From Mycobacterium adipatum (GTDB lineage: Bacteria > Actinomycetota > Actinomycetes > Mycobacteriales > Mycobacteriaceae), in the NCBI RefSeq assembly GCF_001644575.1, contig NZ_CP015596.1, positions 4,154,001-4,218,000 of the forward strand: a stretch of 64,000 bases of DNA, written 5' to 3'. The position numbers and the translations under genes are program-made. Shown one piece after another: positions 1 to 64,000 of the stretch (position 1 is its first letter; every line of letters begins with the position of its first letter). Under the pieces are notes generated by a model. It was not told where the DNA came from. It did no database searches and saw only the letters and a program-made list of their open reading frames with translations.

Positions 1-411
1 GACCGGGGTCCGCACACCCTGATGCACGGCGACGCACATCCAGGAAATGTCTACTTCCGCAACGGAAAAGCCGGCCTGCTCGACTGGCAGGCGGTGCGCC
101 GCGGGCATCCCTCCCGCGAACTGTCCTATGCCTTGATCACCGGCATGGCCACCGCCGTGCGGGTGGAGCACCAACGCGACCTGCTCGATGTCTACCGCGA
201 AGCACTACACGCCGAGGGCGGCCCCCACATGGACCGCGACGAGTTGTGGCTGCGATACCGGCAGGCGGCGCTCTACGCCTACGTCGCGACGTTGATCACC
301 GCCGGAATGGGCGGCATGCAGGCCGAGGGCATCGCCCTCGAAGGTCTCGGCAGAGCTGTGTCCGCACTGCAGGATCTCGACACGGTCTGCGCGCTGAAGG
401 CATCTTTGTGA
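1..411 (+). CDS. Phosphotransferase family protein, C-terminal part (5' end outside window)
   Basis: The reading frame is open from the first base and ends in TGA at 409-411. The visible part contains the catalytic loop HGDAHPGN and, 14 residues on, the metal-binding DWQ, which together mark the aminoglycoside phosphotransferase/choline kinase-like fold. These enzymes transfer phosphate from ATP to a small hydroxylated substrate, but the substrate cannot be told from this fragment. The ATG inside HGD is not the true start because the conserved residues upstream are still in frame. The TetR gene begins 26 nt downstream on the same strand. Confidence 0.75.
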   Translation, partial: DRGPHTLMHGDAHPGNVYFRNGKAGLLDWQAVRRGHPSRELSYALITGMATAVRVEHQRDLLDVYREALHAEGGPHMDRDELWLRYRQAALYAYVATLITAGMGGMQAEGIALEGLGRAVSALQDLDTVCALKASL

Positions 412-436
412 TGGCACAACCACTACCATCGATACC

Positions 437-976
437 GTGAACAAGCCGTTATCCGCGCACTCCGACGCCGCCGAGGACACCTCGACGCGGCGCCGGATAC
501 TGGCCGCGACGGCCGAGGTGCTCGGACGCAGCGGACAGACGAAGCTGAGCCTGTCCGAGGTGGCGCTGCAGGCCGGGGTGTCCCGACCGACGCTGTACCG
601 CTGGTTCGCCTCCAAGGAGGAACTGCTGGGGGCGTTCGGGGTCTACGAGCGCGAGATGTTCGATTCCGGCATCAGCACCGCCACCGCCGGCCTGCGTGGT
701 ACCGAAAAGCTGGATGCCGCACTGCGATTCATCGTCGAGTACCAGCAGTCCTATTCCGGCGTCCGGGTCGTCGACATCGAACCCGAGGTGGTCATCGCCC
801 AGCTGACGCATGTCATACCGGTGATGCGCGCGCGGCTGCTCAAACTCCTGTCCGGGTCCAACGCCCAGGTGAAGGCGTCGACCGCGATCAGAGTGGCCAT
901 CTCGCACTACATCGTCCGCAGCGATGACGAGGGACAGTTCCTCGCGCAGCTGCGTCACGCCGTCGGCATCAAGTAG
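437..976 (+). CDS. TetR/AcrR family transcriptional regulator
   Basis: A 179-residue protein starting with GTG. The N-terminal helix-turn-helix is clear at about residues 20-62: an RRRIL entry helix, then LSLSEVALQAGVSRPTLYRWF and a KEELL exit, the usual TetR_N pattern. The remaining ~115 residues form the variable ligand-binding and dimerisation part. The gene lies 53 nt upstream of the aldehyde dehydrogenase on the same strand and may regulate it or the upstream phosphotransferase gene; this is inferred from position only. No clear operator palindrome was seen in the short spacers. Confidence 0.85.
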   Translation: MNKPLSAHSDAAEDTSTRRRILAATAEVLGRSGQTKLSLSEVALQAGVSRPTLYRWFASKEELLGAFGVYEREMFDSGISTATAGLRGTEKLDAALRFIVEYQQSYSGVRVVDIEPEVVIAQLTHVIPVMRARLLKLLSGSNAQVKASTAIRVAISHYIVRSDDEGQFLAQLRHAVGIK

Positions 977-1029
977 CCGATTCTCCCCAACGGGCTGACA
1001 CTGCCGCTCGGATTTGTAATGCTGAGCAG

Positions 1030-2514
1030 ATGACCAGCATTGCTGATGGCACAGGAGTCCTGGCCGGCGAACAACGCATGCTCATCGACGGGGAGCTCCA
1101 GCTCACTGCCGGCGGCACACTGTTCGATGTGATCGACCCGGCCACCGAACTCGTCGCCGGTCAGGCGACAGACGGAACCGTCGACGATATGGCGCGTGCG
1201 GTCGGCGCGGCACGTCGAGCTTTCGACGAGACCGACTGGAGCCGCGACCTCGACTTCCGCTATCACTGCCTCAGCCAGCTGCACGCGGCGCTGGAACGCA
1301 ACAAGGAACATCTGCGCCGGGTGCTCATCACCGAGGTGGGTTGCCCGGTGAAGGTGACCGGCAGCCAGATCGAGAGCCCGATCGACGAGGTCAAACATTG
1401 GGCCGAACACGGCAAGAACTTCGACTACCTCGCCGACAACGGTGTGCACCAGACTCCGCTGGGGCCGGCTCGGCGCAAGATCCACTACGAAGCCGTCGGC
1501 GTCGTCGGCGCCATCACGCCCTGGAACGTGCCGTTGTACCTCAACATCGCCGAGACGGTGCCCGCCCTGATGGCGGGGAACACGGTGGTGCTCAAACCCG
1601 CGCAGCTCACCCCGTGGTCGGGCAGCGAGTACGGCCGCATCGTGGCCGAGGAGACCGATATCCCGCCCGGCGTGTTCAACGTGGTGACCTCAAACGCCAA
1701 CGAGGTCGGCGCGGCCCTGTCCGCGGACCCGCGGGTCGACATGGTGACCTTCACCGGGTCCACGGCGACCGGGCGCGCCATCCTGGCCGCCGGAGCGGCG
1801 ACGGTGAAGAAGACGCTGCTGGAACTGGGCGGCAAGAGCGCGCACATCGTGCTCGACGATGCCGACTTCGGCATGGCGTTGCCGATGGCCGCACTGATGG
1901 CCTGCGTGATGAGCGGCCAGTCCTGCATCCTGCCGTCCCGGATCCTGTTGCCGCGCAGCCGATACGACGAGGGCATCGAAATCATGAAGACCATGATGGA
2001 GAATTTCCCGGTCGGCGATCCCTGGGATCCTGCCAACATGCAGGGCCCGCAGATCAGCGAGACCCAGCGGCAGAAGGTGCTCGGCATGGTCGCAGAGGCG
2101 GTCGATTCCGGAGCGCGGCTGGTCACCGGTGGCGGTGTACCGGACAAACTACCCGTCGGCTATTACACCCAAGCCACCCTGCTCGCCGATGTGCACCCGG
2201 ACAGCCGGATCGCGCAGGACGAGGTCTTCGGGCCGGTGCTGGCGGTCATCCCCTACGACACCGACGACGAAGCCGTCGCGATCGCCAACAACTCCATCTA
2301 CGGACTGTCCGGGGAGGTCAGCGGCGGCGATCTGGACCGGGCCTTTGCGGTGGCAACCCGGATGCGCACCGGCAACGTCACCATCAATGGCAAGAGCCAC
2401 TTCGGTATCGACAGCCCGTTCGGCGGCACCAAGCAGAGCGGTCTGGGCTACCGCAACGGCGCCGAGGGCTACAAGGAATACCTGACCGCCAAGACCATCG
2501 GCATGCCCGAGTGA
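1030..2514 (+). CDS. Aldehyde dehydrogenase family protein (NAD(P)-dependent)
   Basis: A 494-residue protein, the usual length for the ALDH superfamily, which oxidises aldehydes to carboxylic acids with NAD(P)+. Key residues are in place: TPWN (N166), the cofactor lysine in VVLKP (K189), the Rossmann segment FTGSTATG around 241-248, the general base in LLELGGKS (E265) and the catalytic cysteine in SGQSC (C299). The substrate is not evident. Its stop codon overlaps the GTG start of the next gene (GTGA), so the SnoaL-like protein is probably translationally coupled to it. The two may form one degradative unit under the TetR regulator. Confidence 0.9.
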   Translation: MTSIADGTGVLAGEQRMLIDGELQLTAGGTLFDVIDPATELVAGQATDGTVDDMARAVGAARRAFDETDWSRDLDFRYHCLSQLHAALERNKEHLRRVLITEVGCPVKVTGSQIESPIDEVKHWAEHGKNFDYLADNGVHQTPLGPARRKIHYEAVGVVGAITPWNVPLYLNIAETVPALMAGNTVVLKPAQLTPWSGSEYGRIVAEETDIPPGVFNVVTSNANEVGAALSADPRVDMVTFTGSTATGRAILAAGAATVKKTLLELGGKSAHIVLDDADFGMALPMAALMACVMSGQSCILPSRILLPRSRYDEGIEIMKTMMENFPVGDPWDPANMQGPQISETQRQKVLGMVAEAVDSGARLVTGGGVPDKLPVGYYTQATLLADVHPDSRIAQDEVFGPVLAVIPYDTDDEAVAIANNSIYGLSGEVSGGDLDRAFAVATRMRTGNVTINGKSHFGIDSPFGGTKQSGLGYRNGAEGYKEYLTAKTIGMPE

Positions 2515-2927
2515 GCTGGGCCGAGGATCAACTGGAGATCCAGGCGCTGCTGGCCCGCTACGCCCGCGCGGTGGACACCAAGGACTGGGCGCTGTACCGG
2601 TCGGTGTTCACCGACGACGCACATATCGACTACACGTCCGCGGGGGCCATCGCGGGCGGGCGGGACGAGGTGATCGACTGGCTCTCAGCAGGTTTCGCGA
2701 CGATTCCGTGGAGCATGCACTACATCACCAATATCGAGGCCGATATCGACGGCGACAGGGCCACCGTGCAGGCCATGTTCTACAACCCGATGCAGCTGCC
2801 CGGGATGACCGCGCAGAGCGCATGCGGCGGGTACTACCACCACGCACTCGTACGCACCGCCGAGGGTTGGCGCAGCCGGAGCCTGCGCGAGGAGAACATC
2901 TGGTTCAGCAACCCGCCGGGCGGCTGA
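2511..2927 (+). CDS. SnoaL-like (NTF2 fold) protein
   Basis: A 138-residue protein whose GTG start overlaps the dehydrogenase stop by 4 nt. The frame is open far upstream, but that part is only a shadow of the dehydrogenase. The pattern LEIQALLARYARAVDTKDW, followed by FTDDAHIDY, 'WSMHYITN' and 'GWRSRSLREEN', is typical of the SnoaL_4/NTF2-like cone fold found in small isomerases, dehydratases and binding proteins. The catalytic role is unknown. A second family member lies at 50096-50515. Coupling to the aldehyde dehydrogenase suggests a shared catabolic pathway. Confidence 0.8.
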   Translation: MSWAEDQLEIQALLARYARAVDTKDWALYRSVFTDDAHIDYTSAGAIAGGRDEVIDWLSAGFATIPWSMHYITNIEADIDGDRATVQAMFYNPMQLPGMTAQSACGGYYHHALVRTAEGWRSRSLREENIWFSNPPGG

Positions 2928-2931
2928 CCGG

Positions 2932-4029
2932 TCAGCCTTCGGCGGCCAATTGCCCGCAGGCCGCCGCGATCTCGCGGCCACGGGTGTCGCGCACCGTGCA
3001 GGACACGCCCTTGGCGATGACCCGCTTCACGAACTCACGCTCGACGGGTTTGGGGCTGGCGTCCCATTCACTGCCCGGTGTCGGGTTCAGCGGGATGAGG
3101 TTGACGTGCACCAGCGGCCCCAGCTTGCTGTGGAGTTTCTTACCCAGCAGGTCGGCGCGCCACGGCTGGTCGTTCACATCGCGGATAAGTGCGTACTCGA
3201 TGGATACCCGACGGCCGGTCACATCGGCGTAATAGCGCGCGGCGTCGAGTACCTCATCGACGCTCCAGCGGTTGTTGACCGGCACCAGGGTGTCGCGCAA
3301 CTCGTCGTCGGGCGTGTGCAGCGACACCGCCAACGTGACACCGAGCCGCTCGTCGGCCAGTTTGCGGATCGCCGGTGCCAGCCCGACGGTGGACACCGTG
3401 ACCGAGCGGGCACTGATGCCGAAACCCTCCGGCGGCGGGGCGATGATGCGCTTCACGGCGGCCAGTACGCGGTTGTAGTTGGCCAGCGGCTCCCCCATGC
3501 CCATGAAGACAATGTTGGACAGCCTGCCGTCATGCTCGGACCGCATGGTCGCCGACGCGGCCCGCACCTGTTCGAGGATCTCGGCGGTGGACAGGTTGCG
3601 TTGCAGCCCGCCCTGGCCCGTCGCGCAGAACGGGCACGCCATCCCGCACCCGGCCTGTGACGAGATGCACACGGTGTTGCGCTGCGGATAGCGCATGAGC
3701 ACCGACTCGAAGGTGCTGCCGTCGACCGCACGCCACAACGTTTTTCGGGTCTCCCCGGCGTCGCACTGGATCTGTTTGGCCGGTGTGATCAGGTCCGGAA
3801 ACAGCGCATCCGCGACCTGGTCGCGCACGGCGGCGGGCAGATCGGTCATCTCGCGCGGATCGGCGATGAGACGCCCGTAGTACTGGTTGGCCAGCTGCTT
3901 TGCCCGGAACTTGGGCAGACCCAGCTCGGCCACCGCGGACACCCGTTCGTCCGCATCGAGGTCGGCGAGGTGCCGCGGCGGCAGTGCGCGTCGCGGGGCG
4001 TCGAAGACGAGCGGAAGGGAAACGGCCAT
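2932..4029 (-). CDS. rlmN: Dual-specificity RNA methyltransferase RlmN (23S rRNA A2503 C2-methyltransferase)
   Basis: A 365-residue radical-SAM enzyme that methylates C2 of A2503 in 23S rRNA and, in the E. coli enzyme, of A37 in some tRNAs. The radical-SAM cluster motif CxxxCxxC is at C128, C132 and C135. The GMGEPL segment and the C-terminal [15 protein letters not shown] signature, whose C358 matches the methyl-carrying cysteine of the family, are present. In M. tuberculosis this gene adjoins cdsA, whereas here about 6 kb of accessory DNA separates them. Its 3' end faces the SnoaL-like gene with only 4 nt between the stops. Confidence 0.96.
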
Positions 4030-4166
4030 GATGTTCCGACCAGTATCTCACTGTGGACGGCGTGGCTACGAATCTGCCGACCAAAAATTGGTGTCAGGGC
4101 GTGCGAGCGCGCGGCGATAGTATCGGAAAAGAGATTCAGCGTTGAATTGGTCAAGGGGGTATTCGG
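4030..4166. promoter_or_regulatory. Divergent intergenic region between rlmN and the type VII target gene
   Basis: This 137-bp gap must hold promoters for both rlmN (leftward) and the ESX-type pair (rightward). A purine-rich AAGGGGG at about 4152-4158, shortly before the ATG at 4167, is a good ribosome-binding site. The AT-rich patch around 4082-4090 and the 'gatagtatcgg' stretch near 4116-4126 are possible promoter elements, but no -35/-10 pair can be assigned with certainty. Confidence 0.3.
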
Positions 4167-4493
4167 ATGGGCGGGGAGCGTCTGCGGGTTGATCCGGCGG
4201 AGGTTTCGATGGCCGCCGACCATGTCGACGTTGCTGCTGAAACCTTGCGTTCAGATCATGGTTCGGCGCATGCCCGCATTGCAGCTGCCAAGTCCGGGTG
4301 GATCGGTACCAGCTCGACAGCGCTGGCCGCAGCCGCAACCAAGTGGGAGGACGACTCTGCAGCGCATTACAGCGAACTGATCGATCACGTGGAGGCACTC
4401 AGGTCCGCCGCATCGATGTATGCGAGCACCGACTCTCAATCCAAGGCGGCCATCGACGCCGCCAGTTCACCCCTCGGCTCGATGGGGCTGTAG
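4167..4493 (+). CDS. Type VII secretion target, EspC-like (DUF2580) helical-hairpin protein
   Basis: A 108-residue Ala/Ser-rich protein with the layout of small ESX substrates: helix 1 (about 8-42), a turn carrying a WxG motif (W45-I46-G47), helix 2 (about 49-83), and just after it the type VII secretion signal YxxxD at Y85-D89 (YASTD). The opening ERLRVDPAEVSMAADHVD resembles the EspC/DUF2580 family rather than EsxA/B. It lies 3 nt upstream of the start of a second WXG-type protein, the usual arrangement for secreted heterodimers. That partner is disrupted by an insertion sequence, so this protein may now lack its partner. Confidence 0.8.
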   Translation: MGGERLRVDPAEVSMAADHVDVAAETLRSDHGSAHARIAAAKSGWIGTSSTALAAAATKWEDDSAAHYSELIDHVEALRSAASMYASTDSQSKAAIDAASSPLGSMGL

Positions 4494-4496
4494 TCG

Positions 4497-4573
4497 TTGA
4501 CGACGTCGTTGGCCGACGTTGCGCGTTGGGACCCCGAGCAGATCGATGAGGTCTCCGAGGCGGCAGCCCAGCG
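4497..4573 (+). pseudogene. 5' fragment of a large WXG-type ESX-associated gene, cut by IS256-family insertion
   Basis: A TTG start at 4497, 3 nt after the stop of the EspC-like gene, opens a frame reading MTTSLADVARWDPEQIDEV and continuing to AAAQR, where the insertion sequence begins at 4574. Joining base 4573 to base 5996 (removing the element and one target-site copy) gives one uninterrupted frame of 757 codons ending at 8189. That exact fit shows the gene was intact before insertion. As it stands, the frame runs about 4 codons into the element and stops. The start choice rests on spacing and on the typical 'W-D/N-P' opening of this family; no strong ribosome-binding site is visible. Confidence 0.8.
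4566..4573. repeat. Left 8-bp target-site duplication of the IS256-family element
   Basis: GCCCAGCG immediately precedes the left terminal inverted repeat. The same 8 bases follow the right terminal repeat at 5988-5995. IS256-family elements usually make 8-9 bp duplications. Identical copies indicate a simple, fairly recent transposition without later rearrangement. Confidence 0.95.
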
Positions 4574-4599
4574 GGGCGTGTCTCATTGACTGTGTAAGT
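4574..4599. repeat. IS256-family left terminal inverted repeat
   Basis: The outer bases GGGCGTGTC and inner bases ACTGTGTAAGT match the reverse complement of 5962-5987 at 20 of 26 positions. The six mismatches fall in the outer and middle part. Confidence 0.9.
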
Positions 4600-4654
4600 G
4601 GTTGGGCCTGAATGGTGGTCAGGCATGCTGGCCACCGGACAGGAGTGAATCGCT

Positions 4655-5929
4655 TTGTCTCGTTCTGAATCGTCTGCCGATGAGGCTGCCGCGAAGCTGG
4701 CGCAGGTCTTGCCGGCGGCTGCTGTGGATGCGCTGTTGGCCGATGCCGAGGCTTCTGGCACCCCGATCGACGGCCCTGATGGCTTGTTGGCCCAGATCAC
4801 TAAGTCCGTGCTCGAACGTGCCCTCGATGTCGAGATCGCCGATCACCTCGGCTACGAGCACGGGGATCCGGCCGGCAACGGCTCGGGCAACTCCCGTAAC
4901 GGCCACGGCCGCAAGACCGTGCTGACCACCTCCGGCCCGGTAGATCTGGAGGTCCCACGCGACCGCAACGGCACTTTCGACCCGCAGATCGTGCCCAAAC
5001 GCAAACGCCGCCTGGGCCAGGTCGAAGACATGATCTTGTCGCTGTACGCCCGTGGCATGAGCACTCGCGACATCACCGAGCACCTGGGCGAGGTCTACGG
5101 CGCCACGGTCTCGGCGGCCACGATTTCGCGGGTGACCGACGTGGTGGCCGATGAGATCGCCGCGTGGCAGTCCCGGCCGGTCGATCCGGTGTATCCAATC
5201 CTCTACATCGACGCGATCCGGCTCAAGATCCGCGACGGCGGCGTGGTGGCCAACAAGGCCGCCCACGTGGTGATCGGGGTCGACGTCGATGGGATCAAGC
5301 AGGTCCTGGGGGTCTGGATCCAGCAGACCGAGGGCGCCAAGTTCTGGCACGGAGTGCTCACCGAGCTGCGTAACCGGGGCTGCCGGGATGCGTTGTTCGT
5401 CTGTTGTGACGGGCTGACCGGGCTCCCGGAATCGATCACCGCGGTTTGGCCCCAGGCCATCATCCAGACCTGTGTGGTGCATCTGCTGCGGGCCAGCATG
5501 CGCTACGCCTCCTACACCGACCGTAAGAAGATGGCCGCTGCGCTGCGCCCGATCTACACCGCCGCCACCGAAGAGGCCGCCAAACTGGCCCTGGAGGACT
5601 TCCGGGCCGAATGGAAGACCAAATCCCCGGGGGCGGTCGCGGTCTGGGACCGGGCCTGGGCCGAGTTCGTGCCGTTCCTGGCGTTCCCGGTCGAGATCCG
5701 CAAGATCATCTACACCACCAACGCCATCGAGTCGCTGAATTACCAGCTGCGCAAAGTCACCAAAGCCCGCGGCTCGTTCCCCTCCGATGCCGCAGCGCTC
5801 AAGCTGCTGTATCTGGCCATCCGCAACATCAACCAGAAACGAGGATCAAACCCAGGATCAGGAACCTACCGCTGGACCGAAGCGCTCAACGCCTTCGCCA
5901 TCCAATTCCCCGACCGACTCCCGATCTAA
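4655..5929 (+). CDS. IS256 family (mutator-type) transposase
   Basis: A 424-residue transposase with the full length expected of the family. The RNase H-like DDE triad is visible: D186 in 'LYIDAIRLK', D252 in 'VCCDGLTGLPE' and E359 in 'TTNAIESLNYQLR', the last being the standard Transposase_mut signature. The N-terminal DNA-binding part includes the conserved YEHGDPAGNGSGNSRNG segment. The start is TTG with AGGAG about 9 nt upstream. No frameshift or stop interrupts it, so the enzyme is probably functional. Confidence 0.97.
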   Translation: MSRSESSADEAAAKLAQVLPAAAVDALLADAEASGTPIDGPDGLLAQITKSVLERALDVEIADHLGYEHGDPAGNGSGNSRNGHGRKTVLTTSGPVDLEVPRDRNGTFDPQIVPKRKRRLGQVEDMILSLYARGMSTRDITEHLGEVYGATVSAATISRVTDVVADEIAAWQSRPVDPVYPILYIDAIRLKIRDGGVVANKAAHVVIGVDVDGIKQVLGVWIQQTEGAKFWHGVLTELRNRGCRDALFVCCDGLTGLPESITAVWPQAIIQTCVVHLLRASMRYASYTDRKKMAAALRPIYTAATEEAAKLALEDFRAEWKTKSPGAVAVWDRAWAEFVPFLAFPVEIRKIIYTTNAIESLNYQLRKVTKARGSFPSDAAALKLLYLAIRNINQKRGSNPGSGTYRWTEALNAFAIQFPDRLPI

Positions 5930-5961
5930 AGAGACCCCACCAAACCGAAACGGCCGCAACT

Positions 5962-5987
5962 ACTTACACAGTTATCTTGACAAGCCC
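5962..5987. repeat. IS256-family right terminal inverted repeat
   Basis: Reverse-complement partner of the left end at 4574-4599 (20/26 matches), lying 32 nt after the transposase stop codon and directly before the second target-site copy. Confidence 0.9.
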
Positions 5988-5995
5988 GCCCAGCG
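5988..5995. repeat. Right 8-bp target-site duplication of the IS256-family element
   Basis: GCCCAGCG, identical to 4566-4573, marks the exact junction at which the interrupted gene resumes. Confidence 0.95.
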
Positions 5996-8189
5996 TGCTC
6001 GCAACAGTGGCGAAGCCGCCGAGTCCCTGCGCAACTTATCGGTATTCAAGACGTGGCAGGGCGAATCAGGCGAGGCCGCGCAAAGGGCACTCGAGCAATC
6101 GGCCGCCAAGCTGACCATCTCTCAGCAGGAAGCCATGTTGGTCTCGCTCGGCGCGCAGAAATCCGCCCAGGACGTTCGCACCGTGAAGAACGAGCTGCAA
6201 AGTCTCCTGGACTTCGCGGCTGCGGCACCACATGTCCAGATCGATCTGGCCACCAATTCGGTAGTCCCGCCGGATACCACTGGGTGGTCCCAGGAAGACA
6301 TCGACGCGCTGGTCGCGAAGACCGCCGAGGTCGAGAACAAGATGACGGCAGTGTTGGCCGCCGCCGAGGAAGCCGACGCCGACCTGGCCCGAGTCCTGAC
6401 CGCAGCGACCGGCGGTGACCCCGGGATCCCCGGCGAGCAAGGCACCAACGACGGACAGTCCCTTCAGGACGGGCAGCTCACCCCCGAGGAGATGGCGCGG
6501 CTGGAGGAGAACACCACCCTCACGCCCGAACAGCAGGAAGCGTTGATACGGGGTGAGCTGGTGTTGCCGACCAGTCAGATGGAATACCTGAACAATTTGT
6601 CGCGCTCGCTGGATGGCAAGAGCCCCGCCGAGATCAGCTCGATGATCGACCAGATGAACGCCAACGGCCAGAACGGGGGCGCCGTCACAGACGCGCTGCA
6701 ACTGCTGGGCAACGAGAACATCACCACCGCAGGCGACCCCGCGGAAGGCGTCCCGACACAAGGCGGCATGCAGCACTTGCCGTCAGGTATCCGAGAAACA
6801 TTCGAACGCCCGACGCGCGGGCCCGCCGTACCGACCCAAGGCACCAACGGGCAGGGCAACCCGACAATTGATATGCCCGACATGGCAAAACCGTTCCCCG
6901 AGATCAACAACTACCGCGACGTGGCGGCGATCGTGTCGGCAGGAGATCCCGCGCTGCAGCAGGGCACCGCGATGGACGCGGCACTGCTCGACAAGTCAGA
7001 GGAGATCCTGCACGGTTTGCACAGTCCTCCCCACATTCCGTGGGAGGGCAACGCCGATATGTCTCAGAGGCTCGTCGACCCGGCGCTGCAAGACATGCTG
7101 TCCGCGGCGGGGCGCGACCAAATGGCCGTGCATGGTGCGCTGAGAGGATCTGAGAATGGCGAGTTCATCGGCGACCTGTTCACACATCAGTGGGCGGACG
7201 ACGGTGCCGCGGCTGGAACCCTGCTCAACGGCACCGGCGCCATACCGACCGACCTGGCCGACCCTACCCAGGTGGAGCAGGCGACCCGCGCCGGGCAAAC
7301 CATGCATGCGGTCGATGATTGGATTGGTAACAATGCAAATGATCTGCTCAACATTCCGGGGACTGAGAACCAATCGCTCGGCCAGGTCAACCCCGAGCTC
7401 ACCCGAGCCCTCGCAGAAGCCAACAAGCTCTACATAGACGACATGCTCGACAATCCGCTTGACAACACCACAGGTTTCGGCCCGCTGGACGACTTGACGA
7501 ACCCAGAGATGCCTCATATGCGAGATTTGTTCGCCGTGATCGACACCGATCCGGAAGCCGCGACCATCCTGAACAGCCAGGCCTATCTCAACGGCCTGCA
7601 GTACCAAGCCAACTTTGAGCAGTCCATCATCGACGGCGGCACGGTCACCACCGGCGATCTGCAATCCGCGGGCACGCTGCGCGGCGTGATCGATTCGGCG
7701 GCCAACATTGCCGACAACGACGCCATCGCGTACGGCAACCTGCAGGACGTGAAGGCCTACGAGAGCCGCGGCATGTGGTTCGACGTCGCCAAAACGATCG
7801 GCGGGGAGGTCCCCGGTGTTTCGACGATTCTGGGCTGGAACGACAAGATTCCCGGAGATCCGCTGCACCAGATCTTCGTCGGCGATGCACCCGTAGGCTC
7901 CGACCCAACCTACATCGCCCAGCAGAGTTCGGAAATGATGCAGTACGCCGTGGCGCAACGATTGATCGACGCCAACCTAGGCGACCCGGCCGTCTTCCAG
8001 GAGTTCGGCCTGATCGACCCCGCGACCAACCAACTCAAGCCGATCACACAGAACGACTTCGGCGACTTTCGCTCCGCCTTCACGGATTACTTCATGGGTA
8101 TCGACCCGACGGTGAAGGTTGGTATCGAAGACTACGAGGACGCCTACCGGGACGCGCTCCCCACTCCGCCGGCGCACACGGGAGGATAG
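5996..8189 (+). pseudogene. 3' fragment of a large WXG-type ESX-associated gene, separated from its start by IS256
   Basis: This 731-codon segment continues the frame begun at 4497. It opens with the rest of an N-terminal helical hairpin, with the WxG turn in 'FKTWQGESG', then AAQRALEQSAAKL. A charged linker, an Asp/Pro-rich middle and a long mainly helical C-terminal region follow. The whole protein would have been 756 residues with a WXG100-like domain at about 1-90. This is the layout of large ESX substrates encoded next to an EspC-like gene; the C-terminal function is not recognisable. The frame also runs back into the element to 5787, but that part is antisense-like shadow of the transposase. 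No good in-frame start lies near 5996, so the fragment is probably not expressed normally. Confidence 0.75.
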
Positions 8190-8199
8190 CGAGTGTGAA
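8173..8199 (+). repeat. 27-bp direct repeat, copy 1 (junction of tandem lipoprotein duplication)
   Basis: This segment covers the last codons and stop of the large ESX-associated gene, the GGAGG ribosome-binding site and the first codons of lipoprotein 1. It is identical to 9112-9138, which precedes lipoprotein 2. Confidence 0.9.
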
Positions 8200-9073
8200 A
8201 CCAGCCATTCGAGGCTGCGCGGTGTTACTGCTAGTTCTGGCCGGGCTGACGGGATGCCGCGCCGAACAACCGCCCGCGCCTACCTTCCCGAACTGGCCGC
8301 AAAGCCTTGCCGACTTCAGATTCCGCTGGGCCGCCGAACCGGGCATCGATCTAGTCGCAGGTCCCGCAGTGCCGTTGAGGGCCTATCTGGAGTCGTACCG
8401 GATCTGGAACTTCACCCAAGACCCTCGCAGCGTCTACCCGGGTTTCGATCGTGCCGTTCCGGAGGCACTGCCACCGAAATCGAATTCGAGCACCCGGAAC
8501 GAACTAGTAGACATCCGGCCACTGCCGGGAGCTGAGCTGTTCGGCCCCCCGGGGCCAATATTCGGCAACGAAGACTTCCACATCCTCGAGCTCACCCCGA
8601 TCGAGGGTGGCTACCGCGCTTACGTGTGCGACGGTATGTACAGCATCTTTCGTGAAGCCAGCAAGCAGGGTGACAAGCGGGGTAAGTACGTGTCGGTCAT
8701 CGACTACGACGCCCGCACACTTCTCGGCGACATCGGTGGCCTCAAGGTGTGGCGGGTGGAGCTCACCGACAGTCCGCCAGTCGCCGGAGCGCCTGCGATG
8801 GCAACCGCAGCACAGCGCGGACCAGGACCCGCGCCCGTCGACGACGTGTTCGGACCATGGCGGATCTCCGGCGCCAGCGACGACTCCTGGGGCACCCTGA
8901 TCACTCTTGAGTCCGTGCCCTTTGGCAGACCAGGCGGGGTTGATCGCATCTCCGAATGCTCCGATCGAATGCCGCAGTGGCGCACCGAGCGCGATGCGAT
9001 CATCAAGCGCGTACTCGACACACCACCGACCGCCGAGCCTGCATCGCCCGGCTGGCCCAGCAGCACGGGGTAG
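8195..9073 (+). CDS. Putative lipoprotein, tandem paralogue 1
   Basis: A 292-residue protein starting at GTG 8195 behind a GGAGG site. A short signal peptide ends in the lipobox LTGC with Cys21, so a diacylglyceryl-anchored envelope protein is expected. The mature start is Pro-rich (EQPPAPTFPNWP), followed by the stretch DFRFRWAAEPGID shared with the next gene. No known domain was recognised. Its start lies 5 nt after the stop of the disrupted ESX-associated gene, so it was probably co-transcribed with that pair. The IS insertion could be polar on it. Confidence 0.8.
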   Translation: MKPAIRGCAVLLLVLAGLTGCRAEQPPAPTFPNWPQSLADFRFRWAAEPGIDLVAGPAVPLRAYLESYRIWNFTQDPRSVYPGFDRAVPEALPPKSNSSTRNELVDIRPLPGAELFGPPGPIFGNEDFHILELTPIEGGYRAYVCDGMYSIFREASKQGDKRGKYVSVIDYDARTLLGDIGGLKVWRVELTDSPPVAGAPAMATAAQRGPGPAPVDDVFGPWRISGASDDSWGTLITLESVPFGRPGGVDRISECSDRMPQWRTERDAIIKRVLDTPPTAEPASPGWPSSTG

Positions 9074-9111
9074 CGCCCAGCAATTCAATACCAGCCACAA
9101 ACATCGCCGGC

Positions 9112-9138
9112 CGCACACGGGAGGATAGCGAGTGTGAA
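9112..9138 (+). repeat. 27-bp direct repeat, copy 2
   Basis: Identical to 8173-8199. It repeats the C-terminal codons of the upstream ESX-associated gene (in a context where they no longer belong to a gene) plus the ribosome-binding site and start of the lipoprotein. The duplication unit therefore began inside the end of the upstream gene. Confidence 0.9.
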
Positions 9139-9994
9139 CCCGATCGTGCGAAGCTGCGCGGTGCTGTTGCTGACGGTGGCGGGACTGACAGCATGCGGCG
9201 CCGAAAACCCGCCCGCGCCGACCTTCCCAAACTGGCCGCAGTCGCTGGCCGACTTCCGATTCCGGTGGGCCGCCGAACCGGGCATCGACCTCGTATCGGG
9301 CCCGGCAGTGCCGCTGCGCGCGTATTTGGAGTCCTACCGCATCGCTCAACTCACTCAGGACATCGGCGATGCTTACCCCGGTTTCGATCGCGCCGTCCCG
9401 CCACTGCCGAGCGACTCGCATGCCCCCGCGCAGTTACTCGGCATGCGCCCGTCGCCCGACGCGGAGCAGTTCGGTCCCCCGGGACCGTTCTACGGCAACG
9501 AGTACTTCCACATTCTTGAGATCACACCGATTGAGAGCGGCTACCGCGCCTACGTATGCGACGGCCTGTACAAGATCTTCCGCGACGGCAAAGAAGAGGA
9601 TGCGGGCAAATACGTGTCAGTCGTCGGCTACGGCGCCCGCACAGGCCTCCTTGACGTCAACGGCATGAAGGTGTGGCGCGTCGAGTTCACCGACACCCCG
9701 CCGGCCGCCAGTGCACCAGCGATGGTGACCGACCAACGCGGACCCAACCCCGCACCCGGCGGAGACGTGTTCGGGCCCTGGCACATCACCGGCGCTAACG
9801 ACGTCCGCTGGGGAACCCTGACCAATCGTGAGTCCACCGCCGACGAGTGGATCGACGGCGCACAGCGGCTCTCGCAATGCTCCGATCTGCTGCCGCACTG
9901 GCGCACTGAGCGCGACGCGAACATCGAAGCATCCCTCGACACACCACCGTCCGCGGAGCCCGCGTCACCCGGCTGGCCCGGCAGCACGGGGTAG
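9134..9994 (+). CDS. Putative lipoprotein, tandem paralogue 2
   Basis: A 286-residue paralogue of the preceding gene, with GTG start 9134 and the same GGAGG site carried by the duplicated 27 bp. The lipobox is LTAC with Cys21. Long blocks match paralogue 1, including PAPTFPNWPQSLADFRFRW, 'GPAVPLRAYLESYRI', 'FGPPGP', 'GYRAYVCDG', 'VFGPW' and the end 'EPASPGWP'. The middle section has diverged with small indels. Function is unknown. It ends 12 nt from the stop of cdsA on the opposite strand. Confidence 0.8.
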   Translation: MNPIVRSCAVLLLTVAGLTACGAENPPAPTFPNWPQSLADFRFRWAAEPGIDLVSGPAVPLRAYLESYRIAQLTQDIGDAYPGFDRAVPPLPSDSHAPAQLLGMRPSPDAEQFGPPGPFYGNEYFHILEITPIESGYRAYVCDGLYKIFRDGKEEDAGKYVSVVGYGARTGLLDVNGMKVWRVEFTDTPPAASAPAMVTDQRGPNPAPGGDVFGPWHITGANDVRWGTLTNRESTADEWIDGAQRLSQCSDLLPHWRTERDANIEASLDTPPSAEPASPGWPGSTG

Positions 9995-10005
9995 CTCGAC
10001 CGGAA

Positions 10006-10875
10006 TCAGGCCAACACGGTCAGCACGATCCAGGTGGCCACCGCAGACGGCAGCACCGAATCGAGGCGGTCCATCAGACCGCCGTGCCCGGGCAGCAGCG
10101 TGCCCATGTCCTTGATGCCCAGATCGCGCTTGACCTGGGACTCGACCAGATCTCCGAGGGTGCCGGTGATGACCAGCATGATGCCCAGCGGGATGCCGAC
10201 CCAGGCGGGCTTGTCGAGCAGGTACTGCACCGCCAGCACTGAGACCGCGACGCCCAGCAGCAGCGAGCCGGCCAGCCCCTCCCAGGATTTCTTGGGGCTG
10301 ATCGCCGGGGCCATCGCGTGCTTGCCGAACAACACACCGGCGGCGTAGCCACCCACATCGGAGGCCACCACACCGAGCATCAGACAGAACACCCGGCCGG
10401 CGCCGTCCTCGGGGTAGATCAGCAGCGCGCCGAACGCCCCGAACAGCGGGATCCAGGTGGCCAGGAAGATCGTCACCGCGACATCGCGCAGGTAGTTGCT
10501 GGGTGCGGCGCCCAAGCCGCCGCTCAGCAGCCGCCAGATCAGGCAGAGCACCACGGTCGCGCCGAACGCGCCCAGCGCGCCGGTGGCCCCGAACGGCCAC
10601 GTCAGCCACACGATGGCCTGCCCGCCGAGCAGCAGCGGGATCACCGGGATGGAGTACCCGCCGTCCCGCAGGCGTCGCACCACTTCGTGGGTGGCGACGG
10701 CCATCGCCGCGGCGACGACACCCACCCAGACCAGCGGGGCGAACAGCAAGATGGCGATCAGGGACCCGCCGAGCAGTACCCCGACGGCAATGGCGGCCGG
10801 CAGGTCACGACCCGCGCGCGAGGTTTTCTTCGGTGGTTCGGCGTCTACCACTGGACTTCCCTGCTGAAAGGTCAT
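10006..10875 (-). CDS. cdsA: Phosphatidate cytidylyltransferase
   Basis: A 289-residue polytopic membrane enzyme that makes CDP-diacylglycerol from phosphatidate and CTP, the branch point to phosphatidylinositol, cardiolipin and phosphatidylethanolamine. The CDP-DAG synthase signature near the C terminus is clear: SQVKRDLGIKDMGTLLPGHG followed by GLMDRLDS. About seven or eight hydrophobic segments precede it. Residues 1-30 are hydrophilic and cytoplasmic. Its ATG overlaps the frr stop by one base (TGATG), placing it in the pyrH-frr-cdsA operon. Confidence 0.96.
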   Translation of the reverse strand: MTFQQGSPVVDAEPPKKTSRAGRDLPAAIAVGVLLGGSLIAILLFAPLVWVGVVAAAMAVATHEVVRRLRDGGYSIPVIPLLLGGQAIVWLTWPFGATGALGAFGATVVLCLIWRLLSGGLGAAPSNYLRDVAVTIFLATWIPLFGAFGALLIYPEDGAGRVFCLMLGVVASDVGGYAAGVLFGKHAMAPAISPKKSWEGLAGSLLLGVAVSVLAVQYLLDKPAWVGIPLGIMLVITGTLGDLVESQVKRDLGIKDMGTLLPGHGGLMDRLDSVLPSAVATWIVLTVLA

Positions 10876-11432
10876 CAGACCTCCAACAGCTCGCCTTCTT
10901 TGTGTTTGACCAGCTCATCGATCTGCGTCACGTACTGCCCGGTGGTCTTGTCGAGGTCCTTCTCGGCCCGTCCCACCTCGTCCTCGCCGGCCTCGCCGTC
11001 CTTCTTGATCCGGGCCAGCTCGTCCATGGCCTTGCGGCGGATGTTGCGTACCGAGACCTTGGCGTCCTCCCCCTTGGCCTTGGCCTGCTTGACCAGTTCG
11101 CGCCGGCGCTCCTCGGTGAGCTGCGGGATGGAGATCCGGATGACGTTGCCGTCGTTGGACGGGTTGACGCCCAGGTCGGAGTTGCGGATGGCGTCCTCGA
11201 TCGGCTTCAGCTGGTTGGCCTCATAGGGCTTGATGACGACCAGGCGCGCCTCGGGGACGTTGATGCTCGACAGCTGGGTGATCGGCGTCGGGGAACCGTA
11301 GTACTCGATGTTCAGCCGGGAGAACATGCCGGGGTTGGCCCGACCGGTGCGGATCGACGACAGGTCGTCGCGCGCCACCGACACCGCCTTTTCCATCTTC
11401 TCTTCAGCGTCGAAGAGGGTCTCGTCGATCAC
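10875..11432 (-). CDS. frr: Ribosome recycling factor
   Basis: A 185-residue protein, the standard length for RRF, which with EF-G splits post-termination ribosomes. The opening [17 protein letters not shown], the [12 protein letters not shown] motif, '[20 protein letters not shown]' and the ending [11 protein letters not shown] are diagnostic. It overlaps pyrH upstream by 4 nt and cdsA downstream by 1 nt, so the three are translated from one message. Confidence 0.98.
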
Positions 11433-12187
11433 GGTGTCTCCTTGTCCGAGGTGACCAGTGTTCCGATCTTCTCACCTGCAACCGCTCGCGCGATATTTCC
11501 GTCGGTGAGGAGATTGAACACCAGGATCGGCATGCCGTTGTCCATACACAGGCTGAATGCGGTGGAGTCGGCGACCTGCAGGCCCCGATCGATGACCTCA
11601 CGGTGGGTGATCGCGGTCAGCAACTCGGCATCGGGATTCTTGCGGGGATCGTCGGTGAACACCCCGTCGACCGCCTTGGCCATCAGCACCACCTCGGCGC
11701 CGATCTCCAGGGCGCGTTGCGCGGCGGTGGTGTCGGTGGAGAAGTACGGCAGGCCCATACCGGCGCCGAAGATCACCACCCGGCCCTTCTCCAGGTGCCG
11801 TCGGGCGCGCAGCGGGATATAGGGCTCGGCGACCTGCCCCATGGTGATCGCGGTCTGCACCCGGGTGTCGATCCCTTCCTTCTGCAGGAAGTCTTGCAGC
11901 GCAAGGCTGTTCATGACGGTGCCGAGCATGCCCATGTAGTCACTGCGGGTGCGTTCCATCCCACGCTGCTGCAGCTGAGCGCCGCGGAAGAAGTTGCCTC
12001 CACCGATGACGACGGCGACCTGGGCGCCGGCCCGGACGACGTCGGCGATCTGCCGGGCCACCAGTGCCACCACATCGGGGTCAAGACCGACCTGGCCGCC
12101 ACCGAACATCTCGCCACCGAGCTTCAGCAGCACACGTGAGTACGCGGGCCGGATGACTCCCGGGCCGCCGTTGTCTGGCTCCGCCAT
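11429..12187 (-). CDS. pyrH: UMP kinase
   Basis: A 252-residue amino-acid-kinase-fold enzyme that phosphorylates UMP to UDP in pyrimidine nucleotide synthesis. Recognisable parts are the glycine-rich nucleotide loop [10 protein letters not shown], the '[11 protein letters not shown]' segment, '[17 protein letters not shown]' and '[13 protein letters not shown]'-like C-terminal sequence (here [13 protein letters not shown]). The first ~13 residues ahead of '[11 protein letters not shown]' are a typical actinobacterial extension. It is the first gene of the pyrH-frr-cdsA operon. Confidence 0.97.
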
Positions 12188-12311
12188 CAGACTCCTTGCT
12201 GTCCCGATACAGAATCGCCACCCAGGCGAATCCGCGCGGACGGCGTCACCAATCCTGCCTCATGAAGGCTCTCTGGCCCCGTCGGGGTGGCCGCAGCCTG
12301 TCCGGCAGCGC

Positions 12312-13010
<699 letters not shown>

Positions 13011-13017
<7 letters not shown>

Positions 13018-13460
13018 GTGTCAATATGATTGACATGGTCGAGCCCGCGGAGGAGCAGCCGCTCGGATATCTGTTGCACCGGGTCGCGTCGACGTTGCGC
13101 AACGAGGTCACCGCCACCGTGCTCGACCCGTTGGAACTGGCCTTCCCGCAATACCTGTGCATGCGGATCCTGTCCAAGGCGCCGGGCCGTTCCAACGCCG
13201 AGCTGGCGCGCGAGCTGTCGGTGTCGCCGCAGGCGATGAACATCGTGCTGCGCGGACTGCAGGGCCGCGGCCTGGTGGCCCGGCCCACCAGCGTCGCCTC
13301 CGGGCGGGCACTGCCCGCGGAGCTCACCCGCGACGGCCTGGCGCTGTTGAAGCGCACCGACGCCGGGGTGCGGGCCGCCGAGCGACGGGTGCTGGGCCGG
13401 CTGAGCGACGACGACCGGGATGCGCTCAAGCGCATCCTGGCCGCCGTCGGCGTCGACTAG
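13011..13460 (+). CDS. MarR family transcriptional regulator, resembling Rv2887
   Basis: A protein of up to 149 residues. A TTG at 13011 gives the longest form, but ATG at 13035 (MVEPAEEQPLGYLLHRVA, 141 residues) is more likely, since it leaves both palindromes in the leader. The winged helix is visible in SNAELARELSVSPQAMNIV, then LRGLQGRGLVARP and a beta-wing SVASGRALPAELT. From memory it resembles Rv2887, the repressor whose loss derepresses the Rv0560c methyltransferase. Here such a methyltransferase is the divergent neighbour. The regulator probably represses both genes. Confidence 0.9.
13019..13035. promoter_or_regulatory. MarR-type operator candidate 2 (7-3-7 palindrome)
   Basis: TGTCAATATGATTGACA is a perfect inverted repeat with an ATG spacer. 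It is nearly the same motif as candidate 1 and is placed in tandem with it. It abuts the likely marR start codon at 13035, so bound repressor would block marR expression. Confidence 0.8.
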
Positions 13461-13741
13461 AGCCGGAAGGTCGCGCCGCGGTCCTCGCCGCGCTCCCCGG
13501 TGAGCACAGCGCCGGGGTCGACCTCCGCCTTGGTCAGCGACCGGAACAGCACGCCGATGGTGTCACCCACGCTCGCCTCGTCGCGCCGCTTGCGGAACGA
13601 CTCGATACCGTCGACGACGGTGGCGCGGTCACCGATCCACACCTGATCGCCGACCCGCAACGATCCCTCGGCAATCGTGCCGGTCGCCACCACACCGCGG
13701 CCCTTGATGTAGAACACGTCGTCGATCGGCATGCTGAACAT
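13457..13741 (-). CDS. Stand-alone EF-Tu domain II-like protein
   Basis: A 94-residue protein consisting essentially of one translation-factor beta-barrel: MFSMPIDDVFYIKGRGVVAT, then GTIAEGSLRVGDQVWI and 'VGDTIGVLFRSLTKAEVDPG', the hallmark order of EF-Tu domain II ('V..I.GRG.V.TG..E.G...VGD'). There is no GTPase domain, so it is not an elongation factor; the same frame is open upstream but there it is antisense to nothing recognisable. The ATG at 13741 lies 23 nt after the amine oxidase stop, so it is probably the last gene of that operon. Its stop overlaps the marR stop by 4 nt. Function is unknown. Confidence 0.7.
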   Translation of the reverse strand: MFSMPIDDVFYIKGRGVVATGTIAEGSLRVGDQVWIGDRATVVDGIESFRKRRDEASVGDTIGVLFRSLTKAEVDPGAVLTGERGEDRGATFRL

Positions 13742-13764
13742 GGGCAGTGACGCTACCCGTACGG

Positions 13765-15741
13765 CTAATGCCCGTGACAGGCCTTCGGCGGCGACGGGGG
13801 CAGGTCCAGGGCGGGGTTGCCGTCGAAGAACCCGACCGGCTTGAGCTTGAATCCGGTGTAATGACAGGGCATCACCGGCCAGTCCTCGGGACACACCACG
13901 TGGTGAGCACCGACGGTGTACCAGAGCACGACGTCGGTGTTCTCCAACGGAGCGTCGTCGGCCACGTACTCCGGCAGCCCCTGGGCGTCGGCGCACTGGT
14001 ACATATAGTCCCCCGCCGCGTACAGCTCCTTGGCATCGAACTTGGTCACCCACAGGTTGTGCTGGACAAAGCGCGCCCTGTCATAGATGACCGAACCCTG
14101 CTGCACCATCACCGGAACGATGTCCTTGGGCATCAGCTTGTAGCCGACCGGCGACCCGAGCTCGTTGAGCTTGGACGGGTTGACCACCTTCCAGTACCGG
14201 CCGGTGGAGTATTCCCAGTCCCGGGCGCCCTGCGCCTCCGAAGCGACCAGCGTGTCCCTGGTGATCCACGCGTTGTGGTGCGGGTTGAGTGCCGGGTCGG
14301 GTTCCGGGATCGAATCCACCTCGTAGACACTGTTTCCCGGACCGTCGATGCACATGTCCATCCGGAAGTTGAAAAAGTGCTGATGGTTGGGACCATACAT
14401 ACCCGGGGCCACCATCTTGCCCCAGCGCGGCGTCTCCCCGTCGGCGATCGACCCAGTGGTCAGCACACCGGTCAGCTTGACCTCCATCTCGATCGACGCA
14501 TCGTTGTACAGGTACCAGAAGAACCCGTACTCGTAATTGCCCACCGTGCAGATCATCGAGATCACCAACCGCCGGGACCGCCGCACCTCGACCTCGCCGG
14601 TGCGGAAATCGGTGTGCTTCCAGGAAATCCCGTAGTCCTCCTCGTGCATGCAGATCGCGTTGGGGATCGTGACCGCGTTACCGTTGGAGTCGTTGACCGT
14701 GCCGTCGAAGTAGAAGATCTCACCCAGACAGTCGCAGCCCAGCGTCAGCGGGTTGGCCGAAAACCCCATGCCGACCTCACCCATGTCGAAGACATTCTTG
14801 TTCCAGTGCGTCGGTGACGAATCCCCATAGGGCACCACCATTTCCGACAGGGCCGCCCGGTACATGATCGGCCGAACGGTGCCGCGGTCGCTGTAGGTGA
14901 GCTCGTGCAGCACCAGACCTTCGCGCGGGTTGAAGCCCACCCGCAGGGACCACTTCTGCCATTTCACGTTCCAGCCGTCCACGGTGAAGCTCGGACCGTC
15001 GGGCTGGGTGATCTCGATGGGCTTGACGTCGTCGCGGAATCCATCGAACGCCGGCCGGTTATCGGGTGAGAACATGAACTGCTCGGCGTAATTGCCGCTC
15101 TTCGACGGGAGCGCGACCACGCCATGGTCCTCGACGTCGAGCACCGTCATGGTGTCCAGGTCGAAGGTGACGATGAGACCCTCGACGGGCCGGGCGTATC
15201 CGTTCTCCGATGGTGCGGCCCGCATGAATGTCAGCGGCCGGCAGATCAGCGGCGAATTGTCGTAGTGATCCTGCGCCCCGTAGTAACCGGCCGGCCACGG
15301 ATCGATCATGGCGAGGCTGAAATCGGTGACACCGCGTCTGCGCAGCGCCTCCTGCCAGCGCGGATCCTTCATCACCGCCTCCTCCACGCCGGTCATGTGC
15401 TCAACCAGATAGGACGGGAAGCGCCCGGGAATCGGGGTCCAGGAGTCGATGACGCGGGCGTCGATGTCCACCACCGCCTCATAGATCATCTTGGCCGCAC
15501 CGTCGTACATCGTCACGAACGCGCGTCGCGGAACACCCTGGGCCCCCTCGAAGGTCAGCGTCGCGGTCTTGGCCGGTTCGGCCAGGCTGATCATCACGAA
15601 CTTCAATGTCGGCGTGGCGTAGGCGGATCCGGTGATGACGGCCGCGGCCGCCTCGATCTCGGCGCCGGTCAGCGGATCGAGAGGGTACCGCGTGGCACCT
15701 TCGGTGAGTTCGGCACTCAACACGGTGCTGTCCATCGTCAT
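13765..15741 (-). CDS. Copper-containing primary amine oxidase
   Basis: A 658-residue enzyme oxidising primary amines to aldehydes with release of ammonia and hydrogen peroxide. The topaquinone precursor is Y403 in the NYEY motif, the catalytic base is D319 in 'VFDMGEVGMG', and the conserved GCDCLGEIFYFDG follows. Copper ligands are H453 and H455 (NHQH) and, by alignment to the Arthrobacter enzyme as recalled, H614 in 'GAHHVVCPEDWP'. The ATG at 15741 overlaps the permease stop (ATGA); the longer upstream frame is a shadow of the permease. The adjacent APC permease probably imports the substrate. No signal peptide is seen, so it is likely cytoplasmic. Confidence 0.95.
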   Translation of the reverse strand: MTMDSTVLSAELTEGATRYPLDPLTGAEIEAAAAVITGSAYATPTLKFVMISLAEPAKTATLTFEGAQGVPRRAFVTMYDGAAKMIYEAVVDIDARVIDSWTPIPGRFPSYLVEHMTGVEEAVMKDPRWQEALRRRGVTDFSLAMIDPWPAGYYGAQDHYDNSPLICRPLTFMRAAPSENGYARPVEGLIVTFDLDTMTVLDVEDHGVVALPSKSGNYAEQFMFSPDNRPAFDGFRDDVKPIEITQPDGPSFTVDGWNVKWQKWSLRVGFNPREGLVLHELTYSDRGTVRPIMYRAALSEMVVPYGDSSPTHWNKNVFDMGEVGMGFSANPLTLGCDCLGEIFYFDGTVNDSNGNAVTIPNAICMHEEDYGISWKHTDFRTGEVEVRRSRRLVISMICTVGNYEYGFFWYLYNDASIEMEVKLTGVLTTGSIADGETPRWGKMVAPGMYGPNHQHFFNFRMDMCIDGPGNSVYEVDSIPEPDPALNPHHNAWITRDTLVASEAQGARDWEYSTGRYWKVVNPSKLNELGSPVGYKLMPKDIVPVMVQQGSVIYDRARFVQHNLWVTKFDAKELYAAGDYMYQCADAQGLPEYVADDAPLENTDVVLWYTVGAHHVVCPEDWPVMPCHYTGFKLKPVGFFDGNPALDLPPSPPKACHGH

Positions 15742-17258
15742 TTGGCTGCGTCCTCCGCTTCTGTCTTGGTGAGGTCGAAAACGGCCAGGTGGGCCAGTGC
15801 GTCTTCTTGGGAGACCTTGTGCGCCGATCGGCGGCCGAAGATGTAGACGGTCAGTCCGAGGGCGAACATGCCCACGCTGATGCTGCCGACCCAGGTCATC
15901 CAGGTGGCCTGCGGCACGTCGATCCACGGCGTGACGAATGAGTAGTAGATGCCGGCGACGGTAGCCAGCGAGCCGACGATGACGGCGATCCACACCCCAA
16001 CCATCCCGCCCGGAATCCGCCAGAACGTCTCGGCGGCATAGCGATCGGCGTAACGCTTGCGCGCCACCAGCACCGGGATGAGGAAGAAGAAGCCGGACAG
16101 CAACCACACGGTGCTCAGGCCACCCTGCAGGTACACCGTCACGTTGGCCATGCTGCTCTGCGAGTACAGCCCGACCAGGATCAGTGAGGAAATGACGCCC
16201 TGGATCAGGATGGCGGTCACCGGGTTACGGGTGCGCGGGTTCAGATGGGTGAAGATGCGCGGCAGATGGCGTTCCAGGCCGGAGACGAAGATCAACCTCG
16301 AGTAGGCGACCTGATAGGTCATCAGGGCGACGATGATGATGAAGGCCAGCACCACCGCACCGATCTCCATCAGTCCCGGGAAGCCGGCGACATCGAGCAT
16401 GCCGATCACACCGGTGACGGGGTCGATCTGATCACCGGGCAGCGCCATGATGGTGCCGAGTGTGGTGAGCAGGTAGATCGCCACCAACGCCGCCGAGCCC
16501 CACAGGATCATCTTCGGGCCGCTCTTGCGGACCGAGAGGAACTCCGCGCCCATGTTGTACGGGGTCTCCACCCCCAGCAGGTAGAGCAGCACCGTCCCGT
16601 AGAGGAAGCCGGCTACCGCGAAGTTCGGAATGGTTGCCTCGGCCCAACTGAACGGGGTCGCCGAGCCGTTGTTGACGGCAAACAGCAGTCCCGAGATGAA
16701 GATGGTCAGGGTCAGCACACCGTAGACGACGAAGACGATGTTCATGATCTTCTGGTTCGCCGCGAGTTTGGCCAGCGCCAGACCGATGACGGTCCACAGG
16801 ATCACCAGTTGCAGGATGATGCTGGTGGTGAGGCCCAGTTCGGCGTGGAAGGCCAGCAGCAGCAACTGCAGAACGATCGCCGGGGACGAGGCGGCGTTGA
16901 GAATCACCGGCACCCAGGACAGGTATCCGCCGATGAAGCCCCAGGTCTCCCCCATGGTGCGGGTGGCCCAGATGTACACCCCGCCCTGGCCCGGCCACAG
17001 GTTGCCGAGTTCGACGACCGCCATGCCCGCCGGAACCAGGAAGGTCAGGATGCCGAGCACCCACATCGGGATCGCGGTCCACCCGCCGCCGGCCATCACC
17101 GAGGAGCCGGTGATCCAGCAGATGATGAACACGTAGGCGGCGGTGAGGCCGAACGTCGTCATCACCTTCGGCAAGATCTGTTCCGGGACAAGCTCGGTGG
17201 TCATGAGCTTGTCGCGGTCGACGGTGCCGGCAGGCACCGCGTCTGTTTCTGCGGTCAT
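15738..17258 (-). CDS. APC superfamily amino acid/polyamine permease
   Basis: A 506-residue membrane protein with about 12 hydrophobic segments. The N-terminal part contains WTAIPMWVLGILTFLVPAGM and 'LGNLWPGQGGVYIWATRTMG', a strong match to the APC-family pattern near TM2 ('WPxxGGxYxW'). Its ATG overlaps the stop of the upstream ATPase gene, and its stop overlaps the amine oxidase start, both as ATGA. It very probably supplies amines or amino acids to the oxidase. The substrate cannot be read from the sequence. Confidence 0.9.
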   Translation of the reverse strand: MTAETDAVPAGTVDRDKLMTTELVPEQILPKVMTTFGLTAAYVFIICWITGSSVMAGGGWTAIPMWVLGILTFLVPAGMAVVELGNLWPGQGGVYIWATRTMGETWGFIGGYLSWVPVILNAASSPAIVLQLLLLAFHAELGLTTSIILQLVILWTVIGLALAKLAANQKIMNIVFVVYGVLTLTIFISGLLFAVNNGSATPFSWAEATIPNFAVAGFLYGTVLLYLLGVETPYNMGAEFLSVRKSGPKMILWGSAALVAIYLLTTLGTIMALPGDQIDPVTGVIGMLDVAGFPGLMEIGAVVLAFIIIVALMTYQVAYSRLIFVSGLERHLPRIFTHLNPRTRNPVTAILIQGVISSLILVGLYSQSSMANVTVYLQGGLSTVWLLSGFFFLIPVLVARKRYADRYAAETFWRIPGGMVGVWIAVIVGSLATVAGIYYSFVTPWIDVPQATWMTWVGSISVGMFALGLTVYIFGRRSAHKVSQEDALAHLAVFDLTKTEAEDAAK

Positions 17259-17974
17259 AGGATTTGTCCGTCCTTCATTCGCACTACCCGGCTTGCTTCT
17301 TCGGCCACTGCTGCGTCATGGGTGCTGGCGACGACGGTGACGCCCAGCGTCGAGCACAGATCGCGCAACATGCGCACCACCGTCTCCCCCGTACGGTGAT
17401 CCAGGTTGGCCGTGGGTTCGTCGGCCAACACAAGCGTGGGATTGCTGATCAGCGACCGTGCGATGGCGGTGCGCTGCTGTTCACCGCCGGACATCTTGGT
17501 CGGCTGGTGGTGTACCCGGTGCCCGAGGCCCACGATCTCCAGTAGTTCGGTCGCGCGCCGACGAAGCGCCTTGCGATCGTAGGGCTCGAACATCAAAGGG
17601 AGCTCCACATTTTCGACGGCCGACAGGAACGGGATCAGGTTGTAGCTCTGGAAGATGAACCCGATGGTGTCGTGGCGTAGCGCGGCGAACTGGCTCTCGG
17701 TGAGCTTGCCGGTGTCTTGACCCGCCACCGACACCGTGCCCTTGGTCGGCCGATCCAGACCCCCCATGATGTTCAACAGGGTGGACTTGCCGCTGCCACT
17801 GGGACCCATCAGGCAGACGAATTCACCCGGCATGACCCGCAGTTCGACGGCGATGAGGGCCTTGACCACCTCATCACCGAGTTTGTGGAGCTTCCAGACG
17901 TCGGAGATGTCGACGACGGGAGCCGGCGTGGCCGGTGCGCCCGCCTTCACGGGAGTCTCATCGATGGCGGTCAT
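17255..17974 (-). CDS. ABC transporter ATP-binding protein, MacB/LolD-type
   Basis: A 239-residue nucleotide-binding protein. Walker A is GPSGSGKS (57-64), the Q-loop is '[10 protein letters not shown]', the signature is MSGGEQQR, and Walker B with its glutamate is '[12 protein letters not shown]'; a switch His follows in 'STHD'. The 'LxxxLxxPTxGxVxxxG' layout and the '[16 protein letters not shown]' segment place it in the MacB/LolD group that pairs with FtsX-type permeases. The ATG at 17974 fits the ribosome-binding site GGAGG visible just upstream on this strand. Two matching permeases lie directly upstream. Confidence 0.93.
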
Positions 17975-17976
17975 GG

Positions 17977-18543
17977 CTATCCTCCGCTGCTCAGTGATCG
18001 GATCGGTGGCCGCGATGCGGCATTCCAGGTGGGGATGATGCTGGTGGCCACGGCCGCAACGATGCTGACCACCACCGCGATGAATGCCCCCAGTGCCAGC
18101 CCACCGAAGTCGACGCCCGCGGGTGCGAGCCCGGTGACGTCGAGCAGGGCGCCGGTGACTGCGGCCAAACTCGCGCCCCCGGCGGCACCCACCACGGCAG
18201 CGACAACAGGTTCCACGAGCAGTGCGGCGACCACCGGTAGACGCGGAATACCGTTGGCACCAAGCACACCGAGCTCGCGGGTGCGGTTGGCGACGGTTCG
18301 GGTGGTGGCCACGGCCACCTCGACGACACCGACCAGCAGCACCGTCACCGCGATGAGGACCACCGCCGCGCCGATCTCGTCGGCGTTGCCGAGGGAGGCG
18401 GACTGGGCGCTGATGCCTTCGGACATCCCGAACACGATGACGACCAGAAAGGCGCCGGTCGCGGTGGTGATGGCGGGCAGCGTCATCTCGCGCAGCCGCC
18501 GCCGCGCCGACAGCCAACCGTAGGACAGGCCGTATCTCATCAT
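17977..18543 (-). CDS. FtsX/MacB-type ABC transporter permease, short
   Basis: A 188-residue membrane protein, half the usual MacB permease size, with about four hydrophobic segments. It contains TRELGVLGANGIPR, the cytoplasmic coupling motif of FtsX domains, and ends in 'AATSIIPTWNAASRPPIRSL', the usual C-terminal FtsX pattern. There is no extracytoplasmic MacB core domain, in contrast to its neighbour. Its stop is separated from the ATPase ATG by 2 nt, and its ATG directly follows the stop of the larger permease. Confidence 0.85.
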   Translation of the reverse strand: MMRYGLSYGWLSARRRLREMTLPAITTATGAFLVVIVFGMSEGISAQSASLGNADEIGAAVVLIAVTVLLVGVVEVAVATTRTVANRTRELGVLGANGIPRLPVVAALLVEPVVAAVVGAAGGASLAAVTGALLDVTGLAPAGVDFGGLALGAFIAVVVSIVAAVATSIIPTWNAASRPPIRSLSSGG

Positions 18544-19737
18544 CTACCGTCCCCCCAGCAGGTCGACGGGTCGCTGTTGCAGCAACCGGTGCACCGGGAC
18601 GAGCGCCCCGACGATCGCCATCGCGGGGATGAACGCCGCGACCATCCCGGCGGCCTGCCCCCACGCGGTGAACGTGGCGATCTGCGGGATAACCAGCGCG
18701 ACAGCGACTCCCGCGCCGAGTACACCCACCAGGTAGGCGGCGAGGAAGGTGATACCGGATTCGACGAGGAAGAAGTACAGCACCTCGTCGGCCAGACCGA
18801 TGCTGCTCATGATGCCGAACTCGCGTTTGCGTTCGGCAACGGCAGCCAGGAAGGAGGACACCGCGATGACGAATCCCAGGATCAGCCCGATAGTCGAGAT
18901 CACCCCGAGCGTGGAACTGGTGACCTTGCCCGAGAACAGCGCCGAGAACTTCTGTTCGAAGGTGAGCGGTCCGGAGCCGCCGACGGTGTCGTAGATGAGT
19001 CCGGAGCCGGTGGGATCGGGCTGCACCGACGGGTCCGCCGTCGCGGGCAGACCGGTGGCGGCGCCGAACAGCTGGGCGAGGTCGCGACGGTGCTCGTCAC
19101 CGGTCGGCGCGGCCACCGTCCACCAACCGTTGTCGCCGACCAGCGAACCCGCCAGAGGTGCTGCGACCGTGATGGATTGACCGGTTCCGGCGATCTCGGC
19201 GGTCAGCGGCTGTCCGCCGATGTCCACGGTCGCACCGGGTGCGATGCCGAGCCGCTCGGCCACACCGGCACCCACGGCGGCCCGCCCCGGTGCGACGGCG
19301 TCCGACCCGCGCAGGGATACCGTCGCACCGTCGACGGTGGTGGTGCCCGACAGCGTGCGAGTCGCCGTCCAGTCCGGCGGGGTGGACAACGTGGGGGCGG
19401 GCCCGTCGGCGATGAGCGCCCGGACGTCGGGGTCATAGTGCACACCACCGGCCGGCACCACCCAAAGTTGATTGCTGCCAAGCACATCGGTGACCGAGTC
19501 TTCACCGGTGATGGCGAAACTCGCCGAGATGGTGCGCACGACGGTGACACAGGCGATCGCCAGGGCGATGCCGAGGACGGCTAGCACAAAGCGTTCGGGG
19601 CGCCGGCGGATGTTCGCGACCGCGAATCGGACAAGGCACCCGAAGGTGTTTCCCGATGTGCGGGCGATCTCCGGTGACCGAACGATTGTGGGTGCGGGGG
19701 ACTCCACGAGGACGATGGTGAGCGCGCCGTGTTTCAT
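18544..19737 (-). CDS. FtsX/MacB-type ABC transporter permease with periplasmic core domain
   Basis: A 397-residue protein with a first transmembrane helix at about 40-65 (RFVLAVLGIALAIACVTVV), a large extracytoplasmic domain of roughly 200 residues, and three more helices from about 275 on. The motif KREFGIMSSIGLAD is the FtsX coupling helix. The ending 'PVHRLLQQRPVDLLGGR' is typical. With the short permease and the ATPase it should form a tripartite ABC system of the lipoprotein-release or peptide-export type. It is the first gene of a leftward operon that continues into the amine oxidase. Confidence 0.88.
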   Translation of the reverse strand: MKHGALTIVLVESPAPTIVRSPEIARTSGNTFGCLVRFAVANIRRRPERFVLAVLGIALAIACVTVVRTISASFAITGEDSVTDVLGSNQLWVVPAGGVHYDPDVRALIADGPAPTLSTPPDWTATRTLSGTTTVDGATVSLRGSDAVAPGRAAVGAGVAERLGIAPGATVDIGGQPLTAEIAGTGQSITVAAPLAGSLVGDNGWWTVAAPTGDEHRRDLAQLFGAATGLPATADPSVQPDPTGSGLIYDTVGGSGPLTFEQKFSALFSGKVTSSTLGVISTIGLILGFVIAVSSFLAAVAERKREFGIMSSIGLADEVLYFFLVESGITFLAAYLVGVLGAGVAVALVIPQIATFTAWGQAAGMVAAFIPAMAIVGALVPVHRLLQQRPVDLLGGR

Positions 19738-19825
19738 CGAGCGCGATTCGCGGTATCGGCGGCGTTACGCGAATCCGCGCGCGATTACGGCGAGGTGTCC
19801 CCCTCGCTGCGGATTTCGTTGCAGA

Positions 19826-21220
19826 TCAGTCCTGCAGGCGCGCAAATGGGCTGGCCTCTTCGAGCTGGAAGGCCAATTGGAGCAGCCGGCGCTCGTTACC
19901 GGTGGTCGCACCGAACATCATCCCGATCGGCAGACCGGATGCAGATCGGCCCAGCGGCAACGACATCGCGGGATCCCCCGTGACGTTGGCCAGTGGGGTG
20001 AAGGCCACCCAGTCGATGAGCCGGTCGATGATCTGCTGATAATCGGCCGTCGGGTCGAGGTGCCCGATCCGCGGCGTCACCTCGGCCAGCGTCGGGGTGA
20101 GCAGGACGTCGTACTGGCTGCCCAGTTGCGCGGTGATTCTGCGGGTGCGGGACAGCCGCGCAATCGCCAGCGGCATCCGGTGCAGATTCCGCGCCGCCAG
20201 CGCTTCCAGGCCGCGGGTGAGATTGTCGAGCCTGTCCCGGTCGAAGCTCGGCCCGAAGGTCCGCTTCCCGCCGCGCACCAGCGCGAACGCCAGCAGCGAC
20301 CAGTACAGCAGGAAGTCGTTCTTGAACGACGACGGGATCGGGTTGGCGATCTCGGTGACCCGGTGCCCGAGCCCCTCCAGCAGCGCGGCGGTCTTGCACG
20401 TCGCCTCGCGGATCTCCGGGCTGGCTTCGCGCGCAATCGATTCCGTGGTGAAGGCGATCCGCAGCGGAGTGTCACCGGGCCCGGTGACATCGCCGATGAC
20501 CGGCATCTTCGGATTGCGCCACAGCAGTTCGGCCTCGCGGTAGAAGGCCGCCGTGTCACGGACCGACCGGGTGAGCACGCCGTTGGCGACGATACGCAGC
20601 GGCATCTGGCGCATCTGCTTGTCCAGCGGAAGCCGTCCACGCGACGGTTTCAAGCCCACCAGACCGTTACAGGCCGCCGGGATCCGGATCGAACCGCCAC
20701 CGTCGTTGGCGTGCGCGATGGGGACCACGCCGGCCGCGACCAGAGCGCCCGATCCCGAGGACGAGGCGCCGGCGGTGTGCTCGGTGTGCCACGGGTTGCG
20801 CACCGCGCCGAGGCGAGGATGCTCGGCGGACGCGCTGAACCCGAACTCAGAGAGCTGCGTCTTGCCCAGTGCGACCAGTCCGGTGCCTAGGTAGGTGCGG
20901 GCGAAGTCACCATCGGCGGGGGCCGGCCGCGGCGTCCATGCGTCGGTGCCATCCATGGTCGGCATGCCGGCGACGTCGGCGTTGTCCTTGACGAAGGTGG
21001 GCACGCCGGAGAAGAAGCCGCCGCGCGGGCGGGCGGCCCGGGCGGTGTCGAAGGCCCGGTACGCGACACCGTTGAGGACCGGGTCGACGGCCTCGGCTCG
21101 GGTTATCGCCGCGTCGATCACCTCATCGCGCGACACCGCGCCGCTGCGCAGCGCGGCTACCAGACCGACCGCGTCCAGGTCACCGAGGGCGTCATCGCCG
21201 AATGCATGAATACGTGCCAT
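19826..21220 (-). CDS. amiC: Amidase (amidase signature family)
   Basis: A 464-residue hydrolase using the ATG at 21220 (MARIHAFGDDALG); an upstream in-frame ATG would add 20 unlikely residues. The Ser-cisSer-Lys catalytic set is visible: K78 in 'PTFVKDNADVAG', the serines in 'AGASSSGSG' (about 153-155) and the nucleophile S177 in 'NDGGGSIRIPAACNGLVGLK'. These enzymes hydrolyse amide bonds of small molecules; the substrate is unknown. Position next to tsf-rpsB matches the M. tuberculosis amiC locus as I recall it, so the symbol is by synteny. Confidence 0.9.
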   Translation of the reverse strand: MARIHAFGDDALGDLDAVGLVAALRSGAVSRDEVIDAAITRAEAVDPVLNGVAYRAFDTARAARPRGGFFSGVPTFVKDNADVAGMPTMDGTDAWTPRPAPADGDFARTYLGTGLVALGKTQLSEFGFSASAEHPRLGAVRNPWHTEHTAGASSSGSGALVAAGVVPIAHANDGGGSIRIPAACNGLVGLKPSRGRLPLDKQMRQMPLRIVANGVLTRSVRDTAAFYREAELLWRNPKMPVIGDVTGPGDTPLRIAFTTESIAREASPEIREATCKTAALLEGLGHRVTEIANPIPSSFKNDFLLYWSLLAFALVRGGKRTFGPSFDRDRLDNLTRGLEALAARNLHRMPLAIARLSRTRRITAQLGSQYDVLLTPTLAEVTPRIGHLDPTADYQQIIDRLIDWVAFTPLANVTGDPAMSLPLGRSASGLPIGMMFGATTGNERRLLQLAFQLEEASPFARLQD

Positions 21221-21265
21221 GCCGCCGACGGTACCAGTACGTACCACGCGGGCCGGGGAATGCAG

Positions 21266-21299
21266 AAAACCCCGCGTCATCGAAATGACGCGGGGTTTT
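21266..21299 (-). terminator. Perfect hairpin terminator after rpsB-tsf
   Basis: AAAACCCCGCGTCAT (21266-21280) and ATGACGCGGGGTTTT (21285-21299) are perfect complements forming a 15-bp stem with the tetraloop CGAA. The A/T ends give a T-run on either strand. It lies 13 nt after the tsf stop and 45 nt upstream of the amidase start, so it should end the rpsB-tsf transcript. Such strong intrinsic terminators are uncommon in mycobacterial DNA. Confidence 0.92.
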
Positions 21300-21312
21300 G
21301 CTGGGGTCTTAC

Positions 21313-22140
21313 TTAGGCCTGGCCGACCTCGAAGCGGACGAACCGGGTCACGGTCACGCCGGCCTCGTCGAGCAGCGCCTTGACGGACTTCTTGTTGTCC
21401 GACACCGACGGCTGGTCGAGCAGCACGACATCCTTGTAGAAGCCGGTGACGCGACCCTCGACGATCTTGGGCAGAGCCTGTTCCGGCTTGCCCTCCTCCT
21501 TCGCGGTCTCCTCGGCGATGCGACGCTCGTTGGCCACGATGTCCTCCGGCACGTCCTCACGGGTGAGGTACTTGGCCTTCAGCGCGGCGATCTGCAGCGC
21601 GACCGCGTGCGCGACCTCCTTGGCGGCCTCGGCATCGCCACCGGTGTACTCGACGAGCACGCCGACGGCGGGCGGCAGGTCGGCCGACCGCTTGTGCAGG
21701 TAGGTCTCGACCGTGCCGTCGAAGGCCGCGACGCGACGCAGTTCCAGCTTCTCGCCGATCTTGGCCGACAGATCCGCGATGAGTTCCTCGACGGTCTTGT
21801 CGCCGGCCTTGGCGGCCTTGAGGGCGTCCACGTCGGCAGCCTTGGAGGCGGCCGCGGCGGTCACGATCTGCTCCGCAAGACCCTGGAATTCGGCGTTCTT
21901 CGCGACGAAGTCGGTCTCCGAGTTCAGCTCGATCAAGGCGCCGTCCTTGGCGGCGACCAGGCCCTCGGCGGTGGCGCGCTCGGCGCGCTTGCCGACGTCC
22001 TTGGCGCCCTTGATGCGCAGCACCTCGACGGCCTTGTCGAAATCACCCTCGGTCTCGACCAGAGCGTTCTTGCAGTCGAGCATGCCGGCGCCGGTCAGCT
22101 CCCGAAGGCGCTTGACGTCGGCAGCGGTGTAGTTGGCCAT
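21313..22140 (-). CDS. tsf: Elongation factor Ts
   Basis: A 275-residue guanine-nucleotide exchange factor for EF-Tu. The start at 22140 ([20 protein letters not shown]) is supported by a GGAGACAAG ribosome-binding site and by the conserved '[12 protein letters not shown]' signature; a longer upstream frame is only a shadow of rpsB. Further marks are the core 'TDFVAKN' segment and the end '[12 protein letters not shown]'. The gene starts 19 nt after rpsB and ends before a strong hairpin terminator. Confidence 0.98.
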
Positions 22141-22159
22141 AACAGCTTGTCTCCTGGAA

Positions 22160-22981
22160 TTAAGAAGCGTCGGTGGTGGTCTCGGCGGCAGCGCCGTCGG
22201 CGGGGCTGGTGGTCGCACCGGCCAACAGCTCCTGCTCCCACTCGGCCAGCGGCTCGGCCGCGCCGTCCTGGCCGGCCTCGGCCTTGCCGGCACCCGAACG
22301 GGCCTGCAGGCCCTCGGCGACCGCGGAGGCGATGACCTTGGTCAGCAGTGCGGCCGAACGGATGGCGTCGTCGTTGCCCGGGATCGGGTAGTCGACGACA
22401 TCGGGGTCGCAGTTGGTGTCCAGGATCGCGATGACCGGGATGTTCAGCTTGCGGGCCTCGGCAACCGCGAGGTGTTCCTTGTTGGTGTCGACGACCCAGA
22501 TGGCCGACGGAACCTTGGCCATGTCCCGGATACCACCGAGGCTGCGCTCGAGCTTGTTCTTCTCACGCGTGAGCATGAGGATTTCCTTCTTGGTTCGCCC
22601 CTCGAAGCCACCGGTCTGCTCCATGGCCTCCAGCTCCTTCATCCGCTGCAGACGCTTGTGCACGGTGGAGAAGTTGGTGAGCATGCCGCCCAGCCAGCGC
22701 TGGTTGACATACGGCATGCCGACGCGGGTCGCCTCTTCGGCGATGGATTCCTGGGCCTGCTTCTTGGTGCCGACGAACATGACCGATCCGCCGTGGGCGA
22801 CGGTCTCCTTGACGAACTCGTAGGCCGAGTCGATGTAGGTCAGCGTCTGCTGCAGGTCGATGATGTAGATGCCGTTGCGGTCGGTGAAGATGAACCGCTT
22901 CATCTTGGGGTTCCAGCGTCGGGTCTGATGCCCGAAGTGAGCGCCGCTGTCGAGCAGCTGCTTCATGGTTACAACAGCCAT
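22160..22981 (-). CDS. rpsB: 30S ribosomal protein S2
   Basis: A 273-residue S2 protein. The opening [20 protein letters not shown], then [12 protein letters not shown], '[15 protein letters not shown]' and '[13 protein letters not shown]' are diagnostic. The C-terminal Ala/Glu-rich extension (about 230-273) is usual in actinobacteria. It forms an operon with tsf. Confidence 0.98.
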
Positions 22982-23290
22982 AGTGATTCAGCCGTGCCTT
23001 CGTTATCGATGGTTGACGTCCGGAATCGGGTGAATCCGGACCCTGGCGACTGCGGCTGCCGGACCCGACTCGGTTTCCCAGGTCAGGACCGCCCGGCATG
23101 CTGGTTGCAACCTGTGCTGCGGGTTGCGGTGCAGACGCGCGAAGTCAGCCCACGGATGTGAGCTGCGGGGAGAAGTTTACACCGTTGGAACCTGTGCTCT
23201 GACCACGCGAGTTGTGCACAGTCGCCGGTCCGTCCACAGTCTGGCATCCAGCGGGTACCGCTGCGGTCGAAGTGGCGCTGAACTGGACTG
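22982..23290. promoter_or_regulatory. Divergent intergenic region rpsB / M23 peptidase (309 bp)
   Basis: This gap should contain the rpsB-tsf promoter and leader (leftward) and the promoter of the peptidase gene (rightward). It has no open frame that looks coding. I could not identify a convincing promoter pair, hairpin or known ribosomal-protein leader motif in it. Confidence 0.3.
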
Positions 23291-23815
23291 ATGAGAGTTC
23301 TGCCGGTGCTGCTGGCGGCCGCATTCCTGGCTGCCGCGCCCGCGGCGGCCGAGGCCGGCCGGCTGCAGTGGCCGCTGCGCCCCTCGGCGGCGGTGACCCG
23401 CGGTTTCGACGCACCGGCGCCGAACTGGCAGCGCGGGCACCGCGGCGTGGATCTGGCCGGCGCCCCGGGGCAGACCGTCTACGCCGCCGCCGGCGGCACC
23501 GTGGTGTTCGCCGGTGAGCTGGCCGGCCGTCCGCTGGTGTCGGTGCAGCATGCGGGCGGCCTGCGCACCAGCTACGAACCGGTGCGCCCGGCGGTCCGGG
23601 CCGGGCAGCGGGTGGACGCCGGGACGGCACTCGGCGGGTTGCTGGAGGGGCATCCGGGGTGTCCGGTACCGGCGTGCCTGCACTGGGGTGCGATGTGGGG
23701 CGCGGCGGCCCGCGCGGACTATGTGGATCCGCTGGGACTGCTGGCTGTCACCCCGATCGTGCTCAAGCCCGTGGGTGCGCCTGATCGTGCACCGCACGCA
23801 GCCGCGCGACGGTGA
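23291..23815 (+). CDS. M23 family metallopeptidase (LytM-like), secreted
   Basis: A 174-residue protein with a signal peptide ([20 protein letters not shown]) and one peptidase M23 domain. The zinc motif HRGVDLAG (HxxxD), the beta-strand '[13 protein letters not shown]' and the second motif 'CLHWGAM' are in order. Such enzymes cut peptide cross-links of peptidoglycan or activate amidases. The HWG in place of the classical HxH is frequent in actinobacterial members. The 3' end overlaps the 3' end of xerC on the other strand by about 50 bp. Confidence 0.88.
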
Positions 23816-24665
23816 CGTGGGTGTAGAGCTGGGTGGTGGCCAACGTCGAGTGGCCCAGCAGTTCCTGCACGACGCGCAGATCGGCACCACCCTCCAGCAG
23901 GTGGGTGGCGGCGCTGTGTCGCAGGCCATGCGGGCCGATATCGGGGGCGCCGTCGACGGCGGACATGGTCTGGTGCACCACGGTGCGGGCCTGGCGCTGG
24001 TCGAGGCGGGCCCCGCGCGAACCCAGCAGCAGTGCGGCACCGGAGGTGGGTTTGGCCACGGCCGGCCGGCCGGAGTCCAGCCAGGCGGCCAGCGCGCGCT
24101 CGGCGGGTTCGCCGAACGGCACGGTGCGCTCTTTGTTGCCCTTGCCCAGCACCCGCAGCACCCGCCGGGAACGATCGACATCGTCGATGTCCAGTCCGCA
24201 CAGCTCGCTGACACGGATGCCGGTGGCGTAGAGCATCTCGACGATCAGCCTGTCCCGAAGTGCGATCGGATCACCCTGCTGCGCACCGGAATTCAACGCA
24301 TCCATGGCGTCGAGCGCCTGCTCTTTCCGCAGCACCGATGGCAGGGTCCGGTGCGCCTTGGGCGTCTGCAGCCGGGCGGCGGGGTCGCTGCCCAGCAGGC
24401 CGCGGTGCAGCGCCCATGCGGTGAAGGTCTTGATCGCGGAGGTGCGCCGGGCCAGCGTGGTGCGGGCCGCTCCGGCGCCGGCCTGCGCGGCCAGCCAGGA
24501 GCGCAGCCTGGGCAGCGTCAGGGTGTCCAGACCGCCACCGGTGAAGTCGAACAGCGACCGCAGATCACCCAGGTAGGCGCGCCGGGTGTGCGCCGACCGG
24601 CCGCGTTGCAGGGCCAGGTACTCGTCGAATTCCTCGAGCAGCGGTTCCAGGTCGGGCTTGCGCAC
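23763..24665 (-). CDS. xerC: Tyrosine recombinase XerC
   Basis: A 300-residue site-specific recombinase for chromosome dimer resolution. The N-terminal SAM-like DNA-binding domain covers about 1-100. The catalytic set is complete: R151 in 'ATGIRVSEL', K175, H246 and R249 in '[12 protein letters not shown]', H272 in '[16 protein letters not shown]', and the nucleophile Y281. The chromosomal context (between rpsB and dprA) and absence of phage genes argue for the housekeeping XerC rather than an integrase. Confidence 0.93.
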
Positions 24666-24696
24666 TGTCCTACCGTCGCAGATGCCCGCCGGCTGT

Positions 24697-25857
24697 CTAC
24701 TGGACGCGCCGCAGCGTGTCCGGGGTGAGATCTGCCAGTGCCCGGTAGCCGTCGATCGCCATGGTCAGGTCCAGCTCGGCCAACAGCGAGCGCAGCACGT
24801 GCACCACACCGTCGGTGCCCCCGAGCGCCAGGCCGTAGGCATACGGCCGGCCGACACCGACCGCGGTTGCCCCCAGCGCGAGCGCCTTGACAATGTCGGC
24901 GCCGCTGCGGATACCGGAGTCGAACAGCACCGGCAGCCCGTCGGCGGCGGCCACCACATCGGGCAGGCAGTCGATCGCCGGGATGCCCCCGTTGGCTTGG
25001 CGGCCGCCGTGGTTGGAGCAGTAGATGCCGTCGACGCCGGCGTCGCGGGCACGGGCCACGTCGTCGGGATGGCAGATCCCCTTGGCGAGCAGCGGCAGCC
25101 TGGTCAGCGAGCGCAGCCAGGTCAAATCGTCCCAGGTGACGGGCTGACCGAAGGTGGACACCCACTTGAGGATGGCGCCCTGCGGGTTCTCCTCCGGGGA
25201 CTGCGGCAGGCTCGCGCGGAACACCGGGTCACTGAAGTAATTGGACAAGCAGTGCCCGCGCAGCTGCGGGAAATTCGAGGTGCTCAGGTCGCGCGGACGC
25301 CAGCCCGGCACCCAGGTGTCCAGCGTGACGACGATCGCCTTGAAGCCGGCGGCCTCGGCCCGGGCGACGAAGCTGGCCGCCAGATCGCGGTCCTTCGGGG
25401 TGTAGAGCTGGAAAAACCCTGGTGTGTCGCCGAATTCGGCCGCGACATCCTCCAGCGGGTCGGCGGTGAGGGTGGACACCATCATCGGCACTCCGGTGCG
25501 CGCCGCGGCGCGGGCGGCGGCCAGATCGCCGTGGCCGTCGCGGCTGCAGATCCCGGTGACGCCGATCGGCGCCATGAACACCGGCGACGGCAAGGTGAGC
25601 CCGAACAGGTCGACGGTCAGGTCGCGTTCGGTGGCGCCCGCCCCCATCCGCGGCATCAGGCCCCAGTGGTCGAAGGCGCTGACATTGACGCGCTGGGTGC
25701 GTTCATCGCCGGCCCCGCCCGCGACGTAGGACCACACCGACGGGGACATCGCCGCCTGGGCCCGCTGTTCCAGCTCGGCGAAGGCCATCGGCAGCGACGG
25801 CACCACCCCGGCCAGGCCCTGCAGGTAGATCTCGAGTTGATAGTCGCCGAATGCCAT
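24697..25857 (-). CDS. FMN-dependent alpha-hydroxy acid oxidoreductase, resembling lactate 2-monooxygenase
   Basis: A 386-residue TIM-barrel flavoenzyme beginning at ATG 25857. The signature [11 protein letters not shown] with catalytic H283 and R286, '[19 protein letters not shown]' for FMN phosphate binding, and '[12 protein letters not shown]' are present. The opening ([21 protein letters not shown]) and the '[18 protein letters not shown]' run closely recall the M. smegmatis lactate 2-monooxygenase, which turns L-lactate into acetate, CO2 and water. A simple oxidase or dehydrogenase activity is the alternative. It ends 31 nt from the xerC start region and follows the siderophore-interacting gene with a 4-nt gap. 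Confidence 0.88.
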
Positions 25858-25861
25858 GGGG

Positions 25862-26713
25862 TCAGTCTTGCTGGCCGGCCTCCGCCTTGGCCAGTTCCGC
25901 TTTCCATTGCCGGAATGTCTCCTCGGTGCGCCCACGACGCCAGTAGCCGGAAATGGAGGCCCACTTGGCTTCGACGCCGCGTTCCTTGCGCAGGTAGGGA
26001 CGGAGGTTGTGCATGACGGCTTGCGCTTCACCGTGCACGAATACCTGCACCTGACCGGGCAGCCACAGCGTCTCTTTGACCGCGGCGATCAGGGGGGCGT
26101 TGTCGCCGGCCTTGTCCTCGCCGACGAGGTCGGCGCGGCCGCCCCGGTAAATCCAGTGCACATCGACGCCGTCGGGCGATGTCAGCGGGATCTCGTCGTC
26201 GGGACCACTGACTTCGATGAAGGCCTTGCCGATCGCGTTGGGCGGCATGGCCTCCAGTGCCGCACTGATGGCCGGTAGTCCGGACTCGTCGCCGGCCAGC
26301 AGGTGCCAGTCCGCGGCGGGATCGGGCGCATACGCACCGGACGGTCCCATCAGGTAGGCCAGTTGCCCGGGCTGCGCGGCGGCCGCCCAGGGGCCGGCGA
26401 CCCCCTGCTCGCCATGGACGACGAAGTCGATGGAGATCTGGCGCAGCGAATCGTCAACCGATCGCACGGTGTAGGTGCGCACGGTGGGGCGCTTGTTCTC
26501 GGGAAGCTTGTTGAAGCTGTCCAAGGTAAGCGGGTGCGGCAGCGAGACGATGTCGACATCGGGGTCGACGATGACGATCTTGACGTAGGAGTCCGTGTAG
26601 TGACCGGGTGTGAAGGTGTCGAACCCGACACCACCGAGCACCAACCGGATCATGTGCGGTGCCAGCTGCTCACTGCTGATCACTTCGAAGGTATGAATCG
26701 GACGTCCCGCCAT
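25862..26713 (-). CDS. Siderophore-interacting protein (ViuB/SIP family flavin reductase)
   Basis: A 283-residue protein with FAD-binding 9 and SIP domains. The FAD motif is VRTYTVRS (about 84-91), then '[15 protein letters not shown]' and '[11 protein letters not shown]'. The C-terminal half has the SIP nucleotide-binding part with '[15 protein letters not shown]' and the end '[10 protein letters not shown]'. These enzymes reduce ferric siderophores inside the cell to free iron. M. tuberculosis has viuB at the matching place. I looked for an IdeR box in the 70 bp upstream and did not find a convincing one. Confidence 0.92.
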
Positions 26714-26783
26714 GGCTTTACCTCACAAATCGATTAGCTGATCTTCAGGTCCACTGTACGAGTCCCGGTTGCGGCGCGGTCCG

Positions 26784-27929
26784 CTACCGCGCCGGCTGCG
26801 GTGCGTCCCGCACGATCCGCCACTGACCCTCACGACGTTGCACCCGCCCGGCAATCTCCAGTAACGCCAGTGGACCCAGCACCTGCTCGGCGGGCATACC
26901 GGCTTCCACCGCGATCTCCTCGATGCTGCGCGATCCCCGCCCCGGCAACGCCTCGTACACCAACATCTCCTCCCGGGACAGCCCGTCCAGCGGGGTCTGC
27001 GGGTGTTCGGGATCGTCGGCGAGCTCGCCGATCTTGCCGACGATCTCGATGATCTCCTCGGGACGGCTGATCAGCTGGGCGCCCCGCCGTAGCAGCACGT
27101 GGCAGCCCGCCGAGGCCGCGGAGGTCACCGGACCCGGCACCGCGCACACCACCCGCCCCATCGCCTCTGCCCAGGCGGCGGTGTTGGCCGCTCCGCTGCG
27201 CAGTCCCGCCTCGACGACCACGGTGGCTCCGCTCAACGCGGCGACGAGCCGGTTGCGGGTCAGGAAGCGGTGCCGCGCCGGTCGCATACCGGGCGGATAC
27301 TCCGAGACCACCAGACCGGTACCGCAGATCCGGTGTAGCAGCGCGGAATGCCCTGCGGGATAGGGAACATCGATCCCCCCTGCCAGCACGGCCACGGTGA
27401 CACCGTCGACGCCCAGCGCGGCGCGGTGGGCCGCGCCATCGATACCGTAGGCGGCCCCGGACACCACCGCGACATTGCGCTCGGCCAGGCCCGCGGACAG
27501 GTCGGCGGCCACGTGCTCGCCGTACGCGGTGGCCGCCCGGGTACCGACGATCGCCGCACCGCGGGCCGCCACCTCATCGAGGCGGGCCGGACCGATCGCC
27601 CACAGCACCATCGGGTGCCGGCCCGATTCCCGGCGTTGAACCTCGTCATTGTCGAACACGGTGAACGCGAGATGGGGCCACTCCGTGTCGTCCGGGGTGA
27701 TCAGCCGCCCGCCGCGGCGATCCAGCATCTCCAGATCCTCCGAGGCGGTGTCGATGTGCACACGCGCGGCGATCCGACCCGCCAGTTCGCTGGGCATCGC
27801 ACCGGCCTTGATCCTGGCGGCCGCCTCCACCGGTCCGTGGCCGGCGACAAACGCCGTGAGCGCCGGGCACGGCGACTCGGCCACCCGCGACAGATACGCC
27901 CACGCACGCCGCACCGCGTCGACGGTCAT
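26784..27929 (-). CDS. dprA: DNA processing protein DprA
   Basis: A 381-residue protein with the Rossmann-like RecA/ssDNA-binding domain. Key parts are 'AAIVGTRAATAYG', 'VVSGAAYGIDGAAHRAAL', 'VLAGGIDVPYPAGHS' and 'VVVEAGLRSGAANTA'. A C-terminal winged-helix part follows ('GRGSRSIEEIAVEAGMPAEQ'). DprA loads RecA on incoming single-stranded DNA during uptake; its role in mycobacteria is less clear. The start (MTVDAVRRAWAYLSRVAE) overlaps the comM stop by 4 nt, so the upstream frame is a shadow. Confidence 0.94.
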   Translation of the reverse strand: MTVDAVRRAWAYLSRVAESPCPALTAFVAGHGPVEAAARIKAGAMPSELAGRIAARVHIDTASEDLEMLDRRGGRLITPDDTEWPHLAFTVFDNDEVQRRESGRHPMVLWAIGPARLDEVAARGAAIVGTRAATAYGEHVAADLSAGLAERNVAVVSGAAYGIDGAAHRAALGVDGVTVAVLAGGIDVPYPAGHSALLHRICGTGLVVSEYPPGMRPARHRFLTRNRLVAALSGATVVVEAGLRSGAANTAAWAEAMGRVVCAVPGPVTSAASAGCHVLLRRGAQLISRPEEIIEIVGKIGELADDPEHPQTPLDGLSREEMLVYEALPGRGSRSIEEIAVEAGMPAEQVLGPLALLEIAGRVQRREGQWRIVRDAPQPAR

Positions 27930-29437
27930 GACACACCGCCCTGCCGGAAACTCAACGCCGTCGCGACGTGATCCGGTGTCGGTGAGTTCACCCCGGCCAG
28001 ATCGGCGATCGACCACGCGATGCGCAGGGTACGGTCGGCGCCGCGCAGGTTGAGTTTGCCGCGGTCGACGGCGGCGCGCAGCACCGCCATGGTGGCGTCG
28101 CCGGGACGGAATCGCTGGCGCAGCGCGGGTCCGGGCACCTCGGCGTTGGTCCGCACCCCGATCGGCTGCCACCGTTGCGCCGCCGCCGCTCGCGCGGCGG
28201 CTACCCTGCTGCGCACCGCGGCGGTCGATTCGCCCACTTCATGGGTGAAAGCTCCGGCCCGGATGGGGTGCATCTCGACTTTCAGGTCGACCCGATCCAC
28301 CAGTGGGCCCGACAGCTTGCCCTGATAGCGACGTTTGGCCCCGGCATTGCACAAGCAGTCTTTCGGATCGGTGGGCGCACACGGACACGGGTTTGCGGCC
28401 AGGATGAGCTGGAATCTGGCGGGGTAACGTGCCACGCCGTCGCGGCGGGCCAGACGAATTTCCCCTTCCTCCAACGGCGTACGCAAGGACTCCAGCACAT
28501 TGGTCCCGACCTCGGCGTACTCATCGAGGAACAGCACTCCGCGATGGGCGCGACTGACCGCTCCCGGGCGCGCGATTCCCGTCCCGCCGCCCACCATCGC
28601 CGCCACCGTCGAGGAGTGGTGAGGGGCGATGAAGGGCGGCCGGGTGATCAGCGGGGTGTCCGGCGCCAGCGTCCCGGCAATCGAGTGGATGGCGGTGACC
28701 TCGATGGCCTCTTCCTCGGTGAGCGGCGGAAGAAGGCCCGGCACACGTTGGGCCAGCATCGTTTTGCCGATCCCAGGCGGTCCGGTCAGCATGAGATGGT
28801 GCGCTCCCGCGGCGGCGATCTCCACCGCGACCCGCGCCGCGGTCTGCCCGATCAGATCGGCGAGATCCCGGCATTCGGGCGGCACGTACGGTGCGGCGTC
28901 GGTGATCCGGCCCGCCAACTGACCCTTGCCACCAAACCAGTCCTGCAACTGCCGAAGGTGCGGCACACCCCACACGTCGATCCCGTCGACCAGGCTGGCC
29001 TCGGCCAGGTTGTCCAGAGGCACCACCACCGACTGCCAACCGTCGCGCTTGGCCGCCAATACCGCGGGCAGCACACCGTGGACCGGCCGCACGCGGCCGT
29101 CGAGGGCGAGCTCACCGAGCAGCACCGTCTTCTCCAGCCGGGCCCACGACGTCTTCAGGTGCGCCGACAGCACCGCCGACGCCAACGCCAAGTCATACAT
29201 CGAACCCCCCTTGGGCAGGGTCGCCGGCGACAGCGCCAACGTCAGCCGGGTGTCCGGCCAACTGTTGCCGCAGTTGGTGATCGCCGCACGCACCCGGTCC
29301 CGGGCCTCCTGCAGAGCGGTGTCGGGCAACCCCACCAGATGCACACCCGGCAGCCCACCGGTGATGTCGGCCTCGATCTCCACCGTGACGCCGTCCAGGC
29401 CCCGGATTGCGACGGCGAAGGCGCGCCCGAGCGGCAT
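27926..29437 (-). CDS. comM: YifB/ComM family Mg-chelatase-like AAA ATPase
   Basis: A 503-residue protein with an N-terminal ChlI-like domain (GLPGVHLVGLPDTALQEARD, 'LALSPATLPKGGSMYDLA'), a central Mg-chelatase AAA+ module with Walker A GPPGIGKTML and the Walker B 'RGVLFLDEYAEV', and the C-terminal MgChlI helical domain. Four cysteines in 'PCPCAPTDPKDCLCN' are typical. ComM acts as a branch-migration helicase in natural transformation of other bacteria. It overlaps dprA and yraN by 4 nt and 1-3 nt, forming a tight three-gene operon. Confidence 0.95.
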   Translation of the reverse strand: MPLGRAFAVAIRGLDGVTVEIEADITGGLPGVHLVGLPDTALQEARDRVRAAITNCGNSWPDTRLTLALSPATLPKGGSMYDLALASAVLSAHLKTSWARLEKTVLLGELALDGRVRPVHGVLPAVLAAKRDGWQSVVVPLDNLAEASLVDGIDVWGVPHLRQLQDWFGGKGQLAGRITDAAPYVPPECRDLADLIGQTAARVAVEIAAAGAHHLMLTGPPGIGKTMLAQRVPGLLPPLTEEEAIEVTAIHSIAGTLAPDTPLITRPPFIAPHHSSTVAAMVGGGTGIARPGAVSRAHRGVLFLDEYAEVGTNVLESLRTPLEEGEIRLARRDGVARYPARFQLILAANPCPCAPTDPKDCLCNAGAKRRYQGKLSGPLVDRVDLKVEMHPIRAGAFTHEVGESTAAVRSRVAAARAAAAQRWQPIGVRTNAEVPGPALRQRFRPGDATMAVLRAAVDRGKLNLRGADRTLRIAWSIADLAGVNSPTPDHVATALSFRQGGVS

Positions 29438-29805
29438 CAGCCGACCGCCTGCAGATGGGTGAGCTCCGGTGTGCGCGTGCGACCGAACCGTATCCCGATC
29501 ACATCGATGCGCACCCCCGACCATCGCCCGCCCCCGCCGGCCAGCCACAACCCCGCCAGCCGTCGCAACCGACGCACCTTGTCCGGGGTGACCGCGTACG
29601 CGACACCGCCGAACCGGTCGGTGGTGCGCGCCTTCACCTCGACGAAGATCACCACCCGGGCCGCCTCGTCGAGCGCGATCACATCCAGTTCGCCATACCG
29701 GCACCGCCAATTGCGCTCCAGCACCGTCAACCCCATGGCTTCCAGGTGCTGCACCGCCAACTGCTCACCAAGTGCACCGATCTCGGCGCGAGTCCAGGTT
29801 TCCAT
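29437..29805 (-). CDS. YraN family protein (UPF0102, nuclease-like)
   Basis: A 122-residue protein with start at ATG 29805 (METWTRAEIGALGEQLAVQH), since earlier in-frame codons lack conservation. The restriction-endonuclease-like core is visible: 'GALGEQLAVQHLE', 'ERNWRCRYGELDVIALD' and 'VIFVEVKARTTDRFG', with the E-x-D and ExK of the PD-(D/E)xK fold. Function is unproven; a Holliday-junction or repair nuclease role has been suggested for the family. It leads the operon yraN-comM-dprA. Confidence 0.9.
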   Translation of the reverse strand: METWTRAEIGALGEQLAVQHLEAMGLTVLERNWRCRYGELDVIALDEAARVVIFVEVKARTTDRFGGVAYAVTPDKVRRLRRLAGLWLAGGGGRWSGVRIDVIGIRFGRTRTPELTHLQAVG

Positions 29806-29970
29806 GAACCCACCCTCACCCCGGCCACCGACAGAATGGGGCCGGCAGATGCCCGGCAACCCTAGTTATCCACAATCACTCATTCATCCACAGGCACGCC
29901 CCAAGGCGCCGCCGTCGTTCGCGACGATCGCCTCGACATCGGCACGCGTCGGCATCGACAACGTGCACGC

Positions 29971-30780
29971 TCACATTCGCGAATACTTGGTCAGCGCAAC
30001 GCTGTACAAGCCGTACGCGGCAAAACCGATCGCCGCCGCCAACAACATCGTCTGGCCGTGCTCCGCCTGTCCCAACGCCCGCACCGCAGCATCCAGTCCC
30101 GTCGCCCTCGAGGGATCCTGCATGAATGACGCAAGAAGCACCGATACGCCAGCCGCACACAGCACGACGCCCTCCGCCACATGTCCCACGATGCCCAGTG
30201 TCGTCATCAGCCGCCCACCCGGGACCGTGAGGTCTGTCAAGAACTTTCGAGATGCCCCCTTGTATATGAAGTAGCCCCCGAAGGCCACTATCGCGAAACC
30301 GACAGCCACCAGAACGGCCTTACCGCTCCCGCTCCGCATCAGCCGGGCACTCAGGCCTTCTGCCCGATCGCTGCCCTGCTCACCTACCCCGAGGGCGAAT
30401 TGCACCGCCGCGAAGGCCAGCGCCAGGTACACGACCGCAAGTCCGAATGCCTTGAACCGGTTCACCAAGGGCGCCGCGCGTTTGTGGGCCCGAGGGCTCT
30501 CGCCCGGATGCAGACCCAGCACAACCTCGGCCAGCCGCCACAGCGACAGTGCGACCAGCCCGAAGGCCACCATCCACAACGACACCGAACCACCGCGCTG
30601 CGCGGCGAGTACCGCCAATGCCCCGGTCTGATCGGCTTCGCCGCGGAAACCGAACGCGATCCGCACGATGAGGTAGGCAATCAATAGATGCAGCAATCCA
30701 CTCACGGGATAGCCGGCACGAGCGATCGACTCGACGGTGCGACTTTCCGTGACGCGGTTGACGGTGCCCTTGAAGGCCAT
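29971..30780 (-). CDS. DUF1206 membrane protein, copy A
   Basis: A 269-residue protein using ATG 30780. Six hydrophobic segments fall into three repeats of a two-helix unit, each with a glycine-rich 'G..A.G....L' pattern ('[21 protein letters not shown]', '[20 protein letters not shown]', '[19 protein letters not shown]'), which is the DUF1206 layout. Function is unknown. A clear paralogue lies at 32812-33630. The two flank sodA and are oriented apart from each other, suggesting they arose by duplication around it. The end '[16 protein letters not shown]' matches 'AAFGLYSFARSRYGRL' in the paralogue. Confidence 0.85.
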
Positions 30781-30960
30781 CCAGCCGCTGCCAGGTCGAG
30801 CACCGTCCACGTCCACCCGCCTTGCATATTCGAAAGGAACTCTCCGACCAACGGTATAGCGGCACGTTCCGTCGCACGGTTTCGGCATATCGCACGCCTT
30901 GACCTCAACTGCCGTCGAGGTTCTACGGTGGCGAAGGCAACCGCGACGAAAGGGCACCCG
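30781..30960. promoter_or_regulatory. Divergent intergenic region DUF1206-A / sodA
   Basis: This 180-bp gap must contain the sodA promoter. A TTGACC at 30898-30903 with TCTACG about 17 nt further on is a plausible -35/-10 pair for sodA, and GAAAGGG at 30950-30956 is a good ribosome-binding site before ATG 30961. The assignment is by inspection only. Confidence 0.4.
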
Positions 30961-31584
30961 ATGGCGCAATACTCACTGCCAGAACTCGATTACGACTATG
31001 ACGCGCTGGAGCCCCACATTTCCGGGCAGATCAACGAGATCCACCACAGCAAGCACCACGCCGCCTACGTCAAGGGCCTCAACGACGCCCTGGCCAAACT
31101 CGAAGAAGCCCGCGCCGGCGACGACCAGTCCGCGATCTTCCTCAACGAGAAGAACCTCGCCTTCCACCTCGGCGGACACGTCAACCACAGCATCTGGTGG
31201 AAGAACCTGTCCCCCAACGGCGGCGACAAGCCCGAAGGCGAACTGGCCGCCGCCATCGACGACCAATTCGGCAGCTTCGACAAGTTCCGCGCCCAGTTCA
31301 CCGCCGCCGCCAACGGACTGCAGGGCTCCGGCTGGGCCGTCCTGGGCTACGACAGCCTCGGCGACCGCCTGCTGACCTTCCAGCTCTACGACCAGCAGGC
31401 CAACGTCCCACTCGGCATCATCCCGCTGCTCCAGGTCGACATGTGGGAGCACGCCTTCTACCTGCAGTACAAGAACGTCAAGGCCGACTACGTCAAGGCC
31501 TTCTGGAACGTCGTCAACTGGGCCGACGTCTCCGACCGCTACGCCAAGGCCACCGCCAAGACCAACGGACTGATCTTCGGCTGA
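30961..31584 (+). CDS. sodA: Superoxide dismutase, Fe/Mn family (Mn-type)
   Basis: A 207-residue enzyme converting superoxide to oxygen and peroxide. Metal ligands are H28, H76, D160 and H164 ([11 protein letters not shown]). Position 145 is Gln, as in the Mn enzymes of fast-growing mycobacteria, where the M. tuberculosis Fe enzyme has His. It starts at ATG 30961 behind GAAAGGG and has no signal peptide, like other mycobacterial SodA proteins. The last nine codons and stop are repeated, with two changes, at 32743-32770, on the far side of a low-GC insertion. Confidence 0.97.
31557..31584 (+). repeat. 28-bp direct repeat at the sodA 3' end (att-like, left)
   Basis: The sequence from the KTNGLIFG codons through the TGA stop matches 32743-32770 at 26 of 28 positions (differences at the 13th and 16th bases). 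It lies at the exact 3' end of a conserved gene, as attachment sites often do. Confidence 0.85.
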
Positions 31585-32742
31585 GTCCTCGATATCGAGT
31601 CGAGCACACCCCGACATTTGAGGCGCGTGACTCCTATGTAGATCTCCGACAATGCCGCCACAATCACCGGCATCGTCGGGGATCTTACGCGTTGCAAATG
31701 GGTGGTCAATGGCTTCGGCGTTGACGGCAACCGCTATTTCGATCTAAACCAGATCGTGTGCGACCGGGAGACAGTCCGCCGTTACTTGAGCTGCTCCTTA
31801 AGAGCGAAGAACTCGATATACAATTGCATTTTTATACTGTTGCGATCCTCGACTAGTTGCTGCATCTTATGCAACGCCGATTCATACGCTGGATCCGCGT
31901 AGGGAGACACAGTCGACGACGCAGTTTGCGGATCGCTCTGCGGAGTGTCCTCAGACACCACTGGAGATACTCTCGCCGCGGCTCCGCTGATCTCTGACGG
32001 GCCAATCTCCGACGGCGTTCCCACAGATCCCGTAGCCCGAAACACTCCCACGAAAGCCCGTCTTATGTCGTACATATTGCGATCCAACTCGCTAAGAATT
32101 GTCACCTCCTTTTCGAATATCGACCCATATAACTGCCATTTTCGCTGTTCCACCGCCGCGATAGTGCGATTTATCTCGTCAAATGCACGGTCTATTTCTG
32201 AATAGGTCGTGGAACTCTTCGCCCTTTGACGCATTTCTACAACCATGCTGTCGAAGGCATCTTGACTTTCCTCAAAAGCGTTAAATGCGATATCGCGCCG
32301 TTCGCTCTTATAAATCTTCTCTTGCACGTCCAACGCATCACTGGAAGCGTCCATGCTGACCCACATCGTGGCCAGTGTTGTTGTCAATGCCGCAAGTATT
32401 CCAACTATCGCCACGACCGCTTCTGGCGACTCCCTAAGCCGCTGCATGAAGCGTGGAATCGGTAGACCGAAACGTCCACGCTTCTTATATTTCGGCAAGT
32501 CAAAGGCTGAGAATACCGACGGTCGGGGTTCAGCCCGGCGAAATACCCGACGCCAAACCCGCTTAGCGAGAGGGCGTTGCGCCTTCATGCCGCCGTATCC
32601 AGCCACGCGCACAAAATAACAGCACAACTTCGTGTGCGCGAGAGCAGGAGTTCAGTTATTTGCAAAGGACATTAACTCAGCCAAAGTTTACCGAATTCGC
32701 GGTGAACCCCGTGGGCCGAGTCGGCAGCGCGAAGGGATCGAT
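31585..32742. other. Low-GC insertion between sodA and DUF1206 copy B (island-like)
   Basis: About 1.16 kb bounded by the sodA-end direct repeats. A sampled 60-base line (32281-32340) has 27 G/C (45%), against 39 of 60 (65%) in a sampled line of sodA (31261-31320). It holds one leftward membrane-protein gene (31782-32588). The 197 bp left of that gene and about 150 bp right of it have no convincing gene. No integrase or transposase is present, so if the repeats are attachment sites this is a remnant or a unit moved in trans. Confidence 0.65.
31782..32588 (-). CDS. Hypothetical single-pass membrane protein with predicted coiled coil, atypical low GC
   Basis: A 268-residue protein using ATG 32588 (MKAQRPLAKRVWRR); an in-frame ATG 13 codons upstream is possible. 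The N terminus is strongly basic (residues 1-50), followed by one transmembrane helix at about 57-78 (AVVAIVGILAALTTTLATMW). Residues 85-182 are charged and helical with heptad-like spacing, then a Ser/Pro/Thr-rich low-complexity linker (about 186-232) and a last helix (236-268). No family was recognised. Codon use is far less GC-rich than its neighbours, which with the flanking repeats suggests horizontal transfer. Confidence 0.6.
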   Translation of the reverse strand: MKAQRPLAKRVWRRVFRRAEPRPSVFSAFDLPKYKKRGRFGLPIPRFMQRLRESPEAVVAIVGILAALTTTLATMWVSMDASSDALDVQEKIYKSERRDIAFNAFEESQDAFDSMVVEMRQRAKSSTTYSEIDRAFDEINRTIAAVEQRKWQLYGSIFEKEVTILSELDRNMYDIRRAFVGVFRATGSVGTPSEIGPSEISGAAARVSPVVSEDTPQSDPQTASSTVSPYADPAYESALHKMQQLVEDRNSIKMQLYIEFFALKEQLK

Positions 32743-32770
32743 CAAGACCAACGGCCTCATCTTCGGCTGA
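32743..32770 (+). repeat. 28-bp direct repeat of the sodA 3' end (att-like, right)
   Basis: Matches 31557-31584 at 26 of 28 positions. Upstream of it the frame reads [16 protein letters not shown] and stop, weakly echoing the sodA end ([14 protein letters not shown]) before similarity is lost. It could be the original sodA end displaced by the insertion, or the element's own copy. Confidence 0.85.
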
Positions 32771-32811
32771 CCCGAGTTTCGCGCGCGTCAAAAACGGGGA
32801 CACCGCCTTGC

Positions 32812-33630
32812 ATGAACCGAAGTGCCAGCCCCGTCCACGGCGCTGTGGACAAGGCCACCGACAACGATGCCTTCCAGTACGCCGCGCGCGCCGGATTTGC
32901 CGCCAGCGGTGTCCTGCATCTGCTGTTGGCCTACATCATCCTGCGATTGGCGCTGGGTACCGGCGGCAACGCGGACCAATCGGGGGCGCTGGCGGCACTG
33001 GCCAGTCAGCCCGGCGGCGCGGTCATGCTGTGGATCGCGGCGATCGGACTGTTCGCTCTCGGGCTGTGGCATCTGGCCGAGGCGGTCGTCGGATCCAAGC
33101 CTAGCGAGCGCTCCGGAAACGACGACTCCCCGGCCTGGAAACGCGCCAAGTCCGTCGGTCTGGCGATCGCCAACATCGCGATTGCGTTCTCCGCCATGCG
33201 TTTCGCGATGGGCGCCGGTCAGTCCAGCGGCCAGCAGAACTCCGGCGTATCGGCGCAATTGATGCAATCCGGCTGGGGTAAGGCGGTGCTGATCGTGATC
33301 GGCCTGGGGGTGCTGGGCGTCGGCGGCTACCACGTCTACAAAGGCGTCTCGCAGAAGTTCTTCAAAGATCTGCGGGTGTCCGGCGGCACCGGCATCACCG
33401 TGATCGGCGTCGCCGGTTACGTCGCCAAGGGCCTGGCGCTCGCCGGAGCCGGGATCCTCGTTGCCTTCGCGACGTGGGAGGCCGATCCCGCCAAGGCCTC
33501 CGGACTGGACGCCGCCGTCAAGACCCTCGGCCAGGCTCCGTTCGGCAAGTTTCTGCTCATCCTGGCCGCGCTGGGCATTGCCGCGTTCGGGCTGTACAGC
33601 TTTGCGCGCAGCCGTTATGGCCGTCTCTGA
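32812..33630 (+). CDS. DUF1206 membrane protein, copy B
   Basis: A 272-residue paralogue of the protein at 29971-30780, starting at ATG 32812. Three repeated two-helix units are seen, for example 'ARAGFAASGVLHLLLAYIILR', 'VLIVIGLGVLGVGGYHVYKG' and 'IGVAGYVAKGLALAGAGILVA'. The soluble loop at about 95-110 is charged. Function is unknown. If the low-GC insertion is removed, it would lie directly downstream of sodA on the same strand, so co-expression with sodA may have been the ancestral state. Confidence 0.85.
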   Translation: MNRSASPVHGAVDKATDNDAFQYAARAGFAASGVLHLLLAYIILRLALGTGGNADQSGALAALASQPGGAVMLWIAAIGLFALGLWHLAEAVVGSKPSERSGNDDSPAWKRAKSVGLAIANIAIAFSAMRFAMGAGQSSGQQNSGVSAQLMQSGWGKAVLIVIGLGVLGVGGYHVYKGVSQKFFKDLRVSGGTGITVIGVAGYVAKGLALAGAGILVAFATWEADPAKASGLDAAVKTLGQAPFGKFLLILAALGIAAFGLYSFARSRYGRL

Positions 33631-33634
33631 CGGC

Positions 33635-33991
33635 CTAACTCAACGCATCGATGAGCGCCGCCAGTTGCCCCGGCGACACCGCCACCCCACACTGCCGACG
33701 CAGGTCGATCAGCGGCCGCGCGATGTTCTGCAGGTCGAGGAACTCGCCCGGGTGAGATAGGAAGTAGCCGCGCACCGAGTTCTCGGCGTCGACCGTCGAC
33801 TGACTACCGGCCGCCGTCAGGACATCGTTGGCCCCTGGCCGGGTGTCGAGATAACCACCCGCCTGGCTCAATACACCGCTGGCGACGGTGGCGAGGTTGC
33901 TTGCCGAGCACGGCGGCGCCGCCGCGGCACTCGGAGCGACGATCACGGACGCGGCAAGTCCACCGAGGACGAGCGTGGCAAGCGGTTTCAT
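33635..33991 (-). CDS. Haemophore-like haem-binding protein, secreted
   Basis: A 118-residue protein with a clear signal peptide (MKPLATLVLGGLAASVIVAP, then SAAAA). The mature part has two cysteines (C28 and C101) that could form a disulfide, and the helical pattern 'ASNLATVASGVLSQAGGYLDTRP', 'GYFLSHPGEFLDL' typical of the mycobacterial haemophore domain (Rv0203-like). Such proteins bind haem in the periplasm for iron uptake. Its nearness to an iron-type ABC operon fits. Its stop lies 4 nt from that of DUF1206 copy B. Confidence 0.72.
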   Translation of the reverse strand: MKPLATLVLGGLAASVIVAPSAAAAPPCSASNLATVASGVLSQAGGYLDTRPGANDVLTAAGSQSTVDAENSVRGYFLSHPGEFLDLQNIARPLIDLRRQCGVAVSPGQLAALIDALS

Positions 33992-34075
33992 GGCTCGATC
34001 CTGAGGCACCTGCGGCCCTCCCGCACCATCTTGTCGCGAACTGGACATGTCGGTGCGCCCGGTTAGTGTCGCGCC

Positions 34076-34957
34076 ATGTCGTCTCCCAGCCTCGCTCGCC
34101 AGGTCGATTTCCCGGCTCCGAACGGGACTTTTGACGCGGACAGGGCCATCGCCGCGGTCACCGCGTTCTGCACCACCTACGACGTGGCGCGCAACACCCG
34201 ATACACGGTCGTGCCGCGACTGGATGAGGCGTTGCGCATCGCCGCCCTCACCGGCCCGGACCGGCGCTGGCGACGGATGGCCCGGTGGTCGGGGAACAAC
34301 GATATCGAGGGCGTCCCGGAGACGGTGCAGCTCACCGATGAGCGCGACGTTCTCTACAACCGGTTCGTGGCCGGCCTGCCCGAAGCGGACTGGCTGCCCC
34401 CGAACACGGTGACCTCGGTCAGCCGGTGGGCACGGTTCTCTCCCGCCATGCGTGCGGCCCAGAAGGTGGGCCTCGGCTGGATATTGCCAGTTCAGCGTGA
34501 AATTCTGCTGGTTCCGATGCCGACGACGCGCTACGCCGACAGCGGCGGACGCGTGTTGCACTGCGACACCGGCAGACCGGCCATCGAGTGGTCCGACGGC
34601 TCGGGACCGTTCTATCTGCATGGCACCGAATTCGGCGCCGACCTGTATCGCACGGTCCTCGGCGGCCGTCTGCCCGTCCCGGCCATCGCCGCCATGCGCC
34701 ACGCCGGCCAGCGCGCAATCGCCATGCGCTACTTGACGTTCGACACGGCAGACGCTGCCGGCGCACAGCTACTCGACAGCGGTGTCTACCGGCTGCCCCT
34801 ACCACCGCGGCTCGCCGGAAGGGATCGGGCGTTCGCCTACTTCACCCGACTGGGCGCCACCCAGTCCATCCAGTGGGTGGATGCCCCGACCATCGACGGC
34901 GACCCGACGGATCGCGGCCGCGAGGCCCAACAGGAGGTGTCGATGCGCAACCTGTGA
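34076..34957 (+). CDS. Hypothetical protein (unknown function)
   Basis: A 293-residue protein with no signal peptide and no membrane helix. Recognisable features are an Arg/Trp-rich segment 'DRRWRRMARWSGNNDIEG' near residue 60, 'YLHGTEFGADLYRTVL' in the middle, and 'MRHAGQRAIAMRYLTFD' in the C-terminal half. I do not recognise the family. It is divergent from the haemophore-like gene and lies 51 nt upstream of the iron-type binding protein on the same strand. It may or may not belong to that operon, because a candidate iron box lies in between. Confidence 0.7.
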   Translation: MSSPSLARQVDFPAPNGTFDADRAIAAVTAFCTTYDVARNTRYTVVPRLDEALRIAALTGPDRRWRRMARWSGNNDIEGVPETVQLTDERDVLYNRFVAGLPEADWLPPNTVTSVSRWARFSPAMRAAQKVGLGWILPVQREILLVPMPTTRYADSGGRVLHCDTGRPAIEWSDGSGPFYLHGTEFGADLYRTVLGGRLPVPAIAAMRHAGQRAIAMRYLTFDTADAAGAQLLDSGVYRLPLPPRLAGRDRAFAYFTRLGATQSIQWVDAPTIDGDPTDRGREAQQEVSMRNL

Positions 34958-34961
34958 ATAT

Positions 34962-34980
34962 CGTGGGTAGGCCACCCTAT
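34962..34980 (+). promoter_or_regulatory. Weak IdeR-box candidate upstream of the iron-type ABC operon
   Basis: Aligned by eye to the 19-bp IdeR consensus, this stretch matches at about 12 of 19 positions, including TAGGC and CCTA, and contains the small inverted repeat GGGT..ACCC. A TATCCTTAT stretch follows at 34978-34986 and could be a -10 element. The match is below what would be convincing alone; the reason to list it is its place in front of an iron-type transporter. Confidence 0.35.
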
Positions 34981-35008
34981 CCTTATCGGGGGATGAAAGG
35001 ATTCCCCC

Positions 35009-36025
35009 ATGAGACCTCGGTTCAGCCGCATAGCCGCGGCGTTGTCCGTCATCGCAGTGGTCGCCTCGGCGACGGCGTGCTCGTCCGACGACGGGGGCGA
35101 CGAACTGCTGATCTACAACGCGCAGCACGAGTCCCTGACCAAGGAATGGATCGACGCGTTCACCAAGGAGACCGGCATCAAGGTCACCTATCGGCAGGGC
35201 GGCGACACCGAACTGGGCAATCAGCTCATCGCCGAGGGCGACTCCTCCCCGGCCGATGTGTTCCTCACCGAGAACTCGCCGGCGATGGCCGCGGTCGAGG
35301 ATGCCGGACTGTTCGCCGATGTCGACGCCGCCACCGTGGAGCAGGTACCCGCCGAGTACCGCCCGTCGACCAACAAATGGACCGGTGTGGCCGCACGCAC
35401 CACGGTGTTCGCCTACAACACCAGCAAGCTGCGCGAAGACCAGCTGCCCCGGTCGATCATGGATCTGCAGCAGCCCGAATGGAAGGGCCGTTGGGGCGCC
35501 CCGCCGCCCAAGGCCGATTTCCAGGCCATCGTCGCGGCGATGCTGCAGCTGACCGGCGAACAGGCCACCTCCGCGTGGCTGGCCGGCATGAAGACCAACG
35601 CGACCCTGCTGCAGGACAACATTGCGACCCTGCGCGCGGTGAACGACGGTGAGATCGACGGCGGGATCATCTACCACTACTACTGGTTCCGGGATCAGGC
35701 CAAGACCAAGGAGATCAGCGCCAACACCGCCCTGCACTACTTCCGCAACGAGGACCCGGGCGCATTCATCAGCATCTCCGGTGGCGGCGTCCTGGAATCG
35801 AGCAAGAAGAAGGACCAGGCTCAGCAGTTCCTGAAGTACATCACCGGCAAGTCCGGCCAGGAAGTTCTGGAGAAGGGCACCTCGTTCGAATACCCGGTGG
35901 CCAGCGGCGTGCCCGCCAACCCGGCACTGCCCGCGCTGGACACCCTGCAGGCACCGAAGGTCGATCCGTCCACGTTGGACGCTGCCAAGGTCACCGACCT
36001 GATGACCAAGGCCGGCCTGCTCTAG
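35009..36025 (+). CDS. Iron(III)-type ABC transporter substrate-binding lipoprotein
   Basis: A 338-residue protein with a lipoprotein signal peptide ending at C24 (SATAC). The mature part starts DELLIYNAQHESLTKEW, as in FbpA/FutA-type ferric-ion-binding proteins, with 'GGDTELGNQLIAEG' and 'PADVFLTENSPAM'. The consecutive tyrosines Y224-Y225 in 'IIYHYYWFRD' match the Tyr pair that holds iron in this class. Substrate is most likely Fe(III) or a ferric chelate, though related proteins carry other small anions or amines. The permease GTG directly follows its stop codon. Confidence 0.9.
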   Translation: MRPRFSRIAAALSVIAVVASATACSSDDGGDELLIYNAQHESLTKEWIDAFTKETGIKVTYRQGGDTELGNQLIAEGDSSPADVFLTENSPAMAAVEDAGLFADVDAATVEQVPAEYRPSTNKWTGVAARTTVFAYNTSKLREDQLPRSIMDLQQPEWKGRWGAPPPKADFQAIVAAMLQLTGEQATSAWLAGMKTNATLLQDNIATLRAVNDGEIDGGIIYHYYWFRDQAKTKEISANTALHYFRNEDPGAFISISGGGVLESSKKKDQAQQFLKYITGKSGQEVLEKGTSFEYPVASGVPANPALPALDTLQAPKVDPSTLDAAKVTDLMTKAGLL

Positions 36026-37585
36026 GTGGTCTCCGCGCACACCGACCCGACCACCCGACCGCGACCACCCGCCCGGCCGGGCCCCCTGCTGAGCGGCGGG
36101 ATCGCGGTGCTGGTCGCGGCGACGTTCATCCCGCTCGGCTATGTCGTGTGGGCGGTGGTCAGCACCGGCCCGGCACGCATCTACGAGTTGGTGGTGCGGC
36201 CGCGGGTGGGCGAACTGCTGATCAACACCGCCGGCCTGGTGCTGGTGACGGTGCCGCTGTGTGTGCTGCTCGGCATCGGGGCGGCGTGGCTGGTCGAACG
36301 CACCGATGTGCCCGGCGCCGCGGTCTGGCGTCCGCTGCTGGTGGCCCCCTTGGCGGTGCCCGCGTTCATCAACAGCTACGCCTGGGTCGGCGTGTGGCCG
36401 ACGCTGCACGGGTTCGGCGCCGGCGTGTTGGTCAGCACGTTGTCGTACTTCCCGTTCGTCTTCCTGCCGGCGGCGGCCACCCTGCGCCGGCTGGATCCCT
36501 CCATCGAGGAATCGGCACGGGCGCTGGGCTCCGGCACCGTCGGCATCTTCTTCCGGGTGGTGTTGCCACAGCTACGGCTGGCCGTGCTCGGTGGCGGACT
36601 GCTGATCGGGGTGCATCTGCTCGCCGAATACGGGGCGTTCGCGATGTTGCGCTTCGCGACGTTCACCACGGCCATTTTCGAACAGTTCCAGGCGACATTC
36701 GACGGTGCCGCCGGTGCCACCCTGGCCGGGGTACTGGTGCTGCTGTGCCTGGTGCTGCTGCTGGGTGAGGCGCTGCTGCGCGGCAATGCCCGATTCTCCA
36801 GGATCGGCTCCGGCGCGCCCCGGGCGGTGACGCGGATCCACTTGCGCGCGGCGACCATACCGGCCACCGCCGCACTGGCCGTGCTCACCATGCTGGCCCT
36901 GGGCGTTCCGGTGTGGACCCTGCTGCGGTGGCTGTGGATCGGCGGCGCCGCCGTCTGGGACATCGCCGATCTGGCCGAGGCGCTGAGCCAGACCGCGGTG
37001 TTGGCCGCGGTGGCCGCCGCCGTGACCACCGTGGCGGCGTTCCCGTTCGCGTGGCTGGCGGTCCGCTACAGCGGCGCCTTCGCGCGCATGGTGGAGGGTG
37101 CCAACTTCGTCACCAGTTCCATGCCCGGCATCGTCACCGCCCTGGCACTGGTCACCGTCGCCATCCGATTCGCGCCCCCGCTGTATCAGACCGCGATCCT
37201 GGTGCTGGGCGCCTACGTGCTGATGTTCCTGCCGCGGGCGCTGGTGAGTCTGCGCTCGGGGCTGGCCCAGGTGCCGCCCGGGCTGGAGGAGGCCTCTCGG
37301 TCACTGGGGGTATCGCCGGCGCGCAGTTTCGTGCGCGTCACGTTGCGGCTGACCGCGCCGGCGGCCGGTGCCGGTGCGGCGCTGGTGTTCGTGGCGGTGG
37401 CCACCGAACTGACCGCCACGCTGCTGCTCGCCCCGACCGGCACCCGGACCCTGGCGATGCGGTTCTGGTCGCTGTCGAGCGAGTTGGACTATGCGGCCGC
37501 CGCGCCGTACGCGCTTGTGCTGGTCGCCTTGTCGATCCCCGTGACGGTGGCCCTGTTCCGGCAAGCCACCCGGAGGACCGCATGA
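36026..37585 (+). CDS. Iron-type ABC transporter permease, double (FbpB-like)
   Basis: A 519-residue membrane protein with two fused permease halves of about six helices each. Each half has an EAA loop that docks the ATPase: 'IEESARALGSGTVGIFFRVVLP' near 160 and 'LEEASRSLGVSPARSFVRVTL' near 420. Fused halves are typical of the FbpB/FutB ferric transporters. The GTG start follows the binding-protein stop without a gap. The stop overlaps the ATPase start as ATGA. Confidence 0.92.
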   Translation: MVSAHTDPTTRPRPPARPGPLLSGGIAVLVAATFIPLGYVVWAVVSTGPARIYELVVRPRVGELLINTAGLVLVTVPLCVLLGIGAAWLVERTDVPGAAVWRPLLVAPLAVPAFINSYAWVGVWPTLHGFGAGVLVSTLSYFPFVFLPAAATLRRLDPSIEESARALGSGTVGIFFRVVLPQLRLAVLGGGLLIGVHLLAEYGAFAMLRFATFTTAIFEQFQATFDGAAGATLAGVLVLLCLVLLLGEALLRGNARFSRIGSGAPRAVTRIHLRAATIPATAALAVLTMLALGVPVWTLLRWLWIGGAAVWDIADLAEALSQTAVLAAVAAAVTTVAAFPFAWLAVRYSGAFARMVEGANFVTSSMPGIVTALALVTVAIRFAPPLYQTAILVLGAYVLMFLPRALVSLRSGLAQVPPGLEEASRSLGVSPARSFVRVTLRLTAPAAGAGAALVFVAVATELTATLLLAPTGTRTLAMRFWSLSSELDYAAAAPYALVLVALSIPVTVALFRQATRRTA

Positions 37586-38640
37586 CCGACCCGGCGCTGG
37601 CCATCCATGGCCTGACCAAGACGTTCACCGATCACCGGGTGCTCGACGGCGTCGACCTGACGCTGGAGCCGGGCAGCATCACCGCCGTCGTGGGCGCCTC
37701 GGGGTGCGGAAAGACCACGCTGCTACGCCTGGTCGCCGGCTTCGAGACCCCCGACGCGGGCACCATCGACATCGGCGGGCGTCGTGTCGCGTCCGCCGGC
37801 AGCGGCCTCGCCCCGCACCGCCGGTCGGTCGGCTATGTCGCACAGGACGGCGCATTGTTCCCCCACTTGACTGTCGGTGCGAACATCGCCTACGGGCTGC
37901 CCGGCCGGGCCCGCAGCGCATCGGTACGGGCCCGGGTCGCCGAGCTGCTCGAAACCGTCTCACTACAGCCATCTTTCGCCGAACGTCGCCCCCATGAGCT
38001 GTCCGGCGGCCAGCAACAACGCGTCGCACTGGCCCGCGCCATGGCCCGGCAACCAGCCCTGATGCTGCTCGACGAGCCGTTCTCCGCGCTCGACACCGGA
38101 CTGCGCGCGGCCACCCGCAAGGCCGTCATGAAGGTCCTCAACGACACCGGCGTCACCACACTGCTGGTCACCCACGATCAGGGCGAGGCGCTCTCGGTCG
38201 CCGACCAGGTGGCCGTGATGCGCGACGGTCGGTTCACCGGCGTGGGAACGCCGCAACAGGTCTACCGCACCCCCGGCAACCGGTTCACCGCCGAGTTCCT
38301 CGGCGACTGCGTGTTCCTGCCGTGCACCGTGCGCGCCGGGACCGCCGCCTGCGTCCTGGGCCAGATCCCGCTGGTCGCGCCGTCACCGGATGGTCCGGCC
38401 ACGCTGATGTTGCGTCCCGAACAGCTGGTTGCCATCGAGATCACCGACGCCACAACGGCACTCGATCCGGGAATCGGGATCGTGGTGGGTTCGGAGTTCC
38501 TCGGACACGATGTCCTGCTCACCATCGACACCGGCGGAGACACGCCGCCGATCACGGTGCGCCAGCACAGCATCTCCCCACCCGCGGTGTCGGCCAAGAT
38601 CCGCATCGAGATACTCGGTGGCGCCCTGGTGCTGCCATGA
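37582..38640 (+). CDS. Iron-type ABC transporter ATP-binding protein (FbpC-like)
   Basis: A 352-residue ATPase. Walker A is GASGCGKT (38-45), the signature LSGGQQQRVALARA, Walker B 'LMLLDEPFSALD', and the switch 'LLVTHDQGEAL'. A C-terminal TOBE-type regulatory domain occupies about 240-352, as in FbpC and other importers of the CUT1/ferric class. It starts at ATG 37582 overlapping the permease stop by 4 nt, and its own stop overlaps the start of the adenylation-acyltransferase gene by 4 nt. All four genes are thus translationally coupled. Confidence 0.93.
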   Translation: MTDPALAIHGLTKTFTDHRVLDGVDLTLEPGSITAVVGASGCGKTTLLRLVAGFETPDAGTIDIGGRRVASAGSGLAPHRRSVGYVAQDGALFPHLTVGANIAYGLPGRARSASVRARVAELLETVSLQPSFAERRPHELSGGQQQRVALARAMARQPALMLLDEPFSALDTGLRAATRKAVMKVLNDTGVTTLLVTHDQGEALSVADQVAVMRDGRFTGVGTPQQVYRTPGNRFTAEFLGDCVFLPCTVRAGTAACVLGQIPLVAPSPDGPATLMLRPEQLVAIEITDATTALDPGIGIVVGSEFLGHDVLLTIDTGGDTPPITVRQHSISPPAVSAKIRIEILGGALVLP

Positions 38641-41174
38641 AACACCTTGTCCGACATCTGCGGTCCTACGGTGATCGCAGCGCGGTCCATACCGCCGAAC
38701 GGACCCTGAGCTACCGGTCCCTCGCCGATCGCGTCGAGCGCACCGCCGCCGAGTTCGCCGGTGGGCGCCAGCTCATCCTGCTGGAGGCCCGCAACGACAT
38801 CGCCACCCTGGTGCACTATCTCGGCGCGCTGGCGGGCGGGCACGTCGTGCTGCCGGTGCCGCCGGGCGTCGACCACACCGACCTGCTGGCAACCTACCGC
38901 CCCGATATCGTCATCGACGCCACCGGCGTGCATCGCCGCGGCACCGGGGGCCACCAGCTGCACCCCGACCTGGCACTGCTGCTGTCCACCTCGGGCAGCA
39001 CCGGCTCGCCGAAGCTGGTCCGGCTCTCGGCGGCCAACCTGCTGGCCAACGCCGAATCCATCGCCGAATACCTCGATATTCGCGATATCGACTGTGCCGC
39101 AACGACGCTTCCGATGTCCTACTGCTACGGGCTCTCGGTCATCCACAGTCATCTGCTCCGTGGGGCCGCCCTGATCCTGACCGACCTCTCGGTCATCGAC
39201 GACGCGTTCTGGGAGCTGTTCGCCCGTCACCGCGGCACCTCGTTGGCCGGTGTGCCCTACACCTTCGACCTGCTGGACCGGATCGGCTTCGACACCATGG
39301 TCCTGCCGCACCTGCGCTACCTCACCCAGGCCGGCGGCCGACTGGAACCCGACCGGGTTCGCCAATTTGCCGCCCTCGGCCGACGCCGCGGCTGGCAACT
39401 GTTCGTCATGTACGGCGCCACCGAGGCCACCGCCCGGATGGCTTACCTGCCACCAGAACTCGCCGGAACCCGGGCCGAGGCGATAGGCCGGGCCGTCCCG
39501 GGCGGGCACCTGTGGATCGACGCACCGGACGGCGAGATCGGCGAACTCGTCTACCAGGGCCCCAACGTGATGATGGGCTACGCCCACAGCGCCGCCGACC
39601 TGGCATCCGCCCCCGGTACCGATGTCCTGCGCACCGGGGATCTGGCCCGGCGCGCTGAGGACGGGCTCTTCGAAGTTGTCGGCCGCGCCAACCGATTCGC
39701 CAAACTGTTCGGCCTGCGTATCGATCTGCAGCGGGTCGAGTCCACGTTGCGCGAGCGCGGGATCGCCGCGCTGTGCACCACCGACGACGACATCCTGGTC
39801 ACCGCCACCACCGCCGACGCGCAACGGGTGCGCCGCGCCGTCGGCGAGATCACCGGACTGCCCGCCGGATCGGTGCGCGCCGTCACCGTCGACGAATTGC
39901 CGATGCTGCCCTCGGGCAAGCCCGACTACCCCGCGGTGCGTGCACTTCGGCCCGAACAGAGCGCAGCCACCGCACTGCGCGCGGTCTTCGCCGACGTACT
40001 GCACCTGGACCCCGCGCACATCGACTCCGGCGCCAGCTTCGTGGACCTGGGCGGCAATTCGCTCAGCTACGTCACGATGTCGGTGCGCATCGAACGCGTG
40101 CTGCACGAGCTTCCGCCCGATTGGCATCGGCTGCCACTGGGTGAGCTCGAACAACTCACGCCCCGCAAGCGAGGCTGGGTCTCGACACTGGAGACCAGCG
40201 TGGCGCTGCGAGCCATCGCGATCGTGCTCATCGTCGGATCCCACGCCGAACTGTTCGAGATGTGGGGTGGCGCGCACATCCTGCTCGGTGTTGCCGGCTA
40301 CAACTTCGGCCGGTTCTGTCTGACCTCGGCACCGCGCGGCGACCGGGTCCGGCATCTCCGCAACACGATCGGCTGGATCGCGCTACCCGCCGTCGCCTGG
40401 GTGGCGATCACCATGACCTTCAGCGATGACTATGGGTGGTCGAACCTGTTGCTGGCCAACAAGTTCCTCGGCCCATTCGATAGTATGACCGCCGGTCGAC
40501 TGTGGTTCATCGAGGTGCTGGTATGGACCCTGGTGCTGTTGACCGTTCTGCTCTGGGTGCCCGCGGTGGACCGGCTGGAACGGCGGGGGCCGTTCGCGTT
40601 CGCCTTGGTGTTCCTGGCCGCGGGGGTGGTGCTGCGTTATGACGCACCGGGTCCCGATCCCGGCGAGGACGCCTGGTTCAACATGCTGGCCTTCTGGTTC
40701 TTCGCGGTGGGCTGGGCGGTGGCGAAGTCGTCGACGGTTTGGCAGCGCGCCGCGATCACCGCACTGCTCGCGGTCGGACTGTTCGGCTACTTCGGCGACC
40801 CGGTGCGCGAAGGGTTGGTCTTCGCCGGGATCACGCTGATGATCTGGTTGCCCGCCATCCGCTGCCCGGTGCTGCTGACCGGTGTGTTCGCCGCCCTGGC
40901 GGATGCCTCGCTGTACATCTATCTGACCCATTTCCAGATCTACCCGCTGTTCGGCGAGCACCGGCTGCTCGGTGTGCTCGCCGCACTGGTATTCGGAGTG
41001 GTGGTGGCCCAGCTGGTGACGCGGCTGCGTGCGGCCGTGCATCAACGCTCGCCGATCATCCCCTCCTGGACCAGGGTCGCGGCGATGACACCGTCGGCAC
41101 GCACCAGCGACGCGGTCATCACACCGCGCCCGCGGGAGGCCGCCGGGGACCGGGATTCCAGCAGATTCCACTGA
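38637..41174 (+). CDS. Adenylation-carrier-membrane acyltransferase fusion (A-PCP-AT3)
   Basis: An 845-residue three-part protein. Residues ~1-440 are an AMP-forming adenylation domain: P-loop STSGSTGSPK (117-126), YGATE (259-263), TGD (333-335), catalytic Lys428 in PSGKPDY. Residues ~441-510 are a carrier domain with the phosphopantetheine serine S475 in DLGGNSLS. Residues ~520-800 hold about ten membrane helices of an acyltransferase-3-like domain with the R-x10-H motif (R525, H536). The enzyme should activate an acid, load it on its own carrier, and pass it to an acceptor at the membrane. Coupling to an iron-type importer is unusual. Its last 133 bp overlap the thioesterase gene on the other strand, so the final ~45 residues may be unconserved. 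Confidence 0.85.
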   Translation: MKHLVRHLRSYGDRSAVHTAERTLSYRSLADRVERTAAEFAGGRQLILLEARNDIATLVHYLGALAGGHVVLPVPPGVDHTDLLATYRPDIVIDATGVHRRGTGGHQLHPDLALLLSTSGSTGSPKLVRLSAANLLANAESIAEYLDIRDIDCAATTLPMSYCYGLSVIHSHLLRGAALILTDLSVIDDAFWELFARHRGTSLAGVPYTFDLLDRIGFDTMVLPHLRYLTQAGGRLEPDRVRQFAALGRRRGWQLFVMYGATEATARMAYLPPELAGTRAEAIGRAVPGGHLWIDAPDGEIGELVYQGPNVMMGYAHSAADLASAPGTDVLRTGDLARRAEDGLFEVVGRANRFAKLFGLRIDLQRVESTLRERGIAALCTTDDDILVTATTADAQRVRRAVGEITGLPAGSVRAVTVDELPMLPSGKPDYPAVRALRPEQSAATALRAVFADVLHLDPAHIDSGASFVDLGGNSLSYVTMSVRIERVLHELPPDWHRLPLGELEQLTPRKRGWVSTLETSVALRAIAIVLIVGSHAELFEMWGGAHILLGVAGYNFGRFCLTSAPRGDRVRHLRNTIGWIALPAVAWVAITMTFSDDYGWSNLLLANKFLGPFDSMTAGRLWFIEVLVWTLVLLTVLLWVPAVDRLERRGPFAFALVFLAAGVVLRYDAPGPDPGEDAWFNMLAFWFFAVGWAVAKSSTVWQRAAITALLAVGLFGYFGDPVREGLVFAGITLMIWLPAIRCPVLLTGVFAALADASLYIYLTHFQIYPLFGEHRLLGVLAALVFGVVVAQLVTRLRAAVHQRSPIIPSWTRVAAMTPSARTSDAVITPRPREAAGDRDSSRFH

Positions 41175-41839
41175 TCGGCCCGCACCGGCTGGTGGAACCA
41201 GATCGATGAATCGGTGGTGCCGCTGCGGTGCGTACGGCCGGCCATCGAGAATCCGTGCACAGCCAGGATCGGGTCCACGCCGTACAAGTCGGTGACATAG
41301 ACGGCGATCAGGGTGTGGATCAGCGGATCGTCGGGCAGCTCGATGGTGCTGCGCCACCACAGCCGCCGCACGAACTCGCCGTCGATGGTGGTGTCCTCGA
41401 CGCGGAATTCGAGTTCGTCCAACGGAAGTGACGGCGCCGGGCCCGGCGGCCCGGTGCGCTCCAGGGTGTCCGGGTGCGCCGGCATCGATCGCCGGGCGCC
41501 GTGCTCGGGCCCGGCCAGCGGTGCCGAGAACGACACCGCCGCGGTGTTGAGCAGCCGCCCGTGCTGGCGGGTCAGCACCCGGCGCGCCACCGCGGTCCGC
41601 CCGTCGTAGACCCGTTCCACCTGATAGTCCGAGTCGTCGCCGGCGTCGCCGCCGCGCAGGAACTGCATGTGCAGATTGGTCGGACGTTTCTCGGCGTCCA
41701 CCGTGGCGCAGGCCGAGGCCAGAGCTTGGGCGGCGAACAGTCCGCCGAACGCCCGTTTGCCCGGCGGGCCGGACCCGGGGCCTCGCCACCGGTCGTCGCC
41801 GTCGGGAACCACACTCAGCAGGCGCAGCAGGGTACTCAC
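41042..41839 (-). CDS. Acyl-CoA thioesterase II (TesB-like, double hotdog)
   Basis: A 265-residue protein with GTG start 41839. Two hotdog halves are seen. The first carries 'KRAFGGLFAAQALASAC' and 'NLHMQFLRGGDA'. The second carries 'FSMAGRTHRSGTTDSSIWFH', where the Asp before SSIWFH is the TesB catalytic acid, then 'GVMTASLVRADGVIAATLVQEGMI'. It hydrolyses acyl-CoA to free acid and CoA. The start overlaps the CoA-transferase stop (GTGA), so the two are coupled. Its 3' end runs 133 bp into the opposite-strand fusion gene. Confidence 0.88.
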   Translation of the reverse strand: MSTLLRLLSVVPDGDDRWRGPGSGPPGKRAFGGLFAAQALASACATVDAEKRPTNLHMQFLRGGDAGDDSDYQVERVYDGRTAVARRVLTRQHGRLLNTAAVSFSAPLAGPEHGARRSMPAHPDTLERTGPPGPAPSLPLDELEFRVEDTTIDGEFVRRLWWRSTIELPDDPLIHTLIAVYVTDLYGVDPILAVHGFSMAGRTHRSGTTDSSIWFHQPVRADQWNLLESRSPAASRGRGVMTASLVRADGVIAATLVQEGMIGER

Positions 41840-43029
41840 GCGACGGTGCCCGCCCCGGTCAATTGCTCGATCTCCGCGCTGCTGAGCCCCAACCGCACCA
41901 GCACGGCCGCGGTGTCCTCGCCCAGCGCCGGTGCCGGGGCAGCCGCCGGGTAACCGCCGTCGATACAGATCGGCAGGCCCGGCGCCAGGTAGGTCCCGAC
42001 GCGGGGCTGGTCCAAGGTGGTGAACAGCGGGTTGGCGGTCACCCGCTCGTCGGCGGCGACCTCGGCGAAGCTGCGGTAGCGCTCCCACAGCACCGAGGTC
42101 TGCGACAGCGCGGCGGTGATGTCGTGGGCGTTGCGCTCGGCGAACCACAGGGTGAACAATCCGGTCAGCGCGTCGCGGTGGGTGTACCGCTGGCCCTCAT
42201 CGGTGAAGTCCGCACCGAGCGCCTCTCCCAGTGCGGCAACGGCTTTGGTCGTGCCGGTCAGTTCGGTCAGGTCGCGGAAATGCCGACCGGTCAGCGCGAC
42301 GAGCATGAACACCGCTCCGTCGCTGCTGGTGAAGTTCTGGCCGTACTGTCCGTAGAGGGCGTTGCCGATGCGCTGCCGTTCGGCGCCGCCGAGCATCGCC
42401 TCGGTCAGGAAACCCAGGTTGCCGGCGGTGGCCAGCGCGACGTTCTCCAGCGGGATGGCGATCCGCGCTCCGGTTCCGGTGGCCTCGCGCTGTCGTACCG
42501 CGGTGACCACCGCCAGCGCCGCGTACAGGCCGCACGCCACATCCCAGGCCGGCAGCACGTGGTTGACCGGGGTGGCCAGGTTGACCGGACCGGTCACCAG
42601 CGGGAAGCCGACGGCGGCGTTGACGGTGTAGTCCACACCGGTGGATCCGTCGGCACGCCCGGAGATCTCGACGTGGATCAGGTCGGGCCGCAGCGCCACC
42701 AGTTCGTCATAGGAATGCCAGGCACGCCCGGCCACGTTGGTGATCAGCACACCGGCCTCGGCGATCAGCCTGCGGATCAGCTCCTGCCCGTCGGGGGCGC
42801 GCATGTCCACGGCGACCGAGCGTTTGCCCTTGTTGAGCCCCGCCCAGTAGATACTCTCGCCGTCGTCGGTGACCGGCCAGCGCCGGTAATCGGCGGCCCC
42901 ACCCACCGGGTCGACGCGGATCACCTCGGCACCCAGCTGCGCCAGCGTCATCCCGGCCAGCGGCACCGCGACAAAGCTGGAGACCTCGATGATCCGTATC
43001 CCCGCCAGGGGCCCCTGCGCACCAGTCAC
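41836..43029 (-). CDS. CaiB/BaiF family CoA-transferase (family III)
   Basis: A 397-residue enzyme that moves CoA between carboxylic acids. Family marks are the opening 'LAGIRIIEVSSFVAVPLAGMTLAQLGAEVIRVD', 'NKGKRSVAVDMRAPDGQELI', 'LIHVEISGRADGSTGVDYTVN' with the catalytic Asp in this stretch, and the later 'DGAVFMLVALTGRHF'. The acid used is unknown. It is coupled to the TesB-like thioesterase, pointing to handling of a CoA thioester pool. The gene ends with GTVA just before the thioesterase start. Confidence 0.92.
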   Translation of the reverse strand: MTGAQGPLAGIRIIEVSSFVAVPLAGMTLAQLGAEVIRVDPVGGAADYRRWPVTDDGESIYWAGLNKGKRSVAVDMRAPDGQELIRRLIAEAGVLITNVAGRAWHSYDELVALRPDLIHVEISGRADGSTGVDYTVNAAVGFPLVTGPVNLATPVNHVLPAWDVACGLYAALAVVTAVRQREATGTGARIAIPLENVALATAGNLGFLTEAMLGGAERQRIGNALYGQYGQNFTSSDGAVFMLVALTGRHFRDLTELTGTTKAVAALGEALGADFTDEGQRYTHRDALTGLFTLWFAERNAHDITAALSQTSVLWERYRSFAEVAADERVTANPLFTTLDQPRVGTYLAPGLPICIDGGYPAAAPAPALGEDTAAVLVRLGLSSAEIEQLTGAGTVA

Positions 43030-43041
43030 CCGGTCAAGCTA

Positions 43042-43719
43042 TCAACCCCGGATCAGCTGGGCGCCGTCCCCGTTCGCGGTCACCAGCGCGCCGTGGCCGC
43101 CGTCGATCAGCACACCGCGCAGCGACCTCGTGCACGGTGTCGCCCCGTCGAAGATCTCGTTTCTGACCTCTTCGGCCAACACCGACCGCCCGTTGTCGGT
43201 GAACAGGTAGCGGTACCGGGTCTCGGTCTCGCCCTGCCCCAGATCCTCGGACTCGATGTCGAGGTCGACATCGTCGGGTTTGGCGACGCCCAGTGCGGTG
43301 AGCACCGCCTCGGGCGAGAACTCATCCAGGTCGACGTCCTGGGTGATCTCCGGGGTCAGCCGGACCCCCTCGGTGGCCTCGTCGGCGTCGAGGAACCGGA
43401 CCAGGCGCCAGAAGTCCCCGGCGCCGCGTAGCACCACCCGGTCATACCCGGGCCGCAGCACGGCCACCAGCACGTCAGCGTCGACGTACACCGCCACGGC
43501 TGCGGCGATCCGGCCCCGTGCGGCGGCCCGGCGCCGCAGCGCCGACAGATCCCACGGTCGCACCCTGGGACCCAGGTCGTCTTCGTTCAGCGCCCGCACG
43601 GCGGCGGCGACGGCGGTGCGGATCGGGCCCTTGTTGCAGCGCAGCGGCACCTCACCGGCGTCCCGCATGGCCCGCAACGCCACGAGCACCTCGGGTGCCA
43701 GCTCGACGGATTCAGACAC
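43042..43719 (-). CDS. Hypothetical protein, acidic, unknown family
   Basis: A 225-residue protein starting with GTG at 43719, without signal peptide or membrane helix. A basic Arg/Ala-rich segment (about 55-75, 'ALRRRAAARGRIAAAV') is followed by a very acidic middle (about 125-165, 'DVDLDEFSPEAV', 'DDVDLDIESEDLGQ'). The beta-rich layout vaguely recalls ESX-associated EspG-type chaperones, but I see no decisive motif and no ESX genes adjoin. It lies 12 nt upstream of the CoA-transferase on the same strand. Confidence 0.65.
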   Translation of the reverse strand: MSESVELAPEVLVALRAMRDAGEVPLRCNKGPIRTAVAAAVRALNEDDLGPRVRPWDLSALRRRAAARGRIAAAVAVYVDADVLVAVLRPGYDRVVLRGAGDFWRLVRFLDADEATEGVRLTPEITQDVDLDEFSPEAVLTALGVAKPDDVDLDIESEDLGQGETETRYRYLFTDNGRSVLAEEVRNEIFDGATPCTRSLRGVLIDGGHGALVTANGDGAQLIRG

Positions 43720-43767
43720 GACACGTCAGGTTACGGCGTCTCGGCCGGTGCCATTAGATTTGGCCTC

Positions 43768-44463
43768 ATGCCCGCGATCGAGCTCGATACCCCGGCCGGC
43801 CCCATCGATGCGTTGCTCGACCTACCGCAGGGTCAGGGCCCGTGGCCGGGGGTGGTCGTGGTGCACGACGCGATCGGCTACCAGCCCGACAAGGAGGCGA
43901 TCTCGGCGCGCATCGCCGCCGCCGGCTACCTGGCCGTGACCCCGAATCTGTATGCCCGGGGCGGCCGGGCCCGCTGCATCACGAAGGTGATGCGGGCGGC
44001 GCTGACCAAGCAGGGGCCCGCCGTCGAGGACATCCTGGCCGCCCGCGACTACCTGCGGGACCGCCCGGAGTGCACCGGTGTCGTCGGCATCGCCGGCTTC
44101 TGTATGGGCGGGCAGTTCGCGCTCATCTTGTCCCCCAAGGGTTTCGGCGCCTCCGCGCCGTTCTACGGGACCCCGCTGCCGAAGAACCTGGAGGAAACGC
44201 TGAGCGGCGCGTGCCCCATCGTGGCCAGCTTCGGGGCCAAGGATCCGCTGGGTCGGGGCGCACCGGCGAAGCTGAACAAGGCGGTCGCGGCCCAGGGCGT
44301 CGCCGCGGATGTGAAGGTCTACCCGAACGCCGGGCACAGCTTCGCCAATCAGCTTCCCGCGCAGGCGTTGCTACGGGTCACCGGTTTCGGCTACAACGAG
44401 GCCGTCGCCGAGGATGCGTGGAGCCGGGTGTTCGACTTCTTCGCGACGCATCTGCGGGGCTGA
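43768..44463 (+). CDS. Dienelactone hydrolase family protein
   Basis: A 231-residue alpha/beta hydrolase. The nucleophile is the cysteine in GFCMGG, as in classical dienelactone hydrolases; the acid is the Asp in 'FGAKDPLG', and the base the His in 'PNAGHSFANQ'. The oxyanion segment 'GVVVVHDAIGYQPDKEAI' is near the N terminus. These enzymes open dienelactones in chloroaromatic degradation or act on related small esters. It is monocistronic here, ending at the DUF2469 stop with no gap. Confidence 0.9.
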   Translation: MPAIELDTPAGPIDALLDLPQGQGPWPGVVVVHDAIGYQPDKEAISARIAAAGYLAVTPNLYARGGRARCITKVMRAALTKQGPAVEDILAARDYLRDRPECTGVVGIAGFCMGGQFALILSPKGFGASAPFYGTPLPKNLEETLSGACPIVASFGAKDPLGRGAPAKLNKAVAAQGVAADVKVYPNAGHSFANQLPAQALLRVTGFGYNEAVAEDAWSRVFDFFATHLRG

Positions 44464-44769
44464 TCAGTCCGGCAGCCGCAGTTCCGGCTTCTCGACCTCT
44501 TCGATGTTGACGTCCTTGAACGTGATGACGCGGACCTGCTTGACGAAGCGGGCCGGGCGATACATGTCCCACACCCAGGCATCGGCGAGGCGCAGCTCGA
44601 AGTAGACCTCGCCGTCGGCGTTGCGGGGCACCATCTCGACACTGTTGGCCAGATAGAACCGGCGCTCGGTCTCCACCACGTAGCTGAACTGCCCGACGAT
44701 GTCCTTGTACTCGCGGTACAGCGAGAGCTCCATCTCGGTTTCGTACTTTTCGAGATCCTCGGCACTCAT
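44464..44769 (-). CDS. DUF2469 family protein
   Basis: A 101-residue protein with the highly conserved actinobacterial opening [20 protein letters not shown], '[22 protein letters not shown]' and '[17 protein letters not shown]'. Function is unknown; its conserved place next to rnhB suggests a housekeeping role. The ATG overlaps the rnhB stop by 4 nt. Size and position match Rv2901c as recalled. Confidence 0.92.
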
Positions 44770-45485
44770 CTGCTCTGCTGTCCTTCGTCTAGGTTGGTCT
44801 CCATCATTGTCCACGCCGTTGCACCGCGTGGCACCGATCCCGCAACCCTGCGCACATTGGCAAAAGAGAAGCGGTGCTCGGCGCACGGGCCCAGTTCCTC
44901 CAGTGCCGCCATGTGCACCGGGGTGCTGTAGCCCTTGTGCTCGGCGAAGCCGTAGCCAGGGTGTTCTGCCTCCATGGCGACCATCAGCCGGTCCCTGCTC
45001 ACCTTGGCCAGCACGCTGGCCGCGGCGATGCAGGCCGCCGCCGCGTCACCGCCGATCACCGGCAGGGACGGCATCGGCAGCCCCGGCACCCGGAAGCCGT
45101 CGGAGAGCACGTACCCGGGCCGCAGCGGCAGTCCGGCCACCGCGCGGCGCATGCCCTCGATGTTCGCGTGGTGCACGCCGCGGCGATCGACCTCGACCGA
45201 TCCGATGATCACCACGTGATAGGCCAGCGCGTAGCGGCGGATCAGCGGGAACAACCGCTCGCGCTCGGCCTCGTTGAGCCTCTTCGAATCGTCCAGTGCG
45301 GCAAGGCTGGTCAACCGGTTGGGCCCCAGCACACAGGACGCCACCACCAGCGGGCCGGCACAGGCGCCGCGACCGACCTCATCGACACCGGCCACCGGGC
45401 CGAGACCGCTGCGGTACAGCGCCGACTCCAGGGTGCGCAGGCCGGACCTGCGGATCACTGTTCTCGGGGGCCAACTCGCCGGCAA
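44766..45485 (-). CDS. rnhB: Ribonuclease HII
   Basis: A 239-residue enzyme that removes ribonucleotides and RNA primers from DNA hybrids. The catalytic [13 protein letters not shown] motif (first Asp and Glu), 'LDDSKRLN' and '[13 protein letters not shown]' are present. The N-terminal '[11 protein letters not shown]' is shared with mycobacterial RnhB as I recall, which supports the start at 45485. It is followed by DUF2469 with an ATGA overlap and lies 11 nt after lepB. Confidence 0.95.
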
Positions 45486-45496
45486 CGCCGGAACTC

Positions 45497-46312
45497 CTAA
45501 TCGGCCGATGCCGTCTGCGGGTTGGTGCTGCTCACGCCACCCCAGCGCGACGGCGGCCAGGCGATGAAGCGAGCCTTGCCGATCACATTGTCGACGGGAA
45601 CGGTGCCGGCCTCCGGGTCACCGGTGCAGATCAGGCCGCGCTGGGCGTCGCCGGGCAGATTGGAGCAGCGCGACCGTGAGTCGGCGGAGTGAGTGCGGTT
45701 GTCGCCCATCACCCACAGCTTGTCCTCGGGCACCGTGACCGGGCCGAACTCGTTGCCCAGACACGGGTAGACCGCGGGATCGGCGTTCATGGTGACCGGG
45801 TCCAGGTAGGGCTCGACGAGCTTCTTCCCGTCGACGGTCAGGCCGGTGTCGGCGCGGCACTGCACCGTCTGCCCGCCCACCGCGATGACCCGCTTGACGA
45901 GGTCGTTCTCATCCGGCGGCACGAACCCGACGAAGGACAGCGCGTCCTGCACCAACTTGATCGCCGGGTTGTCCGAACGGATCGACTTGTAGCCGATGTT
46001 CCAGTTCGGCGGACCCTTGAATACGACGACGTCACCGGGTTCGGGCTCGGTGAACCGGTAGGTGAGCTTGTCCACCATGATCCGGTCCCCGACACATCCG
46101 GGGCAGCCGTGCAGCGTGGGTTCCATCGACTCCGAGGGAATCAGGTACGGACGCGCCACGAAGGTGAGCATCACGTAGTACAGAACCAGCGCAATGGTGA
46201 CCAGGATGGCGCCTTCGCGCAGCGCGCCGCGCTTCTTCGTCGGCTGCTGCTCGCCTTCCGCCTCGGGTTCGGCGGTTTCGGCGGGCGCGGCGTCCTCGGC
46301 TTCGTCGGTCAC
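45497..46312 (-). CDS. lepB: Signal peptidase I
   Basis: A 271-residue membrane serine protease with GTG start 46312 ([20 protein letters not shown]). An acidic cytoplasmic region precedes one transmembrane helix (about 35-52). The catalytic Ser62 is in '[10 protein letters not shown]' and the Lys140 base in '[11 protein letters not shown]'; the later '[13 protein letters not shown]' box completes the family pattern. It cleaves secretory signal peptides on the outer face of the membrane. A pair of Cys at 70-73 (GCPGC) is typical of actinobacterial forms. Confidence 0.95.
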
Positions 46313-46330
46313 GGCATCAGGGTAGCCAGC

Positions 46331-46349
46331 CAGGCTGGGGACCAGCCTG
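46331..46349 (-). terminator. Candidate stem-loop between rplS and lepB
   Basis: CAGGCTGG (46331-46338) and CCAGCCTG (46342-46349) form a perfect 8-bp stem with a GGA loop. It lies about 50 nt after the rplS stop and just upstream of lepB on the same strand. There is no U-run, so it may be a partial terminator or a processing site rather than a full terminator. Confidence 0.45.
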
Positions 46350-46397
46350 TGAGCCTGAGCGAGCGTGTCGGGGCGGATGCACCTGACACGGTCAGCG

Positions 46398-46739
46398 TCA
46401 GCGCTTCTCCTTGATCTTCGCCTTCTTGCCACGCAGATCGCGCAGGTAGTACAGCTTGGCGCGACGCACGTCACCGCGGGTCACGACATCGATGTGATCG
46501 ATGTTGGGCGAGTGCACCGGGAAGGTCCGCTCGACACCGACGCCGTAGCTTTCCTTGCGCACGGTGAAGGTCTCGCTGACCCCGCCGTTCTGGCGGCGCA
46601 GCACGACACCCTTGAAGACCTGGATGCGCTCCTTGGAGCCCTCGATGACCTTGACGTGCACGTTGACGGTGTCGCCGGGGCCGAATGCCGGGATGTCGTC
46701 GCGCAGCGACGCCTTGTCGACGAAGTCAAGCGTGTTCAT
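46398..46739 (-). CDS. rplS: 50S ribosomal protein L19
   Basis: A 113-residue protein, standard for L19, from ATG 46739 ([19 protein letters not shown]). The diagnostic stretch is '[20 protein letters not shown]', then [12 protein letters not shown], '[20 protein letters not shown]' and '[20 protein letters not shown]'. The frame is open further upstream but not conserved. L19 sits at the 30S-50S interface. Confidence 0.98.
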
Positions 46740-47051
46740 CGGTGACTCTTCCTTGCTGTTGGCGGCTCTTCGTGGGCAGCGCGTGAACGCGCGGCCGAAC
46801 CGACGTATTCGGGCGGATCTGACGGTGTTCGTCTCCGCAGCAGGGGTGAACCTGCGCAGACAACTGCTCAATTGTGCCAGACGCGGAGCATGAGGCGAAA
46901 TCGTCGACCCGAACGCCGGTCAACGGCGCAATGCGGGCGTCTACCGGGCACGCGCGGGTGGCCGGTGGTGGTTACCCTACTCATATCCGGGGTAGCCGTT
47001 CCGACATCGTGGCCGGACGCCCCCGCCCCTCGATCGTTCCTGGAGGATTTC
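46740..47051. promoter_or_regulatory. Divergent intergenic region rplS / LppW-like lipoprotein (312 bp)
   Basis: This gap holds the leader and promoter of rplS (leftward) and the promoter of the lipoprotein (rightward). A GGAGG-type site (TGGAGGATTTC, 47041-47051) supports ATG 47052. The TACCCTACTCATAT stretch around 46974-46987 is a possible -10 region for the rightward gene. The frame upstream of 47052 is open but shows no conserved coding feature. Confidence 0.35.
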
Positions 47052-47993
47052 ATGCCGCGGCCGTCGAAGGTCCTGACGGTGGCCATGGCGGCTGTGTGCG
47101 CAGCTGCCACGATCTCGGGCTGCGAGACGAAGGTGTACGGCAGCGCACCGCCCCCGGTGGAGGCGGCGCATCTGACCGTCGTCGCGCCGCTGGGGACGTC
47201 CGCTCCCCTGCCCGAGGCGCCGCCCGAGAAGCCGACCGCAACCTTCGACGCCCTGTTGGCCCGCGAGGTTCAGGCCACGGCCGACGCCGCCGAAGCCGGC
47301 GCCGACCTGACCGTGGCCGTGCTGGACCGCAACACCGGGCAGCTGGTCACCAACGGCAGCAACAACACCATCGCGATCGCCTCGGTGGTCAAGCTCTTCA
47401 TCGCCGATGACCTGCTTCTGCAGGAAGCCAACGGGCAGACCACGCTGAGCCCCGAGGACCGCGCCATGCTCGACGTGATGCTGCGATCCTCCGATGACAG
47501 TGCCGCCGAGGTGTTCTGGAATCGCAGCGGGGGCAGCGCCATCATCAACCGGGTCGTCAAACGCTACGGTCTGGGCTCGACGCGGGCCCCGGGCAACGGC
47601 CGCTGGTTCAACACCATCAGCACCGTGACCGACCTGGTCCGCTACTACGACATGCTGCTCGCCGGCACGGGCGGGCTGCCGTCCGAACGGGCCAGCATCA
47701 TCGTGTCCAACCTGGCGCAGTCGACCCCGACCGCCCACGACGGCATGGTGCCCGGCGGGGTCTACCCGCAGCGATTCGGCATCCCGGAAGGCCTCTACGC
47801 CGAACCGGTGGCGGTCAAACAGGGTTGGATGTGCTGTATCGGCGCGGACTGGATGCATCTGTCCACCGGTGTGGTGGGCCCGGAACGGCGTTATGTGATG
47901 GCCATCAGCTCGATGCAGCCGGCCAGCGCCGAACAGGCCCGCCGGACCATCACCGACGCGGTGAAAACGATCTTTCCGGGCGGGCGTACCTAG
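47052..47993 (+). CDS. LppW-like lipoprotein with serine beta-lactamase-like fold
   Basis: A 313-residue lipoprotein: signal peptide ending in the lipobox ISGC (C24), a Pro/Ala-rich linker to about 65, then a beta-lactamase/transpeptidase-like domain. The '[14 protein letters not shown]' segment supplies an SxxK-type motif (S111, K114), and '[11 protein letters not shown]' takes the place of the SxN motif. A KTG-like element is replaced by 'KQGWMCC', so activity is uncertain. Place and size agree with M. tuberculosis lppW (Rv2905). The last 4 bases overlap trmD on the other strand. Confidence 0.8.
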
Positions 47994-48664
47994 AGCAGAT
48001 CAGGCCGGCGTTCGCAGGTGCGCTGCAGCGACTGCTCGTGGCGCCACGCCTCGATCTTGGCGTGATCACCCGAGAGCAAAACCTGCGGCACGTCGAGATC
48101 ACGCCAGCGCGCGGGCCGGGTGTAGCTGGGGCCTTCCAACAACCCGTTCGAATGTGAATCATCCTGGTGCGAGGCAGGATTGCCCAGCACCTCGGGCAAC
48201 AACCGCACCACCGCCTCGACCATCACCAGGACCGCGGATTCTCCGCCGGCCAGCACGTAGTCGCCGATGGACACCTCTTCGACCCGCATCCGGCGGGCCG
48301 CGTCATCGGCGACGCGCTGGTCGATGCCCTCATAGCGGCCGCACGCGAACACCAGGTGCGCCTCGTTGCTCCACCGTTGCGCGGTGGCCTGGGTGAAGGG
48401 CCGCCCGGCCGGTGTCGGTACCACCAGAACCGTTTCCGCCGAGCAGATATCGTCGAGCGCCGCGCCCCACACCGGGGCCTTCATGACCATGCCGGGGCCG
48501 CCACCGTAGGGCGCATCGTCCACCGAGCGGTGCACATCGTGAGTCCACTCGCGCAGGTCGTGCACACCGAGCTCGACGATGCCGGACTGAATAGCCTTGC
48601 CCGGCAACGCCTGGTGCAATGCGTCGAGGTAGGCGGGAAAGATCGTGACGACGTCGATCCGCAT
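47990..48664 (-). CDS. trmD: tRNA (guanine(37)-N1)-methyltransferase
   Basis: A 224-residue SPOUT-class enzyme that methylates G37 of tRNAs and prevents +1 frameshifting. ATG 48664 starts [20 protein letters not shown]. The family marks are '[20 protein letters not shown]', '[14 protein letters not shown]', '[15 protein letters not shown]' and the SAM-binding trefoil knot region around them, ending '[21 protein letters not shown]'. It follows rimM with a 7-nt gap in the rpsP-KH-rimM-trmD operon. Confidence 0.97.
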
Positions 48665-48671
48665 ACCGGCC

Positions 48672-49196
48672 CTAGAGATCTTCGATGTTGAGCAGCCCGT
48701 CGGGCGGATCGATCTCCACGGTGCCCTCGGCCAGGGACACCGCGGTGACGATGGCACTGACGAACGGCACCAACAACTCCGCGCCTTCAGGTGTCTTGAC
48801 CGACAGCAGTTCCCCGGCCGCGGTGTGCAGCACCTCGGTCACGGTGCCGACGGCCGTGCCGTCGACGGTGTGCACCCTCAGGCCCACGAGTTGATGATCG
48901 TAGAACTCGTCGGGGTCTTCGATCGGCGGCAACTCATCGGTGCTGACGAGGAACACGGTGCCCCGGACATCGTCGGCGGCATTGCGATCGCCGATACCGG
49001 CCAACCGCACCAGCAGGCGGGAGCCGTGCTCACGCACCGAGTCGATGACGAATTCGCGCTGGGCACCGCCGCGCTTGAATCCGCGTAACCGGGCGCCCGG
49101 GGTGAACCGGGCGTCCGGATCATCGGTGCGGACGTCGACGACGACCTCGCCGCTGATGCCGTGGGCCTTCACGACCCGACCGACGACCAGGTCCAT
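48672..49196 (-). CDS. rimM: Ribosome maturation factor RimM
   Basis: A 174-residue factor for 30S assembly that binds S19. The N-terminal RimM domain begins [20 protein letters not shown], and the PRC-barrel part contains '[20 protein letters not shown]' and '[13 protein letters not shown]'. It lies between the KH-domain gene (5-nt gap) and trmD. Confidence 0.96.
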
Positions 49197-49201
49197 CGTG
49201 A

Positions 49202-49444
49202 CTACTGGTCGGTGTCGACCACGTCGACACGGATCCCACGGCCGCCGATACCGGCGACCAGGGTGCGCAGCGCCGTGGCGGTCCGCCCGCCGCGGCCGAT
49301 GACCTTGCCCAGGTCATCGGGATGCACGTGCACCTCGACGGTGCGTCCGCGCCGGTTGGTCACCAGATCAACGCGGACGTCGTCGGGGTTGTCGACGATC
49401 CCGCGAACCAGGTGTTCGACGGCGTCGACGACGACGGTGCTCAT
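49202..49444 (-). CDS. KH domain RNA-binding protein (KhpA-like)
   Basis: An 80-residue single KH-domain protein with the conserved '[18 protein letters not shown]' loop (GxxG as GRGG) followed by [11 protein letters not shown]. KhpA proteins bind RNA with KhpB and affect cell division and translation in Gram-positive bacteria. It overlaps rpsP by 4 nt, so the two are coupled. Confidence 0.93.
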
Positions 49445-49905
49445 TCTGCGGCGGACTCTTCGGCTGCGGCGGCCTCGGGCGCCTCGGCCGCTTCGGTCTC
49501 GTCGGCCTTCTTGGCCGGAGCCTTCTTCTTCTTGAGCTGGGTGGCCTCACCGGTGGGCGCGTTGTCGGCGGCGGCCAGCGCGGCGTTGAACAGGTCCAGC
49601 TTGGACGGCTTGGGCTCCTTGACCCTCAGGGTGCCCTCGGCGCCCGGCAGACCCTTGAACTTCTGCCAGTCACCGGTGATCTTCAGCAGTGCCAGGACGG
49701 GCTCGGTGGGCTGGGCGCCGACGCTCAGCCAGTACTGCACGCGCTCCGAGTCGATCTCGATCAGGCTGGGCTCTTCCTTCGGCTGGTACTTGCCGATGAC
49801 CTCGATGGCGCGTCCGTCGCGACGGTTGCGCGCATCGGCGACCGAGATGCGGTACTGGGGGTTGCGGATCTTGCCGAAGCGGGCGAGTTTGATCTTGACA
49901 GCCAT
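49441..49905 (-). CDS. rpsP: 30S ribosomal protein S16
   Basis: A 154-residue S16 from ATG 49905 ([20 protein letters not shown]). Conserved segments are '[19 protein letters not shown]' and '[23 protein letters not shown]'. The C-terminal Ala/Lys/Glu-rich tail after residue ~110 is an actinobacterial extension. It is the first gene of the operon rpsP-KH-rimM-trmD. Confidence 0.98.
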
Positions 49906-50095
49906 GGTGAAGCGTTTCTCCTGTGATTGCCACGCTTGCAATTCAGCGACTCGGGCGGGTTGCCCGGTCCGGTTTTGCCTCTGCGTGTGTGACCGGCGTG
50001 CGGCGCATCTAACGTGTCGCGCGCGGGACAGCCGCCCATTGTGCCAGAGCGGGCGCTACCGGCCCAAATCCCGCCGGCGGTCCGACCCGCGTGGG

Positions 50096-50515
50096 TCAGA
50101 CGACTCTGTCGAAACACTTCTCCTCGACGCGCTTGGTCATCCGCCAGCCCTCGGCGGTGCGCACGAACTCGTCGTCGTACCAGAGCCCGCAGAACAGCAC
50201 CTGTCCGTCGTCCCCGCCCAGCACCATCGGGTTGAAGCACAGCGTCCGCGAGGTCGCGGTGTCACCGTCGATGCTGACGTCGACGTTGCCGAGCATGTGG
50301 GCGTAGGCCGGGAAGTTCGGCAGCACCTGGGACAGCCAGGCCTTCACCTCCGGGTAGCGGCCGTCCACCCCGCCCATGGCGCGGTAGTCGATGTAGGCGT
50401 CCGCGGTGAACACCCGGTCCAGGTCATCGAAGCGGCGCTTGTCGATGGCGGTCGAGTACGCCACCAGCAGATCCTGGATTTCCAGGCGGTCGGAGATCTC
50501 TTCGAGGCTCAGCAC
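50096..50515 (-). CDS. SnoaL-like (NTF2 fold) protein
   Basis: A 139-residue protein with the same fold as the one at 2511-2927: 'LEIQDLLVAYSTAIDKRRFDD', 'VFTADAYIDYRAMGG' and 'FVRTAEGWRMTKRVEEKCF'. Function is unknown. It lies 15 nt downstream of the M42 peptidase? No: it is on the same strand as that gene and follows its stop at 50531 by 15 nt, so it may be the last gene of the osmolyte operon. Position also fits Rv2910c of the rpsP region. Confidence 0.8.
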   Translation of the reverse strand: MLSLEEISDRLEIQDLLVAYSTAIDKRRFDDLDRVFTADAYIDYRAMGGVDGRYPEVKAWLSQVLPNFPAYAHMLGNVDVSIDGDTATSRTLCFNPMVLGGDDGQVLFCGLWYDDEFVRTAEGWRMTKRVEEKCFDRVV

Positions 50516-50530
50516 GCCTCGATTGAACCA

Positions 50531-51793
50531 CTAGCTCTGGCCACCCACCGGGCCTTCAGACGGGGGCCAGTGCTCCCCCGACCATTCACCGGGCTCGGCG
50601 TGGTCACCGCGCGAGAGCGGCACCCACTGCTCGGTGGGCGCCGGCTGCTTCGAGGACGGGAAGTCACGCAGCTCGCCCTCGGCGTGGGCATCCCACTTGG
50701 CGAACGTCAGCGGGGTGTGCAACCACGCTTGCAGCAGGTTGTAGACGGCTTCGAGCGACTCGATGTGCGTGCGCTCCCAGCCGTGGCTGCCGTCCAGACC
50801 GAAGCCGACGAGCGCCGCGCGGGTCGCCGCTCCCGCCTCGATGGCCGCCGCCGCATCCGAGCGGTAGTAGCGGAACACGTCACGTGCGTACGGGATGCCA
50901 CGGTCATCGGCCAATCGGCACAGCTTGCGGGTGAGGTGGTAGTCGAACGGCCCGTGCAGGTCCGCCATCGGGATCGTCGCGCCGTCCTCGATGGAGTGCT
51001 GCCCGGGAGCGCACACCGCGTTGTCGACCGAGACGAGCTCGGCGACGTCGGGCGGCAGCCCGTGGCTGGCACCGTGCCCGACCTCCTCGGTGATGGTCAC
51101 CATGATGGTGGTGCGGTGCGGCAACCTGGTGCGCTGCGTCATCACGTTGCGGGCCAGCGCCAACGCCACCGCGACACCGGCCTTGCCGTCCAGATGCCGC
51201 GAGACGATGAAGCCGTCCTCGGTGAGTTCGGGACTGGCGATGAGCGCCACGAAGTCGCCCACCTGGAAACCGAGTCGCCGCAGATCATCCACGTTGGACA
51301 CCTTGCGGTCGATGCGCACCTCGACGTGTTCCCATTCGGTGGGCTGGGTGTCGATCTCATCGCCGAAGGCGTGTCCGGATGCCTTCAGCGGCATGACGGT
51401 GCCGGTGAAGAACTCGTCCGCGTCGTCGGTGAAGATCCGGACCCGCGCACCGGTGGCGAACCGGGCGGAGAACGTGCCCACCGGGATCAATTCGAGTCGG
51501 CCGTTGTCCTTCAGTTGGCGCACCATGCAGCCGATGGTGTCGGCGTGCACCACCACCGCCCGCTCCACGGTGTCGGAGTCACCGGGCAGTTCGGCGTTGA
51601 GCGCGCCGCGGCGGGTCAGGGTGAACGGCACACCGAGGTCGGTGAAGATCTCGCCGATCAGCTGCATGACGGCGTCGGTGCGCCCGGACGGGCTGGGCGT
51701 CTGGAGTAACGACAACAAGGTGTCGACCATCCAGTCGCGGTCGGCATCCGGCATCCGTGGCGCAGGCATCTTTTCGGTTGTTCCGGAACTCAC
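50531..51793 (-). CDS. M42 family peptidase of the NAGGN osmolyte system
   Basis: A 420-residue metallopeptidase of the M42 type with GTG start 51793, overlapping the synthetase stop by 4 nt. Metal and catalytic positions are recognisable in 'AVVVHADTIGCMV', 'SRHLDGKAGVAVAL' and 'TITEEVGHGASHG'. The DGK-Asp and the EE pair are standard. In many bacteria a gene of this type forms a fixed trio with the N-acetylglutaminylglutamine synthetase and amidotransferase; its role in the pathway is not established. The last ~35 residues are a hydrophilic tail rich in Pro/Glu/Gly. Confidence 0.9.
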   Translation of the reverse strand: MSSGTTEKMPAPRMPDADRDWMVDTLLSLLQTPSPSGRTDAVMQLIGEIFTDLGVPFTLTRRGALNAELPGDSDTVERAVVVHADTIGCMVRQLKDNGRLELIPVGTFSARFATGARVRIFTDDADEFFTGTVMPLKASGHAFGDEIDTQPTEWEHVEVRIDRKVSNVDDLRRLGFQVGDFVALIASPELTEDGFIVSRHLDGKAGVAVALALARNVMTQRTRLPHRTTIMVTITEEVGHGASHGLPPDVAELVSVDNAVCAPGQHSIEDGATIPMADLHGPFDYHLTRKLCRLADDRGIPYARDVFRYYRSDAAAAIEAGAATRAALVGFGLDGSHGWERTHIESLEAVYNLLQAWLHTPLTFAKWDAHAEGELRDFPSSKQPAPTEQWVPLSRGDHAEPGEWSGEHWPPSEGPVGGQS

Positions 51794-53508
51794 TGCGGCG
51801 GCTCCACTGGGTCGGGGTGCCACGCCCATGGCGTGGCAGCGGTTCGGGGAAAGAGTAGGTCAACGAAAGCCTGTGCGGTGGGCCGGGGTTCGTGGTTGGC
51901 CAGCCCGGGCCGCTCGTTGGCTTCGATGAAGACATACTTGTCTTCGCGCACCGAGGGCACGATGAGGTCGATACCGGTGACCGGGATGCCGATCGCGTCC
52001 GCCGCGTCCACCGCAACCTTGGCCAGGGTGGGGTTCAGGTCGTCGGTCACATCGACGATCGTTCCGCCGGTATGCAAGTTGGCGGTGCGCCGCACCACCA
52101 GATGCTCGTTGGCGGGTAGCACATCGTCCATCGCCCAGCCCGCATCGGCGACGGTGTCCTTGGTGACCGAGTCCATCGGGATCGTCGATTCGCCCTGGGT
52201 GGCGCTGGCGCGGCGCCGGCTCTGCGCTTCGATGAGCTGGGCCACGGTGTGCTTGCCGCTGCCGATGATCTCCGGCGGGCGACGCACCGCCGCCGCGATG
52301 ACCTTGCCGTTGATCACGACAACCCGCAGATCCTCGCCCTCGCAACGTTCTTCGATCAACACGTCGGGGCAATGCTTGTTGGCGAGTTCCAGCGCCCGGT
52401 CCAGATCGTCGTGCCGGGTGACGCCGACGGTGATGCCGGCACCCTGCTCGCCGCGGGCCGGTTTGACCACCACGGAACCGACCCTGGCCAGGAAGCGGTG
52501 ATCGTCATCGCCGAATGTTGCGGTGATGCCCTCGGGCACAACAATTCCCGCTTCACTGACCACCTTGCGCGCGATGCGCTTGTCATCACAGCGGCTCATG
52601 GCGACCGCGTTGGTGAGTTCGGACAGCGATTCGCGTGTCGTGACGGTGGTCCCGCCGTGGGTCAGTTGCAGATAGCCGGCCTGGGCGTCGAGCACCTTGA
52701 CCGCGATACCTCGCAGGATCGCCTCGTCGGCGATGATCCGGGCGTACGGGTTCAGCTGCGCCAGGTCCTCCTCGGGCTGCGCGGGCGCGAACAGTCGCTC
52801 GTTGATCGCGTTCTTGCGCTTGACCCCGAGCTCGGGCACCCGCTCGAAGCCCATCCGCTCGTACAGCGCAATCGCGCCCGCATTGTCGTGCAGCACAGAC
52901 AGATCCATCTGCGCACGGCCGCGGGCAATGAACTCCTCGACCAGCGATCGCACCAACAACCCGCCGGCACCGGGCCGGCAGAGCGTCGGGCTGACCGCCA
53001 GGCACCACAGCGACGAGCCGTTGTCGGGATCATCGAAGAGCTGGGCGTGGTCGATACCGGTCACGGTGCCGACCACGGCACCGGTCGCGTCGTCGACGGC
53101 CACCAGGTAGATCATGTGCTGCTCGGACTGACTGTTGTGCCACATCAGGTCCACATCGGCGGGAACCATCCGGCACTGCAGGTAGATCTCGTTGATCGCG
53201 GCGCAATCGGCCATCGACTCGACGCGGCGCACACTGACTCCGGGCAGGTCCTCCGGGCGGTAGGCCAGCGGGACCGTGAGATCCAGCCGATAGGTGAAGC
53301 TCGGGTCGATGAAGAAGTCTTGCGGATTGAGCGCCACGAAGACGTGCGGCGCGTCGAGGTACATGCCGATATCGCGTCGTCCACTGGCCTCGGCCCGCAA
53401 CGCGTCGCCCAGCTCACCGGGATCATCGAAGGTCTGACCGAAAACCAACCGGCCCCAGCCGAGGTCCTGGATGACCTCCCTGGGGTCGGCGTCCTCATCG
53501 GGGGTCAT
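51790..53508 (-). CDS. ngg: N-acetylglutaminylglutamine synthetase (GNAT plus ATP-grasp fusion)
   Basis: A 572-residue fusion starting at ATG 53508 (MTPDEDADPREVIQDLGWGR). A GNAT acetyltransferase domain spans about 90-260, with 'SLWCLAVSPTLCRPGAGGLL' and 'NAGAIALYERMGFERV'. An ATP-grasp ligase domain spans about 290-560, with 'VVKPARGEQGAGITVGV', 'EERCEGEDLRVVVINGKVIAA' and 'VTGIDLIV..EANERPGL'. It acetylates glutamine and joins a second glutamine, the first step to the osmolyte N-acetylglutaminylglutamine amide. Its ends overlap both neighbours by 4 nt. Confidence 0.93.
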   Translation of the reverse strand: MTPDEDADPREVIQDLGWGRLVFGQTFDDPGELGDALRAEASGRRDIGMYLDAPHVFVALNPQDFFIDPSFTYRLDLTVPLAYRPEDLPGVSVRRVESMADCAAINEIYLQCRMVPADVDLMWHNSQSEQHMIYLVAVDDATGAVVGTVTGIDHAQLFDDPDNGSSLWCLAVSPTLCRPGAGGLLVRSLVEEFIARGRAQMDLSVLHDNAGAIALYERMGFERVPELGVKRKNAINERLFAPAQPEEDLAQLNPYARIIADEAILRGIAVKVLDAQAGYLQLTHGGTTVTTRESLSELTNAVAMSRCDDKRIARKVVSEAGIVVPEGITATFGDDDHRFLARVGSVVVKPARGEQGAGITVGVTRHDDLDRALELANKHCPDVLIEERCEGEDLRVVVINGKVIAAAVRRPPEIIGSGKHTVAQLIEAQSRRRASATQGESTIPMDSVTKDTVADAGWAMDDVLPANEHLVVRRTANLHTGGTIVDVTDDLNPTLAKVAVDAADAIGIPVTGIDLIVPSVREDKYVFIEANERPGLANHEPRPTAQAFVDLLFPRTAATPWAWHPDPVEPPQ

Positions 53509-55307
53509 CGCGTGTTTACCCCATCCACATGGTGCGCCAGCCACAGTTCCAACAGCCCGAGTTGCCACAGTGGGTTACCCCGCAGCGGGGTCAGATAACC
53601 ATTGGGCTCCGCGAGCAGGCGGTCCACCTCGGTCGGGTTGAACAGCCCCCGGGCGCGCGCACCGTCACTGTGCAGGGCGTCGCGCACCAGATCCAGATAC
53701 GGCCCGGCCAGGTGCTTGAGGGCCGGCACCGGGAAGTAGCCCTTGGGGCGGTCGATCACCTCGTGCGGGATGACCTTACGGGCGGCTTCCTTGAGCACGC
53801 CCTTGCCGTCGTGGGCGGTCTTGAGCGACGGCGGACAGGTCGCCGCGAGCTCGACGAGCTCGTGGTCGAGGAACGGCACCCGGCCCTCCAGGCCCCAGGC
53901 CATGGTCATGTTGTCCACGCGTTTGACCGGATCGTCGACCAGCATCACGGTGGTGTCCAGGCGTAATGCCCGGTCGGTCGCGGTGGCCGCCCCGGGATGA
54001 GCGAAGTGATCGAGGACGTAGGTGCCGGCGACATCGTCCGGCAGCCGCCACGACGGCTGCAGCAGGGAGTTCAGCGCACTGTGATCGCGGTCGAAGAACG
54101 CCTGCCGGTAGGAGGCCAGCGCGGCCCGCGGGTCGTCGTCGGCGGCATGCGCCATCGGCGGGTACCAGTGATACCCGGCGAAGATCTCGTCGGCGCCCTG
54201 CCCGGACTGCACCACCTTGACGTGCTTGCTGACCTCCTGGGACAGCAGATAGAACGCCACGCAGTCGTGGCTCATCATCGGTTCGCTCATGGCACCGATC
54301 GCCCCGGACAGGGCGGGCAGCATGCGGGCGGTGTCGATCCGGATCTGGTGGTGGTCGGTGCCGTAGTGGCGCGCGATGACGTCCGAATATTTGAACTCGT
54401 CGCCCTCCTCACCACCGGCCGCCTCGAAGCCGATCGAGAAGGTCGCCAGCCCGTGCTGGCCGGCCTCGGCCAGCAGGCCGACGATCAGACTGGAATCCAA
54501 TCCACCCGAGAGCAGGCAGCCGACCGGGACGTCGGCGACCAGCCGGCGCTCGACGGCGGTCCGCAGCGAGGCCAGGATCGCCTCTTCCCACTCGTTCTCC
54601 GACCAGTCGGCCCGTTCGGCGGAGCGCTCGAAAATCGGCTCCCAGTAGGTGTGCTGGGTCCGGGTGCCGTCGGGCTCGATGCGCATCAGGGTGCCCGGGG
54701 GCAGCTTTCGCACCCCGCGCAGAATGGTGTGTGGCGCGGGCACCACCGAGTGGAAGCTCAGGTAGTGGTGCAGTGCCGTCGCGTCGATCTCGGTGTCGAC
54801 GCCACCGGCGGCCACCAGCGCCGGCAGCGAGGAGGCGAAGCGCAGCGCGTCGGACACCTCGGTCCAGTACAGCGGTTTGATGCCGAGCCGGTCGCGGGCC
54901 AGCAGTACCCGCCCGGAATCGACCTCGGTGATCGCGAAGGCGAACATCCCGTACAGGTGCTCGACGACGCGTTCGCCCCATTCCCGGTATCCCTTGAGCA
55001 CCACTTCGGTATCGCTGTGCGAGAAGAACCGGTAGCCCTTGCCGATCAGCTCCTGGCGCAGCTGCGGATAGTTGTAGATGCAGCCGTTGAAGGCCACGGT
55101 GAGCCCGAGATCGGGATCATGCATCGGCTGCTGCCCGTGGCTGGACAGGTCGATGATCGCCAATCGGCGGTGGCCGAAGGCGATTCCGTCCTGGGCCCAG
55201 AAGCCTCCGCTGTCGGGGCCTCGCGGCACCATGGATTCCGCCATTCTGGCGATGGCTGACAGATCTGCCGACCGGCCGCGAGCAACCTCGCCGGCGATGC
55301 CGCACAT
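53505..55307 (-). CDS. asnO: N-acetylglutaminylglutamine amidotransferase (asparagine synthase type)
   Basis: A 600-residue asparagine-synthase-like enzyme. The class II glutaminase domain begins MCGIAGEVARG with nucleophile Cys2, then 'MVPRGPDSGGFW' and 'LAIIDLSSHGQQPM'. The synthase domain has the PP-loop 'LLSGGLDSSLIVGLLAE'. In the NAGGN system it amidates the C terminus of N-acetylglutaminylglutamine. The gene leads a three-gene operon whose cistrons are coupled by ATGA and GTGA overlaps. A plain asparagine synthetase is less likely given this context. Confidence 0.92.
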   Translation of the reverse strand: MCGIAGEVARGRSADLSAIARMAESMVPRGPDSGGFWAQDGIAFGHRRLAIIDLSSHGQQPMHDPDLGLTVAFNGCIYNYPQLRQELIGKGYRFFSHSDTEVVLKGYREWGERVVEHLYGMFAFAITEVDSGRVLLARDRLGIKPLYWTEVSDALRFASSLPALVAAGGVDTEIDATALHHYLSFHSVVPAPHTILRGVRKLPPGTLMRIEPDGTRTQHTYWEPIFERSAERADWSENEWEEAILASLRTAVERRLVADVPVGCLLSGGLDSSLIVGLLAEAGQHGLATFSIGFEAAGGEEGDEFKYSDVIARHYGTDHHQIRIDTARMLPALSGAIGAMSEPMMSHDCVAFYLLSQEVSKHVKVVQSGQGADEIFAGYHWYPPMAHAADDDPRAALASYRQAFFDRDHSALNSLLQPSWRLPDDVAGTYVLDHFAHPGAATATDRALRLDTTVMLVDDPVKRVDNMTMAWGLEGRVPFLDHELVELAATCPPSLKTAHDGKGVLKEAARKVIPHEVIDRPKGYFPVPALKHLAGPYLDLVRDALHSDGARARGLFNPTEVDRLLAEPNGYLTPLRGNPLWQLGLLELWLAHHVDGVNTR

Positions 55308-55420
55308 TCTCTTCGTCCCCCTCGATGGTGTAGGCCCACTCTGGTTCGCGCTGGTCTTACGTTACCGGTGGTGCGCCTCGCCAAACCTGCGGCACGGAAA
55401 GGTAGTTAGGCTCACATCCC

Positions 55421-56296
55421 ATGCGAAGGCTTGTGGCCGGTCTCATTTCCGTACTCCTCGTCTGCACGCTCGGCAGCGGCGCGGCGGGCGCCGAGGTCGG
55501 CGTCGATCAACCCCTCGGGTCGCTGCCGATACCCGACGGACCTGCGCAGGCGTGGGTCATCGCGGACATGGACAGCGGCGCGGTACTCGCGTCGCGGGAC
55601 GGGTACGGACGCTATGCCCCGGCCAGCACAATCAAGGTGCTGCTGGCCACCGTGGTGCTCGACGAACTCCCGCTGGATGCGACGGTGGTCGCCAACGAGA
55701 CCGACACCCGGGTGGAGTGCAACTGCGCGGGGGTGGCACCCGGATTCACCTACTCGGTGCGCCAGCTCCTCGACGGTCTGCTGCTGGTCTCGGGCAATGA
55801 CGCGGCAAACACCTTGGCGACCATGCTCGGTGGCCGCGATGCCGCGGTGGCGAAGATGAACGCCAAGGCGGCGCAGCTCGGCGCGCGCGCCACCACGGCG
55901 GGCAGCCCCTCGGGACTAGACGGGCCCGGTATCGACATCTGGTCCTCGCCGCACGACCTGGCCGTCATCTTCCGGGCGGCGATGGCCAATCCGGCGTTCG
56001 CCCAGATCACCGCGCAGCCGACGGCGGTGTTCCCCGGGAAAACCGGTGACCGGGTGTTGGTCAACCAGAACGCACTGCTGGGCCGCTATCCGGGCATGCT
56101 GGGCGGGAAGACCGGATTCACCGACCTGGCCCGAAAAACCTTCGTCGGCGCGGCCGCACGCGATGGTCGGCATCTGGTGGTCGCGCTGATGTTCGGTCTG
56201 ATCCACGAGGGCGGCCCGACCTACTGGGATCAGGCGTCGGCCCTGCTGGACTGGGGGTTCGCCCAGGACCGGGCCGCCACCGTGGGCGCGCTGTAG
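55421..56296 (+). CDS. D-alanyl-D-alanine carboxypeptidase, tandem copy 1 (DacB2-like)
   Basis: A 291-residue secreted penicillin-binding protein with a signal peptide (about 1-24). The three active-site motifs are S69-T-I-K72, S124-G-N126 and K230-T-G232. It trims the terminal D-Ala of peptidoglycan stem peptides. It is shorter than PBP5-type enzymes because no C-terminal beta domain or membrane anchor is present, as in M. tuberculosis DacB2. It is divergent from the osmolyte operon and followed 74 nt on by a paralogue. Confidence 0.92.
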   Translation: MRRLVAGLISVLLVCTLGSGAAGAEVGVDQPLGSLPIPDGPAQAWVIADMDSGAVLASRDGYGRYAPASTIKVLLATVVLDELPLDATVVANETDTRVECNCAGVAPGFTYSVRQLLDGLLLVSGNDAANTLATMLGGRDAAVAKMNAKAAQLGARATTAGSPSGLDGPGIDIWSSPHDLAVIFRAAMANPAFAQITAQPTAVFPGKTGDRVLVNQNALLGRYPGMLGGKTGFTDLARKTFVGAAARDGRHLVVALMFGLIHEGGPTYWDQASALLDWGFAQDRAATVGAL

Positions 56297-56370
56297 TCGA
56301 GACCCGACGGATATCTTCTCGAGCACGGATCGAATCCTGCTTCTCGTAGCCTCGCTTCGGGGCGATCGCA

Positions 56371-57207
56371 GTGACGGGAAGTGCAAGAGTGCGAGTACTG
56401 TTCGCGGCCACCGCGCTGGCCTTGAGCACCGTGGTCGCCACCCCGGTCGCGATCGCCGCCCCGGCCGTCGAACCAGCCGGAGCGCAGGCCTTCGCCAACG
56501 GTCCGGCCCAGGCCTATCTACTGGCCGACCTGGACACCGGCGCCGTGCTGACGGCCAAGGACCCCAGCGGTTCGTACGCGCCGGCCAGCACCATCAAGGT
56601 CCTGCTGGCCATGGTGGTGCTCGATCACCTGCGGCCCGGTAACTTCGCCCGGGCCAATGTCTCGCACACCAAGGTCGAATGTTCTTGTGTCGGGCTCAAA
56701 CCCGGTCAGCCGTACACGGTGACACAGCTGCTCAGTGCGCTACTCATGGTGTCGGGCAACGATTCTGCGAACATGCTGGCCGACATGCTGGGCGGGCAGC
56801 GGGTGGCGGTCACCGCGATGAACCGCAAGGCCGCCGCCGTCGGGGCGCGCAACACCACGGCGTCCTCGCCGTCGGGCCTGGACGGTCCCGGCTGGGAATC
56901 GATGACCACGGCGCACGATCTGGCCGTCATCTTCCGCGCCGCGCTGCGGTATCCGCTGATCGCCCAGATCATGCGGTCGCCGTCGGCGCCGTTCCCGGGC
57001 AAGACGCTGACGAACCAGAATGAGCTGCTGACGCGCTACCCGGGTGACCTCGGCGGCAAGACAGGGTTCACCAACCGCGCCCGCAAGACCTACGTCGGCG
57101 CAGCTCAACGCGGGAACCGCCGCCTTGTTGTGGTACAGATGTACGGAACAGGTGATCTGTACGGCCAGGCGATCAGCCTGTTGGACTGGGGATTCAGCCA
57201 ACCCTGA
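56371..57207 (+). CDS. D-alanyl-D-alanine carboxypeptidase, tandem copy 2 (DacB2-like)
   Basis: A 278-residue paralogue of the preceding gene, with a signal peptide ending near Ala30-Ala37. The motifs are S73-T-I-K76, S128-G-N130 and K230-T-G232. The two copies share runs such as 'YAPASTIKVLLA' and 'GGKTGFTNLARKT'-like sequence (here GGKTGFTNRARKT). The GTG at 56371 is used; a GTG six codons later is possible. Both seem catalytically complete. Confidence 0.92.
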   Translation: MTGSARVRVLFAATALALSTVVATPVAIAAPAVEPAGAQAFANGPAQAYLLADLDTGAVLTAKDPSGSYAPASTIKVLLAMVVLDHLRPGNFARANVSHTKVECSCVGLKPGQPYTVTQLLSALLMVSGNDSANMLADMLGGQRVAVTAMNRKAAAVGARNTTASSPSGLDGPGWESMTTAHDLAVIFRAALRYPLIAQIMRSPSAPFPGKTLTNQNELLTRYPGDLGGKTGFTNRARKTYVGAAQRGNRRLVVVQMYGTGDLYGQAISLLDWGFSQP

Positions 57208-57299
57208 GGGGGAGTCGCCCATCACCGCCGCCGACCACGTAAGGTCACCCTAATTTGAACGCCGGGCAGCCGTCCGGTCGTCAGAACGAGGGGAACACC

Positions 57300-58910
57300 G
57301 TGTCCGGCCAAGCTGATCTCGCACTCATCGTCGCCTACGGCACCGATATGGGCAACGCCGAAGACGCCGCCATGACGTTCGCCGAGGCGGTCGCCGAGAT
57401 CGGCATCGAGGCCGAGGCCGTCGAACTCAACCAGGTCGAGCTCGGACAGCTCGGGGACGCCACGCATTTCGTCGTGGTGGTCTCGACGTTCGGTGAGGGC
57501 GAGTTCCCCGATTCGGCCACCCTGTTCTGGGAAGCCATCAGTGCCGACACCGACCGGCTGGAACACCTGAACTTCGCCGTGCTGGCGTTGGGCGACAGCT
57601 CCTATGAACTGTTCTGCAATGCCGGCAAGCTGCTCGACGAGCGTCTGGAAGCCCTCGGCGCGCATCGGATGGTGGACCGCGTGGACGTCGACGGGTTCTA
57701 CGAGGAACCCGCCAAGCAGTGGACCGCCGATATCGTCAAGATCCTGACCGCGCAGCAAGGGGGCGCAGCCACCCCGGCCGCGCCGTCACCGGCTGTCGAA
57801 CGGACCGAACCGCGGGAACGCAACAACCCCGCCGTAGCGCGCCTGACCGCCAACCGCCGGCTGAACTCACCCGCGTCCGACAAGGAGGTCCGGCACTACG
57901 AGATCGACCTCACCGGAACCGGAATCACCTATCAGGCAGGCGATTCCATCGCGGTGCACGCCACCAACGATCCCGACCTGGTGCAGGCCCTGCTGGCCGG
58001 GCTCGGAGTGGGAGCCGACTACGCCATCAACGGTCACGACACGCCGCTGGGCACGCTGCTCACCGAGCACTACGAGATCCGCACGCCGTCGCGCGCCCTG
58101 CTGAGCCTGGCCGCCGAACGCAGCTCCGATCCGGCCATCGCCCAGGCATTGCGCTCCGGGGACACCCACGGCGGCACCGAGAACTCCTGGCTCTACGGCA
58201 AGGACACGCTGGACATCATCGGGCTGGCCGATCTGTCGGTCGACGAGGTACTGGATACGTTGCGCCCGCTGCAGCCCCGGGACTACTCGATCGCCTCCAG
58301 CCCACTGGCTCACCCCGACAGCGTCCACCTCACCGTGGCCAACGTGCGCTATGACGTCGGGGGCCGCCGACACGGCGGTGTCGCCTCGACCTACCTCGCC
58401 GATCGCTGCGAGAACGTCCTCGTGCATCTGCGTCCCAACAACCACTTCCGGCTGCCCGCCGGCGATGCCCCCATCATCATGATCGGCCCGGGCACCGGTA
58501 TCGCCCCGTTTCGCGCATTCCTGCAGGAGCGACGCGCCGCCGGGGCGAGGGGACCGTCCTGGCTGTTCTTCGGCGATCGCCGGTGCGACACCGACTACCT
58601 CTACGGCGAGGAGTTGGAAGAGTTCCGCACCGACGGGGTGCTGACCCGGCTGGATCTGGCGTTCTCCCGCGACCAGGACACCAAGGTGTATGTGCAGCAA
58701 CGTATGCAGGAGAACGCCGAGGAGTTCTACCGATGGCTGCAGGACGGCGCGCACGTGTACGTGTGCGGGGACGCCGACCGGATGGCCAAGGACGTGGACG
58801 CCACGCTGCACGATATCGTCGGGCGCTGCGGCGGACTGGACGCCGCGGCCGCGCACGCCTACGTCAACGAGCTGATCAAGAGTCATCACTACGTGCGCGA
58901 CGTGTACTGA
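57300..58910 (+). CDS. Diflavin reductase, sulfite reductase alpha-subunit (CysJ)-like
   Basis: A 536-residue protein starting at GTG 57300 with GAGGGG about 7 nt upstream; TTG 57255 is a less likely alternative. A flavodoxin-like FMN domain (about 5-150: 'LIVAYGTDMGNAEDAA', 'STFGEGEFPD', 'LGDSSYELFCNAGK') is joined by a Pro/Ala linker to a FAD/NADPH reductase part with 'PRDYSIASSPLAH', 'GGVASTYLADR', 'MIGPGTGIAPFRAFLQER' and the C-terminal 'YVCGDADRMAKDVDATL', ending in Tyr. It passes electrons from NADPH to a partner such as sulfite reductase or a P450; no partner adjoins. Confidence 0.9.
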   Translation: MSGQADLALIVAYGTDMGNAEDAAMTFAEAVAEIGIEAEAVELNQVELGQLGDATHFVVVVSTFGEGEFPDSATLFWEAISADTDRLEHLNFAVLALGDSSYELFCNAGKLLDERLEALGAHRMVDRVDVDGFYEEPAKQWTADIVKILTAQQGGAATPAAPSPAVERTEPRERNNPAVARLTANRRLNSPASDKEVRHYEIDLTGTGITYQAGDSIAVHATNDPDLVQALLAGLGVGADYAINGHDTPLGTLLTEHYEIRTPSRALLSLAAERSSDPAIAQALRSGDTHGGTENSWLYGKDTLDIIGLADLSVDEVLDTLRPLQPRDYSIASSPLAHPDSVHLTVANVRYDVGGRRHGGVASTYLADRCENVLVHLRPNNHFRLPAGDAPIIMIGPGTGIAPFRAFLQERRAAGARGPSWLFFGDRRCDTDYLYGEELEEFRTDGVLTRLDLAFSRDQDTKVYVQQRMQENAEEFYRWLQDGAHVYVCGDADRMAKDVDATLHDIVGRCGGLDAAAAHAYVNELIKSHHYVRDVY

Positions 58911-58930
58911 AGCCTTGTGAGCCCGTGACC

Positions 58931-58993
58931 CCGCGAGATTGCGGATATCGAGATCGCCACTCGGACAAACGCGCGATAGCGACAATCTCGCGG
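58931..58993. repeat. Inverted repeat between convergent genes (REP-like or terminator)
   Basis: CCGCGAGATTG (58931-58941) and CAATCTCGCGG (58983-58993) are perfect 11-bp complements separated by 41 nt. The inner part contains smaller dyads around GATATCGAGATCGC and GCGCGATAGCG. It lies between the stop of the diflavin reductase and the stop of the amidohydrolase, so it could end both transcripts. Similar 'GCGAGATTGC' palindromes are, as I recall, dispersed in mycobacterial genomes. Confidence 0.6.
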
Positions 58994-59006
58994 CGGTCCG
59001 GCAGGG

Positions 59007-60074
59007 CTAACCCCAGACCCGGCCGCGCAGGATCACCAGATCCGGGTTGCCGACCCCGACCTCGCGCGGATCCGCGGCGAAGCACAGCAGGTCCGCCGAC
59101 GCGCCGTGCTCCAGCGCGGGACGTCCGAGCCAGGCCCGCGCGTCCCAGCTCGCCGCGCCCAGCGCCGCCGTCGGGCTCATGCCGATGCCCTTGAGCGCGT
59201 CGATCTCATCGCCGATCCGGCCGTGGGCGACCATCCCGCCGGCATCGGTGCCCGCGTAGATCGGCACACCGGCGTCATGCGCGGCCGCGACCCGCCGCTT
59301 GCTGGACGCGTACAGATCCCGCATGTGCGTGGCGTAGGTCGGGTACTTGCCCGCGGCGTCGGCGATGCCCGGGAAGTTGTCGATATTGATCAGCGTGGGC
59401 ACCAGCGCGGTGCCGTGCGCCAGCATCAACTCGATGGTGTCGTCGGTGATGCCGGTGCCGTGCTCGATACAGTCGATACCGGCGTTGATCAGCCCGGGCA
59501 GCGCATCCTCACCGAAGACGTGCGCGGTGACGCGCGCACCATTGGCGTGCGCGGCCGCGATCGCCTCCACCAGCACCGCATCCGACCACAGCGGCGCGAG
59601 GTCGCCGACTCCCCTGTCGATCCAGTCGCCGACGAGCTTCACCCAACCGTCGCCCCAGCGGGCCTGTTCGGCGACGTAGGCCGGCAGCTGCGATTCGTCC
59701 TCGATATCGATGGGCAGACCGGGCATGTAGCGCTTGGGCCGGGCCAGATGCCGACCGGCCCGGATGATGCGCGGCAGGTCGTCACGGTCGTCGAGGCTGC
59801 GGGTGTCGACCGGGGAACCGGCGTCGCGCAGCAGCAGGGCACCGGCAGCACGCTCGGTTTCGGCCTGGCCGACGGCCTCGTCGAACGTGGTCGCACCGTG
59901 CGGTCCGAGTCCCACATGGCAGTGGGCATCCACCAGCCCCGGGATGACCCAGCCCCCGTCGAAGACGGTGTCGGCGTGCGCGAGCGGCTCGGCCGAGAGC
60001 AGCCCATCGCGAATCCACCACCGCACCTCCTCGCCGTCGGGCAACCCTCGGCCCCGCACGTGCAGCGGATGCAT
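59007..60074 (-). CDS. Metal-dependent amidohydrolase family protein
   Basis: A 355-residue TIM-barrel hydrolase. The first metal pair is H51-x-H53 in 'PGLVDAHCHVGLG'; later histidines in 'VTAHVFGEDAL' and 'DCIEHGTGI', and the Asp in 'YAGTDAGGM', complete the imidazolonepropionase/prolidase-like set. The reaction is unknown; such enzymes open cyclic amides or cut acyl-amino-acid bonds. It is adjacent to ffh, as in M. tuberculosis (Rv2915c as recalled), and 4 nt downstream of its stop. Confidence 0.88.
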   Translation of the reverse strand: MHPLHVRGRGLPDGEEVRWWIRDGLLSAEPLAHADTVFDGGWVIPGLVDAHCHVGLGPHGATTFDEAVGQAETERAAGALLLRDAGSPVDTRSLDDRDDLPRIIRAGRHLARPKRYMPGLPIDIEDESQLPAYVAEQARWGDGWVKLVGDWIDRGVGDLAPLWSDAVLVEAIAAAHANGARVTAHVFGEDALPGLINAGIDCIEHGTGITDDTIELMLAHGTALVPTLINIDNFPGIADAAGKYPTYATHMRDLYASSKRRVAAAHDAGVPIYAGTDAGGMVAHGRIGDEIDALKGIGMSPTAALGAASWDARAWLGRPALEHGASADLLCFAADPREVGVGNPDLVILRGRVWG

Positions 60075-60078
60075 CGCC

Positions 60079-61638
60079 TTACTTCTGGCCGGGGAACTTC
60101 AGCTTGGACAGGTCGATATTGGCCAGCCCGGGCGGCAGCTCGTCGAGACCCTTGGGCATCCCGGTCAGATCCGGGAAACCGGGGGGCAGACCCGCGCCCA
60201 TCGGATTCCTCGGCGGCGTCGGTCCCCTGCCCTTCTTCTTGCCGGCCTGCTTGTTCTTGCCCTTGCCGGCCTTACGCGGGGAGCTCTTGCGCCCGAACGG
60301 CATTCCCATCTGGCCGGCCATCTGCGACATCATCTTGCGGGCCTCGAAGAAGCGGTCGACGAGCTGGTTGACCTCGCCCACCGAGACACCGGAGCCGTTG
60401 GCGATGCGCAGTCGGCGCGAACCGTTGATGATCTTCGGGTCGGCCCGCTCGGCGGGTGTCATGCCGCGAATGATGGCCTGCACGCGATCGAGTTGACTGT
60501 CGTCGACGGCGGCCAGTGCGTCCTTCATCTGGCCGGCACCGGGCAGCATGCCCAACAGGTTGCCGATCGGGCCCATCTTGCGGATCGCGAGCATCTGCTC
60601 GAGGAAGTCCTCCAGGGTGAGCTCGCCGGAACCGATCTTGGCGGCGGCGGCCTCGGCCTGCTCGGCGTCGAAATGCTGCTCAGCCTGCTCGATGAGCGAG
60701 AGCACGTCGCCCATGCCGAGGATCCGGCTGGCCATCCGGTCGGGGTGGAAGACGTCGAAGTCTTCGAGCTTCTCACCGGTGGACGCGAAGAGGATCGGCA
60801 CACCGGTGATCTCGCGGACCGACAACGCGGCGCCACCGCGGGCATCACCGTCGAGCTTGGTCAGCACCACGCCGGTGAACCCGACACCGGACCCGAACGC
60901 TTCCGCGGTGCTGACGGCATCCTGACCGATCATGGCGTCGAGCACGAACAGCGTCTCGTCCGGCTGCACGGCATCCCGGATGGCGGCGGCCTGGCTCATC
61001 AGTTCCTCGTCGATACCGAGGCGGCCCGCGGTGTCGACGATGACGACGTCGTAGTGCTTGGCTTTGGCCTCCGCCAGACCCGCGGCGGCCACCGAGACCG
61101 GGTCGCCGGTGGTCATCTGGTCGATGGTCACACCGTCGGGCGAGACACCCGGGTGCGGTGCGAACACCGCGACCCCGGCCCGCTCGCCGACGATCTGCAG
61201 CTGGTGCACGGCACCCGGGCGCTGCAGGTCACACGCCACCAGCAGCGGCGTATGCCCCTGCGCCTTGAGCCATTTGGCGAGCTTTCCGGCCAGCGTCGTC
61301 TTACCGGAGCCCTGCAGACCGGCCAGCATGATCACGGTCGGGGGGTTCCTGGCGAACGCCAGCTGACGGGTCTCGCCGCCGAGGATGCCGACGAGTTCCT
61401 CGTTGACGATCTTGACGACCTGCTGGGCCGGGTTGAGGGCGGCCGAGACCTCGGCGCCCTTGGAGCGCTCCTTGATGCGACCGACGAAGGCGCGCACCAC
61501 GGGCAGCGACACGTCGGCTTCGAGCAGGGCCAGGCGGATCTCGCGCGCCGTGGCATCGATATCGGCGTCGGTCAGCCGCCCGCGGGCGCGCAGGCCCTGC
61601 AGTGCGCCGGTCAACCGGTCAGAGAGCGATTCAAACAC
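60079..61638 (-). CDS. ffh: Signal recognition particle protein Ffh
   Basis: A 519-residue SRP GTPase. The N domain (about 1-90) is followed by the G domain with G1 'GLQGSGKTTLAGKLAKW', 'DTAGRLGIDEELM' (G3) and 'TKLDGDARGGAALS' (G4). The Met-rich M domain begins near 330 and contains 'SRRLRIANGSGVSVGEVNQL', and the C-terminal tail is Lys/Pro/Gly-rich. It binds 4.5S RNA and targets nascent membrane proteins to the translocon. Confidence 0.97.
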   Translation of the reverse strand: MFESLSDRLTGALQGLRARGRLTDADIDATAREIRLALLEADVSLPVVRAFVGRIKERSKGAEVSAALNPAQQVVKIVNEELVGILGGETRQLAFARNPPTVIMLAGLQGSGKTTLAGKLAKWLKAQGHTPLLVACDLQRPGAVHQLQIVGERAGVAVFAPHPGVSPDGVTIDQMTTGDPVSVAAAGLAEAKAKHYDVVIVDTAGRLGIDEELMSQAAAIRDAVQPDETLFVLDAMIGQDAVSTAEAFGSGVGFTGVVLTKLDGDARGGAALSVREITGVPILFASTGEKLEDFDVFHPDRMASRILGMGDVLSLIEQAEQHFDAEQAEAAAAKIGSGELTLEDFLEQMLAIRKMGPIGNLLGMLPGAGQMKDALAAVDDSQLDRVQAIIRGMTPAERADPKIINGSRRLRIANGSGVSVGEVNQLVDRFFEARKMMSQMAGQMGMPFGRKSSPRKAGKGKNKQAGKKKGRGPTPPRNPMGAGLPPGFPDLTGMPKGLDELPPGLANIDLSKLKFPGQK

Positions 61639-61729
61639 CTGATAAGCCTAACGGTCGAAGTTCTGGCCCGAGGCGGCCCGCTGACGCTAATCTGTCAACG
61701 CACCGTGACAGATTTGGCCGGAGGCCCCC

Positions 61730-63913
61730 ATGACAGCGATCGACGTCCCCCTGCCCGAGGTGCGCAGCAACCTCGACGAGCGGGCGAGCGTGACCCACAT
61801 CAGCCAGTGCACACTGTGCGAGGCGCACTGCGGGCTGCACGTCACCGTCACCGATGATCGGGTCAGCCGCATCGCCGGCAACCCCGACGATGTGTTCTCC
61901 AAGGGCTACATCTGCCCCAAGGCGACCGCGATGGGCGACCTGCACCACGACCCGGACCGGCTGCGCACACCGATGCGCCGCGTGGGCGATTCCTTCGAGC
62001 CGGTCAGTTGGGCCGAGGCGTTCACCGAGATCGGCGCGCGGCTGCGGCGGGTACGCCGCCGGCACGGGGTACGCGCGCTGGGCATGTACCTGGGCAATCC
62101 GGCCGCGCACAGTTCCGGCGCCATGTACGGGCTCGCGCTGCGTATCGCCCTGCTGACCCCGAACTTCTATTCGGCGTCATCGATCGACCAGATGCCGCAC
62201 GAGTACGCCGCCTGGCGGGTGTTCGGGTCCAACATGCTGGTGCCGATCACCGATATCGACCGCACCCAACGTCTGGTGATCCTCGGCGCGAACCCGGCGG
62301 TGTCCAACGGGTCGCTGTCGATCATGCCGGGTGCTAAACGACGCATCAAGGCCGTCCGGGACCGCGGCGGCAAGGTCGTCGTGATCGACCCCCGCCGTAC
62401 CGAGACCAGCCGGTTGGCCGATCAGCACGTCGCGGTGCGCCCGGGCGGCGACATCTTTCTGCTGATGGGCATGCTGCATGTGCTGCTCACCGAAAACCTC
62501 TGCGACACCGCGTCACTGGACAAGATTGCGACCGGCCGGGCGGAACTCGCCGACTTGGTCGAACATGCCACCCCGGAGGCCATGGCCGCTCGCGCCGGCG
62601 TCGGAGCCGACGAGATCCGGGCGCTGGCCCGCGAGCACGCCGCGGCCGAATCCGCGGCGATCTACGCGCGCATCGGCATCTGCCAGCAGGAGACCGGCAC
62701 CTTGGTGAGCTGGCTCGTCATGGTGATCAACACCGTGACCGGCAATCTCGACCGCCCCGGCGGCACGATGTTCTCCACCCCGATCGTCGACGTACCACGG
62801 CTGGCCAAGTACGTCCCGGTCGGGCACGGGCTGTGGACCGACCGCTCCGGCCGGTACAAGGCGTTCCGCGCCGAACTGCCCGCGGTGGCGATGGCCGACG
62901 AGATGCTCACCGAGGGTCCGGGGAAGATCCGGGCGATGATCACCTACGCCGGGAACCCGGTGTCCTCCATCCCGCAGAAGGGGCGACTGGCGCAGGCCCT
63001 CTCGGAATTGGATCTCTATGTGGCCGTGGACATGTACGTCACCGAGACCACCCGGCACGCCGATTTCATCCTGCCGCCGGTGTCACCGCTGGAACGCGAA
63101 GACGTCGGCCTGCTGACCACCATCTTCAGCGTGCGCAACAACATCCGCTACCAGCACCGCACCTTCGAGCCGGCGATCGGCGCCCTGGAGGACTGGGAAA
63201 TCCTGAGCCGGTTGACCTTCGAGCTGCTGCCGGCCCCGCTGCGACAGATCGCGGCGCCACTGCGCGAGCGGTTCATCTCCTTTGCCAACCCGCTGCGGGT
63301 CACGGCCGCCGCACTGGCCACCGGCCCGTACGGACGGCTGCGCCGCGGCCGCAAGGGCGTCACCATGAAAGCGCTGCGCGACAGTGCCGGCGGCATCGAT
63401 CTCGGCGCGTTGCAGCCGCGACTGGGCGCGGTGCTGGCCACGTCGGATCGCCGGGTACACCTGGCGCCCGACGAGTTCATCGCCGACGCCGCCGCCCGAC
63501 TGGCCCGCGCCGACGCCGAACCCGCCGACGGCCGGCTGCAGCTGATCGGCCGACGGAACCTGCGCAGCAACAATTCCTGGCTGCACAATGTGCCGTCGAT
63601 GACCGGCGGCAGCAACATTTGCACGGTGCTGATGCATCCCGCCGATGCCGACGCACGCGGGCTGGCCCAGGGCGAGACCGTGCGGGTCACCTCGACGATC
63701 GGGCATATCGAACTCCCGCTGGACATCAGTGACGAGATGCGGCCGGGCACCATCGCGGTGCCGCACGGATGGGGACACCGCGGCACCGGATGGCGGCATG
63801 CGAACACGCTGGCCGGTGCCAATGTCAACGATCTGCACGATCCGGATCAGGTGGACACCTTCACCGGGACGGCCGCGGTGAACAACACCTGGGTCACCGT
63901 CACCGCCGGCTGA
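61730..63913 (+). CDS. Molybdopterin-dependent oxidoreductase (formate dehydrogenase/nitrate reductase type)
   Basis: A 727-residue catalytic subunit. The N-terminal [4Fe-4S] site is C27, C30, C34 and C62 ('CTLCEAHCG' to 'GYICPKA'). Molybdopterin-guanine-dinucleotide binding is seen in 'GMYLGNPAAHSSG', 'LVILGANPAVSNGSLS' and the C-terminal 'RNLRSNNSWLHNVPSM' and 'VPHGWGHRGTG'. No twin-arginine signal is present, so it is probably cytoplasmic. The substrate is unclear; no redox partner gene adjoins. It is divergent from ffh with 91 bp between. Confidence 0.92.
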   Translation: MTAIDVPLPEVRSNLDERASVTHISQCTLCEAHCGLHVTVTDDRVSRIAGNPDDVFSKGYICPKATAMGDLHHDPDRLRTPMRRVGDSFEPVSWAEAFTEIGARLRRVRRRHGVRALGMYLGNPAAHSSGAMYGLALRIALLTPNFYSASSIDQMPHEYAAWRVFGSNMLVPITDIDRTQRLVILGANPAVSNGSLSIMPGAKRRIKAVRDRGGKVVVIDPRRTETSRLADQHVAVRPGGDIFLLMGMLHVLLTENLCDTASLDKIATGRAELADLVEHATPEAMAARAGVGADEIRALAREHAAAESAAIYARIGICQQETGTLVSWLVMVINTVTGNLDRPGGTMFSTPIVDVPRLAKYVPVGHGLWTDRSGRYKAFRAELPAVAMADEMLTEGPGKIRAMITYAGNPVSSIPQKGRLAQALSELDLYVAVDMYVTETTRHADFILPPVSPLEREDVGLLTTIFSVRNNIRYQHRTFEPAIGALEDWEILSRLTFELLPAPLRQIAAPLRERFISFANPLRVTAAALATGPYGRLRRGRKGVTMKALRDSAGGIDLGALQPRLGAVLATSDRRVHLAPDEFIADAAARLARADAEPADGRLQLIGRRNLRSNNSWLHNVPSMTGGSNICTVLMHPADADARGLAQGETVRVTSTIGHIELPLDISDEMRPGTIAVPHGWGHRGTGWRHANTLAGANVNDLHDPDQVDTFTGTAAVNNTWVTVTAG

Positions 63914-63914
63914 G

Positions 63915-64000
63915 CTAGCTGGCCTCGGACACCTTGCGCGGCGGCGCGGGCAGCATGGCGTACAGGTCGCGTTCCAGATCCGCACGCGCCTCGGCGATCT
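63915..64000 (-). CDS. 3' end of a leftward gene, unidentified (start outside window)
   Basis: The reverse strand reads IAEARADLERDLYAMLPAPP then RKVSEAS and stops with TAG at 63917-63915, one base after the molybdopterin oxidoreductase stop. Only 27 residues are visible. Near ffh the M. tuberculosis genome has glnD, and a GlnD C terminus is possible, but this short tail does not allow a call. Confidence 0.4.
   Translation of the reverse strand, partial: IAEARADLERDLYAMLPAPPRKVSEAS

Follow-up and report, generated by a model that had tools for sequence, protein, structure and literature searches.

A widespread adenylation–carrier–AT3 fusion encoded next to an FbpABC-type ferric importer: a possible self-loading acyltransferase in iron uptake

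In the window analysed here (the whole stretch of DNA, 64 kb), the last gene of a predicted ferric import operon encodes an adenylation domain, a carrier domain and an AT3 membrane domain in a single polypeptide of 845 residues. According to our analysis, this adenylation–carrier–AT3 fusion belongs to a widespread family, and it may be a transmembrane acyltransferase that loads itself and cooperates with the ferric importer encoded 5' of it, its product aiding FbpABC-type import. We assign this reading a probability of about 0.5. It draws on a comparison of loci, in which linkage of the genes, their joint occurrence and iron-box-like sites were seen; the same comparison speaks for a common purpose of fusion and iron transporter and for iron control, both proposed in the first-pass annotation. 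The architecture and operon described in that annotation are confirmed, while its interpretation as a whole is partly supported.

The operon consists of genes for a binding protein, a fused permease, an ATPase and the fusion, in this order (Table 1). They are as closely coupled as had been noticed, with a 0 nt junction followed by two ATGA overlaps. The binding protein matched solved ferric-binding proteins, 8k7n in the first place (E 2.6e-128), then YfuA, SfuA and HitA, and it keeps the H, E and YY motifs, which we take to be the iron-ligand residues of FbpA-type proteins. The region 35009–38640 putatively encodes an FbpABC-type importer of Fe3+, similar to FbpABC, SfuABC and HitABC in its ferric-type binding protein and in a permease and ATPase of related ABC families.

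Table 1. Features of the ferric importer–fusion locus, in window coordinates.
Feature	Position	Strand	Remarks
Candidate iron-box-like sites (two overlapping 19-mers, each 12/19)	34962..34985	.	Just 5' of the binding-protein gene; score weak in the window
Ferric-binding protein, FbpA/SfuA/HitA type	35009..36025	+	H40, E88, Y224 and Y225 align with iron-ligand motifs
ABC permease, two permease domains fused in one chain	36026..37585	+	Domain matches
ABC ATPase	37582..38640	+	Start set at ATGA overlap
Fusion protein, 845 aa, adenylation–carrier–AT3	38637..41174	+	Open frame and Pfam
Adenylation domain, residues 1–437	38637..39947	+	Tyr164 where NRPS A domains have the Asp that binds the amino acid
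Carrier domain, residues 444–500	39966..40136	+	Ser475 at 40059–40061, then LPxxW motif (P493, W496 invariant)
AT3 membrane domain, residues 508–804	40158..41048	+	R525, H536, S758xxxY762 and H765 kept; Thr577 replaces the Arg of ordinary AT3s

Three Pfam families matched the fusion above their cut-offs, in the order AMP-binding (135 bits, cut-off 29.9), PP-binding (34.5, cut-off 20.8) and Acyl_transf_3 (37.5, cut-off 31); no condensation domain was matched in Pfam. The best 20 relatives listed (query included) all carry the three domains at an identity of at least 80%. A chance reading frame or a frameshift artefact is ruled out because the three-domain frame is conserved across relatives. 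Altogether, 7928 of 7997 scored candidates passed E 1e-3, a figure that also counts proteins sharing the adenylation domain only. Lys428 and Ser475 were invariant in an alignment of 53 sequences including the query, as were P493 and W496 of the carrier-to-AT3 linker, even in two Photobacterium rows without AT3. Arg525 was found in 50 and His536 in 51 of these sequences; the exceptions include the two Photobacterium rows, where an SGNH domain replaces AT3.

The fusion is present in 59 of 148 genomes of the genus. An FbpA-like binding protein was found in all 59, vs. 9 of the 89 fusion-lacking genomes, in counts that include near-identical strains and with statistics that ignore kinship. The FbpA-like gene lies within 10 kb of the fusion at 48 of 64 fusion places, and the 12 fusion-bearing genomes without a close binding protein (at least 70%) all carry a distant one (36–40%), as do 7 of 87 fusion-lacking genomes. 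The consistent ABC linkage expected from the first-pass annotation stood in part: strong linkage was seen in Mycobacterium, Rhodococcus and Streptomyces, yet the link is not universal. In an even draw across the phylum, the ABC genes occurred within about 8 kb at 3 of 12 fusion loci outside the genus. This draw gave matches in 18 of 298 genomes. Two of these were set aside, G050 with the adenylation part alone and G395, which is partial; the other 16 reach the AT3 domain, and one of the 16, G340, is cut by a contig end and has no upstream region to score. Gene order between fusion and transporter differs in Mycobacterium, Rhodococcus, Streptomyces and Agromyces. Apart from the ABC genes, no gene was conserved beside the fusion in all three actinobacterial groups compared (Streptomyces locus L054, a 3.7 kb contig, was left out of 15, and L051 out of the 11 Rhodococcus loci in the neighbour comparison). 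Ten alphaproteobacterial loci had no neighbour common to at least four of them, and the Pseudomonas-group relatives had no consistent neighbour. Obligate coupling of the fusion to FbpA is contradicted by the actinobacterial genome G368, which has the fusion and no SBP_bac_6 match whatsoever.

For the analysis of iron control, sites were scored against a 19-mer that we took to be the DtxR/IdeR consensus. In the 64 kb window, eight 19-mers score 12 of 19 and none scores 13. The same upstream place scores 11–16 of 19 in 15 mycobacterial relatives, the window's nearest relatives (5 of the 15 mycobacterial loci with ABC) reaching only 11–12. At a cut-off of at least 13 of 19, chosen after the first scores were viewed, 37 of 43 loci with ABC have a predicted box in front of the fusion gene or the binding-protein gene, as do 9 of 13 tested loci without it; at the latter loci, none of about 223,000 other 19-mers reaches 13. 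Mycobacterial loci without ABC had no box of this score (0/4). At most Rhodococcus-group loci, the fusion and the binding-protein gene are each preceded by candidate sites of their own. These predicted sites suggest that the fusion is probably induced by iron starvation. Universal iron control of the family is not supported by the proteobacterial loci, where Fur-like and ICE-like scores were not above those of the same loci generally. Two Photobacterium loci reach 13 of 19 to the DtxR consensus and were left uncounted because no background was taken for them.

The strongest competing explanation sees acylation by the fusion as part of a broad reaction to iron starvation, in which a lipid or glycan of the envelope is modified to alter charge or permeability or to give protection; the fusion would be co-regulated with the importer and make no iron ligand. 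AT3 proteins mostly acylate surface glycans, according to the accessible part of a review (PMC9558356), and two relatives of the adenylation domain are located in polysaccharide clusters. The boxes at loci without a nearby ABC and the lack of a binding-protein match in G368 also fit such a role. Nevertheless, we consider it doubtful, as the fusion is tied to one transporter type in particular (59/59 genomes of the genus) and the adjacency is kept in differing gene orders.

A role of the fusion as the minimal synthetase for a small diffusible siderophore is unlikely; in this case, AT3 would couple the acid held on the carrier to some common compound with a hydroxy or amino group and release the product outside. 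The iron-box-like sites agree with this, and the structural model of the adenylation–carrier part resembles, among others, the siderophore modules EntF, EntE-EntB fusion and PvdL. Furthermore, the ferric ABC system msmeg_3633-3635-3636 of M. smegmatis aids low-iron growth with both siderophores gone, and its permease deletion mattered only in that background (PMC6684656, accessible part). This low-iron role independent of siderophores also counts in favour of the main reading, the restriction to that background against it. This comparison concerns the ferric ABC genes and not the fusion gene: unlike the operon in the window, the M. smegmatis system is a three-gene transport operon, and no acyltransferase is mentioned in the part of the source that was available (PMC6684656). 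Against a siderophore synthetase stand the lack of a condensation domain and, apart from the ABC genes, of any conserved neighbour across the three actinobacterial groups. In addition, FbpA-type proteins typically bind bare Fe3+. Still less probable is a purely historical linkage, with an ordinary acyltransferase placed beside the iron operon by chance and carried along. The proteobacterial relatives without a consistent iron neighbour and the copies on plasmids (101 records match the fusion, 54 of them covering 80% or more of the query) would be explained in this way, but not the iron-box-like sites that copies without ABC carry on their own, the separate sites of the Rhodococcus group, or the Metabacillus case, where another acyltransferase type has similar partners.

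The AT3 domain itself points to the acyl donor. The R-x10-H of TMH1 (R525 and H536 in the query) is retained in the fusion AT3 rows, with R in 36 of 37 (one gap) and H in all 37. Other motifs, as defined in PMC12423673 and PMC9833829, are lost, including the TMH3 RxxR that is important for function in the AT3s studied there. Its first Arg occurs in 0/37 fusion rows vs. 34/36 ordinary AT3s, its second position is R or K in 16/37 vs. 34/36, and the TMH2 Phe of FxxxxG is found in 0/37 (33 Leu, 3 Met, 1 gap) vs. 34/36; in this comparison 36 of 37 ordinary AT3 loci were used, two being short fragments, and in the fusion row L064 part of the sequence may be read in the wrong frame. Also lost is the polar residue located three positions before the TMH1 Arg. 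Foldseek with the AT3 model returned nothing at E ≤0.001, and on a second look the model showed the TmAT fold, with HGSNAT and GWT1 as best rows. Judged by modelled fold and homology, the third domain is AT3/TmAT; the claim is kept to these, and acyl-CoA dependence is not claimed, because RxxR is not conserved as in ordinary AT3s. The AT3-like character first assigned to this domain is upheld by Pfam, motifs and fold, and the homologues gave no sign that it is anything else. Since residues tied to acyl-CoA binding are lost, we infer that the fused carrier would serve as donor, which favours an earlier suggestion to this effect. That AT3 still uses acyl-CoA while the adenylation and carrier domains serve another reaction is very improbable: R525, H536 and some second RxxR positions are kept, and acyl-CoA is favoured over a carrier protein as donor in the accessible part of the 2022 AT3 review (PMC9558356), but the first Arg and the Phe are absent from all 37 rows, and the linker P493 and W496 are invariant in 53 of 53 sequences, although these include the two Photobacterium rows in which AT3 is missing.

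In the proposed mechanism, the adenylation domain would activate a carboxylic acid without an alpha-amino group, which would be loaded on the phosphopantetheine arm at Ser475. The arm, rather than acyl-CoA, may then enter the AT3 pore, as the residue losses suggest, and by analogy with other AT3 proteins the acyl group would pass to an acceptor outside the cytoplasm. The acylated product might be a ferric ligand, tethered or secreted, and help Fe3+ to reach the FbpA-type protein. Substrate prediction was confined to the Asp position, and amino-acid activation is disfavoured because, when aligned with LgrA, the fusion has Tyr164 there. Members of the family may differ in substrate, since a carrier–AT3 protein of a Pseudomonas relative (L098) has a real amino-acid adenylation domain (TIGR01733, 344 bits, cut-off 317). 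The nearest NCBIfam match of the adenylation domain is the exosortase-A-associated acyl-CoA ligase TIGR03098, but its score (160 bits) is far under the cut-off of 592.

A comparable logic is known from teichoic acid D-alanylation, where DltA, DltC and DltB (with DltD) pass the acyl group from an adenylating enzyme to a carrier and a membrane acyltransferase. Like Dlt, the fusion has parts for acid activation, carrier and membrane acyl transfer. Unlike Dlt, it is one polypeptide with AT3 instead of MBOAT, has no amino-acid-binding Asp in its adenylation domain, and is associated with iron-box-like sites and a ferric ABC partner. By analogy, it would be a Dlt-like acyl-transfer system with AT3 replacing MBOAT, probably under iron control. 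In contrast to OafB, OatA and HGSNAT, it lacks the first Arg of TMH3 RxxR, the TMH2 Phe and the TMH1 polar residue, and adenylation and carrier domains are part of the protein itself. The fusions named in the accessible part of the AT3 review are those with SGNH and alanine racemase, not with adenylation–carrier domains (PMC9558356). In our literature search, which covered mainly open-access papers, no description of this fusion was recognised, nor of a similar biosynthetic partner of FbpABC-type import. We tentatively propose an iron uptake route not described before, in which a carrier-fed one-protein acyltransferase makes a ferric ligand outside the membrane, either tethered or secreted, for delivery to FbpABC. 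If so, FbpABC-type import would gain a biosynthetic partner, and the “siderophore-independent” ferric uptake of mycobacteria would in fact require an acyl product that is hidden. For AT3 domains this would mean a change of donor, from CoA to a fused carrier, and an AT3 enzyme with a built-in carrier donor would join Dlt logic to the AT3 fold.

Split relatives, also counted in favour of the main reading, were found in two other bacteria. In Photobacterium, an adenylation–carrier–SGNH fusion occurs together with an MBOAT; its carrier is visible by alignment, without a Pfam match. A Metabacillus plasmid (a single record) has separate genes for an ACP, a ligase and a DltB-like MBOAT, followed by Fe3+ ABC genes. 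The “acyl carrier protein” is so named in the record and scores under the Pfam and NCBIfam cut-offs, and an unassigned 304-residue protein is encoded between the MBOAT and the iron genes. The Metabacillus and Photobacterium MBOATs gave 165 and 162 bits with TIGR04091, under its cut-off of 375. The Metabacillus locus also contains a Fur-like candidate site matching 16 of 19 positions.

The fusion combines a logic like that of the Dlt system (D-alanylation of teichoic acid by DltA-DltC-DltB) with an AT3 acyltransferase fold in one polypeptide, probably under iron control. The adenylation-carrier-AT3 chain that the first-pass annotation had read in a single frame was confirmed: 845 residues are open, and the AMP-binding, PP-binding and Acyl_transf_3 domains follow one another in this order, each above its Pfam cut-off. 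The 6.05 Mb genome has one copy of the fusion, and the 19 further matches in it do not exceed 54 bits. The suggested 0–4 nt couplings of a four-gene operon hold as far as the junctions are concerned, which are one of 0 nt followed by two ATGA overlaps.

Features of the fusion locus (window positions)
Feature	Position	Strand	Remark
MHB (haemophore) domain protein	33635-34702	-	directly upstream of the ferric ABC-fusion operon
Iron-box-like sites before the operon	34962 and 34967		12/19 each
ABC genes	35009-38640	+	binding protein, permease, ATPase, in this order before the fusion
Fusion	38637-41174	+	adenylation, carrier, AT3
Fusion/TesB-like overlap	41042-41174		the 3' ends of the fusion and of a TesB-like thioesterase gene convergent with it

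The binding protein is of the ferric type: its best solved relatives are 8k7n (E 2.6e-128), YfuA, SfuA and HitA, and it retains the H, E and YY motifs as H40, E88, Y224 and Y225, which we take to be the iron ligands. The gene for the MHB-domain protein, possibly a further link to iron, was also seen at the loci of several mycobacterial relatives. The overlap with the TesB-like gene recurs in close relatives (e.g., loci L028 and L029), and model confidence for the tail of the fusion encoded there is very low.

A protein search with the fusion gave 7928 matches among 7997 candidates scored, many of them in the adenylation domain alone; the named close relatives belong to Mycobacterium and Mycolicibacterium. 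When one genome per species was scanned, 79 loci were retained, some matching only in the adenylation part, from Mycobacterium, Rhodococcus, Streptomyces, Agromyces, Phycicoccus, several Alphaproteobacteria and others. In an even draw across the phylum, 18 of 298 actinobacterial genomes (15 of 182 genera) matched at E 1e-60, two of the 18 in the adenylation part only. On these comparisons, the fusion is a member of a family and not a one-off. More distant relatives (26–29% identity) occur in Pseudomonas and Pantoea (L098-L106), and no consistent neighbour was found among these loci; L098 has a true amino-acid adenylation domain (TIGR01733, above cut-off) with carrier and AT3, and in L104 the AT3 domain was not called by Pfam.

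The proposed linkage to the ABC transporter was found in Mycobacterium, Streptomyces and Rhodococcus in differing gene orders, but at only 3 of 12 extra-genus loci of the phylum draw whose matches reach AT3 (within ~8 kb; one contig spans just 6 kb). Among the loci compared, Mycobacterium has the transporter upstream of the fusion and Rhodococcus mostly downstream, with a convergent arrangement in L047; in Streptomyces the two are divergent, in Agromyces convergent. When six neighbour genes were used as queries, only the three ABC genes were recovered outside Mycobacterium in these loci; the MHB, DUF1206 and TesB neighbours were not found there. The binding protein is common to 15/15 Streptomyces and 9/11 Rhodococcus loci, and within the genus (148 genomes) it lies no more than 10 kb from the fusion at 48 of 64 fusion places; some mycobacterial loci (e.g., L034, L038, L040) have no ABC beside the fusion. 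On Mycolicibacterium and Rhodococcus plasmids (L107, L108, L116) the fusion and ferric ABC stand amid genes related to metals: L107 and L116 have cadmium transporter, P-type ATPase and ArsR genes, and BlaI/M56 pairs occur in L107 and L108.

Co-occurrence was counted in the 148 genomes of the genus, with the fusion at E <=1e-60 (59 genomes) and an FbpA-like protein at E <=1e-30 (68 genomes). The latter was present in 59/59 fusion-bearing versus 9/89 other genomes (Fisher p 4e-32, shared ancestry ignored). The close binding protein is absent from 12 of the fusion-bearing genomes, all of which have a distant one (36–40% identity), adjoining the fusion in genome G014 and located elsewhere in the other 11; this distant form occurs in 7 of 87 fusion-lacking genomes without the close form. 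Across the phylum draw, a binding protein (E <=1e-25) was detected in 15/18 fusion-matching versus 83/280 other genomes (p 8e-6, shared ancestry again ignored). Against the link, one genome (G368) has the fusion with zero SBP_bac_6 matches.

For iron boxes, 19-mers were scored against a DtxR/IdeR consensus, and sites of at least 13/19 before the fusion or binding-protein gene were counted. Such sites occur at 37 of 43 loci with the transporter, several from near-identical strains: 10/15 mycobacterial, 15/15 Streptomyces and 12/13 of the Rhodococcus group (Agromyces and Phycicoccus included). Among other 19-mers of these groups, the background was 3/268,797, 0/246,159 and 12/280,588, respectively, and 11 of the last 12 directly precede a binding-protein gene. 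Three Rhodococcus loci where no transporter was seen (L045, L048, L051) also have a site each. Of 13 transporter-less loci, nine have one at -250 to +60 nt of the start, and 0 of ~223,000 other 19-mers in these loci reach 13; none was found at L134, L136, L144 and L149, nor at any of four mycobacterial loci without the transporter. L149 is a second fusion copy in genome G097, 49% identical and without a nearby ABC. In the window itself, eight 19-mers of the 64 kb score 12, and the two sites before the operon are only suggestive as iron boxes. The alphaproteobacterial, gammaproteobacterial and Pseudomonas loci tested showed no Fur-like or ICE-like site above the same-locus level; two Photobacterium loci reach 13/19 to the DtxR consensus, a score without a background for comparison.

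Taken together, the architecture of the fusion and its comparative tie to iron are well supported, and there is good reason to infer that the fused carrier replaces CoA as the acyl donor of AT3. As to product, role and iron response, we offer hypotheses: an acyl product outside the membrane would help this ferric importer, either by serving as a ligand for ferric iron or through a wider change of the envelope. In M. smegmatis, the ferric ABC msmeg_3633-3635-3636 has been shown to support low-iron growth in the absence of both siderophores; deletion of the permease had no effect while one siderophore remained, and expression of the transport operon restored growth (PMC6684656). Raised msmeg_3635 and 3636 under sodium citrate are also reported (PMC10597346). 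The likeness of this system to the window lies in the ferric ABC genes; the fusion is not mentioned in the available portions of the two accounts of the msmeg operon. M. vanbaalenii is listed among the organisms with orthologues of that operon (PMC6684656), and its fusion protein is on record (protein search entry P0066).

The same activation and carrier logic is paired with AT3 or MBOAT alike, as two further cases indicate. On a Metabacillus plasmid the order is acyl carrier protein, ligase (38% identity over the aligned part), MBOAT, a further gene, Fe3+ binding protein, permease and ATPase; the MBOAT resembles DltB (165 bits, short of the DltB cut-off), and a Fur-like site (16/19, a score reached by 2 of 17,356 19-mers of the locus) lies 278 nt before the carrier gene. 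In Photobacterium, an adenylation-carrier-SGNH fusion adjoins an MBOAT. Activation and carrier functions thus stand beside a ferric transporter in two phyla, the second represented by one record, the Metabacillus plasmid. On Rhizobium plasmids (L153, L155), adenylation-domain-only relatives adjoin transketolase genes and a gene for a TonB siderophore receptor, and FhuB or some other ABC gene of the iron-siderophore type lies close by.
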